From: Undaria pinnatifida | Lineage: Eukaryota > Sar > Phaeophyceae > Laminariales > Alariaceae | Length of the DNA: 64,000 nt | Assembly (NCBI GenBank): GCA_012845835.1 | Contig: JABAKD010000010.1 | Span: 12,361,973 to 12,425,972, forward strand | Reading direction: 5' to 3' | Shown: in pieces, positions 1 to 64,000 of the stretch | Numbering within the stretch: the first letter of the stretch is position 1 | How the letters are laid out: each line of letters begins with the position of its first letter | Position numbers and translations under genes: made by a program | Notes under the pieces: model-generated | The model's input: the letters and a program-made list of their open reading frames with translations, nothing else | Database searches by the model: none | What the model was told of the DNA's origin: nothing

Positions 1-2240
1 CGAAAGTAAATCGATATCGATTTCGGTTCTTTTTTTTCCAAGCGGTTTAACTATGTCGTCTCTGCAGCCGTTTGCTCGTCATCTGCCAAGGTGTTCGGAA
101 AGACAAGAGAGTGCCGGCGAGCTACGGGACTAGCTCGACAAGGACGTTACCCGCGAAGCTTCCCGCCTGTCCAGGGCCGGAGTTTCGGCGGGACCCAAAA
201 GGTGTGTCCCTGCGCCGGTCGCGTCTAGTGGCGTGCAGCCAAAAAGTTTAGGGTAACTGATACCAGTGACTACTTCTGCATGTGCTCTGTACCCCGCAGA
301 AAACAGATTCCATCAAAACGGATGGCCGCGGGTGTATGCTGTAAGCTCCTTCTCCTATAAGACGCGCCGCGGGGATTTGTGAGTGGATCCCAACGAACAC
401 AGTCGCTACCTCTCTTCGGGTCCGTCGCGCTCCCCCCAGCCAAAAACACGAACGATTTTTTTTTCCCGCATCGCGCTGCACCCGCACCGCCGGTGCCGCC
501 TGCATGTTTCATTGCGACTGGCCGATGTACGGCATGCTAGAGGACGCTGCGGGAAGCGCTCGACAGAGTGTTCGAAACGGTAGAACACCCCACCCTAGTC
601 CCTTTCGCTTGAAAATGCGGCGTTTTAATCCGATCTCCCTTGGTTTTGTCCCATGGGGGGGGGGCTAACTGTAACGAAAGAAAACGGCACAGCAGCAGTG
701 CCACACCAGACTCCACGTCTACGTGAAACACAAACAAGCAACAAATAATGGGATTAGGTTTTACTGTACAAAAGAAATCAATATATATATATATCGTTTG
801 CTTTCTATGTGGTTGTGTACGACCCCCCCCCCCCCCCGCTGTGTCGAAAAGAGAAGTGTGATACCGTGTGTTTTTGTTGTGTGTAACTCCTGGGGTGAGC
901 CAACCGTGTCAACATCCTTCCTACTTTGCCTGTCATTGGCGACCCGACCCGACCCCTGACTCACTTTCTATGCGCCAACCCCCACGCCATGAATCGCATA
1001 ACCTTTTTGGCAGCCTCCTTGTTATGGTGAGTCCCCAGCTGCTTGTTCTGCGCGAACGAGCGACATGTCCCATACCCCATGCCCCGCCCCCCCAACCCCC
1101 GGAGTTGACACACAACCGCAAGAGGAGCGATACGATAGGAGTCGGTCGTCAACGGGAAGGCATGCGTTTTTATGGGAACGGTACGAGAAGAGTTGGCTGT
1201 CGTAGCGAACGCATGGTTCTTAACGGGAGTGGCACAAGAGGGGTTGATTGTTATAGCGAATACATGGAGTTTTCATAGGAATAGGAGAGGCGGATTTCCC
1301 GTGGCCGTATCTAATACGTCGTCGTCGAAAGGCATTTGTTTTTTTTTGTCCTGACGCGTTGGGGTGCGTGATTATCGGGCCTGTAACGCGTGGCCTTGTT
1401 GTGAATGTATCGTGTGAAATGCCGCAGAGTCAGTGCAAGCGGATGTCGGGATGTTTCTTGATGCGTTTAGTTGAAAATTAAAACCAGAACCAAAACAAAA
1501 AATGCATACAGAACAAAAAAAAGAAAACGGGGAGAACATGACAGTGCCCCACGCCGGGATAAGGAAAAACGCGCTTTAAGATTGGTTGCCGTACCGGCCC
1601 AAGGCTACGGGGGGGGGGGGGGGGGGGGGCGCACTGATTTTTCGCCTGATTTAGTATTTTGACCACTGGCCACGCATCCCTTTCGAGACGAAGCACCGTT
1701 CCTACTTACTGCTAATAGAAACACCGCTAACATTTGGGTGCTACGTACGTTTCTTCGGTACAAAACATGCACATTTTTTGCTAATCTCATCTCCTTCCTC
1801 TTTGGCTGTCTGTGGCCACCATCTATCTCCTAGCGTAGCGATCGTTTTCTCGCTACTAACTGATGCACCAAGACTTCTCCATGTCGCATCCGTCCGTGTC
1901 CCTCACCTCCTTTTCTAAGGCATTCCCGTTCCTCTCTAAGGTGACGATAGGGGGAACATGTTCGTATGCGGATGCGGTTCCCGCGATGGGTCACAGCTAC
2001 CATCATAAGCTTTTACGTTCTTCGATTTTGCGACACACACTCGCCGCCATGGGCTTTTTCAGTTGTCGCTGCGCCAGCTAAAGGTGTATCTTTCTGAGCC
2101 CGGTTTTGATCAAGGCACAGAGACACTCACGCGTGTGGCGTGCATGCTCGGGAGTGGAAATCGCGGTGCCCCCTCACACCCCCTACCCGGTGTTTCCGTG
2201 CTCTGTAGTACCGCCAGACCACGGTAGCGTCGTTGTACTG
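1..2240. other. Intergenic, no gene recognised
   Basis: No open frame here has convincing coding character. Frames up to about 136 codons exist but contain no recognisable domain and overlap homopolymer tracts (a C run near 823-838 and a G run near 1,611-1,629). No RNA gene or strong repeat was recognised. Confidence 0.6.
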
Positions 2241-2251
2241 ACGTATGCCAT

Positions 2252-2505
2252 GATAGAGGTATACCTTTTTTTGGCGAATTTTTTTCTGAGTGACGGGGTT
2301 CAACCCGAAATCGTTAGAAAAAACGCCATTTCCTTTTTGTAGGGGGGGGGGGGGAGCGTGATTCTCGCCGTGTACCTAGGCCATGAGATTTTCCTTCCGG
2401 TAGCACTTTCATGTCTCCAAATCAGTTTTTGGGAGAGAGGTCTTTAAGCTCCGAAAGTGAGGGGTAGTGTTGAGAAAAAAAAGTGGTGCACCTATCATCG
2501 TAAGC
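2252..2505 (+). repeat. Dispersed ~250-bp repeat, copy 1
   Basis: This segment begins near GAGGTATACC and ends with AAAAGTGGTGCACCT. It is matched in reverse orientation at 3,605-3,850 and in the same orientation at 33,612-33,845, with a partial copy at 3,350-3,490. Shared blocks include AACCCGAAATCGT, a GGCCATG(A/G)GA block, CAG(A/T)TTTTTGGGAGAG and CTCCGAAAGTGAG. No coding capacity was seen. The family is not recognised; it could be a non-autonomous transposon. Confidence 0.7.
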
Positions 2506-3349
2506 ACGCGTCTATTCCCTTTTCGGACTGCGCTGGAGTTGCGCTTACACCTTTCAGATATGGCGGTCACACAGAGCTTCTGTATTTCTAATCCCTTTCA
2601 GCCTCGAGGTAGAGTTGCCTTAATACCTTCAGATCACGATAGCGCTGAAGGTCTTGCATCATGTCGTCGTTGCACGCCCAGCACACCCATTGAGGTCGCG
2701 ACTCGAATCTGCGACCCTTCAAGCCCTGCGAGGGGAGGCGTATGTTCGTCAAGGTTGGGGAGGAGAAGGAGGTAGCGCAGAGTCATGCTCGGTTTGTACG
2801 TTGCTAGTTGGACTAACCCTTACGGCTACTGCAAAAAACGCCCCCCTAATTCCAAGTAAATTTTCCCAAAAAACAAGGGTGCAGGGCTCAAGAGGTTAAA
2901 TTGCGTCTCCGATGGACGCCGTTTCTTGTAACCCTTGCGCGTAATACTGGAAAATACGTACACACACTAGTTCCGAGTGTTTTGTCCCCAGATAACGTGG
3001 GTGTGGTAGCCCTGAAGGAGGTACTCAAGGAAACCGGAAAAAAAAACGTGGATTATTTTTTTGTTTCACTTCACGCCCAGTCTCGTTTGATGCAAATAAC
3101 AAGCGTTTAACTTTATTATTTTCCAAACTAAGTATGCACCGCCGTATGCCGACCGTAAAAAGTTTATTCTTGTGCGCCCACCCATGGTTCACGACTTACA
3201 ACGCCACCAATCTCAAGTACTGTCCCACACTACCCCCCCCCCCCCCAAAAGGCGGGCACAGTCCTACAAGAGATCAGCTTTGCTGTCGATGTCTTAGACC
3301 AACGCTAAAGGCGTTAATGGTGGGGGGGGGGGACGGTTAGGGTTCAGAT

Positions 3350-3490
3350 ATGTGCTAATTGTTACCCCTAGACGGGGTGCTACGGTAGACATATTAAGGT
3401 ATACCGATTTTTGGCCAAAAACGTTTTTTGAATGACTATGCTCCTTAACCCTCAAATCGTCAGAATGTCATCCTTGTTCTTGCACCATGT
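3350..3490 (+). repeat. Dispersed repeat, partial copy
   Basis: This holds only the first part of the ~250-bp repeat (AGGTATACCGATTTTTGGCC followed by CCTCAAATCGTCAGAATG). It lies just left of the full inverted copy and ends near an A/T-rich simple tract around 3,490-3,540. Confidence 0.6.
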
Positions 3491-3604
3491 TTTTTTTTTT
3501 TATATACATATATAGGTCATCGTTTTTTTTTTTTTACCGGGTTGCCCCCCGAAAAAACGTTTTTCTTTTGGCGGGGGTGAGGTATGGACACGTGCTAAGA
3601 CAGA

Positions 3605-3850
3605 GGTGCACCACTTTTTTTTCTTAATACTACCTCTCACTTTCGGAGCTCAAGGCCTCTCCCAAAAAACTGATCTCGAGAAAAATAAACTGCTACAGGA
3701 TGAAACGTCCCATGGCCTGGGTATGTATATATGCAACGAGAATCACGCAAAAAAATGGCCTACGATATTTCCGACGATTTCGGGTTGAGGAGGCCCCGTC
3801 ACTCGGGAAACGGTTTTAGCCAAAAAACGGTATACCTTGATACCTCTATG
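3605..3850 (-). repeat. Dispersed ~250-bp repeat, inverted copy
   Basis: Read on the minus strand this follows copy 1 (2,252-2,505) along its whole length, including GTGACGGGG, CCCGAAATCGTCGGAA and the terminal AAAAAAGTGGTGCACCT. The pair therefore forms an imperfect inverted repeat with a ~1.1-kb spacer. Confidence 0.7.
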
Positions 3851-4386
3851 GAGCTCCTCAAGTGAAGTGAACAATGAGCCTCCAATACAAAAGGGTTTGG
3901 TGCACCTCTGTCCACCGCAGCATTTGCCCCTATTTCCTGTGTTACCTTGGTACCCCTGTTGCCTTTTTTTAGGTTTTCGCAGTAAGTGTACCGCCGCCAT
4001 GAAAAGCTCGGTTTGCCTCGCTACGCCAAGAATGGAAATCTTATTCAGGGGGTATTATTGCCCATACTTTTGAAAAATCTGTTTTTTCAGGGCGAGGTCG
4101 TACACGCAGAGGCACTCTCGCGCGAGTGGCCTATACCACTCAATACCAAGAAATGGGCGTACCCCCCCCCCAAACTGTCACAGCCTTGGTCCCTAGCTTG
4201 CCTGGTTGCCTACAACTTGTTTCGCCCTTCGGAGGAGCCCCTTGCGTGACCTCGACGGGTCCAAGTCCCGGCACCAGTTGTGGACCACGACGTTGCAGTG
4301 GAGACAGGTGGTGATGCTTGTCGTTGCGGGCAGGCTACACCTTTTAGCGAATCAAGCGGGAGGAGACCATTAGCTAGCACGAAAGA

Positions 4387-4690
4387 GTGGGTGGGTAGGT
4401 GGGTGGGTGGGTGGGTGGGTGAGTCGGTGGGTGGATGGGTGGGTGGGTGTGGGTAGATGGGTAGGCGGGTGCGTGGGTGGGTGGGTGGGTAGGTGGGTGC
4501 GCGAGTGGGTGGGTGGGTGGGTGTGTGGGTGGGTGGGTAGGTGGGTAGGTGGGTGGGCAGGTGGATGGGTGGGGGGGTACGTGAGTGGGTGGATGGGTGT
4601 GGGTAGGTGGGTAGGTAGGTGGGTGGGTGGGTGGGTGGGCGGGTGGATGGATGGGGGGGTGAGTGGGTGGGTACGGGGGGGGGGGGGGCT
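4387..4690 (+). repeat. Degenerate (GGGT)n microsatellite
   Basis: About 300 bp of GGGT/GGGTA units with scattered substitutions, ending in a G run. It keeps both strands open in several frames (Thr/Pro/His-rich on the minus strand, Gly/Trp/Val-rich on the plus strand). Those frames reflect the repeat and are not called as genes. Confidence 0.9.
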
Positions 4691-5559
4691 GGTGGGCTTG
4701 CGAATGGTCTGCGAGTGACCCCAGTGTGTGAATCACGCACTCTTTTCAGGAACGGAAGACGTACCAAGCTTCCTCGTGGTCATTTTGCGCCTGTCTGTGG
4801 TGTTCTGAGAGCATTTATGTGGGCTACCCGTGTTGAAACTGGCACTGTTTATCCGCACGTTCCATCTTCGCCATATAGTTTGCAATCGCTTGATGATGCA
4901 GTTGATGATACCCTACGCAGACTGTTATCATTGCGCACAAGCACGTAGCCCGAAGACCCCACCGCGGAGTACTACCAGCCCGGCCAATGCCAATGCCGAC
5001 GACGGTGGGCAGAGCACGCGATGGCTACGACCGTATGCAGTGCATCTCCAGGACATGTTAACGAACAAAGCAACAAACGGCAATAATATGCAACATGCCT
5101 GTCGATCGACTACTAACATATCTGGTGGAGACACACCGGAAGCGTTTCGAGTGGCCACCACAGTTTTGGAGGACCGCAGAATAAACGAACAGAACAGCAG
5201 CAGCCCCTTACCCTTCACATAGAAGGCTCCGAAGCCAATCACGCTCGAACAGGCCAGGGGCGGACGGCGGGTGGAGTGCGTTCAGCGTGCGACCAGCGAA
5301 AGCTCTCGCCACGTTGTCTAGTCCTCGGGCCGGATCCCTCGCTCTGCCTTGCTGTTGCTGCTGCGATTCCAAAGCCTGGAGCTGCCTGGCCTATACCGGC
5401 GCCACACGTTCGCAATGTTAGGAGCATTACTTATGTGCTGCTGGCCGTGAGAAACAAAAACGTCAGTGGGCGGTTTAGTTTGGCCGTCAAAGCTTCTTCA
5501 CGCTTAGTCTACTATAATATGCCCGTTTGAAATCCAATCTGTTGGGCTACACTAGTCAC
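4691..5559. other. Intergenic, no gene recognised
   Basis: Unique-looking sequence. Overlapping frames of 84-130 codons are present on both strands, without a domain, splice-site support or codon bias that would favour one of them. Confidence 0.5.
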
Positions 5560-5880
5560 GTGACTCAAGTAGCTCAACAGGTAGGGTTTCTAAGTAACAA
5601 ATTATACAGTTTAGGGTTCGAGAATGATCTCGTCAGCGTTGATCCCCGGAGCCCTCCCCTTGCCACGAGCTGTATTGGGATATCAAGAAGCTTTCGAGCC
5701 TTTTTCAACGGAGAAAACGTGTCATCACGCGAGGACTAGCACCCACGCATGACATGTTCCGAAGCAAACGATCTATACCCACCAAGAGCTACTCTGGCTA
5801 CGTGACCGAAGTAGCTCAACGGGCAGAGCATCTAGCCAACGTATTGTACTAACTTTAGCGTAGGAAAGTCTTCGACGTCT
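5560..5880 (+). repeat. tRNA-like 5' halves, two copies
   Basis: Two segments, at 5,560-5,640 and 5,800-5,880, start with GTGAC(T/C)(C/G)AAGTAGCTCAAC. This resembles a tRNA acceptor and D-arm with an internal A box. The first also has a B-box-like GGGTTCGAGAA at 5,613-5,623; the second lacks a clear B box. Neither folds obviously into a full cloverleaf by eye, so I read them as tRNA-derived repeat heads and not as functional tRNA genes. Three related copies lie inverted at 6,700-6,882. Confidence 0.55.
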
Positions 5881-6699
5881 GTCCGTCAACGCTGTTCGTC
5901 AAAGAGCAAGATTGCCGCCAACGGACAAATTCGGTGATAAACGTGGTCGAAACGGTTTGACATATTCCTCAAGGCATGGATTGCACCGCACATACAACGG
6001 CCCGACACCCATCATAGATCGTAGCGGAAATTCTACCACAGCCCACAAAGTTTTTCGAGCGGAAAAGGGACGCGAACGCCGCGGAAGTGAGCACGGCGTG
6101 CTCCAAAAGAGGCGGGCGGCACCATCTCAAGGCGGCACCATGGCACCTTCCCTGGCTTGATACTTTTCGATGGATATATTAAGGTGTTGTGCGAGATACC
6201 ATATGAATTTTGGTGGGATTAAAACCTATGAAACCCACCAACGAATGTCACACGCAAGACCAACCCAACCCAGGAAAAGTTAGGTTAGAAACGCCATTTC
6301 GGCGCTTGTTTCCCCATAGCCCTACCTATTTTGTCTTGGGTTGGGTTGGCGTTGGGGTACGGTGTTTGTGGATTTCTTATGTTTCCCTGCCTAACCAAAT
6401 TTGGCATCTCGCAAACACTTCTAACCCATTTTCGTCTCACTTGCTTGGGCAGTAACACTCTGAATAATGTGCGATCGACTTGTCCCCGACTTGTTAGCAA
6501 TCGATGAGTAAGGGTCAGGGTTAATGTTAATGTTGGTAGAGCTCTGTTGTACGCACGACGCGTCCCAGACATGTTGGCAGTGGATGGCTTTGTTAAGAGC
6601 TTTCGGGTGTTCTGCTCTCGCCGGGCGGTGGCAGAGTTATAATGTGCACGCAGCGTGCTTCTGGTTCAAGAAATGAGTGAGATCGCTCATCCCCATTTG

Positions 6700-6882
6700 T
6701 CAGCTAGAAGCTCTACGCGCTGAGCTACTTCGGCCACAGATTGGATGCTTGCGTCGAGCCCCCAATGTCTAATTTTTGTTAGCTAGAAAGCTCTAGCAGC
6801 TGCGCTACTTCAGTGACAGACTGGATGCTACATATTTTGTTGGGTAGAAGCTCTACCCGCTGAGCTACTTGAGTCACAAACA
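6700..6882 (-). repeat. tRNA-like 5' halves, three tandem inverted copies
   Basis: On the minus strand, segments at about 6,841-6,880, 6,779-6,825 and 6,700-6,745 each read close to GAAGTAGCTCAGCGGGTAGA followed by GCTTCTAGCTAAC. The spacing is about 60-80 bp. Two are flanked by the same (T/C)TGGATGCT block, which supports local tandem duplication. They belong with the plus-strand copies at 5,560-5,880. Confidence 0.55.
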
Positions 6883-7007
6883 CCTTTAAAAAAATGTTCG
6901 GTACCAGATGTGATTCAGGATGCATCCCACATCATGCAGAAATCATACAGGCATCACGCAAAGAGCAAATACAAAAATAGGCGGTCGCACCGTCCGTCAT
7001 CCCTCAC

Positions 7008-7145
7008 CGCAACTTTCGCGGGGTGGGTCTCCTGCTTCTCGATGTACATGTCCTTCCAATATCCTTGCGGCCGGTTGGACCTTCCGGCCAGGATGGCGCT
7101 CAGAGGGGGCAGCGTGGCGGCCAAGGGGGTGGAGGTAATCCGCAC
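7008..7145 (-). CDS. Orphan protein-coding exon, unidentified gene
   Basis: On the minus strand an exon-like 138-bp segment is bounded by a CGGCGTCAG acceptor and a strong GCG|GTGAGG donor. It is open in phase 0 at both ends and encodes 46 residues (begins VRITSTPLAATLPPLSAILA, contains RPQGYWKDMYIEKQ, ends HPAKVA). The same frame stays open upstream to about 7,358 (including PEGYTTLHPHIRMCVDTSRR), so the true exon may be longer. I do not recognise the family and found no convincing neighbouring exons. It may be an internal exon of a gene with very long introns, or a stranded gene fragment. Confidence 0.45.
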
Positions 7146-7379
7146 CTGACGCCGGGAGGTGTCAACGCACATACGTATGTGAGGGTGTAAGGTGGTATAG
7201 CCCTCGGGACCGACTACTGCTAAGCAGGGTGCCTCCAGGGTGTCTCCAGCTCCGTGCGGATCACTCACGCGAAGGTTTATTTGGATGTTGTATCTCTTGT
7301 ATTTATTCTTGATATCCGCGTTATGCCTTCTGACAAGAATATAGCAGATGTATCTCATTGAGGCAGGCGATATCGCCTG

Positions 7380-7935
7380 CCAGGAACGAGAGGATACTTG
7401 CTATACATAATAACGACGCAACGGGGGAGAGGGGATACCATTACACTAGCCCACCCTGAAGAGCTGTATATTATGCAGATTCATACAACGACCAGGTGAA
7501 ACTAAATCTACCAGGAGAATTTAGAGAATGGATCGAAGATGCGACGGTTCACAATCCACCCTCGCACCTCTAAGTTTCGATGAAGAAGCCAGTTGGACAG
7601 GTGCACAAGGAAGCAGGCACCAAACGTCCGACAAAACGGTGCATAAAAGCCACTGGAACGAGTATAATGCGAAGCAGACTCGAGCGTCTGAGTATACCGG
7701 TACGTTCAAGCCAAATGAGCAAGCTAGAATCACCGGAATCTGAAAAAGAACTGTATTTGGGGAATCGGTGTCGCTCGTATAACTAGCCAGTATTGCTAGT
7801 CAGGTGAAATAACGTATGCTGCCGAAGATCCAGATACATGTAGCAAAACCCTGCTACCCGACCCAAAGCGAAGGCGCAAAGCACTTCGAACCGAGGCAAT
7901 CCACGGAGAGGGGATACCACAACACATCAAGTGTC
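7380..7935. mobile_element. Possible LTR-element remnant
   Basis: The segment after 7,440 (TAGCCCACCCTGA, then GCAGAT and CATACAACGAC) resembles the sequence directly downstream of the left LTR of the element at 11,520-14,254. The junction GAGAGGGGATACCATTACA recurs as GAGAGGGGATACCACAACA near 7,907. This suggests a short fossil of a related LTR retrotransposon. It is broken and its limits are uncertain. Confidence 0.3.
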
Positions 7936-8125
7936 CGTGCTAGTTCTTCCCCCTACAATACAACCTCTCTTTGTGGTCACAAAAAAGGACGCCATCTGGT
8001 TGGCTGGGTGCATCGGTTCGAGGCCTGTTACTATTACCGTACCAAACGAATGCCTGTAAAGTATGCTGGTACTCCGCACTGTAGTAAGTTTTGGGTGAAT
8101 CCCTTTAATATGATGCAGAAAGTGC

Positions 8126-8156
<31 letters not shown>

Positions 8157-8917
8157 GCTGCTCAGAGCGTTTCATTCCAGTCTTGCCGTGTGGGTAGAGA
8201 GGGTGGGTGAAACGATCAGCAGAGCACTGGGTCTCATGCTACGGCGAGCCGTGGCCGTCGCGCGCTGAGCGCTGCCGACAAGCCCGAGGTCGTTTCGGGT
8301 GATCAAGCCGGACTTGCTGCCGGCTTTGATAATTTAAAATGCGATTCTGGCAGCCGATTGGTTGGCCAAGTCCATGCCAGAGGCCCCTCAGACAGAGTTC
8401 CTTGGACTTGGATGCACTGTATGTATGTGTTTCACACAATGTACACAGAGACAAACCATCAGATGATGCCTATCCGAGTACGAATTATAGCGATGAGAGC
8501 CCACCCCCCACCACAGCTCGTAGTCGAGTAACGGTCGGGGCGGACCATAGCCTGAAGTCTCGCGGGACTGATCTTGTTCTCCTTACGGTTGGAGCGCAAC
8601 GACGCGCAGCTTCTGATGAAAATACATGAGGTAGCGCCGGATTTGGTTTCCTTCGGTTCGGCAAATCTCACTTGAAGTTAGTGCGGTACATACTGACAAT
8701 GCTATGACCCCTCTAATTCCACGTGCCATTTGTCTTGAGGGTCCTATTCATAGTACGCTTTCCCATGAACGCCCCCTTTTTCGAGTGTGAGTGACTTTAC
8801 TGGTAGTACGTTCCCCTTCCCGAGATCGACCCCCAGCTCCGCGAATCCTCGGCCTGAAGCGCTCGTCGCCTCAAGCGCCAAGCCACCGCAGAAGCTGCTG
8901 CAATTCCTGCTGCTGTT
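7936..8917. other. Intergenic, no gene recognised
   Basis: It contains a short (TCTG)n tract at 8,127-8,156. Open frames of 70-150 codons overlap on both strands with no recognisable product. Confidence 0.5.
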
Positions 8918-11230
8918 GTGAGCGAAGTTACGGTTGTGGATGAGCCTGCTGCCGCTGTTACGAGCTCAGATGATTTCGCGGCCGCATCCCACAGTGCTGC
9001 TGCTACTACCGCGAGTGCCGGCTCCCTTGAGACTAAGTTTCATTACGTTGCTCCGGCTTTAGGTGACGTTTCCCTTGCAACTGCGCGCTGTACTAACCTT
9101 GCTGTTGCGGGCACAGACGCGCTCGCGACGGGACCCACAGCAATGCTGCTGTGGCTGTGCGTGCCTCCACCCCAGAGACTGCGTCTCCCCCTATTGCAGT
9201 TGCGGATGCGACTGCCGTTGCGCCCGGACCTGCCACTGCTGTCGCGAGCACAGAGGCCTTCGCGGCCGGGCCCCGCCGTGCTACTGCTGCAGTTATGCAT
9301 GCCGCCGCCCTGGAGTCTATATCTTGTACTACTGCTGCCGCCGCGAACGCTCTGTCCTCGAGATTGAGCACCACGCTTACTACCACTGCTGCCGCGGCAC
9401 GTACAGCTGTCTTTGAGACAGAGCACCTCGCCGCTACTGTTATGGCAAGCACTGCTGATGTTCAGACTGACCCCAACACTGCAGGAATTGGGCTTACCGC
9501 TATTTTTGAGACTGGGCCTAGCGATTTTACTGCTGCTCGGCCTCGCTCATCATCGTGCTCTCTCCATCCTCCTCTTTCCGCCGTGATCCCTGCCCTAGCG
9601 CCTGAGCAGCGCGCCGCTACAACCACGATGTCGTCGGATTCGGATGATTATGACCGTGCGGACAGGCGCGGCAGGCGCCGCCCCTTTCGACACCAGCAAT
9701 TGGAGGATGAGGCGAGCGTCGGGCCTTCTCACCACGGGGAGATGGGCTGCTCTCCCAGGTGATTGGATATTTGCGGCTCGAGGAATAGGAGTCCTTTGGA
9801 CCGGACCCCGGGGATCGCGACGGTGTTTGACCCAGCCGTCCCAGCCTGCGTGCCCGCCCTTCCGGGACCTGTGGCCCTTCCTCCAGGTATCCTTTCTGAG
9901 GAGGTCTGGGCCTTGCCCGATGATGCCCGCAACTGCTTCGGGCTCTCTAACGGATTGGGGGCTGTAAAAGAGGTGGTGTACACTAATGATGTTCAGGAAG
10001 CTTCCCTTCGGCGCGAGTAGGTGGCGCACAGTTGCGAGGCGGCCGTGCAAGCCGCCCAGTACACTCTCCGTGAGGTTGAATCCTCCTGCGCGTCTGTAGA
10101 GCTGCAGGGAAATACTGACGCGCAGGACAAGAGCTAGTTCCTGTGTGACTGGCACCAGCAAGAAAAAGCTAGGCTCAGTGAGGAGGCGGCTGCGGCCGTG
10201 GCAAAGGAAAGGGCAGCAGTGGCCCCTCTTCTCGAGATAAAAACGCGGTAGAAGTTGTAAACAAACACCGACGGGCTGGGAGTGCTTCTGTCGCTCCGGT
10301 AGCACAGTCCCCTCGTTTTTCGGGTACTCCTACCGCTGTTGCTGCTGGAGCGCCCTGCCGCTACGGCCGCGGGGAACCCGAATTTTTCGGGTGCTCATAT
10401 CGTTGTTGCCGCGGAAGCCTCCTCTACAGCCGCCGGAACCCACCCCCGGTAACATCGCGGGGGTTCCGTGTTTTTCGGATGTTGCTATCGCTGTTTCCGC
10501 GGGAGCCCCCACTACGGCGGCGGGGGGTGTTTTCTTTTGGGGCGCTGCTACTGCTGTAGGGCCCCTGCCAGGGGCGCTGGGGCCCCCTCCGCCGCTGCGG
10601 CCTCGTAGGCCATGCAATTGCTGGCCGCTCCTCCCGCTGTAACCGCCAAAGCCCCGCTAGCGACAGCTAGAACCCACCCTACCGCTGTGGCAGCGGGGAC
10701 CAGGCCCGTTTTGGGTGATCCTGCCGCCTCGGCCGCAAGAGACGAACATGTTCCTTCCACTGTGGCCGGCGGATCTGAAGACGAGTACAAAATCCCGAAA
10801 GACGGCGTCTTCATGCATGGTAGCGTCGAGTGCGTGGCAGCCGAACCTCGCTCAATATTTTTGAATGACACAGCGGCGAAGGTTGTTTGATGCGGCAACC
10901 GCCGTGCCCCACCGTCTGCGGGAACCGCTGCTGTCAGTCCGCCTCGCGATGGAGCAAACTGGTTCCGCAACCTACTTCACCGAAGAAAACAGGTCGTGGA
11001 CGCCTTTTGTGACTCTCTTCGGCACGCTCACGCGTCCGCGACAATCCGTGGGCTGTGGCCGACCCGGACGCGGTAAACCAAGCGCATGAGTCAAGAAAAA
11101 ACTCGCAACCGCACTCGTGACGGCGGTGGCGGCCGCGGCGATGTGCGAGACCGTCATGGAGATGGCGAGGACTGCGACCGTCGCGGTAGCGGCTCTGGGC
11201 GAAACAACCGCGGCGGTGAGTCGGGCCATA
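8918..11230 (+). pseudogene. Degenerate alanine-rich coding-like tract
   Basis: Plus-strand frames are very rich in Ala, Thr and Pro. Successive open segments lie at 8,918-9,367, 9,151-9,762, 10,391-10,642 and 10,612-10,890 in changing frames. A charged stretch (SSDSDDYDRADRRGRRR) lies near 9,635-9,690, and possible coiled-coil remnants (AQYTLREVESS, EKARLSEEAAAAVAKERAAV) near 10,050-10,240. A loose ~75-bp repeat with TTTTTCGG blocks spans 10,315-10,545. No continuous frame survives. It may be a decayed low-complexity host gene or the internal part of an old mobile element; the sequence does not decide. Confidence 0.35.
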
Positions 11231-11519
11231 TAAATTAATACCCCTTAGTAACTACGATCGGAAGTGTAAGGACCGTTTGGAATCTACGTTTGTGCCTCAA
11301 TGGGCTGTACATTTTCGTTCGCAGTGGCGCTTCACGGAACATTACCATCAGCATTACTACGCCCCACTCCATCACTTTGGGCTACGCACGTCTGGCGCCA
11401 CGGGTGGAGCTGCGGCCATGCCCATAGTGATATACTTCCGCTTTTGAGGGAGGTGATACACTAAGCAACAGTTTCACGGTTCGATGCTTGTCGGGCAACT
11501 TGCACCCTTGCCCTCGACT

Positions 11520-11936
11520 GATGCTGCAAAAACAGAAACATCGAAAGTCACGTGGCGTATGCGCGTTTGCTCCGCTCGGGAAAGTGTTTGCTCTTTGCAG
11601 TGAGCGACTGTGAAAGGTGTTGCGCGGGGACGCAGGGCGTCGGTTCTGCGTAGGTTGCCTATGTTCCTGGCTCATGACGTCTCAGGTATCCTCCATTCGT
11701 CGTTCATTGCTCAAAACATCGCGCAAGACCAGATACTGTACGCTATGGAAAACACGCACGCACTGATCCGGGGTGAGATGCTTGCACTATGAAAGCATCG
11801 ACAGTATCTGGGAAGCATCTAACTAAGAGAGCCATGACGCTATGACATGACACACCAGATAGTTCATCAAAGAGATTCGACATCGTATCACGTCTTATCT
11901 ATAGCCTTTATATCTATGGAGAGCACTCCATAACTT
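11520..11936. repeat. Left LTR of the fossil element
   Basis: Left member of the direct-repeat pair. The outer boundary is approximate because similarity to the right copy fades before about 11,600. The sequence just after its end (TTAGCCCACCCTGA) is where a primer-binding site would be expected. Confidence 0.55.
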
Positions 11937-13844
11937 TAGCCCACCCTGATTAGTCGCAGATGCAGATCATACGACAACAAAGGATGTCAACATTCCAAAA
12001 TTGGATGATCGATGGCGCGGCCATTCAAAACACACGAAAATGAGGCTACAGATTCCCCCACACCTCGTAAAGAGGCTAAGACACCTCTTGTAAGAGTTAA
12101 TACCCTGTAATGGAGATTACAACAGTGGGAGCTCGAGATTGGGTCTGCGTACTTTGCAATAGATTATACCAACAACAATCGGACTACGAAAGCGAGAAGG
12201 GCTATCAATAGGCAACTGAGAACAAGGATGCGAAGGGAAACAAGAGAAAGGTATAGAAGCAGAAACAAAGTCAAAAGGGAAAAAGGAAAGCATGTCACCG
12301 TTGCGGAGGAAAAACAAATTTGTCGCCTGCAACGCGGGAGCCCAAGAGGCGAGCGTGGGCCGTTGGTCGAAAGGCATGAAAGAAGGCCGGGCATGCTTAA
12401 AAAAAACAGTGTCAGAATCCCCTACGTTGGACCTGGAAGGCTGACGTAGGGCCATTAGTCGAAAGCCAAAATGAAAAGAACCAGTACGCCAAGAAGATAT
12501 GGAAGCGGGGGCTGCAACTTGGGACCGGGGAGGCTAGCATAAGGCCTTCGGTCGAACTGTAAAATGGAAAACCGCGGGTTCCAAAATAAGTCGCAAGAAA
12601 CAGACGTGACAACACCGAATGATGGCGCTGGAGGCGTGAGATACGCGGGAGAGCTCAACGAGGGTCAACAGCAAGGTACTCTGAGAAGCAAGCTGGGTAA
12701 ACTACAACACCGGGACAGCAAAAGCACGTGGTGCAGTCACTTGAAAGCAATACGCAAACAAACACGAAACTGAGACGTTGACACAGAAGGCAGAAGTTGC
12801 CAAACGCCAGAGAGAAAGTCGACATCGTGACGCCCTGAAAAACTAGCTTATGACGGGAGCAATGCCAGCAAACGCAGCACGGCTATTCAACCGTAAACAA
12901 AAAAAAGACAAAAATGGGGCAGGCAAGAAGCTACTCGTGCAGCTTGACGCAAGGCTGGATGTGTCTAGTTCCAATGAGCGGCAGGGATCAGCGAAAACAA
13001 GAAGAAGAAGGCTGTAGCTGGGCACCAGCAGTCGAACACACGGATTCGATAGCGCGGAGCAACCCTGTGAGAGTTAACAAAAAAACGGAGGGGAAAACAG
13101 AACATAATAAGGCAAGTCGGTCATAGCGATGACCGACAGATTGAAAAAAGGGGGTCCATAACGACGGTCCTCGAAAGGCTAGCTTGAAAGAACTACTAGC
13201 AACACTAGGTGTGCAGTAAAGTCATTCGTCCTAAAGCGGGTTCGCCGAGAGTCACGAGGGGGGGTCGACAGGAAGCGACCTATATGGGCTGTGAGGCCAA
13301 GCTGGCGTCGAAAACCATCCTGTGGAGTGCACAGCCAGGACGGGCTGCAACGCCAGGACGGAGGCCGGTGTCGTTGGACCCTAGGGGCAGGTACCCGAAA
13401 AAAAAGCAAGAACAATGCGTCAAGAGGAAAAATGCCTGTTCGCTGCAAAGCCAGGATAACGGTCGGTGCCGTTGGACCGTGGGGGCAGGCACTTTGAAAG
13501 AAAGAGAAGAAAAACGAGTGAAGAGGAACAGACCTGTTGGGTATAAAGCTGGAACGGGGTTCGATGACGGGGGGGCTTTTGGGCAGATACAACCAAATAG
13601 GAAGAAAGGGGGGGGTGAGCAGAATCGACAAATTGGCTGGGGAGCCAGCACGGGACCGCTAACGCGGGACCTACGGGGGCTCTACACGTGAAGTCAATGG
13701 TCGACAACGGGCGACCTCATCAAAGTATCAATAGCTTTAATGTCCCACTATTAATCGCTGGGGTAAGATGTTCGTGGAGAAAGAAAAGAGTACGCCAAGA
13801 AGCAACAAAGGTGTTGACAAAAAGAAAGGATCCGTACCTCGCCA

Positions 13845-14254
13845 AAACAACGAAAGATTAACGCGGGAAGCATCTACGTTGCCTCCAAGCGCATAGGGCT
13901 GCTTGTCCTGCCGTCGACGCCACTCGTGAAAGGTGTTGCGTGGAGACGCAGGGTGTCGGTGCTGGGTAGGTCGCCTACCTCCATGACTCATGGCGTCTCA
14001 GGTATCCTCCATTGTTGGTTCATTGACTAAAAAATCGCACAAGACTAGACTAAATATCGTACGCTATGGAAATCACACACACTGATCCGGGGTGTGATGC
14101 TTTCACCACGAAATCATCGACTGCATCTGGGACCCACCTAAGGGAGCTATGACACTATGACATGACACATCGCGCAGTTCATCAAAGAGAACTGACATTG
14201 TGTCACGTGCTATCTATAGCCTAGACTATACATCTACGGAGAGCACTCCATAAC
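13845..14254. repeat. Right LTR of the fossil element
   Basis: Right member of the pair, ending CTCCATAACA. Similarity to the left LTR is clearest from 13,923 to 14,254. Confidence 0.55.
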
Positions 14255-17200
14255 ACGGTATGCACACAGTAGTACGCGAATTGCGCAACGATACCTGGCT
14301 CTACATCATATCATACAAAACGGTGCATTTTCATAGATCGTCAAAACATAGCACCCATGAGTTCATGTCCCTACGCGCATGTGTACGAAGCTTAAGCCAG
14401 TGCTGTCAGAAATAATAGCCCTACAACAGCAGAGCAGTTAGTAAATTATCGTTGGGAACCACTGCATCATAAGAGCGAGCGCGAAAACGCTCATCAGCAG
14501 CATCTATTACGTAGCTGGAAGCTCCATTGCAAAACGCCCTTCTCGTGACTACCAGTCGCGCTCGTCTTCGACATTCAGTCGACCCCCACGACATATATAT
14601 ATACGACAGACAGACCTCCTGCTCCTGCTCCTTGCAACTGCTGCAACACACAACTCTATATACCGCTGTCACGCCGAGCAGCCATCATCAACAATAGATT
14701 CCGGTACCGCAGCGGCAGTTGCTCATACATTAACAATGTCAGTTCGAGTAGTGCCACACGTGGTGTCGAGCTATAAAGAATACCTCTCGTGGACCCCGCC
14801 CCGCGTGCTTCGCGTTAGGTTGACGAACCCGGCGCTCACGCATCATGTATTACTTGATTCAGGTGATATATAGCCGACGACGGTGTCCGCGCGTAGAACA
14901 ATAGCACTACAGCAGTACTAGTAGTGAAGGCAGCTCGAGAAGCGCTCGGCGCGGAATGGCCCTTCGCTGATGAGCAGTGGCAGCACAATGAATGACACTT
15001 ACCAGTGCCAGGTATCAGGCACCAGGTATGTCGCTGCATGTAACCTTTTTCACACCATCCTAAAAAAACAGAAACATACGATATAGACTAGACTATTTTG
15101 TTTCAATGAAACCGAAAACCGAAACGGACGGCGGGCTGTTGGAGGGAATCGTAAAGAAAAATGACTATCGACCGTCCAGTACATACGTACCATTTTGATA
15201 CGCGCTGACCATGCGGCCATCGGGCGACGAAAGCCAATATGGTGTCACGGCGGTGCTGCCGTAAGATCTTCCTAGAAAAAAATCTAGATCACGCGACGGA
15301 GGCCAGGCCAACGACGGCTGTGGATACTACAGTAGTAGTACCACGGCGGTGGCAGTAACAACACCGATGGCGGTAGCCAGACAGACGACCACGAAAACGT
15401 TTTAACGGGAATCTACGCGTTTTCACGCTCGAATCAATTAATTACGGCAGATATTCCTCGATCTATAGTCGTGGAGCTTAATCGGTTAGTTTTACTTCGT
15501 ACATGTCACTACAAGTGCTGGCAGTACACATACTCGGATTTTGTATGACCTTCAGCACTTCATGCTTGTCCCCACGCATTCTAGTACAGTACTACGCTGG
15601 CATCCCGCACGACGACCATTTGACGAGTGTCGAGGACTCGCAACCTGTTACGTACCATTTTGACGGTAACGACGAAGCGACACCCAGCTACAAATAGAAC
15701 CAACCCGAGCCCCACCCGGGTTCTGACCGCCACTACCAAGGTATGGTGCTATGAGTAGGAGGTTCGGATTGCCTCATACCGATGCACGCTTTGTAGGCAG
15801 GTAGGTGTCAAAATCGTCCTTATCTGCATTTTACTGCTACCTGTTGTGGCTCTCGCCGCGTCGGCCATTGCCGCTCACGCTGTTCGGACCTAGTTTTGTT
15901 GTTTTTGTTGCTGTTGCTGCCGTTCGCAAACATGGATAGCGGCTAGGCCAATAAAAGGCGTACAAGCTGTAATCAACTACTACAACAGAACGACAGCTCG
16001 TATACCTGGTACCTCTCCAGATCTGCTACCGCCTGCTGTCTGTTATGTTCAACATTCAGACGCTTGAGTTTTCTATCACCCACAATTAATGAACGAGCAC
16101 ATTTGCTAAACTACTTTTCGTCCACCGATCATGCCAGCGACAGTGGCAGAGCTCTCGCACGCATGCAACAGGTTGCAGTGTACGCCACAGCTGGTAAGCG
16201 CTCTCCTTGCTGCAACAGCAGGGAGTGCACCTCGGACAACCTCATATTGCTGCACTTACTGGTCGTTTGGTCCAATCCTCGCAAATAATACAGCAACAGC
16301 AGCAGTAGAGGAGAAAAATATCCTTCTGGTACCGGGCATTCAGGGAGGTACCGTTAGTCTTTTTACGTATGTATAGGACACTGCGTGCCCGGCGTTGATG
16401 TCCTGCAAAAAACGTTAGACGCAGAGATTTCGTCGTTTTCATACACCGAGCACTCTCAATTAGACTAGACTAATCTTCTTGTTTCTTCGTTCGAAGAGCA
16501 ATGGTTTGTTGAGTGGTTTATCTCAAGTCTGAGACAGCCCTGGATGAGGTTTTGTACCCGGCACTACGTTCTCCCTGGTAAGACTTGAATGCAAAGATGG
16601 GAATTTAGTCTACGAACGGTGTCACCTCGTCGCAGGATGTCGGTGTAGATGACCGATGCGATCATGCACGATGCGTTGTATTCACGAACTCCAATTTACG
16701 ATAGTTGCTTCATTGAGTGCATAGTGAATTGTTTCTTGCACAGTACATGCAGCTTAGCTCAACCTGTGGTCGTCAGAGGACATGCCGGTCACATCCCCGG
16801 GTTTCATTCATGCCCTGGCCATAAACCTGACCTCACTCTCTTGCTGTTATGCTGCAGTGGTAAGTGAATCATCGGCACCAGGGAGTGTACCGGGATCAAC
16901 ATGGGGACACGGATAACGCGTCAGCTGTCATTTGTCAGCGCGCCCGGCCCCCAAACAGACAAACGCCTCTCTATACATAGCTGCTCATCAGCAGAAGGCA
17001 GGGCTCGAATATTGATATTCCCGTCGACCTCTGCACCCTTTTCGTCTCTTCTCTGGTTGACACGGTCGGCTAGAAGACGAGAATGCGGATATATCCACTT
17101 CACACAGTGTGAATAATAATAAGATTACATGCTCGACAGAATCAACGAGTTGTTGACCCAATCTCTATCCAAACAAAGCCGCAAGCACTTCTCTACTAAC

Positions 17201-17359
17201 ATTTATTATACCCCATCAGCAATCTACTACGACTACATTCAACACAGCAGTAAACCTAGCTATCATGTTACGATGAACTGGCCGCGACAAAGGTACCCCC
17301 TCAACCGACTACCCGGTCACTCGGTCACCATGACTAGACAACACTCGACCAGCTGGCGT
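14255..17359. other. Intergenic, no gene recognised
   Basis: A 3.1-kb stretch without supported coding sequence. It contains scattered trinucleotide-like tracts and AGACTAGACTA motifs (near 14,043, 15,086 and 16,461). One copy of the 9-mer TACCTGGTA is at 16,003. Confidence 0.5.
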
Positions 17360-20300
17360 TCATCGAGGCTTCGGGGTCGTCCGGACCTGCCACGCGCGCT
17401 CCACAGAAAAACTAACGTTCGACGGCCTAGCCAGGGGCATCTCCGCGCGCATAGACCACAACCTTGACCGGTCGCTGCCGTCAAAGACAGTTGCGCTGAA
17501 CCAGCCGTTCCGCCCCGTGTGCAGGCGCAAGGAAACCCCCAGACCGTGCCTGGGAGACGCCGAGGGCATTCCTTGGGCCCAGTCCCACACGACGCTGCGC
17601 TGCTGAATTGACATGCTGTTTCGTGTTTTTTGTGACGGTTTTAATTGCGCGGGAGACGACGGTTTAGAGGGCGTTGAGGACGATTTTTGGGGCGGTGATA
17701 ATGTTCGTTGAGGGCGGTGAGAACGAGTTTTGGGGGTGGTAAAAGCTGCAACTATAGAATAAAGCACGAAATATCATTTGTGGGTAAGAAATCAAGGTAA
17801 TGTGTCGACGTCAACCGCGATACTGCTGGAACTAACTCCATTGATAAACCTCGTCCTCGCGTTGTAGACCATACGGAGAACACATAACAAAGCAATAGAA
17901 CCGCAGCATCACCTCCGCCACCCGACCACCCGAGTAGAGCATTCCTTGCTTCCAACAGAGGACGCCATGCGACGGAACACCTCTCGTTCTCTCCTGCATC
18001 AACGGCAAACCATTCCCGTGCTGCCTTGCCGTGATCCCGAAAATAATACTGTAGGTAAGCCCTACTGCTGGTCCGTGTAAGATTTCATGGGAAACACGCG
18101 CGACACGAGTTGCACAAAAAAAAAAACAATAGTTTGCCGTACCACATGCCGCAGAGAGGAAGAACAGGAGAACGCTGTCACCCATGACAACACTAGTTCT
18201 CGTTTTGGCAACGAACAGACCTCAACTCATAAAAAAAACAAGCCCATACCTTGGAAATCCTGTGTCGGACAGAAGCGGTCGGTACGCCGGCACCCAGGAG
18301 CTGAAGTTCACGGTATTCCTTCGCGCGGCGCCGTACGTGACTAGCGGATTGAGTCCGAGCTTGAAGCGGCCGTCGAGAAATGCCCGCGCAAAGCGAAACT
18401 GTGCCCGTCGTGAGCCGTGGTTGACGCTTATCCCCACCGTTCGATCGTTGATCTCGACTGTTGCGCTCCCTGCGACAGACAGCCGGCGAGAACGGGTGCA
18501 GGGGAAGGGGTCGCGCGCGGTCGGCGTGAGGTGGAGCGCTAACGCTTGCGGAAACGAAGCGGCAGCAGCAGCAGCAGCGGCTGCCGTGGAGCGGCAGTAG
18601 AGGCATCAGCCTGGCAGATACCGCAAGGTAAAAAAGGTTGGAGTACTGACTACCACCGCACGGACTGCGTCGCAGAGCGGAGGCGGTGGAGAGGGGCACG
18701 TCGTTCCCACCCCGCGGCGGAGGAAACCGGTACCTTTTCCCGCTTGATACGAACGCCAAGATCTAGCCTTGCAGCGACGCGACAACCCGTCGGTTGTGCA
18801 CACACATACATATGTAAAGCGCCGCCACCAAGAATTATCTTGAGAAACGAACGCCTAGGAGTCCATGTGCACATATGCTCCGTTGGGCGGAGAAAATGTA
18901 ACCACACGAGTCTCACGGAAAAAGATTCAGGCACCGCACGTATATCATGGTAGTATGTAGTCACCCGCCCGGAAAGAGCAAAATACAAGGAGAAATATCT
19001 CTCCGTGTTTTTGAACGAAGATCAAACCAGAAAGCGCGCTGATTAGGCCGCGACAAGGACGCGTGCAAGCTAGGACCCCGGCTCGATGAACCACCACCAG
19101 GGTACAGGCGGCAATCGGTGCCCTCATCGCCGCCGAGTACGAGCAGGGTCACAACGCCGACGAAGCTGCTGGGCTCTTACATCCCGCGCATGTGTACGGC
19201 ATGTGAGGCATAATCAGCGGCCGCGCACTAACGGGACGATTAGTCACGTCAACAAATCTGCATGTATTTGATCGCTCGAGAGGAGCACTAACACTTTCTT
19301 CTCCGCGAAATAACCACAACAAAAACACGACCCTGCTGGCTGTTGACGGAGAGAGAATCCCTGGCTCGGACGGCAACCCAACGCTTTACGGGGAACAAGA
19401 AAAACACGTGTGCTATCGGTAAAGCGTGCACACCTGATGGTATCCGTTGCTTGATGAGACCAGCGCCGGTTAGGGTCAATTTCGCGAGAGGCTCGGCGGG
19501 GTTATTCTTTCGGTACAACTCTTGGGCTTTCGTGATGGACAACCTGATCAGAAGCAGAACGAGCGAGTGCGGCAGATAGACAAGCAAACAAACAGAGAGA
19601 CAGATTGAAAGGCAGATATTAGAGAAAGACAGAGAGACAGACAGAGAAAGACAGCCAGGCAGACAAACAGGCAGGTAGGCAGACAGATAGGCAGGCAGGC
19701 AGACAGACACAGAGACAATCAAATCGGAAGACACACAGATTGAAAAATCGGCAAACAGCAGTTGCAAAGGTTTCTCAAGCGTTTGCGGCTGGATAAACAC
19801 TGACCTCCCGGTAAGGGGCATCAAAAATGCCAGAATCGATGTGGACGCCGAGAGGACACGATCAAAGGCAAAACTGACAAAATCAGCGCGAGGAGCAAAT
19901 GGAAGCTGACCTCGCGCAGGATCAGTACAAAAATATGACCAACAAAAGACAGTCATATCAATAGCAGTGGAGTCAGTAAAACAAGGGGCAGTATAAACGG
20001 CTGTTGAAACCTCCTTTCGGTTTGTCGTTCAGCCATTGCCGCATCGCGTCACCGACCCGCTCGATGGTGTTTAACGCAGCCCTACACGGGGTGCACGGCT
20101 CAAACAACAACAGCCGTGCCTCGCAAGCACATGCTTTGACTTGGTATTGAGGTCTCGCCCCATATGATTTCACAACGGGCTGGTAGTAGTGGTAGTGGCG
20201 GTGGTGATGGTGGTGGCGATCGCGGCTGTATGGTGGCGGTGGTGGCAGCGGCGGCGGTGGCGCTGGCTATGGTGATAATGACGGTGATGGTGGTGGTAGG

Positions 20301-21481
20301 AGTGGGGGTGGTCGTGGGGGTGGAGATGGTGGTAATGGCGGCACTGGTGGTGGTGCTGCCGCCGTCGGTTTGGTAGTCGATGCTCGACCGCTGTTTAAAA
20401 AGCGTGGGCGCGCCGTCTGTCTGGTGGCTTGGTGATGGTGGTGATGACGGTGATGGTGTTGGTGGTGCGGATGGTGGTGGTGGCGGTACTGCCTGGTGAT
20501 GCTACCGCCGCGGGCTCGTTAGCCAACACTTGACCGCGTTTCAAAGAGCGTGAGCGCGCCTCCTCCCTACTCTTATATATCAAAGCAGTATCGGCCTACG
20601 ATATATATGCGCTTTGGAAATTACAATGGTGCAGCCACTGGTTGCAATGAACATCCCGAGCGGAGCAGTGGCCGTCTGTGCAGTGTTAGCCTTGATCTTG
20701 TACCAGGTATAGTCTAGCCCCGGACGTTAGCATTCAATTCACCACTGCTACTACTGCTGTATGCGTATAGGTATGTACGAGTACCGCCCGGACGATATTG
20801 GCTGTCGGCACCTGCCGGGGCGGCGGCAACACGTGGCTAGCACCTGTTAACCATGGCAGAGGACACCTGGTATATCGTACCCGGGGACGAAGCTTCCGGT
20901 CGTACAGCCAATTTCACCAGAAGATAAAAGTACAAAGCACTGCCTGGAGCGGAGGTACCTCGATCTTTGCATTGTTTTCGCTGATATGACTGTCCTCAAG
21001 GCTGCACAGTGGCCAGCATCGCTACTCGTCGCGGCACGAGCGTTGCCGTTAGCCCTAGCGAGTACGAGCTAAAATAAAATTGTACGGCCGGCACGATCGA
21101 TTTACTCATACTCATATCATCCATGCAACGTCCTTGGCATCACTTTTCGATGGTGGCATTGGCACCCCAACCACAACGGCCTGCCTCGTGCTCTACACAA
21201 ACCAACATACACGTCCAGAATTTTGTTGGAACACTAACACCCCTCCCTCTGCTCTCTCACCCCGTGACGAAGCTCAAAGGCACGGCCGAATCATCTTGCA
21301 GATCGTAGCTGACCGTAACGGACAGGTCATCGTCCACGAAGTGGGTATAGGCTCCAGTGACGCCGCTCAAAAGGTTAAGCGGTTCACTCATTCCACCAGC
21401 AGCAGGCGGAGCCTGGTTGGCACATGCAAAAGAAGCGCATATGGAGGCCATAAAAACTCCTAGCTTCCATCGCGCCGCCAT
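17360..21481 (-). CDS. Predicted secreted protein with beta-strand-like segments, partly resolved gene
   Basis: Exon 1 (21,261-21,481) starts MAARWKLGVFMASICASFAC, a typical signal peptide with likely cleavage near ACA-NQA, and ends at a GTGAGA donor in phase 2. A possible 22-nt exon at 20,959-20,980 adds ENNAKIE with fitting phase. The 3' end is clearer. An exon at 18,250-18,469 (TVGISVNHGSRRAQFRFARA, then FKLGLNPLVTYG) joins in phase to the last exon, 17,360-17,594 (VVWDWAQG, LGVSLRLHTGRNGWFSATVF, FSVERAWQV, stop). Alternating polar and hydrophobic residues suggest beta strands, as in a barrel or sandwich; this is inference. Exons between 20,958 and 18,470 were not resolved. A splice-flanked LDLGVRIKREK segment at 18,734-18,767 does not fit the phase. 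The family is not recognised. The 5' end lies 367 bp from the RPN5 start codon. Confidence 0.45.
19578..19715 (+). repeat. (GACA)n-type microsatellite
   Basis: A degenerate array of CAGA/GACA/GGCA units lying inside the unresolved middle of the minus-strand gene. Confidence 0.8.
20180..20490 (+). repeat. Degenerate (GGT)n microsatellite
   Basis: GGTGGTGATGGTGG-type trinucleotide tract, in two blocks separated by unique sequence near 20,380-20,430. Confidence 0.8.
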
Positions 21482-21848
21482 ACAGTGCAACGAGCGGTAG
21501 CCTCGTGGAAAGGGCGTGGCAGGCATGGGTGTGGACACCCCTGGGGAGGATTTTCTGTTTCTCAGGTACTGCATATAGCCCCTATCTTATATGGCGTATC
21601 ATGGTGTGGAACTCCTATTTTCGAAGGACTTCTCGAGACGACCAAGAACATCCGATGCAAAGAGGAGCACGCATCAAGCGACAGTGACTACGTTTTGAGT
21701 CTTGCGGTTCCTGGAATAGTGACAGGAGTGAGAGGGAGACGACTGTTACCCGCTTGCCGCTCAGATCGCGTTACTCCCGAGGAAGAGCAAAGGGAAGGAG
21801 GAGCTAAAAGTTTGAAAGCCGCGAGGCAATCAAACAGCAGCAGCAGTC
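21482..21848. promoter_or_regulatory. Shared upstream region of two divergent genes
   Basis: 367 bp separate the start codon of the minus-strand secreted-protein gene from that of RPN5. The region must hold the 5' UTRs and proximal promoters of both. No clear TATA box was placed. A CAGCAGCAGCAG tract directly precedes the RPN5 ATG. Confidence 0.4.
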
Positions 21849-24800
21849 ATGGGGGACCGCTTGGAGGAGAGAAAGGATTTCTCGGCCGAAGTCTCGGCTA
21901 AGATTCCTGAAGCAAAGAAGCTCGCAGAGGTAAGTACACGTGCTCGAGAAGCAGGAGTGGAGGATGAACGAGAAGAACTTAGATAAGAAGGGAAATACTT
22001 TTTTTCGTTCTTGTGTCGTCGGGTTTCGAGCTCAAAACCTCTGCAAGAATGATGCTGCTGTAGTCTTATCCCAAGTACTGTAGTTTGTCTCCGCAACACA
22101 AATGCGGCGTGGGTGTGGGCGCGGCCAGCAACGAGGTACTCGCGAGGAACCACGCTGATCGAAACTCAAAACGATAATGATTTACCGGTAAACGAAGTTA
22201 TGTTTTTGCGTGTGTGCATAACGAGAGTCCACACAGCCGCACATCAGCAAGCTCGCTGCGTACGAAGCACTAGGTATCGATTTTGTTGGAAGAGAGGCTG
22301 TTTTCTCTTGCACACATTGGACGGTGCTGCTGCCGGCGAGAGAACACCGCTGTGTTGTTGCCGATGCATCTGACCGACGAACAACTCACGGCTGACGTCC
22401 TTGAAATATTTTTTTATAAAATGGGCGACGCTATCGTATCGCACCGCATGGTGGTGTTGTCAACTATGAACACCACTTGACCACGGGTGCGTTACTCTGC
22501 CTCATATGAGGAGCAGTTGTATTATCCACTATTTCACCAGTATAATCTGTACCTGGTACTCTGTTTCGTTTTTGTAGGTGCTTGGGATAGAAAAATGGTG
22601 AAAAAAAAATGACGATCGTAGGATCGGTCACTCGAAGCAGACGTGACCGCTTGGGCAGGGGGGTTGTCCGCAACACAATGCAACGAGCGTTACAGCTTTT
22701 CGGCACGCGCACACCATAGTGATACGAACTGCATTCGTGCTGCTGCACGCTCTTGCTAGATCCCTGATAAGCCAGGACTCGTCGTTTTTTTTGGTCGCTG
22801 TACGACGTGGGCCCGAAAACGGTTCCTTTGGGACTTGAGAGTTGAGAGGGAAGAAGACATCCCGAAAAAATGCTGACGAATACGGCGTCGACGGCATGAA
22901 GCAGCCCGGGCCGCTGGGGTAGGGGGTGTATCCGAACCGCCATGTGAGGAGCTGTGCGACACGCGTACAGGCAGCATCGTGATTCGCGCTGCTGACCGCT
23001 CTCTCGAGACGCTTGCTAGTACCGCGATTATCGTCTTGAGGTCGCTGGCTGTGCATGGGCCCCGAAGGGGTTACTCGTGCATGGTTGACATTTCACAGCT
23101 GAAGTCAGAGCAGAACTGGCAATCTACACTGCTTGCAGTTCGTTTTGTATCATGCCAGCACCACAGAGCAGCAAGGCGGCGGACCCGTTCGCTGCTTGCG
23201 CGCCCGATTCCGTCAACCTTGCGCACCCAAGGCTACTGCTTCCTACTAATCTGTTGATACCTGTTTCGGGCCTGTGGTCGATACCGTTTGGCGACCCTTG
23301 TGGAAACCCAAGCCCCCAGGAATGTCGAAGTTTGTTGCGTGTTGTCCTTTGTCGTCAATACTGATACCTTGGTACTGCTATGTGTTCCAGGTTATATTCC
23401 TGTTGCGCGTTGCGAGTACGTCGTGAGTCGTGGCGCGCTCGACGAGACGCTTCCCATCGTCCTGCGAGCGAGCGAGCGAGCGAGCTGGGTTCACGGTACT
23501 CACTGCCTGCGCCAATGCAGTAGTTTGTAACCACCATCGGGTTTAACCAAAAGGTTGTTCAAGATCACCCAAAAAACGAAGCGTGCATAGCTCAATAAAA
23601 ACCGATACGCACCCTGATGTTGCTGGTCTCTTACCCGCTGCCAGCTGCCACCTCTGACCTTCACCCCACGGTCCTCGTGGGTTATCTGCTATCTTTATGG
23701 ATCAATTGTGTTGATAGCAGCCCGCGGCATCTATGTTGCTCTGGGAGTAGCGCTGTGTACGTACCAGGATATCTCTGAACGTCAGCGGCACCCCTTTGCC
23801 GCTATACGAGCAGGTACTATATCGATATCTACCCCTCGGCCCGCGCGGACCACCATATTGCACCTTACCTACTTCTTGGTATGATAGGTATGTATTGTTG
23901 ATGTCGTGTTTTTGTAACCTTGCATATATGTCGCTATTGCAGCAGCGGTGGGACTCGCTCCAGACTGGACCATTGCACTTGCTACTATGAAAATGGATAA
24001 CACCGCCGTTAGGCCACAGCGAGCGGAAAGGCTAGGCCACGTCTCTGAAGTGTAGGTTTTACTTAATTTTGTCTCTTGCAACGTGAAACGATATTCGAGG
24101 CGTCTGTGAAGGGTGGCGTGTTCGTCATCCCTTCAATCGTACACCGACGTGGACGAGCCCGGTGTTGTGTACAGCTCAGGGAACGGTACTACAGCAAAGT
24201 GCTACGAAACCTAAAACGTGCGTTTTCCGCATATGTGGCACATATCGTCCATGCAGGGCGGCAAGCTCGCGGAGGCACTGGAGATCCTCATGAGCCTGGA
24301 GAGGCTCTGCCGCGTGGGGAACGACTTCCCCAACCTGAAGGAGGTTATCCTGACGGCGGCGAGGCTGTGCCGGGAAGTCAAGGACTGGGCGCAGCTGAAC
24401 ACCACGCTGACGCTGTTGTCGAAGAGGAGGGGCCAGCACGGCAAGACCGTCACGGCTATGGTGCAGGAGGTGGGTAGGGCGTGCATAGGTTACAAATTTT
24501 TGGGGAGAACAGGGAAGGGGATAGGTGAGGGGATAGGAGAGAGGAAAGGGGAGAAGGGAGGGGTAGGAGGGAGAGGTGGTGGGGGCGGGTGAGGAAGAGG
24601 GTAAAGCATTAGGGTAAGGTTGGGGAGAAAGGAGGATGTAGGGACAACGGGAGAGGATACGGACATGGGAGAGGATGATGGGGGGGAGGGTAGGGGAAAA
24701 GGAAAAGGGATTTCGAGTTGTGGTTTTTATTTGAAGAGCAGGACGCAGAGAAAAGGCTCCAAAATGAGCGCATCTCCTTTTTTACGCTCTGACAGTTCAC

Positions 24801-27800
24801 CGGCTGACACGAACGCTGTGTGGAGGCCTGTTTGGCTTGAAGCTCTCTTATTGCTGCTGTTGTCGTTTACATTTTTCTGCTGCAACATCAGGGGCTGGGG
24901 GGGGGCGGCGGTTTTGGTGGCAATGCTCCACTGGGTGTCCTTTTGCGCTGGATTGTTATCGTTGGTGTTTTTCCTGTTGATAGCTGTTGTTAGTTCGTCT
25001 TTTCTGTTTATTTATTTCTTCAAAATAGATCCTACGTTTTGTTGTTTCGTTGTCATGTCTCGCCTTGCCTTTCTTTCATGTTTCGGGCACTGCGCCAACG
25101 TTGATGTTTAGGCGATGGGGTGGCTGGAGGAGACGCCGGACAAGGACACCAAGGTGGCGCTGCTGGTTGCGCTGAGGGACATTACCGACGGTAAAATTTT
25201 TGTGGAGGCGGAGAGGGCCAAGCTCACCAGGATGCTGGCTAAGGTGCGAAAACGACAGAGGGGGCATGAGTGGGAAAAAGGAAGGACATCGTAGGAAATA
25301 CCTGGTATTGATTAGGAAGAAATACGTAAATATTAGGAAATTAAGGAAGTACGTGTTAGGAACGCCTGTGCGTGTCGCGTCGTTTTGCTCAATGCTGCGC
25401 TGTTGCTTCCCTTTTTGCTTTTATAACTGCTCTTGCTTTCCTTTGTTGCAGTTGCTCTTTATCTCGTGTTGTTGTTATCGTCGTTGGTTAGTGTTCTTGC
25501 TTTTTGTTTGACTCGTGTTGTTGCCCTCTAGATCTTGCCCATTCTTTCATTCACGCCGTGTGCTTGAATTGTGCGGGTGGCTTACCGTTGGCACGGCGCT
25601 CTATTAGTACCAACAGCTCGTATATGGTATGGCTTGTATGACTTGTATTGTTTGCATGATTTTTATTTTGTGTGGTTTGTATGATGTGTTGGATTCGTAC
25701 GGTTTTTACATTTTGTGTTATTTGAGTATTGTTTTTAGTATGTGTGCTGTTTGTATTATTTGTATTATTTGAATACTTTGTATGATTTGTATGATTTGTA
25801 TGATTTGTATGTTTTGTATGATTGATATTGATATGGATTGTAAGCTTCGCATTTTTCGTACCTCTCCGTTTGATTTGCATGATTTGTATGATTTGTACAA
25901 TGTGTACAGATCAAAGAGGAGGACGGTGATGTGGCGGGCGCGGCTGAGGTGCTTCAGGAGGTGCACGTTGAGACGTACGGCGCTCTGACGAAGAAGGAGA
26001 AGGCTGACTTCATCCTCGAGCAGGTGTGTGCTGCGATATACGGTAGGGTAGGGTAGGGCAGAGTAAGAGTAGGGTAGGGTAGCGTAGGGAAGGGTAGGGT
26101 AGGGTAGGGGGTAAGGTAGGGGGTAGGGTAGGGGGTAGGGTAGGGTATGGTATGGTACGGTTCGGTAGGGGACGGTAGGGGACGGTAGGGTGCGGTAAGG
26201 TGTGGTGTGATATGTTGCATGGGACGGTAGGGGAGGGTGTTGTGTGGCATTGTATGCGGTAGGGTAGGGTGTGGTGTAGTACGATGTGGTGAAGTATGGT
26301 ATGGTGGTGGGGTATGGTATGGTATGGTATGGTATGGTATGTTATGGACTGCACGAGGTCTTGCGATGTTGGGGTGCTTGGTATCGGAGAAAGGTGACAC
26401 CGATGGGCCGCGCAACTGTATACCAGGTAATTGCTGTCACTTGGTCTACAGCAGGTCTACTTGCGTAAATTCGTGGGGTGTGCTTTGTCAATGATCGTGG
26501 GCTCTGTCCGCTGTATAGCGGTTGCGTGCATATTGCGGCGTTTTGTTTTATTTTATTTTCAGCCGGGGTACCGGTCAGGATGTTCCCTTCCTTCTATGTG
26601 TTGTTTGCGTATCGTTTTGCACCTGAGAAACCGTGGTGCTCGCGACGTTCGCGTTCGTTTTCGTCTGGCACCCACACCCCCTGCGGGTTCCGTCCTAGCG
26701 TTGTAAGGATGCGAGGGTCAATGGTCATGTGACTGCGACTATGCATTACTTGAGTGCCCCCCTCCTCGCTCCGATACACTTTCACACGAAATCCTAACAA
26801 CCCGCGCAGATCCGGCTAACCTTGGCGAAGAAAGACTATGTGCGGGCGTTGATCCAGAGCCGAAAGATCAACCGCAAGGTCTTGCTCGACGAGGACATGC
26901 AGGACATCAAGGTGAAGACGATTTGTTGACGTGTTATTTTGGTGTGGCGTGTGTGTCAACAGGAGCAGTAGTCGTCATTTTTTTTTTTCCGTCGTTTTTT
27001 TGTTCGTCGTTTTTTGTCGTTTTGGTCGTTTTATCCGTCCCTCAAGAATGACCCAGCAGGCATGTGTGTTTTTACGTCTGTGTGTTTTGTTGATCTGTGT
27101 ACGTGCGTTTTTGTGCGTGTGCCTGTGCATCTTGTGTTCTGTCTGGGCATCTTGTGTTCTGCGTGTCTTGCCTTGTGAATGTAAGTGTCCCTGCGCACAA
27201 CAGTATGCCTTTGTTTTTTTGCCGTGGGGCCGTGGACATTCTGTTGTTTGTGCATTTGTTTCTTGAACCATTGACCCGTCCTGCTCTTGGGGTAAATTGG
27301 TGCTAGGAAAAATCTACGAACAGAGATCGTTTGTGATTCGTGTGCTTTTGCAGTATGGCCGGAGATGAAGTATCTTAACTATCGCCTCGCCGCCGCCCCC
27401 TCTTTCCGCACCGCTGGCCCGATCAGGTTCGATTCTATAAACTCATGATCGAGTACGACACGCACGAGAAATCAACGTTCGATCTCTGCCAGGTGAGACC
27501 AGATCGACAAGCCTCCTTTTCAGCAAGCCTCTTCCTCGGAAGCCGTAAGCAGGCAGCAGCCAGTACCTTTACCCCTTCTCCCTCCGGTAGCGCTGCCTCG
27601 AGAACAGTGTCTGGCTCTGGTTTAATCGGCTCAATGTGTTGGCTGAGGGTTTGGGGTGAGGGTGTCGTGGGGTAATGGGAGTGATGCCGTTGAGGGACGG
27701 GAGTGAAATAATTAATGGCACATCACGCGCCGTACTGATTGCGTGTATACCTACTGTCGGCGGCGTCATTAAGGGTGGTTCCAAATGCGGATCGCGCCAC

Positions 27801-30800
27801 CACCTGATAGCGCTCACCCTCCTGTTTTTGTGTTTGTGGGGAGTCGCGTGCGTTTTTGGTTGGCTCTCGATTCGACGAATGGCCTCATTTAGTTGCCGGA
27901 TATACGAATGAGGTACGTAATGAACAACAAAACGCATTGCCATCGACGTCGCCGTACCAACCTGCCCACCCATCGACCCATTGACCCACCTACCCACCCA
28001 CCCACCCAGCTAACCACCCACCTACCCACCCATCCACTCGCCCAATCGCCAACCCATCCACGCTCTTGCCGGCCATCAATGTGCTGTGCCACTGCAGAGA
28101 TACTTCCGATATCGTTTCCAAGAAGACTCGTGTTCGTCGGTCGTCGGCCGTCGGGGCTCTGGCGGTAGCGCGTACCACTGTACCACTCCGTCGGGAAAAC
28201 CATTTAATATTAGTATTGTTATACAAACGATCCTTACATTTCCGCACAGAGCAGTGTTACGTTGTTGATTTGCCACGATGAAGGATCGACGAGCAAGCAT
28301 TTAGGAAAATTTGTGACCGTCGGCCGGGACAATGACCCGCCGGGTACACCAACCTACCCATCCACCACCCACCCACCCACCCACCCACCCACCCACCCAC
28401 CCACCCACCCACCCTCCTGCTCCTGTCGTGAAAGGATTTTCATTCCATCTATGACACACCGTCGGTCCGAGACGACGAGACAGGGGGATGGAAGGAGTTC
28501 CTACGGGCGGCGGTGTTGTTCCTTGTGCTGTCTCCCAACGGCAACCACCAGCAGGATATGCTCTTCAGGGTGGCGGAGTACAAGAAGCTAGAGGAACTGC
28601 CCGCCTACAAAGTAAGGAAACCTACGGCCAGGGCGCAGGCCGAGATGGGGTCGGGATCTGGGGGGGGTGGGGGTGGGGGGGCGATGAGTGAGGGTGTCGC
28701 AAGCGTATGAAGCTTCATTTTTTTTAGTTGGTATTTTCACCGTACCCTCGCACTGTGCGAAGAACGCTTGTTCGTCCCTCCTCCAGACGAGGGCGGCGAT
28801 CTATACACAAAGGTCTCTCGTCCTCGAGCTTTTTTTTTGTGCATGATAAGAACGTCGCACAAGGAAGAGCGGGCCGATACTACAGTACATACCAGAGAGG
28901 TGTTCGGTAACGCCCTGATCCCGTTGTCCCCGCCCCCCCCTTCCCCCCGGACGGGTTTTCAACTATCACAGGCTTTGATCAAGTTGTTCACCACGCCCGA
29001 GATCATCGGGTACCCCGTGGAGAAGCAAGAGGAGCTTGAGGCCGATGCTTGCCTGGCCTTCGGCGGGCCGGAAATGTTGACAAAGTGAGTATTGGTACTT
29101 GTTCTGGTAGCTGACCTTTCAGCCCCCCCTCAGCCTCCGCCCCCCCCCCCCTTTCCTCCATCGCTTCTCCCCCGCCCCATCCCCCCCCCGCGCCCTCCCA
29201 CTTTTAAGAGTACGGTGGATTTCGATTGAAAACACGTCATTTTGACGCCGTCTGTGGCTAAGGCTTCATCCTCCGACGCAATACATGTAGCCCCCCAACC
29301 CCCTCCCCGCCCGCCCGCCCCCACCCCCCCGCGCGCGTACATGAGCACGTTCACCGATGCCCACATACCCCCGCACGTGCTTACGCCGACACATACGCAC
29401 ATATACACGCACATACGCACGCGCAATCACCCGCACCCGTACACACGCGCATGCACATGTGCATACGCGTTCACGTAAACCCACGCGGAAGTGCACATGC
29501 ACACGAACCGATGCTTGCAAATATACCCCCACGTTCACACGCGCGGACACCGACACACTCATACACCGGCACACGTAGATACACACGCGCAAACGCACGC
29601 GCGTACACATTCACAGGCACTTCCACGCGCTCGAACACCTACACACGCTTACCCTGACACGCGCATATGCCGCCACACGCACATACACAAACGTTATCCA
29701 CGCGCATGCACCGACTCACGCGCGTACACAGACGCACGCACGTACACACATGCCTACGCCGACACGCGCACGTGCACGCGCATATACACACCGACATAAA
29801 TGCACACATGCACATACACCCGCGCATTCACCCATACACGCGCATACACCGACACATACTTATAAACACGCCCATACACACAGGCATACACACAAGCATA
29901 CACCGACACGCTCACACACCCGTGGGCATATCCACGTCCATTCGCTGACACATGCGCATACACAGACACACGCACATACGCATGCACATACACACGCACA
30001 CATACACCTTCACGCGCTTACACCTGCACGCGTATACACCGACACACGCACATACGCACGCGCATAAACATGCGCATACACGCACACGTTGCCTGACACA
30101 CGTGCATGCACCGACACACGCACGCACAAGCGCATACACCGATACTGGCACATACACTCGCGCATGCACCGGCATATACACCCATGCACATGCACACGCG
30201 CCTTCACTGGAACACGCACAAACCCATGCGCATATACACACATACACCGCGCCGTGCAGGTGGAAGGCAGACCTGAAGCTCCGCATCGTGCAGCACAACA
30301 TCCGGACAGTGGCGTCGTACTACAAGCAGATCAACACCAAGAGGCTCGCCGAGTTGTTGGGCCTGGACGAGGGGCAAGCCGAGCGCAATGTGGCAGGTAC
30401 ATACATACTACTTACGTACCTCGTACCCCAGTACGGACATTCCAGGTGGTTCATTTTCCAGCCGTACGTTTATCTTGAGCAAGGTGCCGTTTATCCCCAG
30501 TGCGGGGGGGGGGCAACGATTCTTTTTTTTCATCTTTGGCATACCGCCCGAATAGTATCATGAGCTCCAATGAAAAAAACATATCACGCTAATTTACGTT
30601 ATGTCCTGACGCTGCCGTACCACACCCACATACGGTTACGTATAGTATAATAGCTACACTGTAGTTGCAAGGGGAGTCGCCGACCTATATCCTTAATGAG
30701 GACACACAAGCCGTAATGCGCGCGATCGGAGTATCACACACAGCTTGCAAGGGTGAGTTTCGACAAAATATTCGATCTCACAGCTGGAGTGTATTTTAAT

Positions 30801-31619
30801 TTTTGTTACATACTGACGAGGTGTATATAAGTCACCGCCCTCGTTAAGGTTTTTTACACAGCCCTCGCTCTCCTTTCCCTTCCTCGCTCATCCCCCGCTT
30901 CCCCCCTATTGCTTATTGATTATGTCGTAGATATGGTGAGCGACGGGTCGCTGGCGTACGCGAGAATCGACCGCCCGAGGGGCGTGATCAACTTTGCCAA
31001 GCGAAAGCCATCCGAAGAGGTATGTATGTATCATGTGCCGGTATGTGCGTGGATAAGGAACTAGAGGGTCAAGCTCTACTGGTGTACTTCGTATATATAT
31101 AGAATGCGCGGGTTCTCTCGGGCAGATGACCTCCGCAGTAAGCAACGAAAAACATGTTCCACTCCTTTCCTTTTTTTTTTGCTCCTGGGGACCACGAACG
31201 AACAAAAGTATCCAGTGTATCCCAGAAGTTGGGTGGTGGCCACAGACAGCAAAAAAAAAAGCAGGAAGAAGATAAAACAAACGTTTGTTTTTTCTGTTAG
31301 ATTTGGAAAAAATGCAATGAGCGCCCAACTGTTGGAGGTGTCTCTATTAGGGGTAAAAACGGTGTTCAGTCTCGGAAAGGATGCTTGGTCTATGGTGGTA
31401 TGACTAACGCAAGGACTAATGAGTACGCCCCCCCCCCCCCCCCCCTCCCCCGTCTCCCGGCCCGCCTCTTGTTTGTTTGGTTCGTGTTTGTTTCGTCGTC
31501 TCCTGCTTCCGGAGCAGATTCTTTCAGAATGGAACTCCGATATTGGGCAACTGCTGCAGTTGGTGGAGCGTAGCTGCCACCTTATCAACAAGGAGAATAT
31601 GTTGCACAAGATCGCGTGA
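21849..31619 (+). CDS. RPN5: 26S proteasome lid subunit Rpn5 / PSMD12
   Basis: This is the non-ATPase lid subunit Rpn5, a PCI protein of the 19S particle that contacts other lid subunits around the Rpn11 deubiquitinase. Eleven exons: 21849-21929, 24257-24469, 25112-25243, 25910-26023, 26810-26911, 27427-27492, 28435-28611, 28972-29084, 30260-30396, 30931-31019 and 31518-31619. All introns are GT-AG and all phases agree. The coding sum is 1,326 nt, giving 441 aa (human PSMD12 is 456). Colinear family motifs: LSKRRGQ and [15 protein letters not shown] in the N-terminal half, [36 protein letters not shown], then the PCI part [23 protein letters not shown] and GVINF, ending [11 protein letters not shown]. 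The start ([15 protein letters not shown]) is the first ATG of exon 1. Intron 1 is 2.3 kb. Introns 4 and 8 hold microsatellites, and intron 9 holds an exon-like repeat. Confidence 0.96.
22377..22422 (+). repeat. Short repeat shared with a TUP1 intron
   Basis: ACTCACGGCTGACGTCCTT followed by AAATATTTTTTTATAAAAT. It is matched at 55,466-55,511 (ACTCACGGCCGACGTCCTT, then AAATATTTTTATAAAAT). It probably marks the end of a small dispersed element in RPN5 intron 1. Similarity upstream of the block is weak. Confidence 0.5.
25640..25905 (+). repeat. AT-rich (GATTTGTAT)n tract in RPN5 intron 3
   Basis: Degenerate TATGATTTG/TTTGTATGA units run almost to the exon 4 acceptor. The tract therefore supplies the T-rich sequence before the 3' splice site. 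Confidence 0.8.
26040..26345 (+). repeat. (GGGTA)n / (GGTAT)n microsatellite in RPN5 intron 4
   Basis: Pentameric GGGTA and later GGTAT units with interruptions. A similar, more regular GGGTA array lies in a TUP1 intron at 55,980-56,112. The pentamer is neither the TTAGGG nor the TTTAGGG telomere unit. Confidence 0.85.
26678..26762 (+). repeat. Dispersed ~100-bp repeat, copy 1 (diverged)
   Basis: GGATGCGAGGGTCAATGGTCAT followed by GACT, then ACTTGAGTGCCCCC. This corresponds to 33,301-33,413 and 53,456-53,563. It lies in RPN5 intron 4 and is the most diverged copy. Confidence 0.5.
29340..30245 (+). repeat. ~900-bp (ACACGC/ACATAC)n microsatellite in RPN5 intron 8
   Basis: A long alternating purine-pyrimidine array of CACACG, CATACA and CACGCG words that ends just before the exon 9 acceptor. 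Overlapping open frames on both strands (up to 203 codons, rich in His/Thr or Val/Cys) are by-products of the repeat. Such alternating sequence could adopt Z-DNA; that is inference. Confidence 0.9.
30651..30804 (+). repeat. Exon-like dispersed repeat, copy 1, in RPN5 intron 9
   Basis: A ~150-bp sequence with an open frame reading [15 protein letters not shown], then [14 protein letters not shown]. It is bounded by a possible acceptor (CACTGTAG, exon from 30,665) and a possible donor (AAGG|GTGAGT, exon to 30,752). Inverted copies lie at 34,703-34,858 and, partly, at 35,671-35,765. An 88-nt inclusion would shift the RPN5 frame. Confidence 0.6.
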
Positions 31620-32036
31620 TCGGATGTATCAGATATAGCGGGAATATCGGAAGATGTAGCGGGTATATCGGAGGATATAGCGAGTATATCGAAGGACATC
31701 GCGGGTGACATCGCGGGTATATCGGAAGATATAGAGGATATGTCGGAGGATATAGCGGGTACATCGGATATGTGGTCGGATAAGGGAGATGCGGAGGGAG
31801 CGGGCGGAGGTTGTACGATGCAGCGTTATGTTGTAGCATGCCTTGCGGTGCGATGCGATGTGATATTCTGGGCGATGCGATATGATATTCTGGGCACCCA
31901 GCGTCGTTGCCGGGTTTCGTTCGGAAATGTGAAATGTGGTTATACCGCGAGCAGCGAATGCGCTTTGCGGTGTGATATGATAGCACGCGCCGTCTTCTTC
32001 GCCAACGGAGTTGTTTTTTTCTATGCGGAGGATTAA
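31620..32036 (+). other. Open frame directly downstream of the RPN5 stop, with 21-bp repeats
   Basis: In the RPN5 frame, 138 sense codons follow the TGA at 31,617-31,619 before TAA at 32,034. The first ~170 bp are imperfect 21-bp repeats of the GATATAGCGGGTATATCGGAG type, reading as a seven-residue repeat GISEDIA with D/E variation. No homology to Rpn5 exists here; in other eukaryotes the protein ends at this point. It is most simply the 3' UTR with a repeat whose unit happens to lack stops. Stop-codon readthrough is possible but unsupported. Confidence 0.5.
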
Positions 32037-32120
32037 AAAAATGCAAAGAAATGAAACAAAACAAACGAAACGAGCATGCAAGCAACCAATGAAACAATAC
32101 GTATACCTCGTAGTGTATAC

Positions 32121-32409
32121 CGGTCGCCCCGGTGGCGTATCAGGTTATCCTCGAGCCTGGTATAGGTCAGTTTCGTGAGTTCGAGTCCCGCCGAGTGCAA
32201 ACTCGTAAAAATTCGTTCGGACCTTTTCTGGTGCACAAATTGACTTGCGGAAAGCGCGAGAGCGTGAGTTAGCAACACTCGATGAAAAATCGACGAGCAG
32301 TGGGATTGCTGAACCCTACGCGCGATAAAAACTGAAGGCAAGAACCGGGGGGGAGAAGGGACGACACCTGTGACCACGGCTTGTCCGGAAGATGGAAAGT
32401 AAAAGTGTG
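32121..32409 (+). mobile_element. tRNA-derived SINE, copy 1
   Basis: A 289-bp element starting CGGTCGCCCCGGTGGCGTAT. Its head carries an A-box-like GGTGGCGTATCAGG (32,131-32,144) and a canonical B box, AGTTCGAGTCC (32,178-32,188), at tRNA-like spacing. A tRNA-unrelated body follows (ACTCGATGAAAAATCGACGA, GCGCGATAAAAA, CCACGGCTTGTCC). A close copy sits at 37,730-38,021. No coding capacity; it would depend on a LINE for movement. Confidence 0.75.
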
Positions 32410-32499
32410 AAGAGAGACCATGACAAGAATATTGATATTCATAGCATACGGTTGCGAACAAGCTGGCAACGACGGGTAGCCACTCCAGGTCGTCTTGTT

Positions 32500-33010
32500 T
32501 TTCGATGTTGTTTGTGTTTTGAGCCTTTTTTCGTCTCGACGTTTGTTCGCGCTTCCACATTTATTTGTTTTTTTGTGTTTCAGAGGGAATTTTTTTCTTT
32601 CGTAGCGTTTGTTTTTCAACGTGTAAGTCTAAATGTTTTTCAACGTTAATTATTACTGTTTGTTCGTGATTCAGCCAACATTCATTGACGAATTGTTTTT
32701 AACAATTTTTTGCAAATATTTTCGACATTTATTTATTTGTGTTTTCAACGTCAACGTCTGTTTCGCAACAAACAGTGGTTTAACTTAGCAACGAACGGCT
32801 GGTTTTCAACATTTGTTTGCATCAAATTTTGCTGCTGCAGCGTGTATGATCATTTGTTGTTCACATGCACTTTTAACATTTTTTTCAGCTCTTTTTGCTG
32901 GCCAGAATTTTTTCTCAACATTTGTTTTTCAGGCCTGTAATCTATATTTTCAACTTTTGTTTGTCAACTTTAAAACTGCGTATTTCCAACTTTTTGTTTC
33001 AACCAACAAC
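32500..33010 (+). other. T-rich low-complexity stretch
   Basis: Recurring TTTTCAAC(A/G)TTTGTTT words. Overlapping long open frames (Phe/Leu-rich) are compositional. No gene recognised. Confidence 0.6.
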
Positions 33011-33300
33011 CAACGCGGCGGACGCCTGTCCCGCCCGCCGTACGTAGTGGGCTATCACTTCACACTGCTGTACATACATGTTATTTTACATTTGTTTGTC
33101 ATTTTGCCCGCGCCCTACCCGCCCTCCTGGGTTATCATATCATGTACCATACTTTTTTTTTTTTTTTCTTCATTTTCCCTCGTTTTCTGTGCCAGAAAAT
33201 TAAGCCTTAAGTTTGGAGGCGACCGACGCTCGAAGCGTTTTGTCTTCGCTTTCGTGAGAAATAAACAAATAATAAATGACCCCCCCCCCCCCTCATCCCA

Positions 33301-33413
33301 TGCCTGGTTGGTGAAAACCCGACGTGCTCCGTCCCGGCATAGTTGGGATGCGAGGGTCTATGGTCATACGACTACGGCCACGCACAAACTGAGTACACCC
33401 TCCCCCCCCCCCC
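33301..33413 (+). repeat. Dispersed ~100-bp repeat, copy 2
   Basis: Starts TGCCTGGTTGGTGAAAACCC, continues through GGGATGCGAGGGTCTATGG and GGCCACGCACAAACTGAG, and ends in a C run. It is nearly identical to 53,456-53,563 and diverged from 26,678-26,762. Confidence 0.75.
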
Positions 33414-33555
33414 CCCCAGCACGCGCAGGACGGTGGGTATGTACCAGGTATGTATGTGTATGTGGTGTGCCTTCGCAGCACGATGTTTGGTCAGGATTTC
33501 GCTCGGACGCGTGCTATACGGTCGAGGTATGATGATGCTATTTATAGCACTTTTC

Positions 33556-33612
<57 letters not shown>
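33556..33612 (+). repeat. (GTT)19 microsatellite
   Basis: An uninterrupted GTT/TTG trinucleotide array, immediately followed by a copy of the ~250-bp dispersed repeat. Confidence 0.9.
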
Positions 33613-33613
<1 letters not shown>

Positions 33614-33845
33614 CAAAAACACTTTTTTTCTCTGAATGACGGGAATCCTCAACGCCAAATCGTCGGAATTTCGATACTTTTTCCGCACAATTTGTTCGTT
33701 GTTTGCCTAGCTAGGCCATGGGATTTTTGTACAGCAAGTGTTAGTTTTCTGAAAAAAGTCCGTTTTTGAGAGAGGCCTAAAGATCCTCAAGCAGCCACCC
33801 CCTCAGAAGAAGGAAAAAAAATGGTGCAGCACCTCTTCTTGTACT
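33612..33845 (+). repeat. Dispersed ~250-bp repeat, copy 4
   Basis: Same family as 2,252-2,505 (CTGAATGACGGG, CCAAATCGTCGGAA, GGCCATGGGA, GAGAGGCCT, AAAATGGTGCAGCACCT). Its left end abuts the GTT microsatellite. Confidence 0.65.
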
Positions 33846-34702
33846 ACTACAGTGTAGTACATGGCGTGAGATGTGTCCTCGCCCGAGATACGTACCGGTC
33901 AGTGTGACATACGTGCATTTTTTCTTTGCGCTCGTTTTTGAGCGGAATCGCGTGGTCCTCCATACTTTATACCTGGTAAAAGCGACGATTTGCGTCGATC
34001 GACGTCTGTATTATATCGCTTCTTTAAACAGCATTCATTTACTGTTAATTTTGCCCTCCGACAATGTAGTTTGCCTGTATGTCAGACTTACACAGCGATG
34101 AGTTGTTGTACTACACGCCCTCTCTGCCAGATGCTACTCGGACGACTACAAGGTACGATGGTATGATATAATACGTCTGGTTATACTATTAATACTGTTT
34201 TTTACTGCAGATCTCGTTCACCTTCTAATAATCTATACGCATTGGGCGAGACCGTGTTTGGCCCTCCTTCTTCTCTTTTTTTCTTCCTAAGATGATAGCT
34301 CCACACGTAGGATACACCAGATCCCCATTTAATGATCCGAATAGTTATAAATATTTATCAATGTCAGGTACAATTTCCTCATCTACATAGAGTCTAGTCT
34401 ATATGTATCGTATACCGCCGTGATATTTAGTAACCGGCACGATCTAGATGTCTGGGGGGGTTGTCTAAATACTCAAAATCCCCTTGGGGGTTCAGTTTCT
34501 CTTTCGACCATTCATTCCTCAAACGGCTCTCCTTCCTTCGTCGAAAGACTTGGACCGGTATTTCGTATGGGTTACAGGGGTAGGGTTAGACTATAGTCTA
34601 GAGTTAGGGTTAGTTAACATGGTTGAAAAGGACAATAATTTTGTCAGACACCTCACGTGGGGCCATCTCTCAACGCTCGATGCTCGTACTCGTATATTAT
34701 AA

Positions 34703-34858
34703 AAATTAAAATACACTCCACCAGCGGTGAGATCGGATATTTTGTCGAAACCCATCTTTGCAAGCTGTGTGTGATACTCCGATCGCGCGCATTACGGGTT
34801 GTGTGTCCTCATTAAGGATATAGGTCGGCGACTCCCCTTGCAAATACAGTGTAGCTAT
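34703..34858 (-). repeat. Exon-like dispersed repeat, copy 2
   Basis: An inverted copy of 30,651-30,804 with the same frame open ([15 protein letters not shown], then [14 protein letters not shown]). One Ala-to-Pro change is seen in the shared part. The donor-like GGGTGAG of copy 1 is changed here. Confidence 0.65.
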
Positions 34859-35039
34859 CAGGGTCAACAGGGTGATGTTAGGCAGTCTGTGCGCGGAAAC
34901 TATAAAACCACTGAGGGGGACAAAACCTGACAGCTGTGGAAGGAAATGCATCAATTTATCAAGTGAATCCTGTGAGTCGAATAACCGGTGAGGGGAGGGC
35001 GGAGTTTTTAAGGACGTGGGAGGCTGATCTTGATCAAAA

Positions 35040-35290
35040 GGGGGGGCGGGGAGGGGGGGAGGGACAGGTGGGGCAGCTCAATTTGTGCGTGGAAACTATA
35101 AATCCTTCTTGTGGGGGAGGGGGGGGAGAATGGGGGGGGGGGGAGGGAGGGGGGGGAAGACTTCAGGTCGCATAGATGTAAGGGTTTGCTGATACGCGTG
35201 GTGCTAGGTCTAGGCGATGGTGCGGGTGGTGGGGAAGGAGGGGGCGTTGGGGGCAGGGGGGTGGGTGGGAATTGCAGCAGCGGCATGGAC
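35040..35290 (+). other. G-rich purine tract
   Basis: Long G and GGGGA runs with interspersed unique sequence. A related G-rich block (GGTGCTGGGTCTAGGCGAT) recurs at 35,798-35,860, indicating a local duplication of this area. Confidence 0.6.
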
Positions 35291-35364
35291 GGCTCTAAAA
35301 CGATAATGAGGTGATATCCAGCGCGTGGAAGTGTTTATTATTCTGGCGGATTTCGATATTATCA

Positions 35365-35584
35365 GGTGAGGCGTTTGAGTAAGAGGTGAGGCGTTTGAGT
35401 AAGAGGTGGGGCGTTTGAGTAAGAGGTGAGGCGTTTGAGTAAGAGGTGAGGCGTTTGAGTAAGAGGTGAGGCGTTTGAGTAAGAGGTGAGGCGTTTGAGT
35501 AAGAGGTGAGGCGTTTGAGTAAGAGGTGAGGCGTTTGAGTAAGAGGTGAGGTGTTTGAGTAAGAGGTGAGGCGTTTGAGTAAGA
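35365..35584 (+). repeat. 20-bp minisatellite, about 11 copies
   Basis: The unit GTGAGGCGTTTGAGTAAGAG is repeated head to tail with rare single-base variants. It is flanked on the right by an A run and a G-rich tract. Confidence 0.95.
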
Positions 35585-35670
35585 GAGAGCGAGGAAAAAA
35601 AAAAAAAAAAAAAATGGGGGGTGGGGGGGTGGGGGGGAGGGTTCTCAAGAGGTTTAGGTCACATATATAT

Positions 35671-35765
35671 GTAATATTAAAATACACTCCAGCTATGAGA
35701 TCAAGGATTTGGTCGAAACTCATATTGGCAACATTGTGTGTGATACTCCAATCGCGCGTATTAAT
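35671..35765 (-). repeat. Exon-like dispersed repeat, partial copy 3
   Basis: A diverged, shorter relative of 34,703-34,858 in the same orientation (AAAATACACTCCAGC, GTGTGTGATACTCCAATCGCG). Confidence 0.55.
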
Positions 35766-36150
35766 CATATATGTAAGGGCTTGCTATACGCGCGGTGCTG
35801 GGTCTAGGCGATCGTGCGGGGTGTGGGGAAGGGGGTGTGGAGAAGGAGGGGGCGTTGGAGGGGGGGGAGGGGGGATGAATGAAAGCTACGTCATGGATGG
35901 CTAGAAAGATAATGACGTGATATCGATTGCGTAGAAGTGTTTATTACTCTGGCCGATTTCGATTATAATTGGGGCGTTTGAACGAACTGGGCGGGGAACA
36001 AAAGGGGGGGGGGGGGGGGGAAGAGGGCGGAGATGAGTTGGAGCTACGGCATCGATGGCTAGATGGATAATGAGATGATATCAGCTGTCTGGTAAGGTTT
36101 ACTACTCTGGTAGATTTTGATTTTAGGTGGGGCGTTTGTACAAGAGGGAT

Positions 36151-36186
<36 letters not shown>
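36151..36186 (+). repeat. Poly-G run (~36 G)
   Basis: An uninterrupted G homopolymer. Length in an assembly may be unreliable. Confidence 0.9.
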
Positions 36187-36187
<1 letters not shown>

Positions 36188-37729
36188 TTTCAATATGCGC
36201 GCGATCAAACTAAACTACAAACCCTTAAAGGGGACGAATCTGACGGTAGTAGCAAGAAGACACCCCTTTACATCGCCCGCCTGGTAATGTTTTTTATTCT
36301 AGAAGGTTTGATGTTACATGTAGTATGCAACTCAGTTTTTAGGTGTTGTAGTAAACAACGTGTTTTAAAGCTTCATTATTTGTTATTGTACATGGATCGA
36401 CAGACAGAGTATTTCAATCGATAGGTACAATCATGTAGGTACCATCATTTTCTGACATCGCTAATTATAAGAAAGAGATACATACAGCCAAATACAACAA
36501 CAGGCGATGTGATGTGGTCATGCAATGTCACCGCCATTGAGAACGAAAGGTACTTGTATAGACTATATACTTGAGAAAAACAAACACACAGCAGCCGCGA
36601 GATCTAGAGTTTTTTTTTTGTCGAAATAATCTTCATAATATATATACGAAGTAAGCTGTGTATTTTACTCGATATGCATGATCTATGAATAGCACATCTT
36701 GTGATTTCCCGCAATTTTTTTCCCGCGGGGCAAAACCATCGTGACAACTGCCGTAAAAAAAGAAAAGCATATCACCAGCATGAGTGTCATACACGACTAC
36801 CCCCCCCCCCCCGCCCGCCCCCCGGATAGTCCAGTTGTCAGCACCAGGCAGTCAGGTAAAGAAGGCAGTTCGTCACAAAAACGGGATATCGCGGAGATTG
36901 GAGTCGTCAGTGTATCGCATACGTTTGTTTGTTGGCTGGTTGTTGCATGTTTGTTGAGCCTTGAGCTGGTCATTGCCTTTCCCTATGTACATGCCGAAAA
37001 CCTGCATAGAAGCCAACAGCTTAGAGGTTTCGCTCATAAGAGAACCCCAATGAAGTGAGGAATTATTCATGCGACAAGTACAGGGTACTGTATTATTGTT
37101 ATTAATTGTTTTCATTCCGACTGATCGCGAGCGTAACATCGTTGTCTAAGGTGGTAAGACTAGACTATATAATAACTAACTGGCGGTTACGAAAACGAAA
37201 AAAAAGGTTTTCCAATACCGATCGATTGCTTGCCACTGACTGGCTGCTCGTTTGACCCGCTTAATACCACGAGATTTTCGTTGTGAAGACAGGGGATGGG
37301 GATGGGGAGCGAGAGGAGGTGCGATCATGCCAAACATCATGTAGATGCCATCATCGCGTTTGTTTTATGTACATACAGTACTAATACCGATGCGTACTGC
37401 AGGTATTATGGTATATGTATGGTGTATGGCGTGCATGCTACAGATGATGACAAATACTTGTAAATAATATGTGAGCACTCAGTATAAACTACACGAAGTA
37501 ACTGCTGCTACGACAAGAAGGCACACACACGACAGCAGCAGCAGCAGCAGCAAACAAAGCAGCGACACAAGACAAGACATCAACAAGGAGACCTGGTCGC
37601 TGACAGAACCATCATTATTATCATCACAATAATAATCGTCTCGCCATAATCGCCATCATCATCACCAATCCATACCATCAAACATCGCCATCAGAAATAA
37701 CGACCGAACGCCGTTTGTATAGTCTAATA
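36187..37729. other. Spacer, no gene recognised
   Basis: AT-richer than its surroundings, with short microsatellites (CAG near 37,540) and no supported coding sequence. A 105-codon plus-strand frame at 36,741-37,058 has no recognisable domain. Confidence 0.5.
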
Positions 37730-38021
37730 CGGTCGCCCCGGTGGCGTATCACGTTATCCTCGAGCCTGGTATAGGTCAGTTTCGTGAGTTCGAATCCCCC
37801 CGAGTGCATACTCGTAAAAATTTGTTGGGACTTTTTCTTGCGCACAAACTGCCTTGCGGAAAACGCGAGGAGAGCGTGAGTTAGGAACACTCGATGAAAA
37901 ATCGACGAGCAGTGGGATTGTTGAACCCTATGCGCGATAAAAATGGAAGGCAAGAACCGGGGGGAAGAAAGGACGACACCTGTGACCACGGCTTGTCCAG
38001 AAGCTGGAAAGTAGAAGTGTG
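37730..38021 (+). mobile_element. tRNA-derived SINE, copy 2
   Basis: A 292-bp copy of the element at 32,121-32,409 in the same orientation, with the same head (A box GGTGGCGTATCACG, B box AGTTCGAATCC) and body. The two differ by scattered substitutions and small indels, so both insertions are fairly young. Confidence 0.75.
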
Positions 38022-39030
38022 CGAAAAAGAAGAAAAAAAATTCAAGCTACCGATTGCATTTAATTATGTACCAGGTACGTCCATCTATATTTATACCCGT
38101 CATTTCCTGTGAAAGCAAACAAAACGACAGCCCGCGAAAAAGAAGAGCTACTCGTAAGAACATTCAGCAACACAAGATGTATCGTAATGCTAATAAACGA
38201 CTATGAAAATAGCAGGAAAAAAAGAGACAAAAAAAGTTTATATCTTTTTTTGGTTATATACCGATTAAAACATTACCACCCACAGCACGGCCGCCCGTCC
38301 GCGTCATCATTCAAGAAGCCAAAAAAACGCAACACAAAAATGGACGAAAACAACGACGACGATGGTGTCGAAAAAAAAAAAACACGGAAAATAGCACAAA
38401 AAATGAACAGGCATAAAAAAAGAAAAATACATGAAAAAAAACAAGAAAAGACAAGAATAAAAGACAAAAAAAAAATACACTACTACGTGTACAGTGTTGT
38501 TACTTGGCGTACCAAAACGAAAAACAACAGTGGATGGCCTGTCTGTCTGTATACAACAACGCACACGTCATGCCCAATAGACACCGCCATCATCATCTGC
38601 GCGCCGAACCGAACCGAACCGAACCGCACCGCATGCACCGCAATGCTGAGCTAAAGAGTATTTAAAAAGAAAGAACGTGTACCTTCTCGTAGTAGCCAGA
38701 CAAAAGTATGTACGTTACGATAACCTTTCCCACGCAAAAAAAAAAGCAAGTCATCATTATCACCAAATAACCTCCGACCCCTCCCCCCCCTCCCCCTCCT
38801 CCCCCCTTGACAACAACTTGTGCACATGCCATACACATACATGCGCGCTTTTTAGGGGCTTGCACGACGCAGTCGTAGCGGTAAGTTTGCCTAACATCGC
38901 CTGGCGGAGGCGGAGGCGGAGGCGGAAAGCGCGGAAGAAAATAAAAATAAAAGACGCACGAAAAGCAGAAGACGCAACATGAAAAAAAGCGAGCAAGCGA
39001 GCAAAACGATGGATAGCCTCTCTATACCTT

Positions 39031-39061
<31 letters not shown>

Positions 39062-39519
39062 GCCCCTCCGCCCCCCAACCACTCGCTTCGGGCAAGCAGC
39101 CGGAATATTCAATCAACACTCGGGCTCACGGAAAAGACTGGCTTGGCTAGCTGGGCAAGCCGAATGTCAGCATCGCGTTTCTTTTTCAGCATCCTTATCT
39201 TCCCTCCCTCCCTCCCTTCCACCTCTCCATCTTCTTTCTTCCTCCTCTTTCCCCCCTCTCTTATGGAGACGTAGAAAAACAGGAACCAAGTCTCGCGTCA
39301 AGCTGACAGAAAACGCGAATGGCACACCACAGATCTCTGCTTGCCCTTCTCGCGTCATCTATTCTCCGTTTTCTTCTCTCTTGCGTCTCACATCCCTTTT
39401 CCCTTGGTCATGTCAGTGCTCCCCTCAAATCGAATGCCTCTCTTCACATGAAACCCGACCCAACCCAACCCCAAACAACCCGCTCGATTGGACCAAATCA
39501 ACGAAAAAAAATGCCAACC

Positions 39520-39612
<93 letters not shown>

Positions 39613-40570
39613 GAGCGAGCGAGCCTCTTTCTGGCTTTCCAGACGAAGCTGCCCACAGCAGCAATGGCGATTTAAGGAGCCACCGCAGTCAGCATCCCAT
39701 GAGATAATGAGGTACGATCCGATATAAAGCCGTACGACGTTTTCAAGTCTGCAGGGATCGATTGAGACACGGAAGTGCAACACCACGCAACCCCCGCAAC
39801 AGCCACAATAAAATAGCATGTTCTTCACCATAACTTCAAAAAATTTAGTGCTTCCAAGTTTGGCCGGGGCAGCGCACCATCATATTATCGCTTTTTTTAC
39901 CAACAAAAGAACAACAACATAAAAGAGAAGAGGAAAAAAGACGAAACGAATTGAAAAAAAAAAGACGTATAGCAAGACCAGTTCCACGGCAAAATACTCG
40001 ATCAAGGCTTAATGCACACCCACAAACACACACAAAAACCCTTGCGAGAAGCAAGAAATAAAAAAGGCCCGAAACGAGGCGAAGCGTGACGGAATGAAAA
40101 AACGAAAGCGCAACAAAACGCACGAAAAGTAAAACGAAGTGGAAGAAACAAAAAACCTCCACGACAAGAAACAGAAGATTCCGCGGCTGGTTGTTCGAAA
40201 AACAAGTAATCCTCAAAAGTCAAAATCAAACTGGTAAGGTAATCGTTAGAGATACCGGTACAAAACAACAGGTACTATAGGACGAAACGACAGGGCTATA
40301 TCGTAGTATACCTAACTTGCGCGACTGCCTCTTTCTGCCAGTCGCATTTTTGTGCACCTATTAATAATTTCTGAGAGCATTCTTGCTTGCCTTTCCAAGG
40401 ACACACAAATAACAGGCGTTTCCTTCCGTGTGCTCTTCGCAACAAGAGTCAACAATTTACGGTCGGTCCTGTCATCCCGTCCATCCCTTTCCTTTCCTTC
40501 AAAATTCGTCCGCCCCCCCCATCCGCCATGGCCAAGTCCGTGACAACCCATACACCCACCCAAGTCGCTC
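38022..40570. other. A-rich spacer with simple repeats
   Basis: Purine-rich AAAAGAA-type sequence, a C run at 39,036-39,061, an (AAGC)n array at 39,521-39,612 and CCTCCCTCC tracts. Open frames here are Lys-, Ala/Ser-, Leu/Cys- or Pro-rich consequences of the repeats. No gene supported. Confidence 0.55.
39521..39612 (+). repeat. (AAGC)23 microsatellite
   Basis: A perfect tetranucleotide array followed by a few GAGC units. It opens all plus frames as ASKQ repeats. Confidence 0.95.
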
Positions 40571-40574
40571 GCGT

Positions 40575-40725
40575 TTAGCGGAGCCAGGCCAAGTCAAGCC
40601 AAGCCAAAACGCGTCAAGCCAACCCACGCCGAGTCAAATAGGCCAAGCCAAGTCAAGTCAAGCCAAGTCACGTCAAGCCAAGCCAGGCCTGTAGCCAGGC
40701 CTGTCAAGCCAGGTCAAGCCCAAAG
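40575..40725 (+). repeat. Degenerate CAAGCCAAGT repeat
   Basis: AAGCC/AAGTC pentamers in tandem. A similar run is seen at 53,980-54,075. Confidence 0.7.
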
Positions 40726-40861
40726 TCCCTTTTTCTTCGCGCCTTCTTTCCCGGCGCCTTGACGCCCTCACAACCCCCCCCCCCCTCCCCCAAACCCCTA
40801 TTTGCCCCCCCTCACAAAACAAAACAAAACAACCCCCCCCCCCCCAGGGCGCGACGTGTCC

Positions 40862-41378
40862 CTACGACTCTACCGTCGAGGGAGAATCCCGCCGTTGAAT
40901 TTCCTTCTTCGGAGGAAGCGCCCGTTTTTCGGGCGATGCACTATGAGTCCGAACCGACGAGGATTTCCGCCCTTCCGCATCTCCATTCCCTCCCCCTCCC
41001 CCGCCAGCCGTCTTCCTCTTCGGGGATTTCTCTCCCCCCCCCCCCCCCCTGCTCCCGCCTCCATCCCGCCGGTTGTCCTGCGTGGCGGCGCGTTTCTCTT
41101 TGCGGCGATCACCATCACCATCACCACCACCGTCCTTATCTTCATCCATCGGAGTCACGCGGCCGCTGCCGCTGTCGCCCCCGCCCCTGCGCTTATCCGA
41201 GGAGGACGAATCCCCCTTGCTGTCCCTGTCCCCCCTTCTGTCAGCGTCTTTGACAGCTTTGGCTGGTTTCACGGATGCCGCCGATGACGATGACATTCCC
41301 CTCTTCCCCTCGTGCCCACCGCCACCGCCGGCAGACCCCCGGCCGGTTGGTGACGCCCTGCCGTCTCTGTCCCTCTCC
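40862..41378 (-). CDS. Candidate disordered basic/acidic exon downstream of TUP1
   Basis: A minus-strand frame open to a TAG at 40,862-40,864, with a plausible acceptor (GATCGGCAG) at 41,379. It is rich in Arg, Asp, Ser, Lys and Gly (RERDRDGRASP, VKDADRRGDRDSKGDSSSS, VTPMDEDKDGG, EKSPKRK). The composition looks more like a real disordered nuclear-protein tail than chance. It could be a 3'-terminal exon of a longer TUP1 isoform or part of another gene. Its entry phase does not match the candidate exon at 42,262-42,376, so it is not joined here. Confidence 0.3.
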
Positions 41379-42029
41379 CTGCCGATCGAGCGATTAAGCG
41401 AGCGAAGAGGTACAGTGTTAGATGCACGAGCGTCGGGGACAGGAGCGATCGACCAGCAAGACGCGTACGTACCAGTATGGGGTGGGGGTGGGGGGAACGG
41501 GTAGGGGTTGACTTCCGACAAAAGTAGCTTTTCGGTTGGTGGCGGCGAGTTTATCCTCCAAGGCTGTTTGCGCTTTGATCGCTCCCCTCCACCCTCCACC
41601 ATTCATCTCTTCCCCCTCCCAAGGCAAGGCAAGGCAGCTCAGCTCAAGTTGTCTCTTGGGAACAGTCCTCTTTTCATTTCCGCTCCTCCCGTTGCGCTCG
41701 CACTACTGTTGGGAGCAAGCGCCGCTACCCCCCCCCCCCCTCCCTGCCCGCTCAAATAGTGGCGCACCTCACCGCAGAATAGTTTAGTCAACCAACCAAG
41801 GTTCACAAAGCACATGCCTCTTTTTTTGTCGTCCTTTATCCGCCGCACCCCCTCCCGTCGTCATGACCGGGCCCGACCAAACGACGAAAAACACAGATGG
41901 GAGACTGGAAACATGAACAAAACCTCGAAAAAATGACATGAAAAAAAAAAACAGCCTGATCAAACTAGGCGTACAGAGACCCCTTCCCCCCGGCGCAAGC
42001 GAAAACCAAACTAAACTAACCTCCTTCCT

Positions 42030-42260
42030 TCCCCGGCAGACGAACCCCCCCCCCCCGCCGCCGCCCCATTGTTGGCTCCTTCTCTCCCGCCTCCACCCCC
42101 CCCCCCCCCCTTTCGCGTCTCTCCCCCCCCCAGCCTCCTTGTTGCTCTTGCCTTCCCTCCCTCCCCCCCCCCCTGCCCCGCCCCCCCCTCCCCTCCCTCC
42201 CCCCGCCCCCATCCCCCCCCCCCCTCCCTCCCCCCGCCCCTGCCGCCGCCCCGCCCCCTA
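42030..42260 (-). other. C-run-rich (G-rich on minus) low-complexity tract
   Basis: Repeated runs of 8-10 C. Gly/Arg- or Pro-rich open frames on both strands are compositional. Confidence 0.7.
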
Positions 42261-42261
42261 C

Positions 42262-42376
42262 GCCCGCCGCCGGATCTCTCGTGGAAAGCTCCTCGTCGGT
42301 GTCCATGGCCGACCTCGACCTGGAGGTAGACCGCGACCTTGACCGCGAGCTTGACCGTGACCTTCGTCTCTCGTCG
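42262..42376 (-). CDS. Candidate RS-rich exon next to the TUP1 last WD exon
   Basis: Bounded by a CCGCCAG acceptor and a GGGC|GTAGGG donor. It encodes DERRRSRSSSRSRSRSTSRS, then AMDTDEELSTRD. It would join in phase to the last WD exon if that used a weak GG|GTGGAA donor at 42,467 (91-bp intron), bypassing the stop at 42,452. This is an alternative 3' end, not the preferred model. Confidence 0.3.
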
Positions 42377-42451
42377 CTGGCGGTTGTCGGAGACCCGCCA
42401 CCACCACCACCGCCACCACCACCGCCCAACCCGTGGGGGGGGCTGCTGTTG

Positions 42452-45400
42452 CTACCGCCGCTTCCACCCAGCGGCGTTACCATTACCGCTACCGCCGCTC
42501 CTGCCGCCGCCGCCATTGCTGCCGTCGGCGTCGCCTGGGAGTATGTCGGAGTACTTCCAGACGCAGACGAGGTTGTCCCCGCTTCCCGTGGCGAACATGC
42601 CGCGGGTCGGAGAAACCGAAACCCCGATGACGGAGTTCTTGAAGCCGGTGACCGTCGCGACCTGGGTGTGTTCCGTGGTTTTGCGCGTGGATGCATGAGA
42701 GAATAAGTGATTAACGCGACGACATAGGGCTATACCCAACCACATGTGCTGAGGCTCGTCCTTGCACGAGCCTCATAACCCAGCTACCCGACGACGACGC
42801 CAACACTGCCCTTCATCCGGTGAACACCCATGGTCTATGTGTATACATACGTATACTTGTCATTTTTGCCTCTGTTTTCAGAATATGTCTTTTCGTACGC
42901 ACACTTTATATCCGAAACGCCAAAGGGGGTGGACCACAAGTCGGATCTTGTGGTCATTGTCGTCGAGGTTTGGGCGCGATCTGTGCAGTGTGTTCCGCGT
43001 GGCAAAAGTTGTCAGTCGGGCTGGGCACTGGCTCAGCATGTACTGGCAGTAGTAATCTACTGCCAGTATTGATCTACTGATTGGCCCGGTCAGCATATTC
43101 GCCAGTAGTTTATATTTGACGTATGTCCAATAAACACGCCATGTTATAGTACGGAAACCCACCCAATGCTGGCGAATGAGTTACAGTACTTCTCCGAGCT
43201 CTTACTCCCCTCTCTCCCTCTCTGGGTGTCGTTATCCTTTTTTTATAGACTTTCGTGTATTTTTGTTGTTGATGCAGATATCTGGTACCAGGTATATGAT
43301 ACAGAATTGCGGTCTATCATTTAGCTGCTCGTCTATACTGCTATGTACCATGGTAGTCCTTTTGTTTTCTTCACTTCCGGTTACATGTACGAATAGCGTT
43401 CTTTCGTTGTTTCTTTTGTTTTCTTACCTGTTTCCGTATTTTTTTGGGCTGTGCTTTCCTGTATTTTGTTTGCTGGTGAGAGCCTACTACCCTGTGCCCC
43501 AAGGGTAGGAGCGGCGGAATGAATGTAAATATTAAATATTAAATACGGTACGTCAGCGATTTATAATGCACTTGCGCGAACACCAACACCACGAAGAACG
43601 TCACATCATCGCCACAATGTACTTTTCTTGGATCTTTCTTGATTTTTTCTGCAGTGTACATGACCGCAACCACCCCCGGCCAGTACAGTTTTAAGCCCCG
43701 ATTGTGATGGGAAACGAAGCGAAAAAGCGTATTTTGGGGGCTTCTGGCGGCGCCTCCAGCGGCCCCCCTTCACGAGCCGGGGGGTGCTTTTAGCCCTTCG
43801 CTCGGTGTTACTCGCTTCGCTCGGTGTTACTCGCTTCGCTCGGTGTTACTCGCTTCGCTCGGTGTTACTCGCTTCGCTCGGTGTTACTCGCTTCGCTCGG
43901 TGTTACTCGCTTCGCTCGGTGTTACTCGCTTCGCTCGGTGTTACTCGCTTCGCTCGGTGTTACTCGCTTCGCTCGGTGTTACTCGCTTCGCTCGGTGTTA
44001 CTCGCTTCGCTCGGTGTTACTCGCTTCGCTCGGTGTTACTCGCTTCGCTCGGTGTTACTCGCTTCGCTCGGTGTTACTCGCTTCGCTCGGTGTTACTCGC
44101 TTCGCTCGGTGTTACTCGCTTCGCTCGGTGTTACTCGCTTCGCTCGGTGTTACTCGCTTCGCTCGGTGTTACTCGCTTCGCTCGGCGTTACTCGCTTCGC
44201 TCGGCCAGTTTACTGCTGCAATCCGATTGATTTTTACCACAGTATAATCGATACTGACTCAGTCAGTCAGTCAGTGCCCAGCCCTAGTTTTCAGTTTTGT
44301 TACCGCGGGCACTTTCAAGACAAACCCCCGGGCTTGGGAGGCCTTATTTTACGCTCCCAAGTACGTACCAGGTATCATATGTATACGTCAAACAATACTG
44401 AAAAAACAAAAAAGACCTTCATTCCAACGAAAATGGCTACTTCCCTAGCTGAGGAGCCCCGGCACAAACTAAAGTCTCGGACACAAAGTGCTACTTCCAA
44501 GTATACACGTAACCCTACCGTAGCACGCCTTCCCCCTCCCAAGACATTCGAAACCCCCAATTATCAGGGTACTTCACGGGTCGAGTGGGTCTCACTTCTC
44601 GCGGGTCGGGAAGGGCCGGGTCACCCACCCGAACCGCGAGATTTGAAAACCTGTTGACCCAACCCGAGCCGACCCATGAGATTTCGAGCACCTCCCGAAC
44701 CGACCACCTCTCGACCAGCGACATTTTGAAAAACCCCTGACCCGCGAAAAACCCTTCAATTTACAACCTAAAACCCACCCGCTTCATGAGTTTGGCGTCC
44801 CAGATGGTGACCGACCGATCCTTGGAGCCCGAGATGATGTACTTGCCGTCCTGAGAGAAGCAGACCGACAGAACGTAGTCCGTGTGCCCCCCTGGTAACG
44901 TCTGTGCCTGCGGGGACAGCCGCCCTTCCGACCCGGGTCCCAGGTCCCACACCTGACGGAGGAGGGGGAGCAGTTGCAGTGAAAAGAAGCGTTTGGGGAG
45001 TTGCGGTGAACAGAGGGGATAGGGGATGTTGGGGGACGACGATGGCGAGGGGGGCAGGGGGTAGTGGGGGTAGAGGGGATAACGGGTTGATAGGGTCTGT
45101 GCCTGAGGGAACAGGAACAGCCGCCCTTTCGACCCGTGCCCTCGGTTCCCCAACTTGGCGAAGGGGGACGAGAGGAGGAGGAGTTGCAGTGAACACAGGG
45201 GATAGGGCATGCTTGGCGGGGGGGGGGGGGGGGGGGGGGATAAAATATTGTGGGCTTGCGAGATGGCGGGGATAGGAGTTTAAGAGATAGCGAGGGTAGG
45301 GCAGAAAATACTACGCCCACTCGCGACGAGTCATTGTCCGCAGAAATGACACCACGTTCACATTAAATTTGTTACCACTCTTAACGCAGTATTGCTCACT

Positions 45401-48400
45401 TTGATCGTCTTGTCCAGGCCTCCCGACACCAGCCTGTTCCCGTCTTGGGAGAAGGTCACGGCGTAGACTGACTCCGTGTGGCCGTCCAGGCGGTGCAGCA
45501 GCTTTTGCGTCTTCGTCGACCACACGTGCACCACCCGGTCTATAGACGCCGCCGCCACCATCTTCGTGTCCTGTCGCACAAGGTGGATTTGGGGTTTCGG
45601 GTGTTTCGGTTTTTGTGTTGGGTTCTGGTGATGGGCGTATCAACTGTTATCCTCTGGTTTGGATTTTCATTTCGGCGAACGTGCTACCTGGTACCGGTAT
45701 TTTTCAGGGCTTTCACGGGTCGTGACCCGACCCGCAGATCATCCCAGGAGGCTATCAAAACCTCGCGGGTCCATTGGGGTCGGTCAGGAGGTGTTTGGAA
45801 TCTCACGGGACGGGTCGGGTCGGGTCGGGTCGGGTCGGGCCATAAGGTCTTTCAAACCTCGCGTGTCGGGACGGGTCACCCTGACTCGACCTGACCCGTG
45901 AAAAGCCCTGGTATATTTCATGCTACTGATCCCAGCTGTGCGAGTAAATACAGTAGCATATGGTGTATCACAACGTCAACAGGGTCGCGACAAGAACGGT
46001 AATGGCTAGCCCAACTCTTTTCGTTCCGCATTGGAGAGGGGGGGACACCTACCCGGACATATAAGATAATTGGTGTAGCAGTAAAGGGTGGAAAAGGACT
46101 GGAAAACAAAAATCAGTGAAGTAAATGGTAAAAGCTTGATACAACGTCAAATCAGACCTCCATTGAGCTACCGTTACCCCCCCCTCCCCCCCCCGGCGTC
46201 GTCGTCATCGCCAACTCGGGAACCAACAACGTTCAACACATGGATATGGCACCTGTACGTACACAAATTATAGGGGCTATAATCTAAACTCTAAAATGGT
46301 CTGTGCCTGCTCTTCTCCAATCGAGTATTGATTTCGTGTCTTTTCAGCTTTCGTTCGTTCGTTCTCCTACAAGGGTAGTCTATAGCTTTTCGTGTTAGTC
46401 ATGGTATTGATCGTATTCCATTCCAGGAAGGTCGAGTCAATAGTGCAGGCGACGATTTAGTGCGTATGGGACCGAAAGCAACAGCATCAACACCAGCAAC
46501 AAAACCATCTACAACAACTACACCAACAGCAATAAACAGATACCAAAACACCGGCAACAAAAACCACCAACAACACTAACCACACACCTAGCAACAAAAT
46601 AACTGATGTCATCGCCTTCCTCTCCGTCACTCAACATCAAGACCAACAGCAACACCAACACGCAATATCACAAATACCAACACCAATAAACACCGAAAAC
46701 GACAACACCACCACCAACGTCAATACCAACAACAACAATGCCACCACCAACAACGAACACGAGTCTACACATGTGAATCACCCTCGCCCGGTAGAGCACG
46801 ACCGAAGCTATTCACCAACACCACCGCAAGGCGCCGGCACCAACTACACCACCGCAAGGCACCGGCACCAACTACACCACCGCAGGGCGCCGGCACCAAC
46901 TACACCACCAACTCAACACCAACACCAACAATACCACACCTGCGCCTGCTTGAGCAGGAATCAATAAATTTCGACACCAACACCAGTAACATCACCGACT
47001 CTACCACCAACAAACAGCATCTACACCAACACCGACAATATCGTCAGCACTGCCACTGCCATCAACAAACATGAGCATTAACACTGCCACCTACAACAAC
47101 ACCAACACCAACAAACGCAGCCGCCATTAACACCAACGACACCAATTACACTCACACCAAAACCAAAAACATGTTTATTCACTTGTACAAATCCTCTCGC
47201 CGGCTTGACGACAGCAACTCAACAACCCCACCAACCCGACACAACCACCAACACCGACAGCACCGCGCCATTCACACTACCACACTCGACTTCGAAGCCA
47301 CCCAACATCAATATCAGCATCGCCATCACTAACACCAACAACGACAACAACACCAACATACCCACTAACAAACACCGACGAACAGCATCAACTACCACCA
47401 TCACTGGCCTGCCTGAGCACGACCGCAGCATCAACAAGGCCAACGACAAAACCACGCCAAACACCAATAACACCAACATCACCAACAACATCAACTAACA
47501 ACAGCAACATCACCACCCATCCCACCATGAACAACAATCAACAAACACCAAAATCAACACAAAAAACACTACCATCATCACTCGCCCGCGTGAGCACGAC
47601 CGACGTCTCAAAGCAACAAACAACGCCACCATCAACACCGCCACAACTGACACCGACACCACCACTATCATACCGACACCGACAACACCACCAACACTCG
47701 CCGGCTTGAGAATTACCTAAGTTTCAATACCAAGGCTAATAAGATCACCAAACATGACCACCACCAACACTAAAACTACCACCAACATCACAACCACCGG
47801 CATCACCACCACCAAACGCCAACACAACAATACCGTCACCAACAACACCACCACTCGCCTGCTTGAGCACGACAGATGTCACTCCGTCCTGCGGCCCCCC
47901 AACATCTCCAAGCGAGGCCGTGCAGGCCCCCGTGACCGAGTCCCACAGCCGTATGCGCCCATCTCCACTCCCCGAAGCTATCATCGTCGATACCCAATCT
48001 AACGAGTACACTTCGCTCTGAAAGTGGTAGTGGCAGCAGGGTGTGTCCAGAAAGTTCAGACAGAGAGGATAGGAGAGAGGAGGAGATAGAAGAGGGAAAT
48101 AGAGAGGGGGAGAGATGGGTAGAGGGGGGGGGGGGAGAGGGATAGACATAAAAGAAAGACGGAGGGGGTTAAGGAGGATGACGAAGGCATACAATTCATA
48201 CTTCCATCCGCAAATAATATAAAAAGAATCAAAACCTTGGACGAACACTACCTTTTGTATCATCCCCGTGTCCCCCGCAGATCGACAACCGTAAGCGCCG
48301 CCCTAGCCACACCTGGACACAACCCCCTTCTCCACATTTCCCCTCGCCCCACCAATTAGCCACCCTCTCAGGAGCGGCCACACCAGAAAACAAAATAATT

Positions 48401-51400
48401 CATTGGCACTGCCACCCATAAACAAGAAAGTACGAGCTGGGCCAACCTAAAATCGGCCTGATCGGTGGATTGGATCGGCTATGCCCCGCTCAAATATTAA
48501 AATTGTTGACGTGAGGTTTTTACACGATGTTGATAATGTATCAACCAACAATTGGAAAGCCTGCCTTTACTATTATTTTTTTTTCGTCCGAGAGATATGA
48601 CCAATATAAAGATCCGAAAAAATACAAGTTTGTGTACGCTCCCGAGCGATGCGGTTTAATTGCTCGTGATAAAAGGCGACCCAAAATGATGTGTTGCCAT
48701 TCATGGCGCGATAATTATACGCGATACGCGTGTAGTATTCCAGTTGTACTAGAGTACCAAACATCGGCGCGGATCATAACGAACCAAAGCGCCGAGCGCG
48801 ACACTTTTACCAATTCCTCCCATTTCTACCCCTCCGTATCAACGGTGCTTTGCTATCAATACGAGAGTTTCTCGTACGAGTGCTACTGATGGTAATGATG
48901 TTATCACATTAGCTCACGTACTTGCCTGAAATCTACCCCATGGGACTTGACAATATAGGTTTAAAAGCGTCTCGATGAGATAACACGAGTACGAAATCAT
49001 AAGGGCGCGCAAGGCAGTATCAGTACATCAGCACGCAAGGGGACCGTACTATAACAGACAGTCTGTGGAATAAGTACACCATCCCGTATCACTTGCAAGC
49101 CAAATAAAACCAGGAGCATATCCACGGTACATACCTACACCCGAAATAAGAAGGAACGAGCACAAACAAAGAAAGTACGAAGAAGGCAAAACGAAGAAAA
49201 GAAATTCAAATTGACCCAAAAACGAGCATCCAGTAAGAAAGCAGACCAAGTCCCAACAGAACAAGGTTGCTGTTGACTGGTACGATCGGACCTATGCCCA
49301 GCTGGTGCACTAACAGAAGGACGACACAAAAATACCACACAAAACAATTGACAGAGAGACGAAGCGCTAACACAAAACGGGCAGTCTACAAATGGCAAGC
49401 TGGTGGGCCAAGGGTACTACCGCTTGTCGATGAAGCCATGTTCCATGTCAAGGATGTTGCGGTGCGCTTTGCATTTCGTTTTTATCTTCTCGATCATGTC
49501 CTTGGACTCGATGTCACCGCCTTTTTCAAGCGCAAGGTACGCCCGGCAAAAGTCTCGCGTGCGTCGCGCGGAGCAGCGTACGCGCTGAACCGTCAGGATT
49601 GTGTCCGTGCACATCGATGCGACTATGTTTCCGTGAAGGTGCTTCGGGGCTTCGTCGGTTATCTCCCGCCGAAAGTTCTGCTTGGACATCCCCCAGGAGT
49701 ACTCGATCCCCACCCCTGCCAGCTCCTGGTGAAATTTCGGCGAGAGCAGGAGGATGTGCCCACGGCTCTCCGCCAAGTGCTGCAGCGCTGGCCTTTCGTT
49801 CTTGAAGTCGGGCAGGTTGCCGAGAACCGTGTCGATGTTCATCTCGGGTGCAACGGTCGCCGTCTTCGACATTCCTTCGAGAAATCACCCGTGCTCCCAG
49901 AGCACCTGCTTTCCTCCCCGTGGCCTTTCCAGCATACCCCTCCCGGATTACGCCCATCTCTAACCCGGTCCCAACGCTTCCCCCCCTGCCTGCCTCCTGC
50001 GGAGGACGCTTGGTCCGCTTGTCTCGAACCTTCTTCCCCATCACGTCCGATCTGGGGGCGTCACAAAGCGTAGAACGGGGGAGGAGCGTTTGGGGGAAAT
50101 GACATGGTCTGCGTCTCGCCCGACTTGGGCTTCAAGTCCACCGTCCTCGTCGTCACCCCTTCGATGAAGTGCGTGCTCCACGCGCCGTGGTTGAGGTAAA
50201 TCTTCGCCTCCCCCGGACCCAAGCACCCCTCCACCATGATGGTATCCCGCAGCGCCCTTTGCTTGCCCCCCGAACCTCACGTTTATGTTCCCCACATGCA
50301 ACCCGTCCTCGCGGTACTTGGCATACCCTGCTGAGTGGTCGACCTCGATCATCAACTGGTGGCCTGGGTAAAGCGCTTCGAGTACGTCCATCACGTCCAC
50401 TACTTGCTCCTCGAACTGGGCGTACCCCCAATACCCTTCCTTGTTCTTACTGTGCACCAGAAAGCGAGTCCCTGGACTCTCCTTCAAGTCCGGGCGCTTC
50501 TCGAGTCTGCGAAGCTCGTTCACGGTCACGAGGTCGGCCGCCGAGAGCAGAATACCAAAAACATGCCGGACGTCCTGGCACGCGGACACCATCTCCCCCG
50601 GCCGTTCCGTCTTTTTCCTTAATCCCCTTACTCCCCTTATTTACCCGTTCGTTTCCCTCGCGTGCGAGCGCCTTGTATATCGACTCGTCCTGCCCAGTGT
50701 GATACACCGGCTTGGCACGCGGACACCATCTCCCCCGGCCGTTCCGTCTTTTTCCTTAATCCCCTCACTCCCCTTATTACCCATTCGTTTCCCTCGCGTG
50801 CGAACGCCTTGTATATCGACTCGTCCCGCCCAGTGTAATACACCGGCTTGTTCAAGCCGGTGTATCACACTGGGCAGGACGAGTCGATATACAAGGCGTT
50901 CGCACGCGAGGGAAACGAATGGGTAATAAGGGGAGTGAGGGGATTAAGGAAAAAGACGGAACGGCCGGGGGAGATGGTGTCCGCGTGCCAGGACGAGCGG
51001 CATGATTTCGGTATTCTGCTCTCGGCGGCCGACCTCGTGACCGTGAACGAGCTTCGCAGACTCGATAAGCGCCCGGACTTGAAGGAGAGTCCAGGGACTC
51101 GCTTTCTGGTGCACAGTAAGAACAAGGAAGGGTATTGGGGGTACGCCCAGTTCGAGGAGCAAGTAGTGGACGTGATGGACGTACTCGAAGCGCTTTACCC
51201 AGGCCACCAGTTGATGATCGAGGTCGACCACTCAGCAGGGTATGCCAAGTACCGCGAGGACGGGTTGCATGTGGGGAACATAAACGTGAGGTTCGGGGGG
51301 CAAGCAAAGGGCGCTGCGGGATACCATCATGGTGGAGGGGTGCTTGGGTCCGGGGGAGGCGAAGATTTACCTCAACCACGGCGCGTGGAGCACGCAGTTC

Positions 51401-54400
51401 ATCGAAGGGGTGACGACGAGGACGGTGGACTTGAAGCCCAAGTCGGGCGAGACGCAGACCATGTCATTTCCCCCAAACGCTCCTCCCCCGTTCTACGCTT
51501 TGTGACGCCCCCAGATCGGACGTGATGGGGAAGAAGGTTCGAGACAAGCGGACCAAGCGTCCTCCGCAGGAGGCAGGCAGGGGGGGAAGCGTTGGGACCG
51601 GGTTAGAGATGGGCGTAATCCGGGAGGGGTATGCTGGAAAGGCCACGGGGAGGAAAGCAGGTGCTCTGGGAGCACGGGTGATTTCTCGAAGGAATGTCGA
51701 AGACGGCGACCGTTGCACCCGAGATGAACATCGACACGGTTCTCGGCAACCTGCCCGACTTCAAGAACGAAAGGCCAGCGCTGCAGCACTTGGCGGAGAG
51801 CCGTGGGCACATCCTCCTGCTCTCGCCGAAATTTCACCAGGAGCTGGCAGGGGTGGGGATCGAGTACTCCTGGGGGATGTCCAAGCAGAACTTTCGGCGG
51901 GAGATAACCGACGAAGCCCCGAAGCACCTTCACGGAAACATAGTCGCATCGATGTGCACGGACACAATCCTGACGGTTCAGCGCGTACGCTGCTCCGCGC
52001 GACGCACGCGAGACTTTTGCCGGGCGTACCTTGCGCTTGAAAAAGGCGGTGACATCGAGTCCAAGGACATGATCGAGAAGATAAAAACGAAATGCAAAGC
52101 GCACCGCAACATCCTTGACATGGAACATGGCTTCATCGACAAGCGGTAGTACCCTTGGCCCACCAGCTTGCCATTTGTAGACTGCCCGTTTTGTGTTAGC
52201 GCTTCGTCTCTCTGTCAATTGTTTTGTGTGGTATTTTTGTGTCGTCCTTCTGTTAGTGCACCAGCTGGGCATAGGTCCGATCGTACCAGCCAACAGCAAC
52301 CTTGTTCTGTTGGGACTTGGTCTGCTTTCTTACTGGATGCTCGTTTTTGGGTCAATTTGAATTTCTTTTCTTCGTTTTGCCTTCTTCGTACTTTCTTTGT
52401 TTGTGCTCGTTTCTTCTTATTTCGGGTGTAGGTATGTACCGTGGATATGCTCCTGGTTTTATTTGGCTTGCAAGTGATACGGGATGGTGTACTTATTCCA
52501 CAGACTGTCTGTTTTAGTACGGTCCCCTTGCGTGCTGATGTACTGATACTGCCTTGCGCGCCCTTATGATTTCGTACTCGTGTTATCTCATCGAGACGCT
52601 TTTAAACCTATATTGTCAAGTCCCATGGGGTAGATTTCAGGCAAGTACGTGAGCTAATGTGATAACATCATTACCATCAGTAGCACTCGTACGAGAAACT
52701 CTCGTATTGATAGCAAAGCACCGTTGATACGGAGGGGTAGAAATGGGAGGAATTGGTAAAAGTGTCGCGCTGGGCGCTTTGGTTCGTTATGATCCGCGCC
52801 GATGTTTGGTACTCTAGTACAACTGGAATACTACACGTGTATCGCGTACAATTATCGCGCCATGAATGGCAACACATCATCTTGGGTCGCCTTTTATCAC
52901 GAGCAATTAAACCGCATCACTCGGGAGCTTAATATTAATCTACGAGGTACGGATGAGTACTCGCAGCGTCGCAGTACTACGTCCGGTAGAGGTCGTCCGC
53001 ACCCCGCTCAGAATTCGCCCGAAAAGACGGACCCGATAAGCTGCGATGCCGCGCTCAATTTTGTGAAATTCGATCTGAAAATTTCACGTCGTATTCGAAC
53101 CGCATGTGCACACAAACGGAAAGCCTGCCCTTTTTTTTTTTTTTTCAAGTTATGCCCACTTTGGTATTTTTTCGGATCTATATATTGGTCATATCTCTCG
53201 GACGAAAGAAAAAAAAAGGCAGGCTTTCCAATTGTTAGTTGATGCATCATCAACATCGTGTAAAAACCTCACGTCAAAATTCGTAATATTGAGCGGGGCA
53301 TAGCCAATCCACCGCTCTGGCCGATTTTAGGCTGGACCAGCTTGTAGGCACAAGCTGCCGATTTTCGTCTTACGAGCGGTTCGTGGCAAGATGCAGTTCA
53401 CCCTTCATGCGACTCGCTAAACACCTCACGCTTGGCGCTTGGTGCAAGCAATGTCTGCCTGGTTGGTGAAAACCCGACGTGGTCCGTACCGACATAGTAG
53501 GGATGCGACGGTCTATGGTCATAAAGACTACGGCCACGCACAAACTGAGTATACTCCCTCCCCCGCCCGTTCCTACGCCTCTTTCCCCACCCGCTCCCCC
53601 ACCAACCCTTTCAACATTGACAGTAATTTCACCCCTTACTCGGCGCAACCGACAACCCCCCCCGCTCCCCCCCCAGACGACCTCTCGCCTTCCCCGACGG
53701 CGTATTCGTCGCCAATCGATAACGCAAATGGTACATATTAATCGTAGCTGGAATGACAAACATACCTCGTGCCCCGCTAGCGTAATCGCGCCCTGCCTTC
53801 CCCCTTCCTCTCCCAACAGCAAGACCTTGGCGCTGTTCTTCTCCATCCCTGCCACGATAGAGAGCCCGTCGGGACTAAAGCACACTGCCCGGACGTAAGG
53901 GTCCGCCTCCTGGTGCCCGTCCTCGTCTTGCTGGATGTGCTGCAGGTTTTGAGATTTGCCACGTTTTCCATGTCAAAGTCGCAGTCAAGCCAAGCCCAAG
54001 CAACCCAAAGCCAAGCCACGCCAGAGCCAACCAAAAACAACGCAGGCCAAGCCACAGCCACAGCCACAGCCACGTCCATCCGTCCGTCAGTCAGGGTTCA
54101 TCCATCGGTCATTGTCATTCCGTCGGTCCGTCAGTGTCCGTTCATCAGTCCGTATCAATTCGTCAGTCCGCGTCCATCCGCCAGTCCGTGTCCATCCGGG
54201 GGTCATTATACGTTAGTTGAATATTAATAGCGCCCATCCGTCGGTCAATATCATCCAGTCCGTCCGTCCGCCCGTCCGTGCGTCGGTGGGTGGGTCCGAG
54301 AGTTGGTTCATCGTAAGAAACAGGAGTCAACAGGAGTCGCCGGTCCCCAAAAGAATCAAAGACGTCAGGGGGTGGGGGGGAAAGAAAAAGCGCCCTTTCG

Positions 54401-57400
54401 TGAGACAACAAAACGAAACAACAGGGAGATTAAGGCATACAAAGTACAGCTCAAGATCCAACACTGCCTCGTTGCGGAGGCAACGGCATTCTCCTACAAG
54501 TACACACCTTGCCCCGCACAGAACGGTCTTTTCTGGGACACTACAACGACAACAAAAAAAGCACCTCCCCCCACCCCCCCGACCCCCCCCCTCCCCGGTC
54601 CAAGACCAACCTTTTTAGGGAGACAGCACAAAAACGCCTCCCTTACCACTACTACGTCCCCTCAACCACTCTGTGAAAAACGCCCTCCCTCACCCCCTTT
54701 CCCCCCCTCTCCCCTAATTCTCCCCGATTCCTTACCTTGCGGCAGACGTACAGCTGCCGGAAAGTGCCGACGTCGAAAACCTTCACGCACGAGTGGCTCC
54801 CCGCTGCGATCTTAGTCCCGTCCGCACTGAATCTCACGCAGCACACCACGCTCTGACACACAAAAAAACAACAAAACGCGGCAAAACACGAGACAGGACG
54901 CACACGACAAACGTAGGCACACAAACAGAATACAACGCACGCACGCACGCGGACAGACATACACAACAAACAGACATATACAACCAGCAGGGCACACAAG
55001 CACGCACGCGAACAGACACACAGAGGCACAACAGAATCAGCGACAGGGAGTTTGCATAAAGTGGGTAGCGATGGCGAGGTTAAGGGTGGGGATCGAGATG
55101 GGGAGCAAAGGGTACGCACATACACGAGTGACAAGACAGGCGGGAATGCATGGCAGGGCAAAAAGGAGTTCAACTAGATATGCCTTGCTATGTTCTTGAG
55201 CTCTATAACCTCGTCTACCCTTACTCTGCTCTTCCGTTGTACTCGACCCTGCTCTGCTCTACACCATATATCAGATAATAACTCGAGACTCCCATCGAAA
55301 AAACGAGAAACGAGCACGATAATTGCCCGCTGCCGTTGCTGTTGCTGCTTTGTGCCATGTTCTTTGCGCAGTGGCCGATTCCAGGCCGAGTGCCGATCAT
55401 CGACCACGCTCGGTTGCGAAAACAATAGCAACAACGCAGCTTGCAAAGATGAGTATTGACCCGAATTCGTCGAACTCACGGCCGACGTCCTTAAAATATT
55501 TTTATAAAATAACATCCGACACTAAACTGGCGTGTACATTGTATTCCTGTACTCCGTAGGCTCGGTGATGTCGTATTATAACATCATGCTATACCACAGA
55601 CCAAAGTACCACCGGTGTGCACCATAAGAGCTCTCGTATCTGTTGGTAAAAAACTGCTGTGCGTATATACCTCTATCAGACATCTCAACAATCTTTGGTA
55701 AACGTTCTTACGGTACATACATTCCGTGTCAACTATCACGCCAGTGGGTATCTCTACAGCTCCGTGTTCCGTGTTATTTTAGTTTCATCATACGGTACGG
55801 TGGCAGGGAAGGCTAAGGCAGGGCAGGCTACGGGGGTAGTCGAGGGTAGTTGACGGGATGGCTTTATGATCGAGTAGGTTAGGGTAAGGTGGAGTAAGGC
55901 CGGCTAGGGTAGGGGACGATAGCGTCGGTTGGGTAGGAAAGGCCAGGGGCGGGCAGGGAAGGAAAGGGCAGGGTGGGGTAGCGTAGAGTAGGGTAGGGTA
56001 GGGAAGGGTAGGGTAGGGTAGGGTAGGGTAGGGTAGGGTAGGGTAGGGTAGGGTAGGGTAGGGTAGGGTAGGGTAGGGTAGGGTAGGGTAGGGGTGGGTA
56101 AGGTAGGGTAGAACAGGATACAACAAGGTGTGCATAAAATAAACTGCATGAACGAACGAAAGAGTTAACGAACCGCAAGGAGAGGTGGGTAAACTCCTGC
56201 GCTGCCGAGGGCGGCAACTCTTTCGTACACGATCGTACGTGTTTCTTGTTTCGCACAAGTATTATTTAGTATTTGCTATTATGGTACTCCTACCTAGGGT
56301 AGGTCCACCCGAAAAGTAGTAGACCATACTGACCCACCGTAATCAAATTTAGCAAGCCTTTGCGGTAGCACATGACAGGTCGGTCGGTTGCGCGTGCTCT
56401 ATACTTCGACACGAAACTCCCCACGAAATGTAGACAGATTCGTAGTACGGCAGCAGTAGATAGGAGGGCCAACATGACCGTTCAACCACAGAAATTTCGT
56501 CATTTCAAACATTCCGGGATCTCAATTATACTTGGCATCATACCTGCTAACGGGAAATTCCATACACCTTCAGTTATTTTGTTTGGACCGCCCGAAAAAA
56601 AAGGTTGCGGTGTCATGAAAAAAGGGCTGAGCTGAAAAAAGCCGACTGCAACCTACGCGAAAGAGAGGCTGTCGACTGCTGTGGCACAAGCAGCGCCTCG
56701 ACGTCATGAAACACGTTGTGCTAAACAGCTACTAACCCATTTGGAGGCCCAGGAACATAGCAACCAATTCAACAAACGTTGCGGCCGCTTCGCCTGTCTA
56801 ATTGTAGTGTCGTGGTGCGACTACGCAGCCGTACGAACTAGGTATCGGTACAGCACTATTATCAGATTTTAAATCTGCTTATCAGCGCCGACTGACTAGT
56901 GAAAGCGTTTTTCTCACGAACACAAAAATAGCGTCGGTAGTACAAACGGTGGACGTAAACATGGTGTGTTATTCATTGAAGCCTGACCTGCAATTCTGTC
57001 TCGACGCCCAAAGACCGAAACAGCAAAACTGCAACCGAATCAGAAAAAAAAATATAGATCGTTCGTTGGGTCGGTCGGTCAGTCAAGCCGAGCGACGGAC
57101 ACAGAGAAAGCAAGGAAATTCCCCCCGAATGACACCATACAACACCACATGCCATGTCATGGCATAAAATTACACGAACCGCGCCCGCACCCGCTCCTTC
57201 GCTCGACAAGTCGCTCACGTCTTGCGCAAACAAAAAAAGTGCGGAGCCCCGCCCTGATAGCCCCCACTGCTAACAAGATACCAACATCATAAAATGTGGG
57301 TGGTACGCCGACCAACACGATAAAACAACAGACGGGACAAGCTACAAGAATGCTTGCTCGCGTGCATTAGCTGTGGTGAGATATATTTCCAACCCATTCG

Positions 57401-60400
57401 AAGTATGCTGCTGTCTCACGACTTCAACGACAGTGACATAACCTTTCAAAAAGCGATTACGGTAGCTCGTGCCGCAGCAAAACAATCAAAACCGGAAACG
57501 GGCCAAGCTATGATACAAGGATGCTTTGCATGTGTGCATGAACTGCTGTGTAGTGTATATACACTTCATGTCTCGCGAGTCAAAACGCCTACGACAGAAC
57601 ATCCCATCAGCGACTACGGTAATGCCGGAAAAATAACCAAATACAAAAAGTATGGCTCCTGTGTACTCGCAGGTCGCCGGTAATTCCTTTCTCGTCATGA
57701 TACAACACCGGTACAAATATAAAACGGTAGCACCAGGTATACCTTGTACGCTATTTCATATCTGGTATCTGACTATAGCACAATATTGCGGTTCTTTTGC
57801 ACGTTCAAACGCTTTCCTTGCGTAAGATTATTAGTCTACCTACGTCTCATAGACAATTGGTTTACGTATAGTACACCTACACCCAATGTTTACGAGATAT
57901 GCATGGCTAAAACCCGGGTGCACCACAAAGCGTTCTGTCTCGGGGTCTGCCGTAAACAAGCGTGAGCATTAACCCCCCGCCCCTCGCCCGTGCACGCACA
58001 CAACAAAGCGCATGAGACCAACTGCTGGCGGAACGTTTGGCCTTTCATGCACATGCACAACCGCCGCCATTGCCGAACGCCACTATAGCAGGTGAGGCAA
58101 GGCGAAGCAAAGCAAGGCCAGGCAAAGCCACCGATTAGGTGCCAATCGACGGCCCGGGGCGAGAAAAATATAAACGTCGAACCTCTGTGTCGCCCCGTGA
58201 TGATCGCTGGACGTTTGCGCAGAAAAACCGACCAAACGATTGGTTTACTCAAAACGAAACAATCAAGTACTCCTAGTATCTGCCCGAAAACAACGTACAG
58301 AGATACTTGAGGGAGCAATTGATGTTGATTGTGGAATATATCACGCCAAACACAATATAAACCCGGGGTAAACGCGGGATTACCCCCCTCCCCTTCCCCC
58401 TATCGCGAAGAGTAGGACAAAAATACGCAAGGCATCAAAGTTGTAACTATTAATAGGTGTAACCGATGCCCCCCTGGGCGCTTAGTTCCTTTGGAACACA
58501 ATAAATCCATATCGCCCATATCATAACAGCAACAACAAAAAGAGACTAAAAAATGACAGAAAACAAGATCGTCGCCACCTCTACAACAAAATGCACGCGA
58601 CTCTCAACAGTGTGGATCTTTGCACAGCACGCCTTCTAGAGGTGCGCGGGCGCACGTGCGCAACGCAAAAATGACGTGACTTTTCACAAGAAAAAAACAC
58701 CAGTTTTTCTGTCACTTCTAAACAATTTCAAACGAAAAAAATATCAAAAAGGACAGATCGAAGGTATACGAGGAAGCCTTCAATTCCTCTTGTTTAGTTG
58801 CTCGTTATTTGCCGCAACCGAAACAAACTAGAAAAAAAAACTGAAACAGCAAAAACTAAACAAACGGCACTCTCGCCACACGGGCAAAAACGAGCACCAA
58901 TTTTCAGCCGCGAAGAGGGCTAAGGGCGCCTGCCCCCATCTCTGCCTGTCGGAGAAAGGGGGGGGCAGGTCAAAACCATCACCCAATCGCCATCGGCATA
59001 CACATATCATCGCCTACCTGTATTGTCAACTGGCATCGTCTCTACAAGATGGACATCACCAACGTGCCACCGTAAACGGGCAATTTCAACGCGCAGCATC
59101 TCAATTGTTTTTGTGCACGGAATCAATCCTCTGGCGGATGGGCAAAATTACACACCACATCCCCCACAAGGTTCAAGTAGAATGTTCCCCGCACCGTTGG
59201 ATGAACTCTTCCACGTATACATCATACGATTTGTGTCTTTGTCAATTTAACATGACACAGCCGTTCTACCGTGGAAACGCAACGGCAGCGCGCCAGCATC
59301 CGTCAAAACGGGTATCGTCAACGTCCGGGTCAACCGGCGTCAACACTATCCGCATCCTCATCGGCACCAGGACTCACCCGAAGGTCTTGAGATTTTGCCA
59401 GCTTTACCGCCAGCCCTCCCTCCCGCGCCGCCGGCCTCCCCCCGTCGCGATCCGCCGCCCCTTCTCCCTCGTACCTAACCTGGTAGCTCAGCTCCGCCGG
59501 GATTGCGTCCGGAATGTCCACCATCCCCAACCCTCCGCCGTCTCCCCCTCCGCCTCCTCCTCCTCCTCCACCTCCCCCCCCGTCTCGATGCGGACCTGCC
59601 CCCGACCCGAGCCTATGCGGACCCATCCCCAACCCTTGACCTTGGCCATGACCCGGGCCGGGACCCATGCCCATCATGGAACCGCCGCCACCCGTCCATC
59701 TGTACTGACCGTCCGGCCCACCCGCACCCCCGCCACCGCCGCCACCTCCACCTGGGCCAGACTGATGGTGTTGTTGCTGCTGCTGGTGTTGTTGCTGTTG
59801 CTGCCGGCGAGAGTCCCCGCCACCCCCCCCTGGGGGGGCGGGCATCCGACTAAAATTTCCAGTTCCACCGCCGCCGCCACCGCCGCCGCCACCCCCTCCC
59901 CCCCCTCCGCCACCACCGCCTCCTCTAAGGTTGCTGCCCTCCCCTGCTTGTTGCTGCTGCTGTTGCTGTTGCTGCTGCTGTTGTTGCTGCTGCTGCTGCT
60001 GGGAGTCCGAAGGAGGGTTATGCCCGAATCCGCGAAGGGGATGGAGGCCGCCGTGGGGAGGTAGATGAACGCCTCCCTGCCCGGGAGCCCCCGAAAGTTC
60101 CGCCAGCCTTGTGGTTCCGGCGCGAGTGGGCGGCAAGGCGGGCGCGAGAGCGGCGAAAAAAGAACGAAAGAACAAAACAACAAACAACAGAAGAAAAAAA
60201 AAAGGAAACAAGTGAGGAAAGAAAAGACCAAAAAGAAACGAAACGAAAGTAACGAAAGTCAACAACGACACGAAAAAAAGAAACGAAACGAAAAGAACAA
60301 AATGTAACAAAAGAACAAAATCTAAACTAACGAAAGTTAACAAGCAACAACAAGAAACGACAAAACCAGCAAAAAAGAACAAAACGAAACAGCGAGCATG

Positions 60401-63400
60401 AAACGAAAAAGCAACATAAATACCTGTACGTGCTTCCAACTGAAAATATACTACCAGGTATAATACAAGGCTCCCTTCGGAACGCGTTTGGTTTGAAACC
60501 CCGGGGGTGTCGCCACTTGAACAGGAGGAACACAGGCGTTCCTATAACATTAGCTAAAATATTTCCCTTCCGAGTCGCGTTATTAACGGGGGTGACGGGA
60601 AAAATAGGAAGGCCCGAATCAACCTGATTAAACACTCGTGTATCTATATTTTTACTATCGGTTCGTGTACGACACGGTCGGCATTGTAGCACTTTACCCC
60701 CCATGAAATTGGGGACAATCTGCTTGGAATAAGTCTGGGATAAAAATCGAAGCAGTAAAGGGGGCTATTTATCGCGGATATTATACACAGAAAAAAAACA
60801 ACAACAAAAGGCACCAGGGCAATAGCTCAGCACATTCATGTAGTTGCCACTACAGACCTCAGCAGCAGCGGCAGCAGCAGCAGCAAAGCAATAGTGCCCA
60901 AAAGGCAAAAAAGCTCGGAACACCAAGAAAAAAACGTCAACGAAGTCCGAGCGTACCTGATATTTATGTATGTCGTTTGTATAAGACCGCTCCGTAGGTT
61001 GACATCATAGCGATGGAGACGCCTGTAATATTTGATTGATCTTTAATTGTTTCCGGGCTGAAAAATTCGAGAAAGCAAAAGCTCATAGGCCAACATGATT
61101 TTCCGCACCCGAGGAGGGCCAACACCATGCCAAGAAACTCAGCTACCAACGCCCCGTAGACGAAACACACAGAAGGCAGAGAGCAGACAACATACGGATA
61201 ACATGCCGCTGGTGCCAGTCAATGCAGCTTCCATCACCACAGCCAAAATTGTGGCCCATGGCGTCGTCCCTGATCGAATTGAACGCTTCTGTACAACCTA
61301 AAATTTGTGTTTTAGCAAAATGATTACGCTGTTTGGCCAGCACCTGCACTTTATCCACTCCTCATCTCGCGCTTCACGTCAGCTAGTTGTGTGGGCACAC
61401 CCCACTCTGTTTTCAGGGCTGGGTATCGCCTCTTACCTTTTCTTTTTTTTTTTATCCTCCGGCGGATGGGGAAAAATAAAGGATTAGCCCACCTCACCAC
61501 ACTTCCACGTATTTTCATACGCGTCGTGTGTCGATTGAACTCAGTTGCTTTCGCTACCCAACGCTAGCTGGCGCACCCTTCAAATCCCACTTTAGCGATA
61601 GCGTGGGTCCCTATCAGTAGCTGGATGGTGCATCAGTGCTGGCGCCCAGCATTGATATTTTTTTGGTTTTCGATTTTAGCTTTTGTGTTTCAGGTGTTTG
61701 CTGCGTTTGGATACCCTGCTTCCTCCGGCGGATGGGGAAAAATAAAGCTTAAGCTCACCACACTTCCACGTAGGTGTCTCTTTCCCCCCTTAAAGCACCA
61801 AAGTCTGTTCGGTTTTGGGGTTTTGTCTTCCCTGTTTGCACGCGCCCTTACTCGAACGTCATGCCAACGCCAAACACACAGAATAAGGTAGCGCCAACAC
61901 CAGCACCCAACATCGACGCCATCCCCAACGCCAACACAACGCTGACGCCAATGCCGACACAACCTAGTAAACGACACACTAAACATAAATTGAGGGACGC
62001 GGCGCACGCCAACTTGTACCCTTTTACGCTATAACTTAGGCTAGCGCACACCAACTTATGCCAACCTACGCCAATTAATGCTAACGCACGCTACCACAGG
62101 CCAACGCACGGAAACGCACGCCAACTAAAGCCAATCACGCCAACTTACGCTACCGCACGCCAACTTACCCCAACTTACGCTACCGCACGACAACTTACCC
62201 CACCATACGCTAACGCACGCCAACATATGCCAACGCACGATAACTTACGCCTACGTACGCCAGCACAGGCCAAGGCACGGTCACGTACGCCAGCATAGGC
62301 CAACGCACGGTTATGCACGCCAACACACGCCAAAGCACGCCAACTCAAGGTATCGCACGCCAACAGAAGCCAACTTACGCTAATGCACGCCAACTTACTC
62401 CAACGCACGGTAGTGCACACCAACGCAAGGGAGTGTACGCCAACACCCGCCAACACACGCTAACGCACGGCAACACCCGCCAACGCACGCTATCGCACGG
62501 CAACACCCGCTACCGCACGCAAACGCAAGCCAACGCACTCCCACGTACGCCAACACCCCCGCTAACACGCGCCAACACCCGCCAGCACACGCCAACGCGC
62601 CTACGCGCCAACTAACGAGCACAAACAAAAACGCGCAACACCAACGCTGGCAGCAAACACACAAGCACAGACACGCCACTACAAACACTAGCGCTAACAC
62701 AACACACTAACCGCAAATAACGCCCGCACAAACACTGAAGCACAATCAATGCCACCATAAAACACAAATCACAACACATGCCACCACACGGTAAACAACA
62801 CCAACACACACCCACACGCCAACATAAGCACAAACAACCAAAACACGCCAAACAAAAAAAACACACACACTGAAGAAACACAAAACACAAAAACAAAGAA
62901 CGCAAGACACGCCAACACAACCACACCCACACCAACACCAACACAAATACGCAAGGACTAATCACAGGATGGCCCCACAGATCACACCACACAACAAAAA
63001 CACAAACACGCTATTAATGACACAAACCCGCAAAATACGCCAACATACCACACCAACACCAACACACACCTTGGCCGCTTGCTGAGGGGCTCCATCGTCT
63101 GTCCATTTGGACCCAGCCTCCCACCGTATTCGTCCTCCCCACCCCCCCTACCGCGGACCACCATCCCAGGCAACACCAACCCCTGTCCCCCCCCGCCTCC
63201 GCCCATCATCTGCGACCCCGGGGCTGGGAGCATCGGCCCCCGAAGACTCGCCGCTCCTGGCTCCGGCTGGCCCTGGTGCTTCCGAGGGGACGCCAGGCTG
63301 TGCCCCCCACCCCCGCCAGGCCCCATGCCACCCAGGCCTTTTCCTGCGTGCTGCGGAGAGCTGCTGTGAGACTGACCGGGCCCAGTGGAGCCCATGCTCA

Positions 63401-64000
63401 TGCCCCCGCTCACTCCCTGAGTGGAGTTCCCCTTCTCAGTGAGAGAGGGGGATAAAATAGGAGAGGGGACGGGGGGGCGGGGGGCGGTTCGCATACGAAA
63501 AGGGGTAACACGATGGAAACAAGGTTGCTGATTCTTGAATGATGATTCATGATTGAATCAACCTCTGACACACTGCGATCACAACAAAGCAGGTCTTCCA
63601 GCAGAACCACAACAACAAAATACTTGAGTAAAAAACTGCAACTACTACCGACAATCTACTTTGGGGATACGACGGCGTTTCACTAAACCTCCTCCCCCCC
63701 TCCCCTCCTTCGGACACAAACTGAAAACCCTTTCAAGCGACAAAAACGAAAAGCGTCTGAATACGTTGGAGCAGAACCTTCTGCCCTACAACCTCTCCCC
63801 CCTCTCATCTCGCCCAAAAACAAACAAAAAACTCCAGCAAAAATAAAACGCCTTCCAATGACATTTGAAGAGTTTCTTGAACTCTTACCCCTCCGCGGCC
63901 GTCTGGGTCGCCCTTGGATAGCGGGTGTATGTCGAGCTTGTGTCGGAGCCTGACAATCTCGTCTTCGTACTGCTGCTTCATGACGATGTGTGCTTCTTGG
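42452..64000 (-). CDS. TUP1: Tup1-type WD40 transcriptional co-repressor, 5' end outside the window
   Basis: A co-repressor of the Tup1 family. An N-terminal helical segment tetramerises and binds partners, and a C-terminal seven-bladed propeller docks on repressors. Exons in gene order: 63889-64000 (partial; HIVMKQQYEDEIVRLRHKLD, matching Tup1 N-terminal helices), 63070-63434, 59480-60107 (Gly-rich and poly-Gln linker), about 59018-59130 (EIARLRWHVGDVHLVET), 54736-54852 (SVVCCVRFSADGTKIAAGS), 53766-53939 (PYVRAVCFSPDG), 47859-48017 (EVYSLDW, DGRIRLWDSVTG), 45400-45570 (ASIDRVVHVW, SVYAVTFSQDG), 44779-44952 (HTDYVLSVCFSQDGKYIISG) and 42452-42661 (FATGSGDNLVCVWKY, then a short Gly tail and stop). 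Blade order matches yeast Tup1. Exon boundaries from 54,852 to 42,661 agree in phase. The ~59,018 exon does not fit the next acceptor in phase, so one boundary there is wrong or a tiny exon is missing. Intron 47,858-45,571 has a GC donor. Confidence 0.88.
43797..44204 (+). repeat. 19-bp minisatellite, about 21 copies
   Basis: The unit TTCGCTCGGTGTTACTCGC is tandemly repeated almost without variation in the last TUP1 intron. Because the unit has no stop codon and its length is not a multiple of three, every plus frame is open across it (frames of 134-277 codons). These are not genes. High uniformity implies recent expansion. Confidence 0.95.
44565..44756. mobile_element. hAT-like MITE, copy B
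   Basis: A ~190-bp element with terminal inverted repeats: CAGGGTACTTCACGGGTCG at the left; on the complementary strand the right end reads AAGGGTTTTTCGCGGGTCAG. The interior is rich in GGGTCGGG/CCCGACCC. The flanks share CAATT(A/T), compatible with a worn 8-bp target duplication. It starts only 23 bp downstream of the TUP1 exon ending at 44,779. Confidence 0.6.
45091..45190 (-). pseudogene. Duplicated pseudo-exon of TUP1 blade 6
   Basis: On the minus strand this repeats the polypyrimidine tract and the first part of the true exon at 44,779-44,952. It shows GGGTCGAAAGGGCGGCTGT against GGGTCGGAAGGGCGGCTGT, then CAGGCACAGAC. It lacks the acceptor and the coding continuity of the real exon. The copy looks like one unit of a ~190-bp local tandem duplication spanning the intron-exon junction. 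Confidence 0.6.
45705..45910. mobile_element. hAT-like MITE, copy A
   Basis: A 206-bp element with ends CAGGGCTTTCACGGGTC and (complement) CAGGGCTTTTCACGGGTCAG and a (GGGTC)n interior. The flanking 8-mers GTATTTTT and GTATATTT differ at one base, an 8-bp target duplication as produced by hAT elements. It has no coding capacity and lies in a TUP1 intron. Confidence 0.7.
46440..47858 (-). repeat. AACACC-type array with interspersed copies of the exon 3' end
   Basis: The intron after the 47,859-48,017 exon is mostly degenerate CAACACCA units. Embedded in it are imperfect minus-strand copies of the exon-intron junction GTGCTCAAGCAGGCGAGTGG, near 47,695, 47,590, 47,410, 47,200, 46,940 and 46,790. 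The clearest read GGTCGTGCTCACGCGGGCGA and GGTCGTGCTCAGGCAGGCCA. Confidence 0.65.
49417..50850 (-). pseudogene. DDE-type transposase remnant, left arm
   Basis: Mirror copy of the right-arm gene. Motif blocks: MIEVDHSAGYAKYREDGLHV in the frame 50,041-50,592, and SPKFHQELAGVGIEYSWGM in the frame 49,417-49,872. It shares the right arm's interruptions, so the gene was already damaged, or was homogenised, when the palindrome formed. It is additionally disturbed by the tandem duplication near the centre. Confidence 0.7.
50853..52149 (+). pseudogene. DDE-type transposase remnant, right arm
   Basis: The catalytic core of a DDE-superfamily DNA transposase is visible in order. TGQDESIYKAF holds the presumed first Asp and MVSACQD lies downstream. 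GYWGYAQFEEQVVDVMDVL follows, then IEVDHSAGYAKYREDGLHV (second Asp) and PKFHQELAGVGIEYSWGMSK (third acidic residue in the PKFHxEL..IExxWG signature). The family is known from fungi, algae and protists, mostly as unnamed proteins. The N-terminal DNA-binding part is missing because the palindrome centre lies ~12 codons before the first Asp. The frame is interrupted (a frame change after about 51,300 and an internal stop before 51,694), so it is inactive as it stands. Confidence 0.75.
53456..53563 (+). repeat. Dispersed ~100-bp repeat, copy 3
   Basis: Nearly the same as 33,301-33,413 (TGCCTGGTTGGTGAAAACCC at the start, GGCCACGCACAAACTGAGTA near the end). It lies between the palindrome and the TUP1 exon at 53,766. 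Confidence 0.75.
53980..54300 (+). repeat. Degenerate AAGCCA and GTCCGTCA repeats
   Basis: AAGCCAAGCC-type units, then CAGCCA units, then (TCCG/TCAG)n words to about 54,290, all in the TUP1 intron between exons 53,766-53,939 and 54,736-54,852. Confidence 0.7.
55466..55511 (+). repeat. Short repeat shared with RPN5 intron 1
   Basis: The partner of 22,377-22,422 (ACTCACGGC(C/T)GACGTCCTT, then an AT-rich block). It lies in the large TUP1 intron 54,853-59,017. Confidence 0.5.
55980..56112 (+). repeat. (GGGTA)n microsatellite
   Basis: About 20 regular GGGTA pentamers in a TUP1 intron. The minus strand reads PTLPY repeats. Confidence 0.9.
56120..59017. other. TUP1 intron, unremarkable
   Basis: The remainder of the large intron between the 59,018-59,130 and 54,736-54,852 exons. 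It holds no supported exon, although the phase mismatch at its ends leaves room for one small undetected exon. Confidence 0.4.
61457..61773 (+). repeat. 57-bp direct repeat pair
   Basis: TCCGGCGGATGGGGAAAAAT, then AAAG, then CACCACACTTCCACGTA, occurs at 61,457-61,513 and 61,719-61,773 with few differences. Confidence 0.75.
61860..62620 (+). repeat. Degenerate ACGCCAACGC / CTTACGC minisatellite
   Basis: Irregular 7- to 14-bp units built from CGCACGCCAAC, TTACGCTA and CACGGTA words, fading into (CAACAC)n up to about 63,070, just inside the intron before the TUP1 exon ending at 63,070. Confidence 0.8.

Follow-up and report, generated by a model that had tools for sequence, protein, structure and literature searches.

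A palindromic transposon copy in an intron of a TUP1-like gene of the brown alga Undaria pinnatifida, probably formed by inverted duplication and homogenised by gene conversion between its arms

In Galileo, a transposon described from Drosophila mojavensis and D. willistoni, terminal inverted repeats (TIRs) are reported to be extended by inverted internal sequence, in some copies up to part of the open reading frame (PMC3573991, PMC4168063). The copies termed 'two recombinant TIR' in these reports feature tandem repeats and chimeric ends, for which repair, recombination or gene conversion were proposed as the cause, with repair from the other TIR being one route that the authors put forward (PMC3573991, PMC4168063). 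The longest Galileo TIRs given for D. mojavensis measure 1,260 and 1,241 bp and share 95.2 % identity (PMC3573991). Inverted arms that are more than 99 % alike through arm-to-arm gene conversion are furthermore described for mammalian sex-chromosome palindromes (PMC3723533, PMC8981503), while long inverted repeats likewise predominate in Foldback-type DNA elements such as Tetris (PMC4079207). A PMC literature search on gene conversion between TIRs returned no matching paper.

The element reported here occupies positions 48431–53346 of the window, by which we mean the whole 64-kb stretch of U. pinnatifida DNA that was analysed. It spans 4916 bp from TIR tip to TIR tip, with both ends of the same type, called A, and TA at each tip. 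A preliminary description of this sequence had noted a near-perfect palindrome of a truncated transposon with a 2-bp spacer and placed it at 48432–53343, limits that are only a few bases off. Alignment bears the palindrome out, as the inverted arms (left, 48635–50714, plus strand; right, 50853–52931, minus strand) are 99.1 % identical over 2080 columns, with 18 mismatches and one gap, and meet at a TT spacer (50851–50852) around a centre at 50851.5. When the 64-kb window was searched against itself with blastn at an E value of 1e-8, the only other inverted repeat longer than 60 bp was a 167-bp pair of 92 % identity, and a chance origin of the palindrome is therefore excluded.

What the preliminary description had missed, while being right about the near-identity of the arms, is that they are unequal. 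Adjoining the centre, the left arm carries a 138-bp tandem repeat, consisting of a first copy B1 (50576–50714, plus strand) and a second copy B2 (50713–50850, plus strand), of which a single copy, B3 (50853–50990, minus strand), is found to the right of the centre. About 233 bp of the right arm (52932–53163, minus strand) are lost from the left arm and kept in relatives of the element. The outermost 183–196 bp of the two arms, that is the left outer end (48431–48625, plus strand) and the right outer end (53164–53346, minus strand), are about 87 % identical, or 90.8 % when gaps are excluded.

The palindrome lies in a 5.7-kb intron on the minus strand (48018–53765, counted by hand from the sequence) that reads as a GT–AG intron of phase 0, interrupting the coding sequence between GHE and SEVYSLDW. 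It is flanked by WD40-type exons on the same strand, whose Pfam WD40 matches lie below the curated cut-off, and from the order of the WD40 repeats we take the gene to be TUP1-like; the location in a TUP1 intron that had been claimed is supported in this form.

Homologous copies are dispersed through the 511-Mb genome (68 contigs), with at least 79 matches from 40 scored candidates out of 163. Their inverted terminal repeats are conserved and bear TACRAGCTGGGCC tips, and nine copies, chosen for a match that starts at base 1, begin at the same tips as the palindrome with TACGAGCTGGGCC. An ungapped comparison of the tips in nine copies gives ordinary TIRs of 12–29 bp, beyond which the two ends differ; we call A the end towards the C terminus of the presumed transposase, and B the opposite end. 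When inward-facing ends within 12 kb of each other were paired from 40 A-end and 41 B-end hits, at least 20 A–B pairs, at least one A–A pair (this palindrome) and no B–B pair were obtained among the scored ends, counts that are lower bounds as 40 of 149 A-end and 40 of 99 B-end candidates were scored. The norm in this family is hence a member with two different ends.

The genome search for a full-length parent, suggested as a check at the outset, yielded a complete relative, L013 (1739–7774), which measures 6036 bp and has a TIR at either end. All six relatives that were inspected run past the truncation point into the N-terminal half, where both palindrome arms stop. One and the same base marks the cut in both arms, each of which holds the element's A half, from the A end to arm base 2494. 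The family is most likely a TIR-bounded cut-and-paste DNA transposon. The TA at both tips of the palindrome may belong to the TIR or represent a target duplication, as it would in a Tc1/mariner-IS630-like element, and by eye the 20-base flanks hold no direct repeat longer than TA; a target-site duplication is putative.

Each arm contains the same presumed transposase core with the same frame breaks, its 5' end cut at the centre and its N-terminal part absent, just as the preliminary description had it. In the right arm, a fragment with a broken frame and no Pfam hit (50839–51522, plus strand) is accompanied by a C-terminal fragment (51682–52146, plus strand), and the left arm mirrors both, with one fragment whose frame is broken in the same way (50044–50640, minus strand) and a C-terminal one (49420–49884, minus strand). 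Because the same broken frame occurs in both arms, the palindromic copy is dead and non-autonomous. We speak of a transposase since this is the reading frame that is conserved in these TIR-bounded repeats; the protein gave no Pfam or NCBIfam transposase match, and a PDB sequence search returned six hits up to an E value of 1, the best at 0.0084, none of them a transposase. Its motifs presumably resemble those of Tc1/mariner-IS630-like enzymes, and the Pfam, NCBIfam and PDB sequence searches revealed no DDE transposase matching known models. Structure prediction gave a mean pLDDT of 41, too poor for use, and two pattern matches in viral contigs included no confirmed relative.

The differences between the arms are strongly clustered. 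Of 25 listed differences, six at 48627–48634 fall into the zone of the left deletion and were omitted, leaving 18 substitutions and one indel. By segment, the arms differ by substitution at 6 of 158 sites in the outer edge, at 5 of 1762 in the middle tract (48795–50556 in the left arm, plus strand) and at 7 of 157 beside the centre, so that 5 of 1762 middle sites stand against 13 of 315 edge sites (Fisher p = 7e-8, with limits set after the differences were seen). Five of the 19 differences fall into the central 80 % of the arm, a value reached by none of 100,000 random placements, and the longest difference-free gap is 893 bp (p = 0.0004); the gap tests, which are independent of the chosen limits, gave p = 0.0002 and 0.0004. 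The middle tract is not mutation-cold, since five aligned relatives differ there by about 6–10 %, for instance at 172 of 1732 sites to L009 and at 134 of 1738 to L013. Relatives are slightly more divergent at the edges, too; the odds ratio is 0.70 in the two of five relatives for which this was tested, on the left arm (L013, p = 0.09; L009, p = 0.055). In this one assembly, the arms are more alike than the age of the duplication would imply, and their identity changes at definable tract limits.

The simplest account would be an older inverted duplication whose middle was later converted, with conversion stopping at the outer indel and short of the centre. Of the two readings offered at first, arms that convert each other are supported by the near-identical middle next to diverged edges and outer ends, and a simple recent fold-back is contradicted by differences that cluster at both edges and by outer ends that are about as divergent as unrelated family copies.

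Taken together, the locus is probably a dead copy of a TIR transposon of which the A half was inversely duplicated and the arms were later homogenised by gene conversion between them. Both termini would be A ends because one half was duplicated in inverted orientation. The inversion could have arisen during repair of a break or an excision gap, if the strand under repair changed over to the complementary one at the break and its copying was then resolved at the short TIR that both ends have in common. Alternatively, the palindrome may have formed elsewhere and jumped in as a unit; none of the eight candidates for the centre, all of which were scored, crosses the junction elsewhere in the assembly, and this fits formation in place or elsewhere because an element that moves by cut-and-paste leaves no donor behind. 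The two copies of the tandem repeat terminate at the same base as the right arm, which points to an origin of the 138-bp repeat by slippage from an already formed centre. Gene conversion would then have overwritten the middle, sparing the parts beside the centre and beyond the large indel. Judged by hand against the state that most of up to five relatives show, 12 differences are changes of the left arm, five of the right arm and two are ambiguous. Beside the centre, seven of eight are left-arm changes, one is ambiguous and none is clearly a right-arm change; this left-arm excess is an asymmetry that the conversion model does not predict.

The outer ends bear on the strongest rival, according to which the palindrome combines two separate copies that had inserted inverted relative to each other, or is a chimera with one end from another copy, and its middle was converted afterwards. 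The corresponding ends of L016 (93.5 %) and L017 (92.4 %) match the left outer end better than the right end does (90.8 %), and those of L017 (93.9 %), L016 (92.3 %) and L011 (91.7 %) match the right outer end better than the left one does. In the phylogenetic analysis the two arms group with full support and the outer ends form a star; the tree of ends comprises 12 rows, with L027 added, while L010, which has an altered end, was aligned and left out of the tree. This tree neither supports nor rejects a grouping of the outer ends with each other (AU p = 0.21). The end alignment holds four columns in which both outer ends depart from the majority, two being gaps at the alignment end and two showing letters that also occur in other copies, and thus no clear derived change shared by both ends. 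With closer matches elsewhere, no clear shared change and this AU value, the left end could stem from another copy. Truncation of both arms at the same base and a 2-bp spacer are, however, not expected of two independent copies, and we regard this origin as unlikely.

A second palindrome supports inverted duplication followed by conversion. L023 (39–8501) is an 8463-bp palindrome of the B–B type; it belongs to a related subfamily, shares about 70 % identity with the arms in the window and likewise ends at TIR tips beside differing flanks. With all 21 candidates scored, its centre occurs once, and of the 25 matches to its end, from 24 candidates that were all scored, no two were seen by eye to face each other except its own two ends. 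Its arms differ at 8 sites in the first 270 bp, at one in the next 2898 bp and by 12 substitutions in the 855 bp past a 207-bp indel, which borders the tract of identity as the indel of the window palindrome borders its own. One of 2898 middle sites therefore compares with 20 of 1125 edge sites (p = 1e-10), a test that leaves out a 1-bp indel in the 855-bp stretch as well as four substitutions and a 15-bp gap nearer the centre. The same geometry in two elements that differ in subfamily and end type argues against chance and artefact.

A far-reaching generalisation would be that failed repair after excision repeatedly generates full palindromes of the A–A and B–B type from short-TIR transposons of this genome, guided by the TIR tips and kept symmetric by conversion, and that those in introns of active genes silence their own family as sources of hairpin RNA; we consider this very doubtful. 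No more credible is that the locus itself functions as a hairpin-RNA locus kept for small RNAs against the family. The palindrome does sit in an intron, and its 278-nt centre is predicted to form a single long hairpin (−300.9 kcal/mol, z −39.8), so the hairpin in pre-mRNA that had been envisaged could form, as follows from the sequence. Any palindrome folds in this way, though, and hairpin potential says nothing about use, whereas conversion already accounts for the symmetry of the arms; a search of 47500–54500 against Rfam at the gathering threshold gave no match.

A recent hairpin-mediated inverted duplication without later conversion, in which the differences are new mutations, would agree with the overall arm identity of 99.1 % and with a centre that is unique in the assembly (eight of eight candidates scored). 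It is nevertheless highly improbable in view of the strong clustering of the differences, outer ends that are 87 % identical and the recurrence of the pattern in L023. Long-read data do contain fold-back molecules, yet a fold-back artefact of assembly or read, which the preliminary description had put forward as the main alternative, appears very unlikely, given that the palindrome stops at TIR tips beside different intron DNA, that the same gene continues on either side, that the arms differ by 19 sites, the 138-bp repeat and about 233 bp, and that a second TIR-bounded palindrome exists in the genome.

As a probable inverted duplication homogenised by conversion, the palindrome records within a small natural locus how arms convert each other. 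The limits of the converted tract can be read directly against an indel and the centre, and this holds for L023 as well, which differs in subfamily and end type. The palindrome also indicates that derivatives with extended TIRs occur outside Drosophila, in a brown alga, and provides a candidate hairpin in the intron of a conserved regulator that is open to testing.

The likeness to Galileo, an element of the P superfamily, lies in the internal sequence of the parent being inverted at both ends, as both arms here correspond to the A half of the full element. In contrast to Galileo, the repeat extends to the centre, with arms of 2.4 kb in the window and 4.2 kb in L023, ordinary TIRs in this family measure no more than 12–29 bp (ungapped, nine copies), and conversion tracts can be mapped. 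Palindromes of sex chromosomes are far larger and contain host genes, whereas the unit here is one transposon copy. In Foldback-type elements such as Tetris, long inverted repeats mark the entire family, whereas those described here are single derivatives of a family with short TIRs. The palindrome thus unites TIR extension and arm-to-arm conversion, both of them known, with the repeat here reaching the centre, and is a clear instance in nature of a known process and not a new kind of element.

Besides the palindromic transposon copy in the TUP1-like gene intron, a second palindrome bordered by terminal inverted repeats (TIRs) is found elsewhere in the genome at L023 39-8501. This element measures 8463 bp and is of the B-B type, carrying at both borders the family end opposite to that of the A-A palindrome of the window, and its mid-arm sequence is nearly identical between the arms. 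In the window palindrome, seven of the eight arm differences adjoining the centre (50557-50668) are changes in the left arm.

The complete relative in locus L013 contains an internal inverted duplication at 6112-6423 (313 columns, 97.8%), which is a smaller fold-back within the presumed transposase region. Further self-inverted stretches of 83-92% were observed close to other family copies, at L014 7469-8314, L017 4147-4567 and L028 1000-2988. The long A-B copy in L009 spans 8011 bp from end to end and harbours a big degenerate minisatellite at approximately 458-2293.

The window also holds an unrelated pair of inverted repeats (30650-30813 and 34692-34858; 167 bp, 92%), as well as two highly regular tandem arrays, one at 43796-44204 with 21.5 copies of a 19-bp unit (99% matches) and one at 35364-35585 with 11.1 copies of a 20-bp unit (98%).
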